35,887 nucleotides of DNA from Actinomycetota bacterium (GTDB taxonomy: Bacteria > Actinomycetota > Thermoleophilia > Solirubrobacterales > Solirubrobacteraceae): contig VAWK01000018.1 of NCBI GenBank assembly GCA_005885515.1, positions 1-35,887 of the forward strand, in the 5' to 3' direction. The notes beneath the pieces are model-generated. The model was not told where the DNA came from. It did not search any database and was given only the letters and a program-made list of their open reading frames with translations. The position numbers and the translations under genes were made by a program. How positions within the stretch are numbered: position 1 is the first letter of the stretch; the number at the start of each line of letters is the position of its first letter. This document shows positions 1 to 35,887 of this stretch, in pieces.

Positions 1-33
1 TGTCGGCTCGTCGCATCCTGGGGGTGGAGTTGC

Positions 34-101
<68 letters not shown>

Positions 102-823
102 ATGTTCCGTTGCTGTCTATAAATTCGGCTATATGCTGGAAAACCCGTGGATCCCGCATTACTCGTAGCGTCTGTTCCGACCGAACGGATCCCTACAGTG
201 AAAACATGTCGGGTGCGGACAATCAGCAGGAAAGGCTGGATGGCTACATCGCGGGCTACGTAGATGGCGAGGGCTGCTTTGCGGTCGCCGTCAATCGCAA
301 TCCCAGCTGCCGCAGTGGATATCAGCTCGTTCCTGAGTTTCATGTCAGCCAAAACGGCGACAGATCTCAGGTACTGAGTGTGATTCGCGAGCGGTTTGGG
401 GGTTGCGGCTACATCAAGCCCAACGGAAGGAAGGATCGTGCCCTGGTGTACGTCGTGAGGCGGCGTGAGCACCTGCTGGAGCATGTGATCCCCTTCTTCG
501 AGCGTACGCCGCTTATGTCTTCCAAGCAGGAAGACTTCGGGAAGTTTGCGGCGATCGTTCGGTCCATGGCTCTCGGTCACCATCGCACCGCGAGCGGATT
601 TTCCCGGCTTCTAGACGAAGCTCTGTCGATGAACGGGAATGGCCGCTTTAGAAGCGTGCGCTGGAAGGAGCTCCTAGCAGCCGTCCAGAATCCTCAGAGA
701 CTGTACGCCGAACGCGAAGAATGATGCCTTCGCGAAGATACAGTCCGAGCTGCATGGCGACATGCAGAGCTAGGCAGAAATGACCTAGCCCGGAGCCTGG
801 TGCAGGCTCCGGTAACAAAACTG
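102..823 (+). ncRNA. Group I self-splicing intron in 23S rRNA, inserted after E. coli position 2604
   Basis: Removing 102-823 restores the universal rRNA sequence gacagt|tcggtcc. The 5' exon ends in U and the intron ends in G, as in group I introns. Core helices can be paired by eye. P1: gacagt 96-101 with gctgtc 112-117, with the expected U-G wobble at the splice site. P3: 124-129 with 707-712. P4: tgctg 134-138 with cagca 224-228. P7: gactgta 699-705 with tacagtc 739-745. P8: 713-719 with 728-734. P10: ccg 107-109 with cgg 825-827. Three more hairpins follow at 750-767 (GCGA loop), 769-789 and 791-811. The P, Q, R and S conserved elements are all recognisable. Splicing would be needed for a working ribosome from this gene copy. 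Confidence 0.95.
206..724 (+). CDS. LAGLIDADG homing endonuclease encoded in the 23S intron
   Basis: This 172-residue protein has a single LAGLIDADG motif, YIAGYVDGEG, at residues 14-23, so it should act as a homodimer. Enzymes of this type cut intron-less alleles and so spread the intron. The start at 206 was chosen because the protein then begins MSGADNQQERLDGYIAGY, the usual form for endonucleases in 23S introns; the frame is open further upstream to 92 but that would run into the 5' splice site. The gene overlaps the ribozyme core at both ends: the Asp-Asn-Gln-Gln-Glu codons are the Q element (P4 3' strand), and the last codons form R, the P7 5' strand, P3 and P8. The TGA stop lies in the P8 loop. 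Its expected target is the rRNA sequence around 2604. Catalytic activity is inferred. Confidence 0.9.
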   Translation: MSGADNQQERLDGYIAGYVDGEGCFAVAVNRNPSCRSGYQLVPEFHVSQNGDRSQVLSVIRERFGGCGYIKPNGRKDRALVYVVRRREHLLEHVIPFFERTPLMSSKQEDFGKFAAIVRSMALGHHRTASGFSRLLDEALSMNGNGRFRSVRWKELLAAVQNPQRLYAEREE

Positions 824-954
824 TCGGTCCCTATCTGCCGTGGGCGCTGGAGAATTGAGAGGAGTTGTCCCTAGTACGAGAGGACCGGGATGAACACACC
901 TCTGGTGTATCTGTTGTCCTGCCAAGGGCACCGCAGGTTAGCTACGTGTGGAGC

Positions 955-987
<33 letters not shown>

Positions 988-1185
988 GACCTCGAGATGA
1001 GTTCTCCCATCCCCTAGAGGGAGTAAGACCCCTGGTAGACCACCAGGTTGATAGGCCGGATCTGGAAGAGCGGCAACGCTCGAAGGAGACCGGTACTAAT
1101 GGGTCGAGGGCTTGACGGATTTTTGTGATGCCCGTGTGGCGCTGTGCAGTTTTGAAGGACCGGGAGCGGCGGTCTCTCGACGCTT

Positions 1186-1301
1186 TCCGGTGGCCTTGGC
1201 GAGGGGGAAACACCTCTTCCCATTCCGAACAGAGCAGTTAAGCCCCTCAGCGCCGATGGTACTTGGCCCGCGAGGACCTGGGAGAGTAGGACGCCGCCGG
1301 T
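1186..1301 (+). rRNA. 5S rRNA
   Basis: Recognised by the conserved internal segments cccattccgaacagagcag and gttaagcccctcagcgccga, and by the closing helix: ccggtggc at 1187-1194 pairs with gccgccgg at 1293-1300 (one U-G pair). The length of about 116 nt fits the family. It lies about 70 bases after the 23S gene, as in a standard rRNA operon; the 1119-1185 spacer holds no tRNA. Ends are accurate to within a base or two. Confidence 0.96.
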
Positions 1302-1342
1302 TTTTTTGTGACGGGCCGCCTTCGGGCGGCCCGCGGCTTTTT
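1301..1342 (+). terminator. Intrinsic terminator of the rRNA operon
   Basis: A 9-bp perfect GC stem, 1312-1320 with 1325-1333, is closed by a UUCG tetraloop. It is preceded by seven T (1301-1307) and followed by a five-T run (1338-1342). Its place directly after 5S fits the end of the rRNA transcript. Confidence 0.85.
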
Positions 1343-2170
1343 GGCCGCCTGCTCGGCGCGCGCCTGCCGTCAGTGACAGCTAAGCGCAGCGGTGTCGGAT
1401 GAGCCGGCGGGCGGCAGATGCCTGGCCCGCCACACGCAACGCCGCTGGCGCGCAGGGCGCGCAGCACACGCGCGCATGCTCGTGCCGACCCGCGTGATCG
1501 CGTCCACGACGCCGACGCGGGACGACGGGGGACGCTCCGTTGACCGGCGAGATACAGACCTGGGCCGCACGCCGCGGCTGGCCCGGGCGCCGCGGAGTCG
1601 CGAGCGGCCGCGCGATGCGCTCGCGCAGCGGCGCCCGGTGTGGACGAGCGCCGGCTGGCTCGCTCCCGTCGACCTCCCAGCCGACGCGATCGTCGTCCTC
1701 GAGCAGAAGGAGCGAGCTGGTGAGCCGGAACGCGGCGAGCGCCCGCTGTGCGAGTGCGAATGTCCGCAACGAAGGGAACATGTGTTCGCACCGTAAGGAT
1801 GGCCGCGGATGGACTGCGCCCCAGGGCAGCGCCTGCACGTCGAGCTGGCCACAAAACGGCTTGCTAGAGCCAAGTAATTGGTGGCTCGATGCAATGAGAA
1901 TTTCATCGGAGCCACCCGTGAAGGCTCGCGGACGTGAAGCCTGGCGCCGGCCGATGCCGGGATCGTCCCGCCGGCAGGCGGCGGCCGTAGATGACATCGG
2001 GCACCGCGCCCCGTATGCCATCCGAGCCACCATCCGGCGACGGCTGTACTGTCGGCTGCGTTGCAGGTTCGGGCACGGCGGCCGCGAACTGTGACCCACA
2101 CATGGCTGTTACGCTTGCCAGGCGTCGCTCGACTCCGCGCCCGTGGGGCCGGCGCCGGCGCGTACTGCTC
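1343..2170. other. 828-bp stretch with no convincing gene
   Basis: Several long open frames cross this stretch on both strands, but they are rich in Arg, Ser and Pro, have no recognisable motif, and run on into the antisense of murA. One minus-strand segment, about 1780-1660, has coding-like third-position GC (it reads ALAAFRLTSSLLLLEDDD); it could be a remnant of a lost gene but it breaks down on both sides. No tRNA was seen. The only structured feature noted is the hairpin at 1880-1916. The stretch presumably holds the promoter for murA, which was not located. Confidence 0.5.
1880..1916 (+). other. Long imperfect hairpin in the gap before murA
   Basis: ggtggctc at 1880-1887 pairs with gagccacc at 1909-1916, and gatg at 1888-1891 pairs with catc at 1904-1907. 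This gives a 12-bp stem with one bulged G and a 12-nt AT-rich loop, standing out in GC-rich surroundings. No T run follows. It may be an operator, part of a murA leader or a relic; its function is unknown. Confidence 0.4.
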
Positions 2171-3469
2171 ATGGAGAAGTTCATCATCGAAGGCGGCGTT
2201 CCGCTGTCCGGCACGCTGTTTCCGGCGGGCAACAAGAACGGCGCCCTGCCCATCCTCGCCTCCGCCGTTCTCACCGACGAGGAGGTCGTGGTGCGCAACG
2301 TGCCCCACATCCGCGATGTGGAGGCGATGCTCAACATTCTCCGAGCAATCGGCGTGGAGGTAAGCTGGCGGGGGCCGAACGAGCTCGCGCTGTGCGCAGC
2401 GGCGGTCGACGAGGTCGAGGTCGAGGCCGAGGTCGCCGAGCGGATCCGCGCGTCGTTCCTGCTCGCCGGGCCTCTGCTTGCGCGCTTCGGGCGGGCCGTG
2501 ATGGCGTCCCCCGGGGGAGACGTGATCGGCCGCCGACGCCTCGACCCGCACCTTGACGCCTTCCGCGCGATGGGCGCGACGGTCGAGTGCGCGCGCGAGA
2601 TCGCGTTGAACGCGCCGGGCGGTCTCAGGCCGACGGACGTGTTCATGGACGAGCCTTCCGTGATGGCCACCGAGAACGCGCTCATGGCCGCCGCGCTCAC
2701 ACCTGGCACCACCGTGATCGGCAACGCCGCCTGCGAGCCGCACGTCCAGGACCTGGCGCGCATGCTCTTGAAGATGGGCGCCGACATCCAGGGCATCGGC
2801 TCAAACATGATCACGGTCCACGGGGCCGAGCGCCTGCACGGCTGCGAACACGAGGTCGCGCCCGATCACATCGAGATCGGCAGCTTCATGGCGCTGGCGG
2901 GTGTCACCGGCGGCGAGCTGCGAATAAAGGACACCGTCCCCGGTGATCTGCGCATGATCCGCCTGGTGTTCGACTGCATCGGGTTGCACAGCGAGCTCGA
3001 CGGGAACGACGTGCTCGTGCCCGGCGGACAGAAGCTGGTCGCCCGGGCGGACGTCGGCGGATACAAGTGCAAGGTCCAGGATGGCCCTTGGCCGGCGTTT
3101 CCCGCCGACCTCACCTCGATCGCCGTGGCCCTCGCCACGCAGGCAGAGGGCTCGATCCTGGTGCACGAGTGGATGTTCGAGAACCGCCTGATCTTCACCG
3201 ACAAGCTGATCCTGATGGGCGCGGACATCGTCCTGTGCGATCCACACCGCGCCATCATCACCGGCCCGCGGCGACTGCGTGGCGAGCGTGTCGAGTCGCC
3301 CGACATACGCGCGGGCATGGCGATGCTGCTCGCGGCCCTGTGTGCGGAGGGGCGCAGCGAGATCGGCAACATCCGCCAGATCGATCGCGGCTACGAGCGC
3401 ATCGACGAGCGGCTGCGCGAGCTGGGTGCCCGCATCGAGCGTGTGGCCACCGAGCCGGTCCACGCGTAA
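2171..3469 (+). CDS. murA: UDP-N-acetylglucosamine 1-carboxyvinyltransferase (MurA), Cys-to-Asp form
   Basis: MurA transfers enolpyruvate from PEP to UDP-GlcNAc, the first committed step of peptidoglycan synthesis in the cytoplasm. The product is 432 residues, normal for the family. The ATG at 2171 was chosen because MEKFIIEGGVPLSG is the usual N-terminus; the frame is open further upstream but that part does not look like MurA. Lys22 of the N-K-N-G motif is present. In the catalytic loop the motif reads SPGGDVIG, with Asp117 (codon 2519-2521) where E. coli has Cys115. Mycobacterial and chlamydial MurA have the same Asp, which removes the fosfomycin alkylation site while keeping activity. The gene is followed closely by hisZ, with a tandem duplication at the junction. 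Confidence 0.96.
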   Translation: MEKFIIEGGVPLSGTLFPAGNKNGALPILASAVLTDEEVVVRNVPHIRDVEAMLNILRAIGVEVSWRGPNELALCAAAVDEVEVEAEVAERIRASFLLAGPLLARFGRAVMASPGGDVIGRRRLDPHLDAFRAMGATVECAREIALNAPGGLRPTDVFMDEPSVMATENALMAAALTPGTTVIGNAACEPHVQDLARMLLKMGADIQGIGSNMITVHGAERLHGCEHEVAPDHIEIGSFMALAGVTGGELRIKDTVPGDLRMIRLVFDCIGLHSELDGNDVLVPGGQKLVARADVGGYKCKVQDGPWPAFPADLTSIAVALATQAEGSILVHEWMFENRLIFTDKLILMGADIVLCDPHRAIITGPRRLRGERVESPDIRAGMAMLLAALCAEGRSEIGNIRQIDRGYERIDERLRELGARIERVATEPVHA

Positions 3470-3470
3470 C

Positions 3471-3506
3471 CTCGGGTCTTCATGATCCCTCGGGTCTTCA
3501 TGATCC
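3471..3506 (+). repeat. Perfect 18-bp tandem duplication over the hisZ start
   Basis: The unit ctcgggtcttcatgatcc occurs twice back to back, at 3471-3488 and 3489-3506, with no mismatch. Each copy carries an ATG (3482 and 3500), and the 18-bp spacing keeps both in the hisZ frame, so the duplication also duplicates the start codon. It looks like a recent slippage or duplication event. Confidence 0.95.
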
Positions 3507-4600
3507 ACCCGATTCCCAGCGGCACGCGCGACGTGCTTCCCGAAGAGACCCGTGAGGTGCGCGCGATCACCGACACCCTGAGGGGTGTGTTCGAGCGCCA
3601 CCAGTACGGCGAGGTGTACACCCCGGCGCTGGAGTACGAGTCGGTGCTGTCCCGTGCCGATATGGCGGAAGCCAGGCCGGCCTACCGGGTGTTCGACGAG
3701 GCCGGAGCCGTGCTCGCGCTGCGCTCCGACATGACCGTGCCGATCGCTCGCGTCGTCGCCTCCCGCTACGCCGGCAGCGAACCGCCCCTTCGGTTCTGCT
3801 ACTTCGCGCACTGCTACCGCGGCGTGCGCCCGCAGCGCGGCCAGTCGCGAGAGCTGCTGCAGGCCGGGATCGAGCTGATCGGCTCACCCGCGCCGGAGGG
3901 AACCGTCGAGGCACTGACCGTGCTCTGCCACGCGCTCGACGCCGTCGGTTTGCGCGACTACCGGATCGGTCTCGGCGACGCATCACTCTTTCCAGCGCTG
4001 ATGGGCAGCCTGCAGGTGCGCGAGGAGGTCCGGCGCGACATGCTGGAGGCGCTCGTGCGGCGCGACTTCGTGGGACTGGAGCACAAGCTCGCCGACAGCG
4101 GGCTGTCCGACGAGGCGGCCGCGCTGCTGCTCGAGGTGCCCCAGCGCAGGGGCGGCCCGGAGGTGCTCAGCGATGCTCCGCCCCCCGCGGTGGAGCCGGT
4201 GACAGGGATGCGCCGCGTGCACGAGCGGCTCGACCCCGCAGTCGCCGAGCGGGTCATCTTCGACCTAGGCCTGGTGCGCAACATCGGCTACTACACGGGC
4301 GCCGTGTTCGAGGTCTACGACCCGGCGCTCGGCTCTCCGATCGGCGGCGGAGGCCGCTACGACGAGCTGCTTGCACGCTTTGGACGCAGCCTGCCCGCGG
4401 TCGGCTTCGCGCTGGGCATCGACCGGCTGCACATCGCGCTCGCCGGCGAGGAGCGCGGGACCGGCGCGCTGCTCGCCCGTTCGTCCGCGCGCAGCGAGGA
4501 GCCAGGCGCGGTCGGAGACGGCTCCGTGCCGGCTTCGGCACACGCCGAAGGGAGGCCCACGGCCGCCGGCACCAAGGGCAATCGCGCCGAGGGAGCCTGA
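3500..4600 (+). CDS. hisZ: ATP phosphoribosyltransferase regulatory subunit HisZ
   Basis: This is a class II histidyl-tRNA-synthetase-like protein without the anticodon-binding domain, 366 residues from the second ATG. It starts MIHPIPSGTRDVLPEE and contains LRSDMTVPIARV and GGGGRYDELLARFG, typical of the catalytic core shared by HisS and HisZ. The short HisG gene directly downstream, overlapping by one base (TGATG), identifies it as HisZ, which together with short HisG forms the hetero-octameric first enzyme of histidine synthesis and confers feedback inhibition. The start could equally be the ATG at 3482, because an 18-bp duplication copies it; neither has a clear ribosome-binding site. The last 45 or so residues after the fold (from about residue 320) are low-complexity, rich in Ala, Ser and Gly. 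Confidence 0.9.
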   Translation: MIHPIPSGTRDVLPEETREVRAITDTLRGVFERHQYGEVYTPALEYESVLSRADMAEARPAYRVFDEAGAVLALRSDMTVPIARVVASRYAGSEPPLRFCYFAHCYRGVRPQRGQSRELLQAGIELIGSPAPEGTVEALTVLCHALDAVGLRDYRIGLGDASLFPALMGSLQVREEVRRDMLEALVRRDFVGLEHKLADSGLSDEAAALLLEVPQRRGGPEVLSDAPPPAVEPVTGMRRVHERLDPAVAERVIFDLGLVRNIGYYTGAVFEVYDPALGSPIGGGGRYDELLARFGRSLPAVGFALGIDRLHIALAGEERGTGALLARSSARSEEPGAVGDGSVPASAHAEGRPTAAGTKGNRAEGA

Positions 4601-5274
4601 TGGCTGGCATTCACGACCTAACGATTGCCGTGCCGCGCGGCGCGCTGTTCGAGGGCACGGTGGACATGCTCGCCCGGCTCGGGCTCGACACCGAGGAGCT
4701 GCGCTCAAACGAGCGCAAGCTGCTGTTCGAGGACATCGGCGTGATCACCATGCGGCCGTCCGATGTGCCCACATACGTCGAGGCTGGCGCCGCTGACCTT
4801 GGCATCACCGGCAAGGACGTGCTGCTCGAGCAAGCCGCGCACGGACCCGGCGAGGAGGGCCGCGACGTGTACGAGCTGCTCGACCTCGGCTTCGGCCGCT
4901 GCACGATGGTGCTGGCAAGCCGGGCCGGTCCGGACCCCGCGCTGGAGGCGCTGCGACGCCTCGGCGTCATGCGCGTGGCTACCAAGTACCCGCGCGTCGC
5001 CGCTGGCCACTTCGAGCGCACCGGCCGCCAGGCGGAGATCGTCGAGGTGAAGGGCTCGGTCGAGCTCGCGCCGCTGACCGGCGTGGTCGAGGCAATCGTC
5101 GACCTGACCGCCACGGGTGACACGCTGCGCGAGCACAACCTCATCGTGCGCGAGGAGATCGCCGTGTGCACCGCGCGGCTGGTTGCCAACCCGGTGGCAC
5201 ACAAGCTCAAGGCTGGGCCCATCGACCGGCTGCTCGCCCAGCTGCGACGCCTGTCGGCCGCTGGCGTCGCATGA
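4600..5274 (+). CDS. hisG: ATP phosphoribosyltransferase catalytic subunit, short form
   Basis: HisG joins ATP and PRPP to give phosphoribosyl-ATP, the first step of histidine synthesis. At 224 residues it is the short form, lacking the C-terminal regulatory domain of long HisG, and so needs HisZ, encoded just upstream. Recognisable parts include LTIAVPRGALFEGTV at the start, ADLGITGKDVLLE, RVATKYPRVAAGHFE and the PRPP-loop region VDLTATGDTLREHNL near residues 168-182. The start ATG overlaps the hisZ stop by one base, and hisD follows after one base, so translation is probably coupled. Confidence 0.96.
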   Translation: MAGIHDLTIAVPRGALFEGTVDMLARLGLDTEELRSNERKLLFEDIGVITMRPSDVPTYVEAGAADLGITGKDVLLEQAAHGPGEEGRDVYELLDLGFGRCTMVLASRAGPDPALEALRRLGVMRVATKYPRVAAGHFERTGRQAEIVEVKGSVELAPLTGVVEAIVDLTATGDTLREHNLIVREEIAVCTARLVANPVAHKLKAGPIDRLLAQLRRLSAAGVA

Positions 5275-5275
5275 G

Positions 5276-6613
5276 ATGCCGCTCGATCGCCTGAGCGGCG
5301 AGGAGGCGAGCCGCCTCGGGGGCCCGGCGGCGCTCGCCGAGCACCTGCGCTCTCTGGTCCCCGCTCCGGAGACGGTCGAAGAGGAGGTGCGCGAGATCGT
5401 CGAGGCGGTGCGCGCAGGGGGCGATGAGGCCGTGCTTCGGTACACGCGCCGTTTTGACACCGGCGCCAGCCAGCCGCGCGAGCTCACCGTCACGGCGCAG
5501 GAGCTCGATGACGCCCTGAAGCGACTGCCGCTCGAGCTGGTCGCTGGCCTGCAGGTGACGATCGCCAACGTCGCCCAGGTGGCCCAGGCGGGCGCCAGCG
5601 AGGACGTGTCGGTGGCGCTGCCGCAGGGCCAGCGCGTGCGCCTGCGCGAGGTTCCGCTCGGCTCCGCGGCGGTGTATGTGCCGGGCGGACGGGCGCCGTA
5701 TCCGAGCACGGTCGTCATGGGCGTTGTGACCGCGCGCGCCGCCGGCGTGCTCGACGTGGCCGTGTGTGCCCCCCCGAGCGCCGACGGGCAGATCGACGGC
5801 GCCATTCTCGGGGCCTGCCGGTTGTGTGGCGTGGAGCGCGTGTACCGCATGGGCGGCGCCCAGGCGATCGCCGCGCTCGCGCATGGAACGGAGACGGTCG
5901 CGCGCGTCGACGTGGTGGTGGGACCCGGCAACCTGTACGTGCAGCAGGCCAAGCACCTGCTGTCGTCGATCGTGGGCATCGACAGCTTCGCCGGGCCGAG
6001 CGACCTGCTCGTGATAGCCGGCGCAGACGCCGACGAGCGCGCCGTGCGCATGGCCGCGCTGGACATGCTCGCGCAGGCCGAGCATGGGCCCGGGAGCCTC
6101 GTCGTTGGCGTCGCATGCGCAAAGCGTGTTGCCGACGCGCTGGCGGCGGAGCTCCAGGACCAGCTCGCTGACCAGCAGGCGAGCCTCGTCGTCGCGGAGG
6201 CGCCCGGTGCGCCACAGGCGTTGGAGCTCGCCAACGCCTTCGCGCCCGAGCACCTGCAGCTGATCGGGCGCGACGTGGAGGCGCTCGCCGCGCACGTGCG
6301 CTCGGCCGGATGCGTGTTCATCGGCCCCGCGGCCGGGACCGCGTTCGGCGACTACGTCGCGGGTTCCAATCACGTGCTCCCGACGAGCGGGGCGGCGCGC
6401 TTTGCCTCGATGCTCTCCAGCCGGCACTTTCGCCGCACGATGGCCGAGGTTCAGATCGACCACGCCGCCGCGGCCAAGCTTGCGAGGGCCGGGGTGCCGA
6501 TCGCGCGCGCGGAGGGCTTCGAGTGGCACGCGCGATCGATGCAGGCGCGCATAGGCGACAATTACGGGTCTGATGGCGGCACGCAGCGCGACGATCGAGC
6601 GCAAGACCGGTGA
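5276..6613 (+). CDS. hisD: Histidinol dehydrogenase
   Basis: This NAD-dependent zinc enzyme oxidises L-histidinol to L-histidine in the last two steps of the pathway. The 445-residue length fits. Characteristic segments include VYVPGGRAPYPSTVVMGVV, RMGGAQAIAALAHGTETV, VVGPGNLYVQQAK, GPSDLLVIAG, DMLAQAEHGP and FGDYVAGSNHVLPTSG. The ATG at 5276, one base after the hisG stop, gives MPLDRLSGEEASRL; the longer open frame upstream overlaps hisG and was rejected. The 3' end runs 41 bp into hisB in another frame, adding a short tail (about DNYGSDGGTQRDDRAQDR) beyond the usual end. Confidence 0.96.
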   Translation: MPLDRLSGEEASRLGGPAALAEHLRSLVPAPETVEEEVREIVEAVRAGGDEAVLRYTRRFDTGASQPRELTVTAQELDDALKRLPLELVAGLQVTIANVAQVAQAGASEDVSVALPQGQRVRLREVPLGSAAVYVPGGRAPYPSTVVMGVVTARAAGVLDVAVCAPPSADGQIDGAILGACRLCGVERVYRMGGAQAIAALAHGTETVARVDVVVGPGNLYVQQAKHLLSSIVGIDSFAGPSDLLVIAGADADERAVRMAALDMLAQAEHGPGSLVVGVACAKRVADALAAELQDQLADQQASLVVAEAPGAPQALELANAFAPEHLQLIGRDVEALAAHVRSAGCVFIGPAAGTAFGDYVAGSNHVLPTSGAARFASMLSSRHFRRTMAEVQIDHAAAAKLARAGVPIARAEGFEWHARSMQARIGDNYGSDGGTQRDDRAQDR

Positions 6614-7169
6614 GACCGACGTGCGCCTGTCGCTGGTGCTGGAAGGCACCGGCGCCGGCGCGCGGCAGACGGGCGTGGGCTTTCTCGATCACATGCTCGA
6701 CCTGCTCGCGCGGCACGCGCGCCTGGATCTCGACGTGAGCGTCAGCGGCGACCTGCAGACCGGCGCCCACCACACGGTCGAGGACACCGCGATCGTGCTG
6801 GGCCAGGCGCTCGACTCGGCGCTGGGCGATCGCGCCGGGATCGTGCGCTACGGGTCGGCCACCGTGCCCATGGACGAGGCGCGCGCGAGCTGCGCGATGG
6901 ATGTGTCCGGGCGCCCCTTCACGTCGTTTGAGGGTCGCCTGCCCCCGGGCGCGACGGGCGGGTTCGAGCACGAGTTGACGGAGGAGTTCTTCCGCGCGCT
7001 GGCCAACGCGGCCAAGCTCACGCTGCACATGCGCGTCGACGCCGGCAGCAACGCGCACCACATGATCGAGGCGGCGTTCAAGGCGTTCGCGCGCGCGCTG
7101 CGCCAAGCGATCGCCGCCGACCCGACCGAGACGGGGGTGCCCAGCACGAAGGGGACGCTCACAGCATGA
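6573..7169 (+). CDS. hisB: Imidazoleglycerol-phosphate dehydratase
   Basis: HisB dehydrates imidazole glycerol phosphate to imidazole acetol phosphate. At 198 residues it is the single-function type without the phosphatase domain. The metal-binding motifs GFLDHMLDLLARHA, GAHHTVEDTAIVLG and NAHHMIEAAFKAFARALR are intact. The start at 6573 gives MAARSATIERKTGETDV, matching the family, although it overlaps the end of hisD by 41 bp. The usual partner hisC is missing between hisD and hisB, so the aminotransferase step must be encoded elsewhere. The stop overlaps the hisH start (ATGA). Confidence 0.96.
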   Translation: MAARSATIERKTGETDVRLSLVLEGTGAGARQTGVGFLDHMLDLLARHARLDLDVSVSGDLQTGAHHTVEDTAIVLGQALDSALGDRAGIVRYGSATVPMDEARASCAMDVSGRPFTSFEGRLPPGATGGFEHELTEEFFRALANAAKLTLHMRVDAGSNAHHMIEAAFKAFARALRQAIAADPTETGVPSTKGTLTA

Positions 7170-7846
7170 GGCCGCTGCTCGAGGAGCCGGTCAGCATCGC
7201 CGTGGTCGACTACGGCATGGGCAACCGCCGCTCGGTGGAGAAGGCGCTCGAGCACATCGGCGTACGCGCGAACATGAGCAGCGAGCCCGCCCGGCTGCGC
7301 GACGCGGCCGGGCTGGTCGTGCCCGGGGTCGGCTCGTTTCCCCGCGGGATGGAGAACCTGCGCGAGCGGGGGCTGGATGAGCTGCTGCGCGAGCGCGTCG
7401 CGTCGGGCGTTCCCGTGCTCGGCGTCTGCCTCGGCCTGCAGCTGGCGTTTGACTGCTCGAGCGAGCACGGGGGCGCGCCTGGGCTGGGGATCATCGAGGG
7501 CGAGGTGCGCCGCCTGGAGGCGGGCTCGCGCAAGCTGCCGCACATCGGCTGGAACGAGGTGCGCTTCCTGCGTCCCTCCTCGCCGCTGGTCGGCGAGCTG
7601 CCGCAGCGCTGCGCCTTCTACCACGTGCACTCCTTCGCCCCGGTGCCGGCCCGCGCGCAGGACGTGCTCGGCGTCGCCGAGTACGGCGCGCCGTTCGTCA
7701 GCGCGGTCGAAAGTGGCTCCTTCTACGGAGTGCAGTTCCACCCCGAGAAGTCCTCCGCAGCGGGCCTGCGACTGCTGGCCAACTTCGCGCGCATCTGCAT
7801 CGCCGCGCTGGCCCTCAGCCACGCCGGCGCGCAGGCGCCGCGGTGA
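7166..7846 (+). CDS. hisH: Imidazole glycerol phosphate synthase, glutaminase subunit
   Basis: This class I glutamine amidotransferase supplies ammonia to HisF. In its 226 residues the nucleophile Cys lies in GVCLGLQLAF, and the His-Glu pair in QFHPEKSS. The start DYGMGNRRSVEKALEHIG region is typical. The start ATG overlaps the hisB stop by four bases and the end overlaps the hisA GTG start by four bases. It works as a heterodimer with HisF, encoded one gene later. Confidence 0.96.
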   Translation: MRPLLEEPVSIAVVDYGMGNRRSVEKALEHIGVRANMSSEPARLRDAAGLVVPGVGSFPRGMENLRERGLDELLRERVASGVPVLGVCLGLQLAFDCSSEHGGAPGLGIIEGEVRRLEAGSRKLPHIGWNEVRFLRPSSPLVGELPQRCAFYHVHSFAPVPARAQDVLGVAEYGAPFVSAVESGSFYGVQFHPEKSSAAGLRLLANFARICIAALALSHAGAQAPR

Positions 7847-8574
7847 GGCTGTATCCCGCCGTCGACATCCTCGGCGGCAGCGCGGTGCGGCTCCTGAGGG
7901 GCGACTACGGGGCGAGCACGGTGTATGACGAGGACCCGCTCGAAGCGGCCCGCGCGTGGAGCGAGCAGGGCGCGCGCTACCTGCACGTGGTCGACCTCGA
8001 TGGCGCGCGCCGCGGTGCGCCCGCCAACCTTTCCCACCTGCGACGGATAACGAGCGCGCTGGAGGTGCCCGTGCAGTACGGCGGCGGGCTGCGCTCGCTG
8101 CGGGCGGTGGACGAGGCGCTCGATGCCGGCGCCGCGCGGGTGATCCTCGGCACGGCCGCTCTGACCGCCCCGGACCTGCTCGGCGAGGTCCTCGCGGCGC
8201 ACGGCCCGGCGCGGGTGCTCGTGTCGGTGGACGTGCGCGGCGGGCGCGTGGCCACCGCGGGCTGGACGCGGGCGGGCGACCTCGGCCCGCAGGAGGCGAT
8301 CGAGCGGCTGAAGGCAGTCGGCGTGGAGCGGTTCGTCTTCACCAACGTCGACCGCGACGGCATGCTGCAAGGTCCCGATCTCGCGGAGGTTCGCCGCGTC
8401 GCCGCGGCCGTGCGCGGCGGCTCGGTGTTGTACTCCGGCGGCATCGGCGAGCTCGCCGATCTGGAGGCGCTCGCGCGGATGCGCGCGCCCGAGCTCAGGG
8501 GTGTGATCGTCGGCAAGGCGCTGTACGAGCGGCGCTTCACCGTGGCGCAGGCCGAGGCGGCGCTGTCTGCGTGA
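7843..8574 (+). CDS. hisA: ProFAR isomerase (HisA)
   Basis: HisA is the TIM-barrel isomerase that converts ProFAR to PRFAR. It is 243 residues from a GTG start, as the [21 protein letters not shown]-terminus shows (catalytic Asp8). The second catalytic Asp lies in [17 protein letters not shown], and phosphate-binding segments YGGGLRS and [14 protein letters not shown] are present. Some actinobacteria use this protein (as PriA) for tryptophan synthesis as well; that cannot be decided from sequence by eye. The start overlaps hisH by four bases. Confidence 0.95.
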
Positions 8575-8590
8575 TCGCTACGGTGGGCCG

Positions 8591-9352
8591 GTGCACTTCA
8601 AGCGCGTGATCCCCTGCCTGGACGTCGACGCCGGACGCGTCGTGAAGGGCGTCGAATTCCTCGACATCAAAGACGCCGGAGACCCGGTCGAGCTGGCGGC
8701 GCACTACGACCGCGAGGGCGCCGATGAGCTCGTGTTCCTCGATATCACCGCCACCCACGAGCGCCGCGACACGATCGCGAGGCTGGCGCGCGAAACCGCG
8801 GATGAGGTCTTCATCCCGTTCACGATCGGCGGAGGCATCCGCTCGGCGGCAGACGCGCAGGCGGTGCTCGACGCCGGTGCGGACAAGATCTCGGTCAACT
8901 CCGCCGCGCTGCAGCGGCCGGCGCTTATCGACGAGCTGGCTCAGGTGTTCGGATCCCAGTGCGTCGTGCTGGCGATCGACGCGAAGCTCGCCGCAGCCGA
9001 TCGCTGGCAGGCGTTCATCGCCGGCGGGCGCACGCCCACCGGCCGCGACGCCGTCGCGTGGGCGAGGGAGGGGGTGGAGCGCGGGGCCGGCGAGATACTG
9101 CTGACGAGTATGGATCGCGACGGGACGAGCGACGGCTACGACCTCGACCTCACCGCGGCCGTGGGCGCGGCAGTCGGCGTGCCCGTGATCGCCTCCGGCG
9201 GCGCCGGTGAGCCCGAGCACCTGCTGCAGGCGCTTCGTGCCGGCGCCGACGCCGCGCTGTGCGCCTCGATCTTCCACTACGGGTGGCACACCATCGCCGA
9301 GACCAAGGCGCATCTCGCGGCGGGCGGCGTGCCCGTGCGGGCGGCCGCGTGA
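8591..9352 (+). CDS. hisF: Imidazole glycerol phosphate synthase, cyclase subunit
   Basis: HisF is a TIM barrel that uses ammonia from HisH to cyclise PRFAR into imidazole glycerol phosphate and AICAR. Its 253 residues begin at a GTG with [20 protein letters not shown] (catalytic Asp11); the second catalytic Asp lies in [24 protein letters not shown] and ASGGAG phosphate-binding motifs are intact. It follows hisA after 16 bases; a TACGGT at 8579-8584 sits 6 nt before the start and could be an internal -10 box. The stop overlaps the next gene by one base. Confidence 0.96.
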
Positions 9353-10683
9353 TGCCAGACGTCCACGCGCAAAGCAACAGCCGCGCCACGCACGCGAGCC
9401 ACAGCGGCGAGATGGTGCTCGCGCGCCTGCCCGAGATCTCGGGCGGTGCTCAGCTGCTGCGAGTGGTGGCCGGCAGGCAGGACGCCGAGCTGATCGGGGG
9501 GGCGACCCGCGACCTGCTGCTCGCGCGTACCCCCAAGGAGCTCGACGTGGTGGTCGAGAGCGGAGCCGAGCTGCTCGCGCAGGAGCTCGCCGCGGCGCTC
9601 GCCGATGCGGGTGCGAGTTCCGACGCGGGCCTGCAGCGCGGCGCGCACGAGCGCTTCGAAACGGCGTTTGTCAGCTGGCGCGAGGGGCGCATCGACATCA
9701 CCACGCGGCGCGGCGAGTCCTATCCGTCGCCCGGAAGCCTGCCCGATGTGCGCGCCGGCAGCCCCGACGATGACCTTCGGCGCAGGGACTTCACCGTCAA
9801 CGCTATCGCCGTTGGCCTCGCCGGTCCCCGCCGAGCCCAGCTCCGCTCGGCGCCGCACTCGCTCGAGGACCTCGAGGCCGGGCGCCTGCGCATCCTGCAC
9901 GAGCGCAGCTTTCTCGATGACCCCACGCGCCTGCTGCGCCTCGCCCGCTACAGCGCGAGACTGGGGTTCGAGCCCGAGCAGCGCACCGCGCAGCTGGCGG
10001 CAGAGGCGCTGCGCGCGGGCGCGCTCGGCAGCGTCTCGCCGGCACGCATCGGGGCGGAGCTGCGCCTGGCGCTGCGCGAGGAGGATCCCGTCGGCTCGCT
10101 CGTCGCGCTGGCCGAGCTCGGCGTGCTGGGCGCACTCGACCCGCCGCTCAGCTTCTCCGAGCAGCTGGCCCGCGGCGGGCTGGCTGCGCTGCCCGCAGAC
10201 GGCCGTAGCGACCCGCTGCTCCTGGCGAGCCTGCTCGTCTCGCTCGATCCGGGTGACGGCGCGGCACGCGAAGCGGCCACGAAGGCCTTCCTCGACCGCC
10301 TCGAGTTCGCGGCCTCCGATCGCGAGCGCGCGACGCGTGCCGCACTGCGCGCGCCCGCGCTCGTCGCGGCGCTGGCGGCGGCTCGGTCGCCCTCGCAGCT
10401 GCGCCGGTCGGTGCGCGGGGAGCCGCTGGAGGCGATCGCGCTCGCCGCTGCGATGGATGAGCTTCAGCCGCCCGCGCCCGCCGCGTCGGCGGCGCGCAGG
10501 TGGCTGGACGAGCTCCGCCACGTGCGCCTGCAGGTCACAGGCGATGACTTGCTCTCCGCGGGGGTCGCGCCGGGCCCGGAGGTGGGGCGTCTGCTCGACG
10601 CGCTGCTCGACATGGTCCTGGACGGCAAGCTCGGCGACTCGCGCGAAGCGCAGCTGCAGGCGGCGCTCGGGGCGCGCACATGA
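9352..10683 (+). CDS. CCA-adding enzyme / poly(A) polymerase family nucleotidyltransferase
   Basis: This is a class II polymerase-beta-like tRNA nucleotidyltransferase of 443 residues. The head domain has the motif LIGGATRDLLLARTPKELD (residues 48-66), followed by DDLRRRDFTVNAIAVGL and the RNA-binding segment SFLDDPTRLLRLARYSARLG. It probably adds or repairs the CCA end of tRNAs. The first acid of the usual DxD metal motif is Glu here (Glu63-Leu-Asp65), so the site reads ExD. No C-terminal HD phosphohydrolase motif was seen. The ATG at 9352 overlaps the hisF stop by one base; the frame is open further upstream inside hisF but that part is not conserved. Whether it is a full CCA enzyme, an A-adding enzyme or a poly(A) polymerase cannot be told by eye. 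Confidence 0.85.
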   Translation: MPDVHAQSNSRATHASHSGEMVLARLPEISGGAQLLRVVAGRQDAELIGGATRDLLLARTPKELDVVVESGAELLAQELAAALADAGASSDAGLQRGAHERFETAFVSWREGRIDITTRRGESYPSPGSLPDVRAGSPDDDLRRRDFTVNAIAVGLAGPRRAQLRSAPHSLEDLEAGRLRILHERSFLDDPTRLLRLARYSARLGFEPEQRTAQLAAEALRAGALGSVSPARIGAELRLALREEDPVGSLVALAELGVLGALDPPLSFSEQLARGGLAALPADGRSDPLLLASLLVSLDPGDGAAREAATKAFLDRLEFAASDRERATRAALRAPALVAALAAARSPSQLRRSVRGEPLEAIALAAAMDELQPPAPAASAARRWLDELRHVRLQVTGDDLLSAGVAPGPEVGRLLDALLDMVLDGKLGDSREAQLQAALGART

Positions 10684-11357
10684 GCCCGGCCGGGCTGTCG
10701 TACGAGCTGCCCGGTTCGGGCCGCGCGCTGTTCACCGCACGCGCCGACGGAAATGTCTCCAGCGTCAGCGGCGATGGGGCCGACCGCGGCGAGCACGTAC
10801 GCGAGCGCCTGCGGGCACGAATCGGCGTGCGGCGGATCGCACGCGGTCGCCAGGTGCACGGCGCCGTGGTTGCGCGTGTCGGCGACGCTGATGCGCGCGG
10901 CCAGGTCACCGTCGCCGAGGCCGACGGCCAAGCAACGGCTCTCGCGCGGGTCGGGATGATGGTCCTGACGGCCGACTGCCTGCCCGTGGCCCTGGGATCC
11001 GAGCGCGCGGTGGCGATGCTCCACGCCGGCTGGCGCGGTCTGGCCACGGGGGTGCTCGAGGAAGGTGTGCTCGCGCTGCGGGAGCTCGGCGGCAACGAGG
11101 AGGTCGCGGCCGTGATCGGGCCTGGTGCCGGGCCCTGCTGCTATGAGGTCGGCCCCGAGGTACACGCTGCGCTCACCGGAAGCAGCCGCCACGGGGCGAT
11201 CGACCTGCGCGCGATCGCACGCCGGCGCCTGCTCGCCGCGGGCGTCGCCGACGTACGCGACGTGAGGGCCTGCACCATTTGCGACCGTCGCTACTTCTCC
11301 CACCGGCGCGAAGGCCAGCGCGCCGGCCGTCAGGCGGGCGTGGCATGGCTGAGCTGA
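10680..11357 (+). CDS. pgeF: Laccase-domain peptidoglycan editing factor / purine nucleoside phosphorylase-like (YlmD/YfiH)
   Basis: This 225-residue protein of the YfiH family carries the conserved metal-site motifs RQVHG, LTADCLPVALG and HAGWRG, followed by IGPGAGPCCYEVG and a C-terminal CTICDRRYFSHRR. Members act as peptidoglycan editing factors or as adenosine/purine nucleoside phosphorylases; which applies here is not decided. It overlaps the preceding gene by four bases and the yggS homologue by 13. The pgeF-yggS-sepF order is the standard ylm cell-division cluster of Gram-positive bacteria. Confidence 0.9.
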   Translation: MSPAGLSYELPGSGRALFTARADGNVSSVSGDGADRGEHVRERLRARIGVRRIARGRQVHGAVVARVGDADARGQVTVAEADGQATALARVGMMVLTADCLPVALGSERAVAMLHAGWRGLATGVLEEGVLALRELGGNEEVAAVIGPGAGPCCYEVGPEVHAALTGSSRHGAIDLRAIARRRLLAAGVADVRDVRACTICDRRYFSHRREGQRAGRQAGVAWLS

Positions 11358-12031
11358 TCTCGGGCCTGCGCGCCGACCGCGTGCGCGTGAACCTCGAACG
11401 CGTGTGTGAAGAGATTGCAGCGGCCGCGCAAGCTCGCCACGCCGCCGTTGCGGGCCACGGGGACTCGGTGGTCGAGATCGTCGCGGCGACCAAGTACATC
11501 CCCGCGCAGGAGCTACCCGTGCTCGCCGAGGCAGGGATCCGCGTGGTGGGCGAGAACCGCGCCCAGGATCTGCAGGTCAAGGTCGCGGCGCACGGCGAGC
11601 TGTTCGCGTGGGACTTCATCGGTCGGCTGCAGAGCAGGCGCGTGCGCCTGATCGTGCCGCATGTGCGTCTGATCCACTCGGTCGCGTCCGAGTCGGCGCT
11701 GCGCGAGCTGGCTCGCCACCGCGCGCTTGCCCGCCCCGGCCTGCGCATCCTGATCGAGGTCAACCTCGCCCAGGAGCCCGGAAAGGCAGGCATCGCCCCC
11801 GCCCAGCTCGACGACTTCATCGCCCGCTCGCCGCTGCCGGTCGCGGGGCTGATGACGATGCCGCCGCTCACCGACGATCCAGCGCGCAACCGGCCATGGT
11901 TTGCCTCCCTGCGCGACCTGGCGCAGGCGCGCGGGCTCGAGCACCTGTCGATGGGTACCTCTCAGGACTACTCCGTCGCGGTCGAGGAGGGCGCGACAAT
12001 CGTGCGGATCGGCACGAAGCTGTACGATTAG
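11345..12031 (+). CDS. PLP homeostasis protein YggS/YlmE
   Basis: This is a 228-residue PLP-binding TIM-barrel protein of the YggS/PROSC family. The PLP-binding Lys lies in VAATKYIP; GENRAQDLQVK, FIGRLQSRRV and LSMGTSQDYSVAVEEGATIV are typical family segments. It keeps free PLP levels in balance and has no known enzyme reaction. The ATG at 11345 overlaps the pgeF stop by 13 bases. Its place before sepF is conserved in actinobacteria and firmicutes. Confidence 0.93.
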   Translation: MAELISGLRADRVRVNLERVCEEIAAAAQARHAAVAGHGDSVVEIVAATKYIPAQELPVLAEAGIRVVGENRAQDLQVKVAAHGELFAWDFIGRLQSRRVRLIVPHVRLIHSVASESALRELARHRALARPGLRILIEVNLAQEPGKAGIAPAQLDDFIARSPLPVAGLMTMPPLTDDPARNRPWFASLRDLAQARGLEHLSMGTSQDYSVAVEEGATIVRIGTKLYD

Positions 12032-12078
12032 TCGCCCTGTCGGACGACAGCGCGGCCATGTGGCGCGCCGCGAACGAC

Positions 12079-12084
12079 TAGCAT
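12079..12084 (+). promoter_or_regulatory. Possible -10 box upstream of sepF
   Basis: TAGCAT fits a TAnnnT -10 box 45 nt before the sepF ATG, within the 98-bp gap after yggS, the largest gap in the his-ylm run. No good -35 was seen, so this is tentative. Confidence 0.35.
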
Positions 12085-12129
12085 TCGGCAGGGAAACCGG
12101 CTCGCTGGGCGAAAAACGAACCTAGATCA

Positions 12130-12648
12130 ATGGCTTTCCGCGACTCCTGGCATCGCGCGCTCGTGTACTTCGGCCTAGCCGAGGAGTACCAGGACGACTA
12201 CGACGAGCCACCTGCCGAGGCGGAGATCGAAGACCGCTACCGCGAGCGGCCCAACGTCAGGCGCCTGCGCCGCCGGCGCGACGAGTTCGACGACATCTTC
12301 GCCGACGACGAGCCGCGGGCCGGCCGTTCGGCCACCGTCCTGAAACCGGTGGGCGGTCGCGGCAATGGCGATGTGCGCGTGCACCTGGTGATCCCCAAGT
12401 CCTTCAACGACGCACAGCAGATCGCGGACAAGTTCAAGGACTCGATTCCGGTGATCCTCAACCTGCAAAGCTCGGAAACCGACCTGTCCAAGCGTCTGAT
12501 CGACTTTGCCTCCGGCCTCACCTACGCGCTCGACGGAGGCATGCAGCGGATCGCCGACAAGGTCTTCATGCTCACGCCCCGCAATGTGGAGATCTCAGCC
12601 GAGGAGCGCGCGCGGCTGATCGAGAAGGGTTTCTTCAATCAGTCCTGA
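12130..12648 (+). CDS. sepF: Cell division protein SepF
   Basis: SepF (172 residues) binds membranes and bundles FtsZ filaments at the division septum. The C-terminal domain from about residue 78 is typical: VHLVIPKSFNDAQQIADKFK, VILNLQSSETDLSKRLIDF, SGLTYALDGGMQRIADKVF and MLTPRNVEIS. The N-terminus (MAFRDSWHRALVYFGLAEE) is the amphipathic membrane-targeting helix, followed by an acidic then basic linker. It lies in the ylm cluster and is followed by proC after six bases. No ftsZ is in the window. Confidence 0.96.
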   Translation: MAFRDSWHRALVYFGLAEEYQDDYDEPPAEAEIEDRYRERPNVRRLRRRRDEFDDIFADDEPRAGRSATVLKPVGGRGNGDVRVHLVIPKSFNDAQQIADKFKDSIPVILNLQSSETDLSKRLIDFASGLTYALDGGMQRIADKVFMLTPRNVEISAEERARLIEKGFFNQS

Positions 12649-12654
12649 GGTCGC

Positions 12655-13449
12655 ATGCAGATCGGCCTGATCGGCTGCGGCAACATGGCTCGGGCGCTGG
12701 CGCGCGGATGGCGACGCCCGGTGGTGTGCTCGGATCCGGTCGCCGGCCGCGCCCGGGCGCTGGCCGCGGAGGTCGGGGGGGAGGAGCTGGCGAGCAACGC
12801 CGAGGTTGCGCGGCGCTCGGATCTCGTGATCCTCTGCCACAAGCCGGCGCAGCTACGTGAGGTTGCGTCCGAGGTGGCGCCGCACGTGCGCGCGGTGGCC
12901 TCGATCCTAGCCATGACGCCGCTGTCCGCGCTGCGCGACGCCTACCCGGGCAAGCCGGCGTATCGCTTCATGCCCTCGCTGCCCGTAGAGGTGCGCGGGG
13001 GCGCGCTCGTCCAGGCGGTCGACGGCGCCGACGCGCGGGATGGCGCGCCAGCAGGCGGGGGAGACGCCGGGCGAGAGCTGGACGAGGCGGTCCACCAACT
13101 GTTCGCCGAGCTCGGCACGCTCGTGCTGCTCGATGAGTCGCTCGTCGATGTCGCGATGGGACTGATGTCGTGCGGTCCCGCCTACGTGGCGCTCGTGGCG
13201 GAGGCGCAGGTGGACGCGGGCGTGCGCCGCGGGATCCCGGCCGCGCAGGGGGCGCAGCTGGTGGTGCAGACGCTCGCCGGGACCGCCGAGCTGATCCGCA
13301 GGCGCGAGCACGACATGATCGCCGTCCGCCGCGAGGTCACCTCGCCGGGCGGGGTCACGGCGCGCGGCCTGGCCGCGCTCGAGCACGCGGGCCTGCGCTC
13401 GGCATTCAGCGACGCGCTGGACGCGGTGCTGAGCGACGCCGCCAGATGA
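12655..13449 (+). CDS. proC: Pyrroline-5-carboxylate reductase
   Basis: ProC reduces pyrroline-5-carboxylate to proline with NAD(P)H. The 264-residue protein has the Rossmann motif GLIGCGNMARALARG at residues 4-18, MPSLPVEVRGGA in place of the usual MPNxP segment, GPAYVALVAEAQVDAGVRRG, and the C-terminal signature EVTSPGGVTARGLAALEHAG. It lies six bases after sepF and overlaps yggT by four bases. Its place in the division cluster is seen in other Gram-positive bacteria; ProC is also sometimes linked functionally to YggS. Confidence 0.94.
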   Translation: MQIGLIGCGNMARALARGWRRPVVCSDPVAGRARALAAEVGGEELASNAEVARRSDLVILCHKPAQLREVASEVAPHVRAVASILAMTPLSALRDAYPGKPAYRFMPSLPVEVRGGALVQAVDGADARDGAPAGGGDAGRELDEAVHQLFAELGTLVLLDESLVDVAMGLMSCGPAYVALVAEAQVDAGVRRGIPAAQGAQLVVQTLAGTAELIRRREHDMIAVRREVTSPGGVTARGLAALEHAGLRSAFSDALDAVLSDAAR

Positions 13450-13748
13450 TCCTCGCCAGCACACGCACGCAGCTCGCCGACTACCTGTCGACGGTTATCT
13501 ACGTGTACACGCTGCTGATCATCCTGTACATCGTGATCCAGCTTCTGCTCGCCGCCGGCCTGCGCCCGCCGTACTCGCGCACGCTGGATGCCGTGCTGTC
13601 GTTCCTGCGCGACGTGTGCGAACCGTTCCTGCGCATCTTCCGCCGGCTGCTGCCCACGTTCGGTGGGTTCGACTTCAGCCCGATCCTGGCGATCCTCACG
13701 CTTGCGATCCTCAACAGCATCATCGTCCAGGGAATCGTCCACGGCTAG
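13446..13748 (+). CDS. YggT/YlmG family membrane protein
   Basis: This is a 100-residue protein with two hydrophobic helices, about residues 14-36 (LSTVIYVYTLLIILYIVIQL) and 77-98 (SPILAILTLAILNSIIVQGI), separated by the conserved FLRDVCEPFLRIFRRLLP loop. This is the full YggT fold. The family has roles in membrane and division-site organisation; the exact function is unsettled. The ATG overlaps the proC stop by four bases. The long upstream open frame is a shadow of proC and was rejected. Confidence 0.92.
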   Translation: MILASTRTQLADYLSTVIYVYTLLIILYIVIQLLLAAGLRPPYSRTLDAVLSFLRDVCEPFLRIFRRLLPTFGGFDFSPILAILTLAILNSIIVQGIVHG

Positions 13749-14247
13749 CGCCGATGCGGCCGGGCGCATCGCGCGGCGTGGTCCGCGGCAGCGCCTTGGC
13801 GCATGGCTCCGTGTCGCGCTGACGATGCTGAGCGTGGTGGCGGCCGACCAGCTGAGCAAGCTGCTCGTCGAGCACGCGATCACCCGCGGCGAAGAGCACA
13901 AGCTGCTGCCGGGGGTCGAGCTCGTCAACACACGCAACCGCGGCGTGGCGTTCGGCTTCCTCCCCGGCAGCCACATCGGCGTCACGATTCTGATCGCGCT
14001 CGCGCTGGGGGTCTTGCTGGCCTACTTTGCGCGCCACTCCGCCCGCGCGCTGGTCTGGCTTCCGACCGGCATGCTGCTCGGCGGGGCGCTCGGCAACATC
14101 ATCGATCGCGCGCGGCAGGGAGCGGTCACCGATTTCATCAAGCTGCCGCTCGGTTGGCCGCCGTTCAACATCGCCGACGTGTCGATCACGCTTGGAATCC
14201 TGATCCTGGTGCTGCTGATCGAGCGAGCGCACCAGCCCGACCGGTGA
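13702..14247 (+). CDS. lspA: Lipoprotein signal peptidase
   Basis: LspA is the membrane aspartyl protease that removes signal peptides from lipoproteins. The conserved DQLSK after helix 1, NRGVAFGFLPGSH, GNIIDRARQGAVTDFIKL and PFNIADVSITLG are present, with the catalytic Asp pair in VTDF and IADV. The start is uncertain. The only ATG near the fold (13825) would cut off helix 1, whose hydrophobic part and preceding Arg-rich segment (RIARRGPRQRLGAWLRVALT) are clearly coding. The TTG at 13702, overlapping yggT by 47 bp, is the next in-frame usual start and is given here; a rarer start codon near 13768 is possible. Confidence 0.88.
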   Translation: MRSSTASSSRESSTASADAAGRIARRGPRQRLGAWLRVALTMLSVVAADQLSKLLVEHAITRGEEHKLLPGVELVNTRNRGVAFGFLPGSHIGVTILIALALGVLLAYFARHSARALVWLPTGMLLGGALGNIIDRARQGAVTDFIKLPLGWPPFNIADVSITLGILILVLLIERAHQPDR

Positions 14248-14918
14248 GCGGCTTCAAGGTCGCATACGAGGATCAGCATCTGCTGGTCGTGGACAAGGGG
14301 CCGGGTCTGGTCGTGCACCCCTCGCGCGGGCATGCCGAGGGCACACTGGCGCAGCTGCTGGCGGACAGCGCCCGGGGCGGGGATCCCGAGCGCGCGGGCA
14401 TAGTGCACCGGCTCGACCGCGACACCTCCGGACTGCTGGTGGTTGCTCGATCTCAGGACGCGCATCGGAGGCTGCGGGCGGCGCTGACGCGCAGGCTCAT
14501 CGAGCGCGAGTACCTCGCGCTCGTGCAGGGACGCCCGCCCGCCCGCGCGGGCACGATCGAGGCCCCGGTGGGACGCGATCCGCGAGCGCGCACGCGCATG
14601 TCGGTCGGCGGGGCGCGCGCACGAGAGGCGCGCACCCACTTCACGCTCGAGGCCGCCTACCAGGGCTGCTCACTGCTGCGCCTGCGTCTGGACACAGGGC
14701 GCACGCATCAGATTCGCGTGCATCTGCGCGCGGTGGGTCTTCCAGTCTGCGGCGACCCCGTGTACGGCGTGGCGGGCGTGCTGGGCCTGGAGCGCCAGTT
14801 CCTGCACGCTACGAGGATCGCGTTCGATCACCCCGTGACCGGCGCACGCATCGACATCAGCTCGCCCCTGCCGGCCGATCTCCGGAGGGCGCTGGCCCGG
14901 GCGGAACGGCTATCCTGA
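14244..14918 (+). CDS. RluA/RluD family pseudouridine synthase
   Basis: The enzyme isomerises specific uridines in rRNA or tRNA. The catalytic Asp lies in HRLDRDTSGLLVVA (Asp58), and RTHQIRVHLRAVGLPVCGDPVYG is the usual C-terminal signature. The product is 224 residues from a GTG that overlaps the lspA stop by four bases, shorter than RluD because the N-terminal S4 RNA-binding domain is missing. lspA followed by an rluD-like gene is a common order. The exact target site is unknown. Confidence 0.93.
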   Translation: MSGFKVAYEDQHLLVVDKGPGLVVHPSRGHAEGTLAQLLADSARGGDPERAGIVHRLDRDTSGLLVVARSQDAHRRLRAALTRRLIEREYLALVQGRPPARAGTIEAPVGRDPRARTRMSVGGARAREARTHFTLEAAYQGCSLLRLRLDTGRTHQIRVHLRAVGLPVCGDPVYGVAGVLGLERQFLHATRIAFDHPVTGARIDISSPLPADLRRALARAERLS

Positions 14919-15039
14919 ACGGTCGATCGAACCACGACCCGCGCGACGCCGGAGCGGCCCTGCCCGGAGTAGCAGCGCGTGAGCGAGACTCCGGGTCCGC
15001 TCGGCCCGCGCGGACATCAACCGACAAAGGGAGCATCTC
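14911..15039 (+). promoter_or_regulatory. Probable rpsB promoter and structured 5' leader
   Basis: TATCCT at 14911-14916 fits a -10 box, giving a leader of about 115 nt before the rpsB start. The leader can form a strong hairpin: cccggagt 14963-14970 with actccggg 14988-14995, extended by gagcgg 14952-14957 with ccgctc 14997-15002. rpsB operons are known to be autoregulated by S2 through leader RNA in other bacteria; the same role here is inference. A purine-rich aaagggag at 15026-15033 serves as the ribosome-binding site for the TTG start. Confidence 0.55.
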
Positions 15040-16560
15040 TTGGCTCAGGTAGGAATCGCGGAGCTGCTGCAGGCCGGCGTCCACTTCGGCCATCAGACGC
15101 GTCGCTGGAATCCCAAGATGCGCCGCTTCATCTACGGCGAGCGGGGCGGCGTCTACATCATCGACCTGCTGAAGACCTCGGCGCTGCTGGCGCAAGCGCA
15201 GGCGTTTGCCGCCGAGCTTGCACACCGTGGCGGGACGGTGCTGTTCGTGGGCACCAAGAAGCAGGCGCGTGACACGATCCGCGACGTCGCCGAGGCGGCG
15301 GATATGCCCTACGTGAACCACCGCTGGCTTGGCGGTCTGCTCACGAACTTCCAAACCATCAGCCTTCGCATCAAGCGACTGCACGACCTCGAGCGGTATG
15401 AGGTCGAGGGTCAGCTCGAGCTGCTGCCGACGCGCGAGCGGATGGCCGCGCAAGCCGACCTTGTGAAGCTGCGTGCGAACCTGGGCGGCGTCAAGGACAT
15501 GCAGCGCGTGCCGGACGCCATGTTCGTGATCGACCTGAAGACAGAGCTGATCGCGGTGCGGGAGGCCCAGCGGCTACGGATTCCGATCATTGGCCTGGTC
15601 GACACGAACTGCGACCCCGACGGAATCGACTACGTGATTCCCGGCAACGACGACGCGATTCGCTCCTGCGCGCTGATAACGCAGGCGATCGGTCAAGTCG
15701 TATCCGAGGGCCACTCCGTTTTCCGGGCGGAGGAGCAGCGCGCCCGCCAGGAAGCCGCGGAGCGAGCTCGCCTCGAGGCCGAGGCGCGCGCCCGTCGGGA
15801 AGCCGAGGAGCAGGCGAGGCGCGAAGCCGAGGAGCGCGCCAGCGCGGAGGCAGCCGCGTCGGCCGCCTCCCAACCCGCGGGCGCGCCGGCCGCGCAGACC
15901 AGCGTGCCATCGGCCGCCGGTGCGCCATCGGCGCCACCCGCTGCGCCCGAGCGTGCGCCGAGCGAGCCAGCGCCGCCGGCCGAGGCCGCTGCTGCGCCGG
16001 TCCAGGCCCAGCCAGCCCCAGCGCCAGCCGAGCCAGCCGCAGCACCAGCCGAGCCAGCGGCCGCCGAGTCCGCGGCCGCCGCCCCGCCGCCCCAGAAGGA
16101 GCCAGCGGCAGCGCCAGCCGAGCCAGCCGCAGCGCCAGCCGAGCCAGCCGCAGCGCCAGCCGAGCCCGCGACCGCTGAGCCCGAGGCCGCTGCCGAGCGT
16201 GCCCAGCCAGAGCCCACGCCGGTGGCCGTTGGCACGGGCTCCGAGCGGGGTCAGGGCGAGACCACCGAGAACCCGCAGCCGAAGTCAAAGCCGGCCGGTA
16301 CTGCAACCGCCGAGCCGGACGCGAGCGCGTCGGCCGAGCGGGATCAGGCCGAGAAGGCGCCGGCCAAGAAGGCACGTACGAAAAAGGCGCCGGCCAAGAA
16401 AGCGCCGGCAAAAAAGGCACAGCCGCGCAAAGCGAAGGCCGCGCCCGCGGCCAATGGGGAGGAGTCGAGCGCCGCGCCCGTGGATGCGGCGGCGGGTGAG
16501 GCGGCAAACGCGGCGGCTGAGCCAGCGGGCGACGGTGCGGCGAAGGGCGGGAAGTCGTGA
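15040..16560 (+). CDS. rpsB: 30S ribosomal protein S2 with a very long C-terminal extension
   Basis: S2 binds the 30S subunit late in assembly. Residues 1-227 are a complete S2: [53 protein letters not shown] and [20 protein letters not shown]. The usual protein ends soon after this, but here the frame continues to 506 residues. Residues 229-268 are a charged, helix-forming Glu/Arg/Ala stretch; about 269-437 are Ala/Pro/Glu-rich with EPAAAPA repeats; 439-472 are Lys-rich with AKKAPAKKA repeats like those of histone H1 and mycobacterial HU. It starts at a TTG with a purine-rich site before it, and overlaps the tsf GTG by four bases. Confidence 0.96.
16030..16161 (+). repeat. 21-bp coding repeats (EPAAAPA) in rpsB
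   Basis: Units of 21 bp, such as gagccagccgcagcgccagc plus one base, lie at 16030-16050 and in tandem at 16099-16119, 16120-16140 and 16141-16161, with one or two mismatches. They encode the heptad Glu-Pro-Ala-Ala-Ala-Pro-Ala in the disordered part of S2. In-frame repeat length suggests slippage can change the extension length without breaking the gene. Confidence 0.9.
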
Positions 16561-17162
16561 GCACGACAGAGATCAGCGCCAAGGAGGTGAAGGCGCTGCG
16601 CGAGCGCACCGGCGCGGGCATGATGGATTGCAAGCGGGCGCTCACCGAGGCGCGGGGGGACATGGAGAAGGCGATCGAGATCCTGCGCGTGCAGCAGGGC
16701 AAGAAGATCCAGGACCTCGGCGAGCGCACCGCCACCGAGGGCACCGTGCAGGCCTACATCCACCCCGGCGCAAAGGTGGGGGTGCTGGTTGAGGTGGACT
16801 GCAACACAGACTTCGTGGCGAACAACGACGAGTTCGTTGGATTCGCCCGCGCCGTGGCCATGCAGATCGCGGCGACCCCGAGCGTGCGGTATGTCAGTCG
16901 CGACGACGTCCCCGCCGATGCGCGCGACGCGGAGGCCAGGATCCACGAACAGGACGCAGAGACCAAGCCGGAGAACGTGCGCGAGCGGATCGTCGCCGGC
17001 AAGCTGGACGCCTGGTATCAGATGGTGGTCTTGCTCGAGCAGGAGATGCACAACCCCAAGTTCGAGGGCAAGACGGTGCAGCAGCTGCGCGACCAGCTCA
17101 CGGCCACCACAGGCGAGAACGTGGTCATACGCCGCTTCGCCCGCTTCGCCGTCGGCCACTAG
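16557..17162 (+). CDS. tsf: Elongation factor Ts
   Basis: EF-Ts exchanges GDP for GTP on EF-Tu. The 201-residue product is the short form, as in Thermus, rather than the 280-residue E. coli form. The N-terminal domain has [19 protein letters not shown], and the core has the EF-Tu contact motif [11 protein letters not shown]. The GTG start overlaps the rpsB stop by four bases, as expected for the coupled rpsB-tsf pair. Confidence 0.96.
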
Positions 17163-17175
17163 GAGTCTCGGCGGA

Positions 17176-17181
17176 TAGGCT
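17176..17181 (+). promoter_or_regulatory. TAGGCT box 8 nt before pyrH
   Basis: TAGGCT is followed by eight bases and then the pyrH ATG at 17190. The same hexamer precedes four other starts in the window, so it is read as a -10 element giving a nearly leaderless pyrH mRNA. There is no clear ribosome-binding site for pyrH. No -35 consensus was seen. Confidence 0.5.
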
Positions 17182-17189
17182 GCCGTTGG

Positions 17190-17930
17190 ATGGCCCCCGC
17201 CTTCAAACGCATCCTGCTGAAGCTCTCGGGCGAGGCGCTGATGGGCGGGCTGGACTACGGCACCGATCCCGAGCGCGTTGCCGCGGTGGCTCGTCAGGTC
17301 AGCGCGGTGCGCGATCAGGGCGTGGAGGTCGCGATCGTGGTCGGGGCAGGCAACATCTACCGAGGCATGAAGGGCGCGGCGGCGGGGATGGACCGCTCGA
17401 CCGCCGACTACCTGGGGATGCTGGCGACTGTCTTGAACGCGCTCCCGTTGCAGGACGCACTGGAGAAGATCGGGACCGACACGCGCGTGCAGTCGGCGCT
17501 CGGGGTCTCGGAGGTCGCCGAGCCGTACATCCGCCGCCGCGCCATGCGCCATTTGGAGAAGGGCCGCGTCGTGATCTTTGCCGCCGGCACCGGGAACCCC
17601 TTCTTCACGACCGACACCGCGGCTGCGCTTCGCGCGTCCGAGATCCACGCCGAGATCATCCTCATGGCAAAGAACGGCGTCGAGGGCGTCTACACGGCGG
17701 ACCCGGCGCTCGACCCCAACGCGCAGTTCATCCCCGAAATCACTCACATGGAGGCGCTGGAGCGCCGGCTGCGCGTAATGGACTCCACCGCCCTGGCACT
17801 GTGCATGGAGAACTCGATGCCGCTCAACGTGTTCAACATGGACGACGAAGACAGCCTCGCGCGGATAATCTCGGGCGAACGAGTGGGCACCCTGGTCTCT
17901 TCATCTCAAGGTGACGGCGATGGCAGCTGA
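17190..17930 (+). CDS. pyrH: UMP kinase
   Basis: PyrH phosphorylates UMP to UDP, a step of pyrimidine nucleotide synthesis, and is an amino acid kinase-fold hexamer. The 246-residue protein starts [17 protein letters not shown] and has [15 protein letters not shown], the [20 protein letters not shown] segment and [19 protein letters not shown]. It lies 27 bases after tsf and overlaps frr by 11 bases, within the conserved rpsB-tsf-pyrH-frr-uppS-cdsA order. A possible own promoter (TAGGCT) precedes it. Confidence 0.96.
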
Positions 17931-18492
17931 AAGCATGATCGACGAACTGCTGGAGGACGCGCGCGACCGCATGATCAAGTCGGCTGAAAGCGCCCAGCAC
18001 GAGTTCGCCACCGTGCGCACCGGGCGGGCAAGCCCGGCGCTGCTGGACCGGATCGTGGTCGACTACTACGGCGCGGCCACGCCGCTGAACCAACTCTCCA
18101 CCATCTCGGCGCCCGAAGCGCGGCTGCTGACGGTGCAGCCGTATGACAAATCCTCGATCAAGGCGATCGAGAAGGCGATCAACGAGTCCGACGTCGGCCT
18201 CAATCCCTCCAACGACGGCAACGTGGTACGCCTGGTGGTGCCCGAGCTCACCGAGGAGCGCCGCCGCGAGCTGGTGAAGGTCGTGCGCAACCTCGCAGAG
18301 GAGGGTCGCGTGGCGATCCGCAACGTGCGACGCGACACGATGCACCAGCTACGCGAGCTGAAGACGGAGGGCGAGGCCTCCTCCGACGACGAGCATCGCG
18401 CCGAGGTGGAGTTGCAGAAGCTGACCGACGCGCGGGTCGGAGAGCTCGACAAGGCGCTGAAGGCCAAGGAAGAGGAGATCCTCGAAGTCTGA
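17920..18492 (+). CDS. frr: Ribosome recycling factor
   Basis: RRF splits post-termination ribosomes together with EF-G. The 190-residue protein has the typical [33 protein letters not shown] and the C-terminal coiled helix. The ATG at 17920 was preferred over the GTG at 17911, because AAGGTGA at 17908-17914 is a ribosome-binding site five bases before it. It overlaps pyrH by 11 bases and uppS by one base. Confidence 0.96.
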
Positions 18493-19208
18493 TGTGGCCC
18501 GCCACGGACCGGGCGGCGGCGGACACCGATGGGCGATCGGACGACCCGTCCGCAAAGTACGTAGCGATCATCACCGACGGCAACGGGCGCTGGGCGCGCG
18601 CACACGGCGTATCGGTCAACGAGGGTCACAGCGCAGGCGCCGACACCGTCAAGGCACGCTTGCGCGACGCGGCCGAGCTCGGCATCAAGGAGCTGACGGT
18701 GTACTCGTTCTCGACCGAGAACTGGTCGCGTCCCGCCGAGGAGGTGAGTGGCCTGATGGAGATGTTCTCCCAGCGCATCGCCGACGAGACACCTGAGCTG
18801 CACGAAGAGGGCGTACGCATGCGCTTCATCGGCCAGCGCGCACGTATCTCGCAAGAGCTGGTCAAGCGGATGGCGTGGGCGGAGCAGCTGACTCAGCACA
18901 ACAGCCGCATCTCGCTGTTCGTCGCATTCGACTACGGTGGGCGCGCGGAGATCCTCGACGCCGCGCGCCGCTTCACGGGCAGCACCGAGGAGGAGTTCCG
19001 CAGCTGCCTGTATGCGCCCGACATGCACGACCCCGACCTGATCATCCGCACGAGCGGCGAGCAGCGGCTGTCGAACTACCTGCTGTGGCAGTCGGCCTAC
19101 TCCGAGCTGGTGTTCCGCCAGGAGCTGTGGCCGGACTTCACGCGCGAGGCCCTGGAGCAATCGTTGGCCGAGTACTCGCGGCGCCGCCGGCGCTTCGGCA
19201 GGCGCTAG
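18492..19208 (+). CDS. uppS: Isoprenyl transferase (undecaprenyl diphosphate synthase family)
   Basis: This cis-prenyltransferase makes the polyprenyl carrier for cell wall synthesis. The 238-residue protein has ITDGNGRWARAHG (catalytic Asp; the usual Met before it is Thr), YSFSTENWSRPAEEV, and the C-terminal RTSGEQRLSNYLLWQSAYSE. The chain length of the product cannot be told by eye. The ATG overlaps the frr stop by one base, and cdsA follows after eight bases. Confidence 0.95.
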   Translation: MWPATDRAAADTDGRSDDPSAKYVAIITDGNGRWARAHGVSVNEGHSAGADTVKARLRDAAELGIKELTVYSFSTENWSRPAEEVSGLMEMFSQRIADETPELHEEGVRMRFIGQRARISQELVKRMAWAEQLTQHNSRISLFVAFDYGGRAEILDAARRFTGSTEEEFRSCLYAPDMHDPDLIIRTSGEQRLSNYLLWQSAYSELVFRQELWPDFTREALEQSLAEYSRRRRRFGRR

Positions 19209-19216
19209 AGCGGCTG

Positions 19217-20086
19217 ATGGCGGCCCGCGCCCGCACCGGTCGCACCCGGCGGAGCGGCGCTCGCTCCGCCTCCAGCCGGCGCCGCGCCGCGGCGGCCGAA
19301 CGCTCGGATCTGGGCCCGCGGATGATCGCCGCATTGCCCGCGATCGCCGTCGCGCTGTTCCTGGTGATCGAGGGCGGAACGGTGTTCGCGCTGGGGCTTT
19401 TCCTGTTCGGGGGCGTGTGCCTGCACGAGCTGTACGCGATGTATGACCGTGCCCACCCGGTTCGGCTCGCCGGCTTCCTCGCGCTTGCCGCGCTGCTGGC
19501 GGCGGCGCTCTACGGCGACAACTATCAGGTCCTGCTGGTCGCGGTGAGCGCGCTGCCGGTGCTGTTCGTACTGACACTGCTGCAGCGCCGGCCCAGCCTT
19601 GGCGGGATGCTCGTAACGCTGCTGGGCATCTACTGGATCGGTTTCGCGCTCGCACACGCGGTTCTGCTGCGTGGGCTTCCGCACGGCCTGGGGATCGTGA
19701 TCGACGTGCTCGTCGGCACGTTCCTCGGCGACACCGGAGCGTATCTCGGCGGACGCCTGTTCGGACGGCGCCCGCTGGCCCCGGGCATCTCCCCCGGAAA
19801 GACAGTGGAGGGCTTGGCGATCGGCATGGTGAGCTCGGTGCTCGGGGTATGGCTGGCCAGCCGCTATCAGGATTGGCTGCCCACCTCTCACGCGCTCGTG
19901 CTCGGTCTCGGCGTAGCCCTGGCGGCGCCGGTCGGCGACCTGTTCGAGTCCTTCATCAAGCGCGAGGCAGGCGCCAAGGACTCGGGCGCCCTGTTCGGCG
20001 CCCACGGCGGCGCGCTGGACCGCCTCGACGCCGTGCTGTTCACGGCGGTCGCCGGCTACTACATATGGGCGGCGTACGTGCACTGA
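19217..20086 (+). CDS. cdsA: Phosphatidate cytidylyltransferase (CDP-diacylglycerol synthase)
   Basis: CdsA makes CDP-diacylglycerol, the precursor of bacterial phospholipids, in the membrane. The 289-residue protein begins with an Arg-rich cytoplasmic segment (about residues 1-33), followed by multiple hydrophobic helices. The family signature is near the C-terminus: FESFIKREAGAKDSGALF followed by GAHGGALDRLDA, with the KD and DRLD acids kept; the usual Pro-Gly-His reads Gly-Ala-His. The ATG at 19217 follows the uppS stop by eight bases; the longer frame upstream lies inside uppS and was rejected. Confidence 0.93.
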   Translation: MAARARTGRTRRSGARSASSRRRAAAAERSDLGPRMIAALPAIAVALFLVIEGGTVFALGLFLFGGVCLHELYAMYDRAHPVRLAGFLALAALLAAALYGDNYQVLLVAVSALPVLFVLTLLQRRPSLGGMLVTLLGIYWIGFALAHAVLLRGLPHGLGIVIDVLVGTFLGDTGAYLGGRLFGRRPLAPGISPGKTVEGLAIGMVSSVLGVWLASRYQDWLPTSHALVLGLGVALAAPVGDLFESFIKREAGAKDSGALFGAHGGALDRLDAVLFTAVAGYYIWAAYVH

Positions 20087-20180
20087 GCGCGCGAAATGGT
20101 TTTGGCACAAGCGACAGTCCCGACCAGGCGTCAGTAGCCTGTTTAGCTCCCCGTGGTTCGGGTATAGAGCGAGCGTAGGC

Positions 20181-20233
20181 GCGCCCCCGGCCCGAAGGAG
20201 GAGAAGTACGGCACCGGGGGCGCTCGGCTTCTC
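20181..20233 (+). ncRNA. Candidate pseudoknotted RNA element
   Basis: gcgcccccgg at 20181-20190 pairs perfectly with ccgggggcgc at 20214-20223. The purine-rich loop has gagaag (20201-20206), which can pair with cttctc at 20228-20233 just downstream, the geometry of an H-type pseudoknot. A short T run (20234-20237) follows. It could be the terminator of the cdsA operon, a riboswitch-like element or a small RNA. It matches no RNA family that I recognise. Confidence 0.4.
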
Positions 20234-20276
20234 TTTTCCCGCTGGCGACCGATCCTAGACATGCGAGGTCGCTTGG

Positions 20277-20378
20277 CTATCGCATGCCGGTGACCTCGAT
20301 CCTGACGTCCGACTCCTCCGCCAGCCGCGCCAGCAGGGACGCTCCCCCGAAATCGGTGCGGAGCGAAATCTTGAACCC
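20277..20378 (-). pseudogene. Possible C-terminal remnant of a protein gene
   Basis: Reading the minus strand towards the stop at 20277-20279 gives a 33-residue tail that includes FKISLRTDFGGASLLARL and EESDVRIEVTGMR, with mostly G or C at third positions as in real genes here. Further upstream the frame becomes Arg/Pro-rich and no start with a ribosome-binding site was found. It may be the end of a decayed or frameshifted gene, or chance. The family is not recognised. Confidence 0.25.
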
Positions 20379-20691
20379 CGTTGCCGCCGCTCGACCCCAG
20401 CCAGGAGGGCCCGCGGCGTGACCGAGGAGGAGGAGGACGCGCCGCGGGCCTGGCAAGAGCTCTAAAGCCCCAACACATCGAAATACAGTCGTTTCCGTGC
20501 GCGGTCCAGTCCAGCAAGCGTTGTTGCGCCGCCGCCGGACCCGACGACGCACGCGCGGATCCGCCCCGAACCGAAGCGTGCCGGGCTGCTATGCGGCGAC
20601 CGGTGCAGGAACACGGCGCCATCCTCATTGCGATCAAGCGCGGAACTTGCCGGTTGGAGATTGCTTAGCGTGCGCGGGTTCCGGGCAAATG

Positions 20692-20697
20692 TAGGCT
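20692..20697 (+). promoter_or_regulatory. TAGGCT box 6 nt before the small membrane protein gene
   Basis: TAGGCT is followed by six bases and the ATG at 20704. If it is a -10 element, transcription would start at or next to the A of the ATG, giving a leaderless mRNA. There is no ribosome-binding site before this ATG, which fits. Confidence 0.5.
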
Positions 20698-20703
20698 GGG
20701 CGC

Positions 20704-20964
20704 ATGGACTTGCTTCTATTTCTCATATTGCTGGTCATAGTTGGCCTGGTCGTCGGCGGGCTGGCGCGACTGCTGTTGCCCGGTCCGGACCCGATGGGGC
20801 TGGGGGGCACGATCCTGCTCGGCCTGGCCGGCTCCTTTATCGCGGGGCTGTTCTCGTGGTTCGTGCTGCACCGCCACGGGGCAGGGCTGATCCTGTCGGT
20901 GCTGTTCTCGATGCTGCTGCTCTGGGCCCGCCGGCGCTCCATTTCCGGCGGCAGGCGCTTCTAG
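20704..20964 (+). CDS. GlsB/YeaQ/YmgE family small membrane protein
   Basis: An 86-residue protein with three hydrophobic segments (about residues 2-25, 33-54 and 58-76). The pattern GLVVGGLARLLLPGPDPMGL followed by GGTILLGLAGSFIAGL is typical of transglycosylase-associated (GlsB/YeaQ) proteins, often linked to general stress responses in actinobacteria. No enzyme activity is established for the family. It stands alone, with a candidate leaderless promoter. Confidence 0.88.
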   Translation: MDLLLFLILLVIVGLVVGGLARLLLPGPDPMGLGGTILLGLAGSFIAGLFSWFVLHRHGAGLILSVLFSMLLLWARRRSISGGRRF

Positions 20965-21071
20965 CTCGCCGCCTTCGATCGGCCCTCGCCACCGCGAGCG
21001 CCCGCGCGCGCCACGCTGGCCCGTTGACCGTCTGCGAAGATGCGCCCACTCGATAGGAGGAGGTGCACCTC

Positions 21072-21392
21072 ATGCCCAAGTATCTGATCGAAGCGTCCTA
21101 CACCAGCGAGGGCGTCGGAGGGGTGGCGGACAAGGGCGGCAGCGCTCGCCGCGACGCCGTCGACGCGCTGATCGCGTCCATGGGCGGGAAGATGGAGAGC
21201 TTCTACTTCGCGTTCGGCGACGCCGACGTGTACGTGGTCGCCGAGCTGCCCAGCGACGAGGCCGCTACCGGTCTCGCCCTGAGCATCAACCGCTCCAGCT
21301 CCACGAAAATCAAGACCGTCGTGCTGCTCACCCCCGAGCAGATCGACGCGGCCGCGAAACTGGCGCCCGAGTACAAGCCGCCGGGAACCTGA
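21072..21392 (+). CDS. GYD domain-containing protein
   Basis: A 106-residue protein of the GYD family, a ferredoxin-like fold of unknown role. It starts MPKYLIEASYTSEGVGGVAD; FGDADVYVVAELPSDEAAT fits the family-defining Gly-Tyr-Asp region (here Gly-Asp-Ala-Asp-Val). The ATG at 21072 was chosen because the strong aggaggagg ribosome-binding site at 21055-21063 ends eight bases before it; a GTG at 21063 is in frame but lies inside that site. There is no operon partner. Confidence 0.85.
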   Translation: MPKYLIEASYTSEGVGGVADKGGSARRDAVDALIASMGGKMESFYFAFGDADVYVVAELPSDEAATGLALSINRSSSTKIKTVVLLTPEQIDAAAKLAPEYKPPGT

Positions 21393-21486
21393 GCCCAGCG
21401 CCCACGCCGAGGCTGCCCGGCTCGCCTTCGGAATACTGACCGCGAGATGGGCAGCTTTGACAACGCGCGCGAGCTGCGCGAAGCCC

Positions 21487-21969
21487 GTGGCTGAGCTTCG
21501 CGGTCAACGGGGCGCCGTGCTCGCCGCCGGCATGCTCGCCGCCCTGTCGGCCGCCGGCTGCGGGGTAACGCGCGAGAAGCGAGGGCTCACGCGGGCGCAA
21601 TTCGTCGCCTCCGCGGACGCGGTTTGCCGCCACGAGCAGGCGAAGCTCGCCTATATCGCTGCGCGTGCGCATCGGCTCTCACGCGCGCTGACCGCGCCCC
21701 GTGTGATCCGTCAGCAGGTGGCGCAGAGTCGGCTGGCGACGGCCACGCTCGAAGCGCAGCCCGAGCCGCCAGGCGACGCGGGCGCGATCACGCGCTGGCT
21801 GACCGCGCGGACGGTCGCGGCGACCGTCGCGATCGACCTCGCCGAAGCCCCGGCAAAAGGGGAGACGACCGCGGTCGACGACGTGCGGGCTGAGCTCTCC
21901 GCGGCGCAGGCGCGGGCGCGCGGCCTGGCGCTGGCCTACGGCTCTCGGGTGTGCGGTGAGACCGACTGA
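21487..21969 (+). CDS. Putative small lipoprotein of unknown function
   Basis: From the GTG at 21487 the 160-residue protein has a lipoprotein signal peptide: a short basic start (MAELRGQRG), a hydrophobic stretch and the lipobox SAAGC with the modified Cys near residue 25. A TTG at 21457 is also in frame. The mature part is helical, with two Cys, one in SADAVCRHEQAKL and one at the end (SRVCGETD), which could form a disulfide. I do not recognise a named family. The stop lies 14 bases inside dxr, suggesting co-transcription. Confidence 0.7.
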   Translation: MAELRGQRGAVLAAGMLAALSAAGCGVTREKRGLTRAQFVASADAVCRHEQAKLAYIAARAHRLSRALTAPRVIRQQVAQSRLATATLEAQPEPPGDAGAITRWLTARTVAATVAIDLAEAPAKGETTAVDDVRAELSAAQARARGLALAYGSRVCGETD

Positions 21970-23131
21970 GGACTCCCATGGCGCCAAGCGCCTGCTGATT
22001 CTGGGCTCCACCGGCTCGATCGGCACCCAGGCGCTGGAGGTCTGCGCGGGCAGCGAGGAGTTCGAGCTGGTGGGCCTCTCGGCCGAGCGTTCGTGGGAGT
22101 CGCTGGTGCAGCAGGCGCGCGCGCACGGGGTCGACCGGATCGCGCTCACCGACGAGGACATGGCCGCTCGCGCAGCCGCCGAGTGGAGCGGCGGGGAGGT
22201 GCTGGGCGGCGCCACGGGGCTCGTGCGCCTCGTCGTCGAGTCGGGCGCCGATCTCGTCCTCAACGGGCTCGTCGGCTCCGCCGGTCTCGGCCCCACGGTC
22301 GCCACGCTCGGAGAGGGCATCGACCTCGCGCTCGCCAACAAGGAGTCGCTCGTCGTGGGGGGCGAGCTGGTCGTGGCGCTGGCCGAAGGCACGGGGGCGC
22401 GCATCTTCCCAGTCGACTCCGAGCACACCGCCCTGCACCAGCTGATCGCGGGACAGCCAGCCGGGGCGGTTGAGCGGCTGACGATCACCGCCAGCGGCGG
22501 TCCCTTCCGCGGCCGCGACGCGAGCGAACTGCAGGACGTGACCGTCAAGCAGGCGCTCGCGCACCCCACCTGGACGATGGGCGGCAAGATTACGATTGAC
22601 TCGGCGACGCTGATGAACAAGGGCCTCGAGCTGATGGAGGCCCACCACCTGTTCGGCATTCCCTACGAGCGAATCGACGTGGTCGTGCATCCGCAGTCGC
22701 TGATCCACGGTCTCGTCCAGCTGGCCGACGGCGCGATGCTCGCCCACCTCGGCCCGCCCGACATGCGCGTCGCGATCTCCTACGCGCTGCACGGCGGCGA
22801 AAGCGTGCCGGTCGGAATCGCCCCGCTCGATCTGGCCGCGATCGGGCAGCTCACGTTCGACGCCGTCGACCTCGATGCGTTTCCGTGCCTGCGGCTCGCG
22901 CGCGAAGCGGCGCAGGCCGGCGGCACGGCGCCCTGCGTGCTCAACGCCGCCAACGAGGTCGCCGTGCACGCGTTCCTGGCCGGGCGCCTGCGCTTCCTGG
23001 AGATACCCGAGGTGATCGAGCGCACCCTCGCCGCGCTCGGCTCACAGCCCGTGCGCGCGTTCGAGTCGCTGTACGAGGCCGACCGCGAGGCCCGCGCACG
23101 CGCCGGCGAGCTGGTCACGGCGCTGGCTTGA
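21956..23131 (+). CDS. dxr: 1-deoxy-D-xylulose 5-phosphate reductoisomerase
   Basis: Dxr makes MEP from DXP with NADPH, the committed step of the MEP isoprenoid pathway. The 391-residue protein has the NADPH motif LGSTGSIGTQAL near residues 16-27, LANKESLVVGGE, the metal and substrate motifs PVDSEHTALHQ and ASGGPFRGR, and NKGLELMEAHHLF. It starts at the GTG at 21956, overlapping the lipoprotein gene by 14 bases. It lies upstream of rseP and ispG, as in mycobacteria. It is the fosmidomycin target. Confidence 0.97.
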   Translation: MRPTEDSHGAKRLLILGSTGSIGTQALEVCAGSEEFELVGLSAERSWESLVQQARAHGVDRIALTDEDMAARAAAEWSGGEVLGGATGLVRLVVESGADLVLNGLVGSAGLGPTVATLGEGIDLALANKESLVVGGELVVALAEGTGARIFPVDSEHTALHQLIAGQPAGAVERLTITASGGPFRGRDASELQDVTVKQALAHPTWTMGGKITIDSATLMNKGLELMEAHHLFGIPYERIDVVVHPQSLIHGLVQLADGAMLAHLGPPDMRVAISYALHGGESVPVGIAPLDLAAIGQLTFDAVDLDAFPCLRLAREAAQAGGTAPCVLNAANEVAVHAFLAGRLRFLEIPEVIERTLAALGSQPVRAFESLYEADREARARAGELVTALA

Positions 23132-23180
23132 GCGCGCGGCGCCCGCCACCGGCCCGGGGCGCCCCTGCCACACTGGAGGC

Positions 23181-24293
23181 GTGAGCTGGCTCCTCACGAT
23201 CCTCGGCATCGTGCTGCTGATCGTGCTTCACGAGCTCGGCCACTTCACCGTGGCCAAGGCCGTAGGCATGCGCGTCGAGCGCTTCTCCCTGTTCTTCCCG
23301 CCCAAGCTCGTCAGTGTGCGCAGGGGGGAGACCGAGTACATGATCGGCGCCATCCCCGCGGGCGGCTACGTGAAGATCACCGGCATGAACCCGGAGGAGC
23401 TCGGCGAGCTGGATCCGGCCGTGACCCGGCGCGCCTACTACGCGCAGGCGCCCTGGAAGCGCATCGTCGTGATCCTCGCCGGGCCGGCCGTGAACCTGCT
23501 GATCGCGTTCGCGCTGTTCTGGGGCGTGCTGCTGGCGGGCGATCTCAACGGCGCCGAAACGCTGGCCAACCTTCGCCCCTCGACCCAGACCGTGGTGGCC
23601 ACCAATACCGTGCATGCGGTCCAGCGCGGAGAGCCCGCGGCCGCGGCGCTGCGAAGCGGCGATCGCATCGTGGCGATCGACGGCCAGACCGCGCGCAGCG
23701 CCGAGGCGATCCGCGACGCGATCGCCTCCCACCGCTGTTTCGGTCCTCAGATCGACGGCTGCCGCGCGGCCACGCCCGTGTCGCTAGCCGTCCAGCGCTC
23801 CGGCCGCGAAGCCAGGCTCGAGATCCGGCCCCGCTACAGCAAGGCGCTCGGGCGCATGGAGCTCGGCTTCGAGTTTGGCCTGCAGGCGAAACGATTCGGC
23901 GCGCTCAGCGCTGCAGGAGCCGCGCTGGGCGAGATGTGGGGGGTCACAGCCCAGACGCTCACCAGCCTCGGCCACGCCTTCACCAGCGAACGGGTGCGGC
24001 ACGAAGTCCACAGCATCGTGGGGATCACCGAGATCGCCCACGAAAGCGTCGCCGCCGGCGCGGGTTACGCGCTGGTCGTGCTCGGCTTCATCTCGCTGGT
24101 GCTCGCGGTCATCAATCTGTTCCCCTTCCTGCCGCTGGACGGCGGTCACGTGCTGTGGTCGCTCGCGGAGAAGGTCCGGGGTCAGCGGATTTCGCTCGCC
24201 AGCATGTACCGCTTCAGCTCCGTGGGGATCATCCTGCTGCTGTTTCTCGTGCTCAACGGCCTCAGCAACGACATCAGCCGGCTCGCCGGCTGA
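23181..24293 (+). CDS. rseP: Site-2 protease (RseP/Rip1-type intramembrane metalloprotease)
   Basis: This M50 family zinc protease cuts membrane proteins, such as anti-sigma factors, inside the bilayer. The 370-residue protein has the HELGH zinc motif at residues 17-21 in the first helix, GAIPAGGYVKITGM, a PDZ domain at about 130-220 (ALRSGDRIVAIDGQ), and the third ligand motif NLFPFLPLDGGHVL. It has three to four membrane segments. The GTG start at 23181 has ggagg just before it. In mycobacteria dxr-rip1-ispG is one cluster; here a methyltransferase gene on the other strand separates it from ispG. Confidence 0.95.
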   Translation: MSWLLTILGIVLLIVLHELGHFTVAKAVGMRVERFSLFFPPKLVSVRRGETEYMIGAIPAGGYVKITGMNPEELGELDPAVTRRAYYAQAPWKRIVVILAGPAVNLLIAFALFWGVLLAGDLNGAETLANLRPSTQTVVATNTVHAVQRGEPAAAALRSGDRIVAIDGQTARSAEAIRDAIASHRCFGPQIDGCRAATPVSLAVQRSGREARLEIRPRYSKALGRMELGFEFGLQAKRFGALSAAGAALGEMWGVTAQTLTSLGHAFTSERVRHEVHSIVGITEIAHESVAAGAGYALVVLGFISLVLAVINLFPFLPLDGGHVLWSLAEKVRGQRISLASMYRFSSVGIILLLFLVLNGLSNDISRLAG

Positions 24294-24323
24294 GCGCGCG
24301 CGTTCGATCAGCCTCGCGCGCGG

Positions 24324-24342
24324 GCACCGGTTAGCCCGGTGC
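24324..24342. terminator. Hairpin between convergent rseP and methyltransferase genes
   Basis: gcaccgg at 24324-24330 pairs with ccggtgc at 24336-24342 around the methyltransferase stop codon. A second stem of alternating gc (24294-24301 with 24314-24321) lies next to it. The place between converging genes suggests transcription termination, but there is no T run. Confidence 0.35.
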
Positions 24343-24936
24343 GCGCACGCTCACCCAGCTCTTGACCAGCGGCCCGAACCGCTCGGGCAGCGCGGGGCCG
24401 AACAGACGCTCCAGCTCGGCCCGTCGCAGCAGCGAGATCTCCTGCCATTCGCCGGCCGCGCCCAGGCGCCAGTAGGGCCGGCGCAAGCGCGCCGGCAGCC
24501 AGTGCGCGCCGGGAAGCAGCGAGTGCGGCTCGATCGGGAAGGCGTACGCGGGCGTCTGCACGTACCAACCCTTGCCCACGCGGCGCACTTCGGCGGCGAA
24601 CGCGGCGCGCCGGCCCCGCGGCACGTGCTCGATCACGCTCGAGCAGTACACCAGGTCGAACTCATCCGCCGCGAACGGCAGGCCCGCCGCCGCATCGGCG
24701 CGCACGAACGCGCCCGGGTAGTCGGGACGGTCGACGATGTCCACGCCGGTGATGTCCAGCCCGGGCTCGAGCGCGCGCAGCCCCACACGCCCGCAGCCGA
24801 GGTCCAGCACGCGCGCGCTGCCGGGCAGCCGTGCGAGCGCGAAGAAGCGCGCGTGGCGGCGCGCGCGGGCGCGCGCCGCCAGGGGTGAGGCGACCCGGGC
24901 CAGCGGGCCGCGTGCAGTCGCGTAAACGTCCTCCAT
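24331..24936 (-). CDS. Class I SAM-dependent methyltransferase
   Basis: A 201-residue methyltransferase with motif I VLDLGCGRVGLRALE at about residues 43-57, the acidic motif II TGVDIVDRP, and motif IV-like FDLVYCSSVIEHV. The C-terminal part (residues 120-201) has aromatic and Pro-rich segments (VQTPAYAFPIEPHSLL), seen in methyltransferases acting on lipids, sugars or small molecules. The substrate is unknown. It is inverted relative to the isoprenoid genes on both sides. Its start is only 13 bases from the ispG start, with a TAGGCT box 8 nt upstream. Confidence 0.88.
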   Translation of the reverse strand: MEDVYATARGPLARVASPLAARARARRHARFFALARLPGSARVLDLGCGRVGLRALEPGLDITGVDIVDRPDYPGAFVRADAAAGLPFAADEFDLVYCSSVIEHVPRGRRAAFAAEVRRVGKGWYVQTPAYAFPIEPHSLLPGAHWLPARLRRPYWRLGAAGEWQEISLLRRAELERLFGPALPERFGPLVKSWVSVRAPG

Positions 24937-24950
24937 CTAGAATCAGCCTA
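24937..24950. promoter_or_regulatory. Overlapping divergent -10 boxes for the methyltransferase and ispG
   Basis: On the plus strand TAGAAT (24938-24943) lies six bases before the ispG ATG (24950), so its transcript would be leaderless. On the minus strand TAGGCT (24950-24945) lies eight bases before the methyltransferase ATG (24936). Two start codons and two -10 boxes thus share 13 intergenic bases. There is no room for ribosome-binding sites outside the coding sequences. This reads as a pair of divergent promoters that would compete for polymerase. Confidence 0.5.
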
Positions 24951-26233
24951 TGGCCTCACAGCGCCAGATCCACGTGGGCTCGGTGCCGATCGGCGGCGGC
25001 GCGCCGGTCGCCGTGCAGACCATGACCAAGACCGAGACTGCCAACCTCAACGCCACGATGCGCCAGATCCGCGCCGTCGCCGAGGCCGGCGCGGACATCG
25101 TGCGGGTGGCCGTGCCGCGCGAGCAGGACGCCGAGGCGCTGAAGAACATCGTCGCCTCCTCGCCGATCCCGGTGATCGCCGACATCCACTTCAACCACAC
25201 GCTGGCGCTGAAGGCGATCGAGGCGGGCGCCCATTGCGTGCGGCTCAATCCCGGCAACATCGGCGGCCCCGAGAAGGTCGCCGAGGTGATCGCGCTGGCC
25301 AGGCGACACGGCACGCCGCTGCGCGTGGGCGTCAACTCCGGCTCGCTGCCCAAGCACCTGCGCGAGCTCGAGTTCGAGGATCCCGTGGAGGCGCTGGTCA
25401 CGGCAGCCGTCGAGACCGTGGAGCTGATGGAGCGGCTCGACTTCACCAACTTCAAGGTGTCGATGAAGTCCACCTCGGTGCCCAACACGATCGCCTCCAA
25501 CCGCAGGCTGTCCGAGCGCATCCCCTACCCGCTGCACCTCGGCATCACCGAGGCCGGCACCAAGTGGTCGGGCTCGCTCAAGTCCGCTGTCGGGCTCGGC
25601 ACGCTGCTGGCCGACGGGATCGGCGACACGATCAGGATCTCCCTGTCAACCTTCCACGCCGAGGAGGAGGTGAAGGTCGCCTGGGAGCTGCTCAAGGCGC
25701 TGAAGCTGCGCGAGCGCGGCCCGGTGCTGATCGCCTGCCCTACCTGCGGGCGGCTGCAGTTCGACATGGACAGGGTCGTCGCCGAAGTCGAGCAGCGCCT
25801 CGAGGCCTACGAGGATCCGATCGAGGTCTCGGTGCTGGGCTGCGCGGTGAACGGCATCGGCGAGGCCCGCCACGCCGACTTCGGCATCACCGGCGCCAAA
25901 GACATGGGCATGATCTATTCGAAGGGGGAGCCGCTGAAGAAGGTTCCCACCGAGCAGCTGGTCGACGAGCTGTTCAAGGAGATCGACCGCTACTACGCCG
26001 CCGGCAAGCGCATCCAGCGCGACGAGACCGCCGCCGCGCAGGCGCGCGAGTGGCTGGCGGCCAACGAGGACGCGAGCGCCATGACCCCCGAGCGGATCGC
26101 GGCGCTCGAGGCCGCGGCGGCGGAGAACGACGCCAGCGCCGGCGCGGTGCTCGAGTCGATGCTCGAGGCAGCGCCCGCCGGGCTCGATGAGATCGCCTCG
26201 CCCGTGGCCGGGCGGCGCTTCAGCCGCAGCTGA
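24950..26233 (+). CDS. ispG: 4-hydroxy-3-methylbut-2-en-1-yl diphosphate synthase (flavodoxin/ferredoxin)
   Basis: IspG is the [4Fe-4S] enzyme that converts MEcPP to HMBPP, the penultimate MEP step. The 427-residue protein starts MASQRQIHVGSVPIGGGAPV and has QTMTKTETANLNAT, IADIHFNHTLALKAIEAG and RLNPGNIG. The cluster Cys lie in ACPTCGRLQ (CxxC) and LGCAVNGIGEA, the latter followed by the conserved Glu. It works downstream of Dxr, encoded nearby. The start is flanked by a divergent gene and a -10-like TAGAAT, suggesting a leaderless mRNA. Confidence 0.97.
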   Translation: MASQRQIHVGSVPIGGGAPVAVQTMTKTETANLNATMRQIRAVAEAGADIVRVAVPREQDAEALKNIVASSPIPVIADIHFNHTLALKAIEAGAHCVRLNPGNIGGPEKVAEVIALARRHGTPLRVGVNSGSLPKHLRELEFEDPVEALVTAAVETVELMERLDFTNFKVSMKSTSVPNTIASNRRLSERIPYPLHLGITEAGTKWSGSLKSAVGLGTLLADGIGDTIRISLSTFHAEEEVKVAWELLKALKLRERGPVLIACPTCGRLQFDMDRVVAEVEQRLEAYEDPIEVSVLGCAVNGIGEARHADFGITGAKDMGMIYSKGEPLKKVPTEQLVDELFKEIDRYYAAGKRIQRDETAAAQAREWLAANEDASAMTPERIAALEAAAAENDASAGAVLESMLEAAPAGLDEIASPVAGRRFSRS

Positions 26234-26274
26234 CAGGCTCGGCGCGCACGCGCTTAGCCGCAGGAGCGCGTTAG

Positions 26275-26309
26275 CTCAGGGGCGGGCGCGCATGTCGCCC
26301 GCCCCTGAG
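26275..26309. terminator. Bidirectional hairpin terminator after ispG
   Basis: A perfect 14-bp GC-rich stem, 26275-26288 with 26296-26309, and a 7-nt loop lie between the convergent ispG and DUF1059 genes. The minus-strand gene ends at 26312, just beside it. The strength and place fit termination in both directions, although T runs are absent. Confidence 0.75.
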
Positions 26310-26311
26310 GT

Positions 26312-26536
26312 TCATCCTGGGAGCGGCTCCTGCGCGCGCGGACCCGGTACATAGGCCTCGGCAGGCTCGAGAAAGTCGCGAATCTGCTCGCGCAGCTGCG
26401 GCGTGTCCTCGTGCCCGTGCACCGATGCCGCGTGCTCGGCCGCCGCGCGCACCACCTCGTCCTCCTCACCGATGATCACCAGCGAGCAGCTGGACTCGCT
26501 GGGCCAGCGGCGGCAGTCTGCCATACGTCTTGCCAT
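26312..26536 (-). CDS. DUF1059 domain small protein
   Basis: A 74-residue protein that starts MARRMADCRRWPSESSCSLV with EEDEVVRAAAEHAASVHGHE after it, the pattern of DUF1059: two Cys near the N-terminus, then a helix ending in HAxxVHG. Function is unknown; members are common in soil bacteria. A gaggag ribosome-binding site precedes the ATG at 26536 on the minus strand. It lies 68 bases downstream of the superoxide dismutase gene on the same strand, so it may be in the same transcript. Confidence 0.85.
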   Translation of the reverse strand: MARRMADCRRWPSESSCSLVIIGEEDEVVRAAAEHAASVHGHEDTPQLREQIRDFLEPAEAYVPGPRAQEPLPG

Positions 26537-26604
26537 CGGCTCTCCTCTCGCGTCGGTGTGCGTTCGATCGTTGCGCCTCTGGGCGCGTCGGTCAAGCGCT
26601 TGGC

Positions 26605-27210
26605 CTAGGACACCGCCGCGAAGCGCTCCGCCACCTTGCTCCACAGGACCACGTTCCACCACGCGTCGATGTAGTCCGGGCGCCGGTTCTGGTATTTCAG
26701 GTAGTAGGCGTGCTCCCACACATCCACGCCCAGCAGCGGGGTGGAGCCCTGCGAGATCGGGTTGTCCTGGTTGGCGCTGCCGACGATCGCCAGGCCAGAG
26801 CCGTCGTGCACGAGCCATGACCAGCCGGAGCCGAACTGGTTGACGCCCGTTTCCTTCAGCTTGGACTTGAAGTCCTCGAAGGATCCGAAGGCGGTGTCGA
26901 TCGCGCTCGCCAGCTCGCCATCGGGCGCGCCGCCCCCGCTCGCGCTCATGCTCTCCCAGAACAGGCTGTGGTTGTAATGCCCGCCGCCGTTGTTTTTGAC
27001 GGCTGTGCGCTTGTCGGCCGGCAGGCCGTCGAGGTTCTGCAGCACCTGCTCGACCGGCCGCTCGGCCCACTCGGTGCCCTCGAGCGCGCCGTTGGCCTTG
27101 TCGACGTAGGCCTGATGGTGCTTGTCGTGGTGGAATTCCATCGTCGCCTTGTCGATGTGCGGTTCGAGCGCGTCGTACGGATAGGGAAGCGGCGGAACGG
27201 AATAGGCCAT
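26605..27210 (-). CDS. sodA: Superoxide dismutase, Mn/Fe family
   Basis: A 201-residue cytoplasmic SOD that dismutates superoxide. The metal ligands are visible: His27 in [13 protein letters not shown], His in [13 protein letters not shown], and Asp/His in [19 protein letters not shown]. Gly in GGHYNH with Gln in SANQDNPI is the pattern of Mn-type rather than Fe-type enzymes, though some such enzymes accept both metals. An aaggag ribosome-binding site precedes the ATG at 27210. It is divergent from proS; the 153-bp gap between them presumably holds both promoters. Confidence 0.95.
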
Positions 27211-27363
27211 GTCTGGTGGCTCCTTGTCGAGGTCTCGTGAACGGCCGGGTGGCGCTGTTCTATCAAAGGGGCCGCCAGCCGCGGCCGTGCCGTGTGCATG
27301 CGTGGCGCCCGGCGGATCTATACGCTCGACCCGGCGCCCCAAGCCGCCAGGAGGCGCTCGACC

Positions 27364-28650
27364 ATGACCCGCCTCTCCGGCTACCTACTGCCAACCGAGA
27401 AGCAGCCGCCAGGCGACGCGGAGGCCACCTCGCACAAGCTGATGGTGCGCGCCGGGCTGATTCGCCAGATGGGCGCCGGCATGTGGAGCTGGCTGCCCGC
27501 CGGCTGGCGCGTGCATCAGCACGCGGTGCAGATCATCCGCGAGGAGATGGATGCGATCGGCGGCCAGGAGATGCTGATGCCGGTGCTGCAGCCGGCTGAG
27601 CCGTGGCGCAAGAGCGGCCGCCTGGGGATCGAGGAGCTGTTCAAGCTCTCGGACCGCAAGGGCTCCGAACTCGTGCTGGCGATGACCCACGAGGAGGCCG
27701 TCACCTTCCACGTCGCGCAGATCGTGCGCTCTTACCGCGACCTGCCGCTGATCCTCTACCACTTCCAGGTCAAGGAGCGTGACGAGCCGCGGCCCCGCGC
27801 CGGCGTGCTGCGCACGCGCGAGTTCATCATGAAGGACTCCTACACGTTCGATCGCGATCAGGTCGGCCTCGAGCAGCGCTACGAGCTGCACGTGGGCGCG
27901 TATGACCGCATCATGCAGCGCACCGGGCTGCGCTTCTACCGCGTGCGCTCGGACGTCGGCATGATGGGCGGACTGGGTGCGCACGAGTACATGGCCCCCT
28001 GCCCGGCCGGGGAGGATGAGATCGCGCTTGCGCCCGGCTATGCCGCCAACGCGCAGGTCGCCTTGCGCGATCCAGACGTGCGCAAGGTGGACGACCGCTA
28101 CGTGCGCGCGGGCGAGCAACTGTCGATCGAGCCGGCGATCGAGGTGGGCAACATCTTCATGCTCGGAACGCGCTACTCCGAGCCGCTGGGCGCGCGCTAC
28201 CTGGACGAGCGCGGCGACGAGCAATTCGTGTGGATGGGCTCGTACGGGATCGGTCCGGCGCGGATCGTGGCCGCGGCGGTGGAGCAGTTCTCCGACGAGC
28301 ACGGCATCTCCTGGCCGCGTGCGCTCGCGCCGTTCGCGGCGCACCTCGTGGTCATCGGCGGCGACGGCTCGCCCGAGCGACAGGCCGCCGACCGTCTGTA
28401 CAAGCTGTTGAGCGCGGGTGGCGTCGAGCTCCTGTACGACGACCGCGACGTCGGTCCGGGCGAGAAGTTCGCCGATGCCGAGCTGCTCGGGTGCCCGCTG
28501 CGCCTTACCGTCGGGCGTCGCGCGCTGGACTCCGGCGAGGCCGAGGTCCAGGTGCGGCGGGGGCGTCGCGACGCCCCCGGACTGCCCCTGCGGGGGGAGG
28601 ACGGGCAGCTCATACGGGCGGTGCGCGAGCTGTGGCAAAGCCTTCCCTGA
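27364..28650 (+). CDS. proS: Prolyl-tRNA synthetase without the INS editing domain
   Basis: This class II enzyme charges tRNA-Pro. It is of the bacterial type in its order of motifs: [20 protein letters not shown] at the start, GMWSWLPAG (motif 1 region), [14 protein letters not shown] (motif 2), [14 protein letters not shown] (motif 3) and a C-terminal anticodon-binding domain. At 428 residues it is well short of the 570 or so of the usual bacterial form. Only about 30 residues separate GYAAN (residue 229) from [15 protein letters not shown] (residue 259), where the 180-residue INS editing domain normally lies. An aggagg ribosome-binding site precedes the ATG. The pgsA-like gene overlaps by 19 bases. 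Confidence 0.95.
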
Positions 28651-29240
28651 AGCTGCTCGGGCTCGATCGCTCCGGACCAGCGCCGCCCGAGACCGCGGCC
28701 GGGCGCCCGCTGCGGCCGTGGACGGTGCCCAACGCGATCGGCTTCGCGCGCCTGGCGCTGATCCCCGCGTTCCTGGTGAGCGCCTTCTCGAGCGCGCACG
28801 GGACCGGCGCCCTGCCCGCAACGCTGTTCGCGGTGATCGGCTGGGGCGACTACGCCGATGGCATCGCGGCCCGGCTCACGCGCCAGTACAGCCGCCTGGG
28901 GGCGCTCATGGATCCCTTCACCGACCGCCTGCTGGTGGTCTCGGGCGTCGTCGTCTGCTGGCATTTTGCGCTGCTGCCGCGATGGGCGCTCGCCGTGCTG
29001 GCGGTGCGCGAGCTCGCGATGCTCGCGCTCGCGCGCTACGGGATCGGGCGCGGGGTGGAGCTGCGCATCAACTGGCCCGGGCGCCTCGCCGTGGCGCCGG
29101 TGATGGGCTCGTTCTTCTTTGCCATGGTCGCGCTCAGAGGCGTCGGCGAGGTGATGCTGTACGTGGGCCTCGCGCTGGCGCTGGCGGCGAGCGCGCTGTA
29201 CGTGCGTGCGGGCCTGCTGCAGGTGCGGACAACGCGTTAG
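28632..29240 (+). CDS. CDP-alcohol phosphatidyltransferase family protein (PgsA-like)
   Basis: A 202-residue membrane enzyme of phospholipid headgroup synthesis. The signature Dx2DGx2ARx8Gx3Dx3D is present as DYADGIAAR, eight residues, GALMDPFTD. Four to five hydrophobic helices follow the WTVPNAIGFARLALIPAFLV start. Phosphatidylglycerophosphate or phosphatidylinositol phosphate synthase activity are the likely options; the substrate cannot be told by eye. The GTG at 28632, inside proS, gives a sensible N-terminus. It uses CDP-diacylglycerol, the product of CdsA encoded upstream in the window. Confidence 0.88.
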   Translation: MAKPSLKLLGLDRSGPAPPETAAGRPLRPWTVPNAIGFARLALIPAFLVSAFSSAHGTGALPATLFAVIGWGDYADGIAARLTRQYSRLGALMDPFTDRLLVVSGVVVCWHFALLPRWALAVLAVRELAMLALARYGIGRGVELRINWPGRLAVAPVMGSFFFAMVALRGVGEVMLYVGLALALAASALYVRAGLLQVRTTR

Positions 29241-29268
29241 CCTCAGGCTCAGCCTGACCTTTGATCTA

Positions 29269-29274
29269 TATACT
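29269..29274 (+). promoter_or_regulatory. TATACT -10 box upstream of the RsiG-like gene
   Basis: TATACT is one mismatch from the -10 consensus TATAAT and stands out in an AT-rich patch (29259-29275). It lies 78 bases before the ATG at 29353, giving a leader of about 72 nt with an aggaggag ribosome-binding site at 29337-29344. It probably drives the RsiG-like, FHA and MerR genes. No clear -35 was seen. Confidence 0.5.
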
Positions 29275-29352
29275 CGTCGCATCCCCTGCCTGCCGCGCCC
29301 GCGACCCGTGGCGTCCGGCCGGCGCAAGTTCGCACGAGGAGGAGAGCCCAGC

Positions 29353-29637
29353 ATGGACGATACCTTCCCCGATCTCGGCTCGCTGTCGGATGTCGAACTG
29401 AAAGACGTGATCCGCCACCTGACCGAGGAGGAGACGGAGATCTCCTACCGGCGGCGGATCCTGCACGGCAAGATCGACATCCTGCGCGCCGAGCTCGTCA
29501 ATCGCCTGCGCAAGAAGCACGAGGGGGGCGAGGTCCTGATCACCGGCGACGACGTGCAGCGGCTCACCGACATCCTCGCCGGCCGCTCCTCGCCCGAGGC
29601 CGGGCCCGAGAGCGCGACCGGAGACGGCCAGCTGTGA
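29353..29637 (+). CDS. RsiG-like small helical protein, putative c-di-GMP-binding anti-sigma factor
   Basis: A 94-residue helical protein. Residues 27-42 (ETEISYRRRILHGKID) fit the c-di-GMP-binding signature of RsiG, E(x)3S(x)2R(x)3Q(x)3D, as Glu27, Ser31, Arg34, His38, Asp42, with His in place of Gln. RsiG holds the sigma factor WhiG inactive when bound to c-di-GMP; in early-branching actinobacteria it has one motif per chain and works as a homodimer. The second half (LVNRLRKKHEGGEVL) is a basic helix, then a Ser/Glu-rich tail. It is followed by the FHA and MerR genes. The assignment is by motif only; no sigma factor gene is adjacent. Confidence 0.65.
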   Translation: MDDTFPDLGSLSDVELKDVIRHLTEEETEISYRRRILHGKIDILRAELVNRLRKKHEGGEVLITGDDVQRLTDILAGRSSPEAGPESATGDGQL

Positions 29638-29701
29638 GAGTCTCGCCGCCGGCAGACGGCGCCCCGGGCCCGCCGGGCGGCTAGCGCCCTGGACGGCTGC
29701 C

Positions 29702-30169
29702 GTGGCACTGCACTGCACAGAGTGCGGCTTCGTGAACGCCGAGGGCGCCAACTACTGCCAGCGCTGCGGCGCGCTGCTGCCGCGCGCCGAGAGCGCCGGT
29801 GAGCCCGCGACCGCCACCTACCGGATCGATGACACCGGCGAGCTGGTGCCGGTGGAGCTCGACGAGGTCACCGCCCACGGCCCCGCGCTGGTGATCCGCG
29901 CCGGCGGCGGGCGCGAGGGTGAGAGCTTCGCGATCGACGGCGAGCGCACGACGATCGGGCGGCGCCCGGACTCCGCGGTGTTTCTCGACGACGTCACCGT
30001 ATCGCGCGACCACGCGCTGCTGATCCAGCGTGGCGATCAGTGGTATCTCGACGACCTGGGCTCGCTCAACGGCACGTACGTGAACCGCACGCGCATCGAG
30101 TCGCAGCGCCTCGAGGAGGGCGATGAGGTGCAGATCGGCAAGTACAAGCTGACCTTTCACGTCCGCTGA
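29702..30169 (+). CDS. Zinc-ribbon and FHA domain protein
   Basis: A 155-residue protein with an N-terminal zinc ribbon (C-T-E-C near residue 5 and C-Q-R-C near 20) and a C-terminal FHA domain (about 60-155) that binds phosphothreonine. The FHA motif residues are present: TTIGRRPDSAV, VSRDHALL and LGSLNGTYVNRTRI. It starts at a GTG. Its position before an FtsR-like MerR gene matches garA (Rv1827) and Rv1828 in mycobacteria; unlike GarA, it has no N-terminal ETTSVF phosphorylation motif. It probably links Ser/Thr kinase signalling to its neighbours. Confidence 0.9.
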   Translation: MALHCTECGFVNAEGANYCQRCGALLPRAESAGEPATATYRIDDTGELVPVELDEVTAHGPALVIRAGGGREGESFAIDGERTTIGRRPDSAVFLDDVTVSRDHALLIQRGDQWYLDDLGSLNGTYVNRTRIESQRLEEGDEVQIGKYKLTFHVR

Positions 30170-31023
30170 TGGCGCCGCGCGCACCAGACACCGATGCCGG
30201 TGGGCCAGCGGCTGCCCACGCCGAGCGGCCGCCCAGCCGGGCGGGCGCGCCCGCGCCGAGGGCCGCCGCGCAGCGTCCCCCGATGATGATCGGGAAGGCG
30301 CCGGGCGAGGCCGGGGCGCGCCCGAAGTCGCTCACGATCGGCGCCGTCTGCAAGGCCCTCTTGCAGGAGTTCCCGGACATCTCGATCTCCAAGATCCGCT
30401 ACCTGGAGGACCAGAAGCTGCTGGCGCCGCGCCGCACGCCGGGCGGCTACCGCCTTTACACCCAGGGGGACGTCGCCCGCCTGCGCACGATCCTGCGGAT
30501 GCAGCGCGACGAGTTCCTGCCGCTGCGCGTGATCCGCCAGGAGCTCGCGGCGGGGCGCTCGCCGAACGAGACCCCGGAGCCGGGCCGCGTGGCACGAGAG
30601 GGCATGCGCGTGTGGCGTCCGAGCGTGAGCGTGCGCGCGACCAGCGGCGCTCTGTACTCGATCGAGGACGTGCTCGAGGAGACCAAGGCCGACGCGGGCC
30701 TCGTGCACGAGCTCGAAGATTTCGGCGTCGTCAAGGGCGAGCTGCGTGGCGGCGTGCGCTACTTCGACGAGACCGAGCGCGAGATCGTCGCCGCGGTGGC
30801 CGAGCTCGCGCGCTATGGCGTGGGCGGGCGCAACCTGCGCGTGTTCCGCTCTTCGGCCGACCGCGAGGCGAATCTGCTGCAACAGATCCTCGCGCCCGCC
30901 CTGCGCTCGCGCAACCCCGAGCGGCGCAAGGAGGCGATCGAGGCGCTCGAGAACCTCGCCGCGGTGGCCACCCATCTCAAGCACCTGCTGCTGGTGCGTG
31001 ACCTGCGCAAGATCGTGCGCTGA
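30169..31023 (+). CDS. MerR family transcriptional regulator, FtsR-like
   Basis: A 284-residue regulator with a winged helix-turn-helix at about residues 53-122: TIGAVCKALLQEFPDISISK, IRYLEDQKLLAPRRTPGGYR and LYTQGDVARLRTILRMQRDE. The first 50 residues are Ala/Pro-rich and may not be translated; an ATG-ATG at 30283 is a possible later start. The C-terminal 130 residues form the helical domain seen in Rv1828/FtsR, which controls ftsZ expression in corynebacteria. The ATG overlaps the FHA stop by one base, so the two are co-translated. The targets here are unknown. Confidence 0.88.
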   Translation: MAPRAPDTDAGGPAAAHAERPPSRAGAPAPRAAAQRPPMMIGKAPGEAGARPKSLTIGAVCKALLQEFPDISISKIRYLEDQKLLAPRRTPGGYRLYTQGDVARLRTILRMQRDEFLPLRVIRQELAAGRSPNETPEPGRVAREGMRVWRPSVSVRATSGALYSIEDVLEETKADAGLVHELEDFGVVKGELRGGVRYFDETEREIVAAVAELARYGVGGRNLRVFRSSADREANLLQQILAPALRSRNPERRKEAIEALENLAAVATHLKHLLLVRDLRKIVR

Positions 31024-31550
31024 TGGACCCACAGCGGCTGCGTGGGCTGATCAGGGAGATACCGGACTTTCCCCGACCTGGAATCGGCTTCAAGGACATC
31101 ACGCCGCTGCTCGCCGATCCGCGCGGGCTCTCCGACAGCGTGCGCGGGCTGGCCGAGAGCGCGCGGCCGCTCGGCGTGGACTGCGTGGTCGCAGCCGAGG
31201 CGCGTGGCTTTCTGCTCGGCCCGGCGCTGGCGCTCGAGCTCCGAGCCGGCTTCGTGCTGGCGCGCAAGCCGGGCAAGCTTCCGTACGAGACGGTCAGCTC
31301 CGAGTACCTGCTCGAGTACGGCGCCGGCGAGCTCGAGCTGCACACCGATGCCGTGCGCGACGGCACGCGCGTGCTCGTGCACGATGACCTGCTGGCCACC
31401 GGGGGGACGGCGGCGGCGCTGTGCGAGCTCGTCGAGCAGCTCGGCGGCGAGGTCGTGGGGTGCGGCTTCTTGATCGAGTTGACGTTCCTGAACGGACGCA
31501 AGCGGCTCGAGCCGCGCGACGTTCACGCGCTGCTCAGCTACTCCTCGTAG
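31023..31550 (+). CDS. apt: Adenine phosphoribosyltransferase
   Basis: Apt salvages adenine to AMP with PRPP. The 175-residue protein has the typical IPDFPRPGIGFKDITPLLAD start, VAAEARGFLLGPALA, ARKPGKLPYET and the PRPP-binding loop VLVHDDLLATGGTAAAL. The ATG overlaps the MerR gene stop by one base, so it is probably read from the same transcript. Confidence 0.95.
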   Translation: MDPQRLRGLIREIPDFPRPGIGFKDITPLLADPRGLSDSVRGLAESARPLGVDCVVAAEARGFLLGPALALELRAGFVLARKPGKLPYETVSSEYLLEYGAGELELHTDAVRDGTRVLVHDDLLATGGTAAALCELVEQLGGEVVGCGFLIELTFLNGRKRLEPRDVHALLSYSS

Positions 31551-31553
31551 GCT
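31548..31553 (+). promoter_or_regulatory. TAGGCT box 8 nt before the SRPBCC gene
   Basis: TAGGCT overlaps the apt stop codon (TAG, 31548-31550) and lies eight bases before the GTG at 31562. The spacing is the same as for pyrH and the methyltransferase gene. It may start a nearly leaderless mRNA for the SRPBCC-AGPS pair. Confidence 0.45.
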
Positions 31554-31561
31554 CTGAGCCG

Positions 31562-31999
31562 GTGCCCACAGCGCGTCGCAGCCGGATCCTCGCCGCGCAG
31601 ACGCAGGCGCTCTGGGACGTGATCGCCGACCCGCACCACCTGCCGCGCTGGTGGCCGCGCGTGGCGCGCGTGGAGGACGTCGAGGGCAACGCGTTCACGG
31701 AGGTGATGAAGACCGCCAAGGGCAAAGTCGTGCGAGCCGACTTCGAGCTGGTGACATCAGATGAGCCGCGCACGCTGCGCTGGGAGCAGCGCCTGGCGGG
31801 CACCCCGTTCGGGCGCCTGCTCAGCTCGGCGACGACCACGGTCAGCCTCCAGGCGGCGGACGGGGGCACGCGCGTGACGATCGAGCTGCGCCAGCAGCTG
31901 ACCGGCTTTTTGCCGCGCTTCGGCTCCTACATGGTGCGCCGCGCCGCGGTGGCGACGATCGAGGAGGCACTCGACGGGCTGGAGCGGATCAGTGGCTGA
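31562..31999 (+). CDS. SRPBCC (START/polyketide cyclase-like) family protein
   Basis: A 145-residue protein with the helix-grip fold pattern: VPTARRSRILAAQTQALWDV, the ADPHHLPRWWPRV loop, alternating beta strands (VRADFELVTSDEPRTLRWEQ) and a long C-terminal helix (MVRRAAVATIEEALDGLERI). Such proteins bind lipids or other hydrophobic molecules. The GTG at 31562 was chosen because the part before it lies in apt and is not conserved. It overlaps the AGPS-like gene by eight bases, hinting at a shared lipid-related role. Confidence 0.85.
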   Translation: MPTARRSRILAAQTQALWDVIADPHHLPRWWPRVARVEDVEGNAFTEVMKTAKGKVVRADFELVTSDEPRTLRWEQRLAGTPFGRLLSSATTTVSLQAADGGTRVTIELRQQLTGFLPRFGSYMVRRAAVATIEEALDGLERISG

Positions 32000-33635
32000 G
32001 GAGCTCGGGCCACCGGCGATGCGCTGGTGGGGGTGGGGCGATCCGGCGCGCGCGCCGGAGCTTCCCGCCGGGGCGCTGCGCTACCTGTCGCCGCGCCTGG
32101 GCTCTGCGCCGCGTGCAAGCCCCCCGGTGGCGCTGGCGAGCGTGCAGCTGCCTGGGACGGCGCTCGGGCGCGCCACGCTCGCGAGCCTGAGGGCGATCGT
32201 GGGCGACGGAGCCGTGCGCGAGGATCGCGCCGAACGCGTCGCCCACGCGGCCGGCAGAGGCTATCCGGACCTCGTGCGCCTGCGCTCGGGCCAGCTCGAG
32301 GCGGCGCCCGACGCGGTCGTGCTGCCAGGCTCGCACGATCAGGTGCGCGCGCTGCTGGAGCTGTGCGCCGCGCGGTCGGTGGCGGTGGTGCCATTCGGCG
32401 GCGGCACCAGCGTGGTGGGCGGCGTGGCGCCGCTGCGCGGCTCCCACGAGGCAGTGCTGGCGCTCGACATGCGCCGCATGGGGCAGCTGGTCGACCTCGA
32501 CTTGAGCTCCCTCACCGTGAGCGTCCAGGGCGGCATGCGCGCCGCGGCGCTCGAGCGCTACCTGCAAGCGCGCACGCTCACGCTCGGGCACTTCCCGCAA
32601 TCTTTCGAGTACGTGTCGCTCGGCGGCTGCGTCGCCACGCGCTCGGCGGGCCAGGCCTCCAGCGGGTACGGCTCGATCGACAAGATGGTGCTCGGCCTGC
32701 GCCTGGCTGCCCCGGCGGGCGATATCGAGCTGCCCGCGATCCCCGCCACCGCCGCCGGTCCCGGCCTGCGTCAGCTGCTGGTCGGCTCGGAGGGGACGCT
32801 CGGCGTGATCGATCGGCTCGCGCTGCGCGTGCGCCCGGCGCCGCAGGAGCGCATCTATGAGGGATTCTTCTTCCCCGACTTCGCGGCCGGGACAGAGGCG
32901 CTGCGGGCCCTGGCCCAGCAGCATGCGATGCCCGAGGTGGCGCGTCTGTCCGACGAGCAGGAGACGCAGACCTCGCTCGCGTTCGCGGGCGCCGGACGGA
33001 TCAGGGATGCGCTCGGGCGCGTGTACCTGGGCGCGCGCGGCTACCGCCGCGGCTGCCTGGCGATCCTCGGCTTCGAGGGGGTCGCGCGCGAGCTGGGCGA
33101 GCGGCGCCGGCGCGCACGCGCGCTCGTGCGCGGTGGCGGCGGGCTGGCTGTGGGTCGCTCGGCGGGCGAGGCGTGGGTCAGGAGCCGCTTCATGGCGCCC
33201 TACCTGCGCGATGAGCTGCTCACGCACGGGATCCTCGTGGAGACGCTCGAGACCGCTGCGCAGTGGTCGGACCTGACCCGGCTGCACCGCGAAGTCGGGC
33301 ACGCGATCAGGCACGCGCTGGGCGCGGCGGGCACGCCTGGGCTCGTCATGTGCCACGTCTCGCACCTGTACGAGACGGGTGCCTCGTTGTACTTCACGTT
33401 CCTCGCGCCGCGCCGGCAGGACGACGAGCTCGGCCAGTGGCAGGCGGTCAAGCAGGCCGCCAGCCGCACGATCGTAGATGGCGGTGGCACCATCACCCAC
33501 CATCACGCCGTGGGCCGCGATCACGCGCCGTGGATGGACGCGGAGGTCGGCGCGGCGAGCCTCTCGGCGCTGCGCGCGCTGAAGCGCGAGCTCGACCCCG
33601 AGGCGATCATGAACCCGGGAAAGCTGCTCGGCTGA
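31992..33635 (+). CDS. FAD-binding oxidase of the alkyldihydroxyacetonephosphate synthase family
   Basis: A 547-residue flavoprotein of the VAO/PCMH class. The FAD domain (about 105-290) has VVPFGGGTSVVGG, SLGGCVATRSAGQ, SSGYGSIDKMVLGLRLAAP and LLVGSEGTLGVI. The C-terminal domain ends with TITHHHAVGRDHAPWM and LKRELDPEAIMNPGKLL; His503-505 correspond to the His-rich active site (HHHGVG) of AGPS, which makes the ether bond of ether lipids. Other members are D-lactate or glycolate dehydrogenases, but those lack the HHH motif. It starts at a GTG overlapping the SRPBCC gene. Ether-lipid synthesis is a reasonable inference, not proven. Confidence 0.85.
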   Translation: MAEELGPPAMRWWGWGDPARAPELPAGALRYLSPRLGSAPRASPPVALASVQLPGTALGRATLASLRAIVGDGAVREDRAERVAHAAGRGYPDLVRLRSGQLEAAPDAVVLPGSHDQVRALLELCAARSVAVVPFGGGTSVVGGVAPLRGSHEAVLALDMRRMGQLVDLDLSSLTVSVQGGMRAAALERYLQARTLTLGHFPQSFEYVSLGGCVATRSAGQASSGYGSIDKMVLGLRLAAPAGDIELPAIPATAAGPGLRQLLVGSEGTLGVIDRLALRVRPAPQERIYEGFFFPDFAAGTEALRALAQQHAMPEVARLSDEQETQTSLAFAGAGRIRDALGRVYLGARGYRRGCLAILGFEGVARELGERRRRARALVRGGGGLAVGRSAGEAWVRSRFMAPYLRDELLTHGILVETLETAAQWSDLTRLHREVGHAIRHALGAAGTPGLVMCHVSHLYETGASLYFTFLAPRRQDDELGQWQAVKQAASRTIVDGGGTITHHHAVGRDHAPWMDAEVGAASLSALRALKRELDPEAIMNPGKLLG

Positions 33636-34676
33636 TCAGTGCAGGGCGAAGCTGCCGCGCAACACGACCGGCCCAGGGCTGGTCGGGCGTTCGCTCGTCT
33701 CCCTGGTCACGATCATCTGCTGGTAGGAGCCGGCGTTGCCCGGCAGTAGCGCGCCGCCCTGCAGGCGCCCGTCGGATCCCACGGGCGGGCTCTTGCTGAG
33801 CGGCTCGAAGCTGGTGGCGGAGTTGTACAACCAGACCGCGTAGAAGAAGCCTTTCGACGGCGCAAGCCCCGTGGCCGCCAGATAGAAGGCGTAGGTGCTG
33901 CCTTCCCGCAGCACCGCTGCGACTCCGAGGGCCTTGCTGGAGGCATTCGGCGGGGTAAGGGTCAGGCGCTTGGTTTCGGTGGCGCGCGGGGCGCTGGAGG
34001 CGGTGGAGGTGCTGCTCGTAGATGTGGAGGCGCCTGCGCTGGCCGCGGGCGAGCGCGCGCGGCTGTGAGAGCCGCCGCCGCTGGTGAGCAGCACGACCGC
34101 GACCACGACCGCGGCGATCGCCGCGAGCACGATCGCTCCTCCGAGCCGCGAGCTCGGCAGCTGCGCCGCGGAGCGCGCGGCGGACAGGCTCGCGGAGGCG
34201 GCACGCGAGGCCGCCCCGGCCGGGGGCGCGCTAGGCGTGGTGGCCGACTCCGCTCGCGCCGGCTCGGCGGGTGGGTGCTCGCCCGCGAGGGTGGCCGGGG
34301 CGGTGGCGGCCGCGGGGCCCGCGCCGTCGGGTATCTCCGGCAGCGACCCGGGCGCGAGCGAAGCGAGCTGCTCGGCGACCGCGCGCGCCCAGGCCTGTGC
34401 CGCCGGCGAGTCCTCGAGCAACCGTCGCGCGTGCAGCCGTTGCGAGCCGCCGGCGCTCTGGCCGAGCAGGTAGTCGCCGATCTGCTCGCGCCGCTCGGGC
34501 GCGAGCTCGCGCGCCTGGCGCGGCGCCAGCACGGCCAGCGCGGCGTGGGCGCGGTCGTGTACCGCACGCTCGCTGATCTGCAGCATCGCGGCTACCTCGG
34601 CATAGGCCTTGCGCTGGCGCAGCAGCAGCGACAGCGCCGCTCGCTGGTCGGGGGGGAGGTCGTCCAATCGGCTCAT
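33636..34676 (-). CDS. Membrane protein with sigma-70 region 4-like HTH and RskA-like outer domain
   Basis: A 346-residue protein with an unusual domain order. Residues 5-50 resemble sigma-70 region 4.2: LPPDQRAALSLLLRQRKAYA, then EVAAMLQISERAVHDRAHAA. A helical linker (60-118) and Ala/Pro-rich part lead to one membrane helix at 179-198 (GGAIVLAAIAAVVVAVVLLT), a Ser/Thr-rich stalk (203-232) and an outer domain (236-346) like the C-terminal domain of anti-sigma-K factors (YAFYLAATG, FFYAVWLYN, IVTRETSERPTSPGPVVL). The start at 34676 has aaggtg before it; an ATG at 34736 is in frame and would add 20 residues. It may sense the envelope and bind DNA or polymerase. Confidence 0.75.
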   Translation of the reverse strand: MSRLDDLPPDQRAALSLLLRQRKAYAEVAAMLQISERAVHDRAHAALAVLAPRQARELAPERREQIGDYLLGQSAGGSQRLHARRLLEDSPAAQAWARAVAEQLASLAPGSLPEIPDGAGPAAATAPATLAGEHPPAEPARAESATTPSAPPAGAASRAASASLSAARSAAQLPSSRLGGAIVLAAIAAVVVAVVLLTSGGGSHSRARSPAASAGASTSTSSTSTASSAPRATETKRLTLTPPNASSKALGVAAVLREGSTYAFYLAATGLAPSKGFFYAVWLYNSATSFEPLSKSPPVGSDGRLQGGALLPGNAGSYQQMIVTRETSERPTSPGPVVLRGSFALH

Positions 34677-34739
34677 CTTTTTCGACACCTTCGCCGCCCA
34701 GAACGCTCTGGAGCCCGGCCCGGCAGAGTCGGTCATTTC

Positions 34740-34745
34740 TAGGCT
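34740..34745 (+). promoter_or_regulatory. TAGGCT box upstream of the thioesterase gene
   Basis: TAGGCT lies 14 bases before the ATG at 34760. On the opposite strand the overlapping TAGCCT (34746-34741) could serve the divergent sigma-HTH/RskA-like gene. This would again be a compact divergent promoter pair. Confidence 0.4.
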
Positions 34746-34759
34746 ATCGTGGCGCCGCG

Positions 34760-35173
34760 ATGGCCACGCCGACCGCGCAGCAGATCAACGCGGCGCTGCG
34801 CGGGTTCGACCGGCTCTACGGCTTGGAGCTGCTCGACTACAGCGAGGCCGAGGTGCGTGCGCGCGTGCGGGTGCGCGACGAGCTCAAGCAGCCGGCGGGC
34901 CTCGTCCACGGCGGCCTGTTCGCCGCGGTGGCCGAGTCGCTGGCGTCGCTGGCCACCGCGCTAGCGGTGCTCGGGGAAGGCAACAGCGCGGTTGGCCTGT
35001 CAAACAACACGAGCTTCCTGCGCCCGATCATCGGCGGCTGGGTGCACGCGCACGCTACGCGCCTGCACCGCGGTCGCACCACGTGGGTGTGGGACGTGCG
35101 CTTCAGCGACGACGCCGACCGCACCTGCGCGGTCACGCGCATGACGATCGCCGTACGACCCGTTAGCCGCTAG
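34760..35173 (+). CDS. PaaI/YdiI-type hotdog-fold thioesterase
   Basis: A 137-residue acyl-CoA thioesterase. The hotdog motif LVHGGLFAAVAESLAS (from residue 51) has the catalytic Glu in AESLAS, as in YdiI and MenI, which hydrolyse 1,4-dihydroxy-2-naphthoyl-CoA; NNTSFLRPIIGGWVHAHATR is the second strand pair. Menaquinone synthesis is therefore possible, as is general aromatic acyl-CoA turnover. It is a single gene between two minus-strand genes; its stop overlaps the stop of the next lipoprotein gene in a shared ctag. Confidence 0.85.
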   Translation: MATPTAQQINAALRGFDRLYGLELLDYSEAEVRARVRVRDELKQPAGLVHGGLFAAVAESLASLATALAVLGEGNSAVGLSNNTSFLRPIIGGWVHAHATRLHRGRTTWVWDVRFSDDADRTCAVTRMTIAVRPVSR

Positions 35174-35763
35174 CGCGCGCGGCCCAGCGGGGGGGCCATC
35201 TGCGCGGGCAGCGGCTGGGCGGCGAATCCCGTGTCAGGCAGCGCCGCGGGCAACCGCGCGCCGGGCACGCCGCTGTCGTTGATCGGCACCATCGCCTGCG
35301 CCGCCGCGGCGGCCAGCGGCCGATCGAGGGCATAGATGCCGACGACCACGCCCGCGGTGGCGATCACGATCGTGCGTCCGCCTCGCGTGAGCAGACCCGT
35401 GACCCCCCTGATCGGCGTGGCCCGCCGGGTTGCCGGGCTCCCGGGCAAGAAGCTGTTGTCCGGCGAGGTGACCACGCGCAGCGGCGGCACGCAGGTCCCC
35501 TGCCCGCCCTGCTTGCAGTCGCCGTACTGAACCGAAAACGCCCCGCTCGGGTCATGCGTCGCTTCGGTCAGGGCCAGTCGGCGAAAGGACTGCCCCAGCC
35601 AGTACACCGGATACGGCGCCAGCAGCAGCGTCTCGAGCGTGCTGTGCGAGATCGGCCGGTCCTGAAGCGTGTCGCCGCAGCCGGCCGGCGCCAGGGCCAG
35701 GCACAGCGCGCATGCACCCCCAACGGCGCGGCCGCGGAGCGACCCGAGCGCTCGTCCGATCAT
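35170..35763 (-). CDS. Putative lipoprotein of unknown function
   Basis: A 197-residue protein with a lipoprotein signal: MIGRALGSLRGRAVGGACAL, then CLALAPAGCGD, where PAGC is the lipobox and Cys29 the probable modified residue. The mature part has no motif I recognise; a hydrophobic stretch (RTIVIATAGVVVGIYAL, around residues 129-145) could be a second membrane segment. It starts 10 bases downstream of the nadE stop on the same strand, with no ribosome-binding site, so it is probably co-transcribed with nadE. Confidence 0.7.
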   Translation of the reverse strand: MIGRALGSLRGRAVGGACALCLALAPAGCGDTLQDRPISHSTLETLLLAPYPVYWLGQSFRRLALTEATHDPSGAFSVQYGDCKQGGQGTCVPPLRVVTSPDNSFLPGSPATRRATPIRGVTGLLTRGGRTIVIATAGVVVGIYALDRPLAAAAAQAMVPINDSGVPGARLPAALPDTGFAAQPLPAQMAPPLGRAR

Positions 35764-35773
35764 GCTCGCCGGC

Positions 35774-35887
35774 TCAGCCCCGGTAGCGGTTGGTGATGGG
35801 CATGCGCCGGTCGCGGCCGAACGCCCGTTCGGTCACCTTGATGCCGGGCGGCGCCTGGCGGCGCTTGTACTCGGCCAGGTCGACGAG
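35774..35887 (-). CDS. nadE: NAD(+) synthetase, C-terminal end (partial)
   Basis: The last 37 codons of a minus-strand gene that continues beyond the window. The reading, [19 protein letters not shown] and [17 protein letters not shown], is the highly conserved C-terminus of NAD synthetase, where the basic residues contact the substrate (KRRQ ... FGRDRRxPI). NadE amidates deamido-NAD to NAD, using glutamine or ammonia; which form is present cannot be seen. It probably heads a transcript that continues into the lipoprotein gene. Confidence 0.88.

What the first reader, a model, noticed from the sequence alone, without database searches (positions are those of the whole stretch)
102..823. Group I intron in the peptidyl-transferase centre of 23S rRNA, two bases after A2602
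The insertion after E. coli U2604 is exact: window base 1 aligns with U2504 and the restored exon junction is the universal sequence. P1, P3, P4, P7, P8 and P10 all pair by eye with the correct splice-site wobble. Introns at rRNA sites are known in bacteria but uncommon, and I cannot name a described intron at this exact site. The surrounding rRNA (gtcgtgagacag) is also the target region of I-CreI, whose intron inserts about 11 bases upstream in algae, so different introns appear to have hit one conserved target.
Basis: partly seen in the sequence, partly recalled or inferred. Interest (0 to 1): 0.72.

Follow-up and report, generated by a model that had tools for sequence, protein, structure and literature searches.

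The report
Mobile intron in actinobacterial 23S rRNA
A ribozyme-type intron that carries the gene for its own DNA-cutting enzyme sits in the catalytic heart of this actinobacterium's ribosomal RNA; the kind, and in another bacterial group the exact site, are already in print, but we found no report of its spread through actinobacteria, where it is seen in several stages of gain and decay.

Summary
It is a group I intron. Six helices (39 pairs) compared over 17 introns at this site pair in 98.4% of cells, and 23 pairs change on both sides. A covariance model built without the window finds it at 113 bits. Rfam's general model fails on the window (19.6 bits, cut-off 50) but passes for an ORF-less intron at the same site in the same genus (71.1 bits).

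So this is a mobile intron.

The site is not new: insertions with LAGLIDADG genes at 2604 were reported in CPR bacteria in 2024 (PMC11270868). My paper searches found none elsewhere. Here it occurs in 10 of 316 Actinomycetota genomes. In the window's genus, of 11 genomes with a visible site, two carry intron and endonuclease, one an ORF-less intron, eight none. Two genomes carry inserts at 2593 and 2604, leaving an 11-nt exon. Splicing and cleavage are inferred.

The parts
1..101 (+). 23S rRNA 5' exon, E. coli 2504-2604; contig begins here
102..823 (+). group I intron L2604, 722 nt, begins after U, ends with G
824..1119 (+). 23S rRNA 3' exon, E. coli 2605 to the 3' end
206..724 (+). LAGLIDADG_1 homing endonuclease ORF, 172 aa, motif IAGYVDGEG (residues 15-23); start codon uncertain, frame also open upstream
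96..117 (+). P1: exon GACAGU 96-101 with intron GCUGUC 112-117, U.G at the splice site
124..129 (+). P3 5' strand (partner 707-712)
   Evidence: 5 of 6 pairs change on both sides
134..138 (+). P4 5' strand (partner 224-228, inside the ORF)
   Evidence: 4 of 5 pairs change on both sides
144..147 (+). P5 5' strand (partner 210-213), by eye
   Evidence: not counted for covariation
229..245 (+). P6/P6a 5' strand, in the first codons of the ORF (P6 GGA 229-231, P6a 236-245)
246..678 (+). L6: body of the endonuclease gene
   Evidence: the loop is short in the ORF-less L028, L069, L072, L073
679..693 (+). P6a and P6 3' strands, in the last codons of the ORF
   Evidence: 7 of 10 P6/P6a pairs counted change on both sides
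699..705 (+). P7 5' strand (partner 739-745), guanosine site by family knowledge
   Evidence: covariation tested on 5 pairs, 2 change on both sides
707..712 (+). P3 3' strand
713..734 (+). P8 (713-719 with 728-734); the ORF stop 722-724 lies in its loop
739..745 (+). P7 3' strand
750..767 (+). P9 with GCGA loop
   Evidence: 5 of 7 pairs change on both sides
769..789 (+). P9.1 with GAAA loop
790..812 (+). P9.2 hairpin (variable among relatives)
1186..1302 (+). 5S rRNA downstream of the 23S gene

Best explanation
It is a mobile group I intron at 23S site L2604. In the precursor rRNA the intron folds (P3-P8 core), binds guanosine at P7, cuts after U2604 through P1 and joins U2604 to U2605, restoring the peptidyl-transferase loop around A2602 (inferred from anatomy; splicing not shown). 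The LAGLIDADG protein, translated from the intron or precursor, would act as a homodimer that cuts empty L2604 sites, so that repair copies the intron in (homing; inferred from family). The gene sits in L6 and its two ends are read through the ribozyme core, so core RNA constrains the protein's first and last residues. The locus goes through the known gain, decay and loss cycle: endonuclease-carrying, ORF-less and empty sites are all found within one genus.
For: Exact site. Six-helix structure over 17 same-site introns (16 distinct rows): 98.4% of 624 cells paired, 23 of 39 pairs with a change on both sides against a shuffled mean of 10.1, 0 of 500 shuffles as high; sliding the partners drops pairing to 26-37%. 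Model R1 from 10 relatives, window left out: 113.3 bits, E 9e-31, sole hit in the window at E up to 1; no hit at E up to 0.01 in empty L032 or E. coli L091; it hits the L2604 intron in 9 of 9 further Actinomycetota loci, L098-L106, one of which, L100, is the same as L003 in the model. ORF-less L028 of the same genus: RF00028 71.1 bits, cut-off 50. ORF: PF00961 E 2.2e-20, cut-off passed; fold nearest to 5gkk, the homing endonuclease I-TnaI. Purifying selection: dN 0.08, dS 0.94 against L002 over 141 codons; dN 0.20-0.23 against L029-L031 with dS 1.1-1.7. Only one 23S piece was found in the genome, the interrupted one. Genus: 3 occupied and 8 empty of 11 visible sites in 24 genomes.
Against: RF00028 scores the window only 19.6 bits, below its cut-off of 50; I put this down to the gene that splits the core. 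P10 is not conserved. The last dozen residues of the window's protein are read in another frame than in most relatives (phase 0 in window, L030, L031; phase 1 in L002, L003, L004, L029, L065, L067), so activity of this copy is unproven. In the 17-row comparison the P4 and P7 strands were found by sequence motifs, which favours pairing there; P3, P6a and the 3' half of P9 were taken by fixed offsets. The first codons of the stretch used for dN/dS lie in the ribozyme core, and dS is high or saturated in most pairs. R1 also hits introns at other sites. No RNA data.
Confidence: 0.95

Rival explanations
1. An intervening sequence that RNase III or another nuclease removes without ligation, leaving a fragmented 23S rRNA.
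For: Such IVSs are known in bacterial 23S (PMC11270868, text seen); splicing is not shown here.
Against: A conserved group I core with covarying P3, P4, P6, P7, P9 and a fixed U.G at the junction; the same 3' junction in 10 of 10 Actinomycetota loci, the window among them; an 11-nt exon between two inserts in two genomes would be lost without ligation; a break beside A2602 would be in the catalytic centre.
Confidence: 0.02
2. A dead intron copy in a 23S pseudogene or a mis-assembled contig, while an intact rRNA operon does the work.
For: The genome is a draft (79 contigs, 92% complete) and C49 starts inside the 23S gene.
Against: No other 23S sequence was found in the genome with two DNA queries; the same intron stands in L002 of the same genus and in other families; the gene is under purifying selection. 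The RF02541 search of the own genome found nothing, not even this piece, so that search says nothing.
Confidence: 0.03
3. The LAGLIDADG protein serves mainly as a maturase that helps its intron to splice, rather than as a homing enzyme.
For: The LAGLIDADG protein of a Thermotoga neapolitana 23S intron has maturase-like activity (PMC3984707, passage seen).
Against: ORF-less introns stand at the same site in the same genus and phylum; the patchy distribution fits homing.
Confidence: 0.15

Closest known systems
CPR bacteria 23S insertion at position 2604 (23IS13 by order in the text), Tsurumaki et al. 2024, PMC11270868
   Same: Same E. coli position; group I introns; LAGLIDADG_1 genes; ORF-less versions too (section 5 part 1 and passages). 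My CPR loci have the same core and related genes.
   Different: The paper covers CPR and says group I introns at 23IS13 were not reported in any known bacteria; here the site is filled in Actinomycetota.
L2593 introns of cyanobacteria and archaea (PMC1995217, PMC6125680) and of green algal chloroplasts (I-CreI type, recalled)
   Same: LAGLIDADG group I intron in the same rRNA loop, 11 bases upstream
   Different: Other site; the Synechococcus L2593 intron has P7.1/P7.2 extensions (PMC1995217 section 4), not seen here by eye. I-CreI itself was not compared with P0001.
I-TnaI, PDB 5gkk (host and L1931 site recalled; PMC1995217 Table 1 lists an L1931 intron in Thermotoga naphthophila)
   Same: Best fold match, TM 0.83 by target length, 38% identity
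   Different: Different protein and, by recall, a different site
Synechococcus L1917 intron, PMC1995217
   Same: ORF runs from P6 through P7, P3 and P8 (section 4)
   Different: Here the ORF begins before P4' (in L5) and stops in L8

Membership tests
[quoted passage not shown]
   17 of 17 introns
Group I intron | P3-P4-P6-P7 core with covariation | tested here: met
Group I intron | last intron base is G | tested here: met
   G823
Group I intron | passes Rfam RF00028 cut-off | tested here: inconclusive
   window 19.6 of 50 bits; same-site ORF-less L028 71.1, L093 65, L104 58
Group I intron | P10 with the 3' exon | tested here: inconclusive
   2-5 bp, no fixed place
Group I intron | self-splicing with guanosine | not testable with these tools
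   needs RNA experiment
LAGLIDADG_1 homing endonuclease | Pfam PF00961 above cut-off and LAGLIDADG fold | tested here: met
   73.9 bits, cut-off 23.1
LAGLIDADG_1 homing endonuclease | acidic residue at the end of the motif | tested here: met
   E22 of IAGYVDGEG, invariant in the 8 proteins aligned; its catalytic role is recalled
LAGLIDADG_1 homing endonuclease | cuts the empty target site | not testable with these tools
   needs enzyme assay
L2604 (23IS13) intron group of CPR | insertion after U2604 | tested here: met
L2604 (23IS13) intron group of CPR | endonucleases of the site form one clade | tested here: inconclusive
   one side of a branch, support 65/75, 15 proteins
L2593 (I-CreI) introns | insertion after U2593 | tested here: not met
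RNase III-cleaved IVS | no ribozyme core and no ligation | tested here: not met
   core present; ligation itself not tested
Archaeal bulge-helix-bulge intron | BHB motif at the junctions | not tested
   set aside because a group I core is present

The most novel reading that the evidence does not exclude
Actinomycetota are a living reservoir of the L2604 intron, in active homing cycle within single genera, and have exchanged it with CPR bacteria; and introns at L2593 and L2604 can occupy one gene together, leaving an 11-nt exon in the peptidyl-transferase loop that must be joined on both sides, perhaps in a set order, since P1 of the second intron uses six of those eleven bases.
Probability: 0.35. 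Interest if true: 0.6.

Novelty: new member of a known kind. Interest (0 to 1): 0.42.

Why it matters
It takes a site that was in print only for CPR bacteria (as far as my searches went) into Actinomycetota. One genus holds carriers with the endonuclease, an ORF-less carrier and empty sites, so the gain-decay-loss cycle of homing introns can be timed on a species tree. The double insert with an 11-nt exon poses a clear splicing-order question.

Tried and rejected
Rfam at the curated cut-off missed the window's intron; lowering the threshold gave a weak, partly misplaced hit. NCBIfam had no family for the ORF at E up to 0.01. RF02541 on the own genome found nothing although the piece is there, so it was not used as evidence. 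The pattern (with ATG) was too narrow: 1 of 296. In CPR, 12 of the 119 matching genomes had A or G after U2604, but three (G585, G599, G718) are empty sites with A at 2605, leaving 9; their loci L063, L064, L071 were dropped from the 17-intron comparison. In Pseudomonadota 2 of 299 matched: G520, the centre itself, and G931, a chance match that does not look like rRNA (secE by my recall of the protein). L004 (Methylococcaceae label) is a 6-kb contig beside two empty 23S pieces in the same genome and may be mis-binned; I do not claim Pseudomonadota. P10 tested and dropped. L005 and L066 gave no unbroken body for dN/dS and L072 no gene, so they are missing from that table; against L003, L065 and L067 dS was saturated. 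In the tree the row named L074_L1931 is really the L1951 gene of that genome, and the L1931 labels of L003, L004 and L005 are approximate. The occupancy patterns see only introns that start with A or G, or not with T and with no C four bases on, or with GCUGUCUAUAAA near P1; the counts are lower bounds, and an intron that starts with T, as in G608, would pass for an empty site where only one base is seen. Subgroup (IA, IB, IC) was not settled.

Full report
Site. The window starts inside a 23S rRNA gene and runs into 5S. Against E. coli K-12 rrlB (L091), window 1-101 is 2504-2604 and 824 onward is 2605 onward.

It is a group I intron. P1 pairs the last six exon bases with GCUGUC and puts U.G at the junction; the last intron base is G. 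I compared 17 introns at this site: the window, four loci from the genome scan (L002-L005), four from its class (L028-L031) and eight from the phylum of the CPR locus L005 (L065-L070, L072, L073). Over 39 pairs, 98.4% of 624 cells are standard pairs and 23 pairs change on both sides; no shuffle of 500 reached either figure, and sliding the partners by 1-3 columns lowers pairing to 26-37%. P3, for example, goes UUCGGC/GCCGAA, UCUGGC/GCCAGA, CUUAAC/GUUAAG. The P4 and P7 strands were anchored on motifs, so P3, P6a and P9 are the cleaner witnesses.

Covariance models. Rfam's RF00028 gives the window 19.6 bits (cut-off 50, E 0.029); about 430 nt of gene split the core. The ORF-less intron of the same genus, L028, scores 71.1, the L2604 introns of L093 and L104 65 and 58. 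A model of the 3' half made from ten relatives without the window finds window 689-815 at 113.3 bits and nothing else in the window. At E up to 0.01 it finds nothing in the empty L032 or in E. coli, and it finds the L2604 intron in L098-L106, 9 of 9 (L100 is the same sequence as L003, a row of the model). It also hits introns at other sites, so it recognises a wider group; one of eight empty-site loci of the genus, L082, shows such a hit at its end, far from the L2604 site.

ORF 206-724 gives 172 aa with IAGYVDGEG, Pfam LAGLIDADG_1 at 2.2e-20. An AlphaFold model from eight aligned proteins has mean pLDDT 75.5; its best PDB match is I-TnaI, 5gkk, E 1.1e-11. The ORF body lies in L6. Its first codons contain P4', P6 and P6a; its last contain P6a', P6', P7, P3' and part of P8, the stop lying in L8. 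P6a, formed by the two ends of the gene, changes in step. The core at P6'/P7 is read in phase 0 in window, L030 and L031 and in phase 1 in L002, L003, L004, L029, L065 and L067; in L066 the ORF stops just before it (L005 gave no row). So the RNA is held and the protein tail drifts. The body is under purifying selection against L002 and L029-L031.

How common. In the window's class 120 of 249 genomes show the site and 5 are occupied. In its genus 11 of 24 genomes show the site: G000, G1155 and G420 occupied, eight empty (the eight junctions read). G1155's locus L083 is letter for letter the start of L002, whose GenBank title says Solirubrobacteraceae. G420's intron is 281 nt with no endonuclease gene. 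In the family 3 of 146 matched, plus G487, which that pattern misses. In the phylum 10 of 316 genomes, ten genera in six families, carry it; all ten, window included, have the same 3' junction. By a simple motif test, L098, L099 and L104 have no LAGLIDADG frame, L102, L103 and L106 only short ones (81, 58 and 104 aa), and L100, L101, L105 and the window long ones. In the CPR phylum sample 119 of 332 show the site, 9 of them occupied; a second pattern gave 6 of 314, with G608 added. In Pseudomonadota none was added beyond L004's own genome (299 searched).

History. In a tree of 15 endonucleases the ten from L2604 lie on one side of a branch with modest support (65/75); window with L002 (100/97), then L029 (83/73), then L030 with L031 follow host kinship. 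This fits either old presence with many losses or local transfers; I cannot choose.

Two inserts 11 bases apart. G608 (L093) and G081 (L104) carry inserts after U2593 (236 and 282 nt) and after U2604 (288 and 329 nt), leaving CGUGAGACAGU between them. In L093 both match RF00028 (65 bits, and 44.4 for the first, under the cut-off of 50 but E 2.3e-9). In L104 the L2604 intron matches; no separate match to the L2593 insert was listed by RF00028 or by R1.

What is in print. PMC11270868 (section 5 part 1 read; passages) reports CPR 23S insertions with LAGLIDADG_1 at 2604, says group I introns at 23IS13 and others were not reported in any known bacteria, and describes ORF-bearing and ORF-less versions in a cyclic model. 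PMC1995217 (section 4 read) tabulates bacterial LAGLIDADG rDNA introns at L1917, L1931, L1951 and L2593. PMC6125680 (passages) lists archaeal introns; 2604 is not in the part of the table that I saw. PMC4853749 (passages) gives three 23S introns in Thiomargarita only in gene coordinates; their spacing suggests the 1917-1951 region to me. PMC8155191 (passages) reports three 23S introns in the proteobacterium IOLA with sites in a supplement that I did not see, so 2604 there is not excluded. Searches for L2604, 2604, Solirubrobacter, Actinobacteria, Thermoleophilia and site lists showed no report of this site outside CPR in what I opened; of the 11 papers I opened only PMC11270868. The library lacks most subscription journals, and supplementary tables were not open to me.

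Verdict. A genuine mobile group I intron by anatomy, a new member of a known kind in a phylum where I found no report of it, with unusually complete stages of the homing cycle.

Noticed in passing
L093 (G608, CPR) and L104 (G081, Actinomycetota): Inserts after U2593 and after U2604 in one 23S gene leave an 11-nt exon CGUGAGACAGU; seen in two phyla.
   Followed up: partly
L074 (G420, same genus as the window): Its 23S carries three more inserts, read from the exons as after U1917, U1931 and U1951; model R1 hits two of them.
   Followed up: partly
window 679-724 and relatives: The conserved P6'/P7 core is read in two different frames by related endonuclease genes.
   Followed up: yes
window base 1; L002 base 1: Two contigs of the genus start at almost the same 23S base (E. 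coli 2504 and about 2506); the rest of the gene was not found in the window's assembly. G420 shows no insert there.
   Followed up: partly
L063, L064, L071 (G585, G599, G718): CPR 23S genes with A instead of U at 2605, empty of introns.
   Followed up: no
L004 (G520): Methylococcaceae-labelled 6-kb contig with intron-rich 23S beside two empty 23S pieces in the same genome; possibly mis-binned.
   Followed up: no
L005 3618-4541; L068, L069, L073 downstream of the L2604 intron: A further insert near E. coli 2657 in CPR loci (L005 mapped; the others by eye).
   Followed up: no
L082 2918-3019 (G1154, same genus, empty at L2604): Model R1 hit cut off by the end of the locus: probably an intron at another 23S site.
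   Followed up: no
window 15040-16560: ORF of 506 aa matches ribosomal protein S2 over residues 9-224 only; the rest is unexplained, perhaps an extension or a high-GC over-long frame.
   Followed up: no
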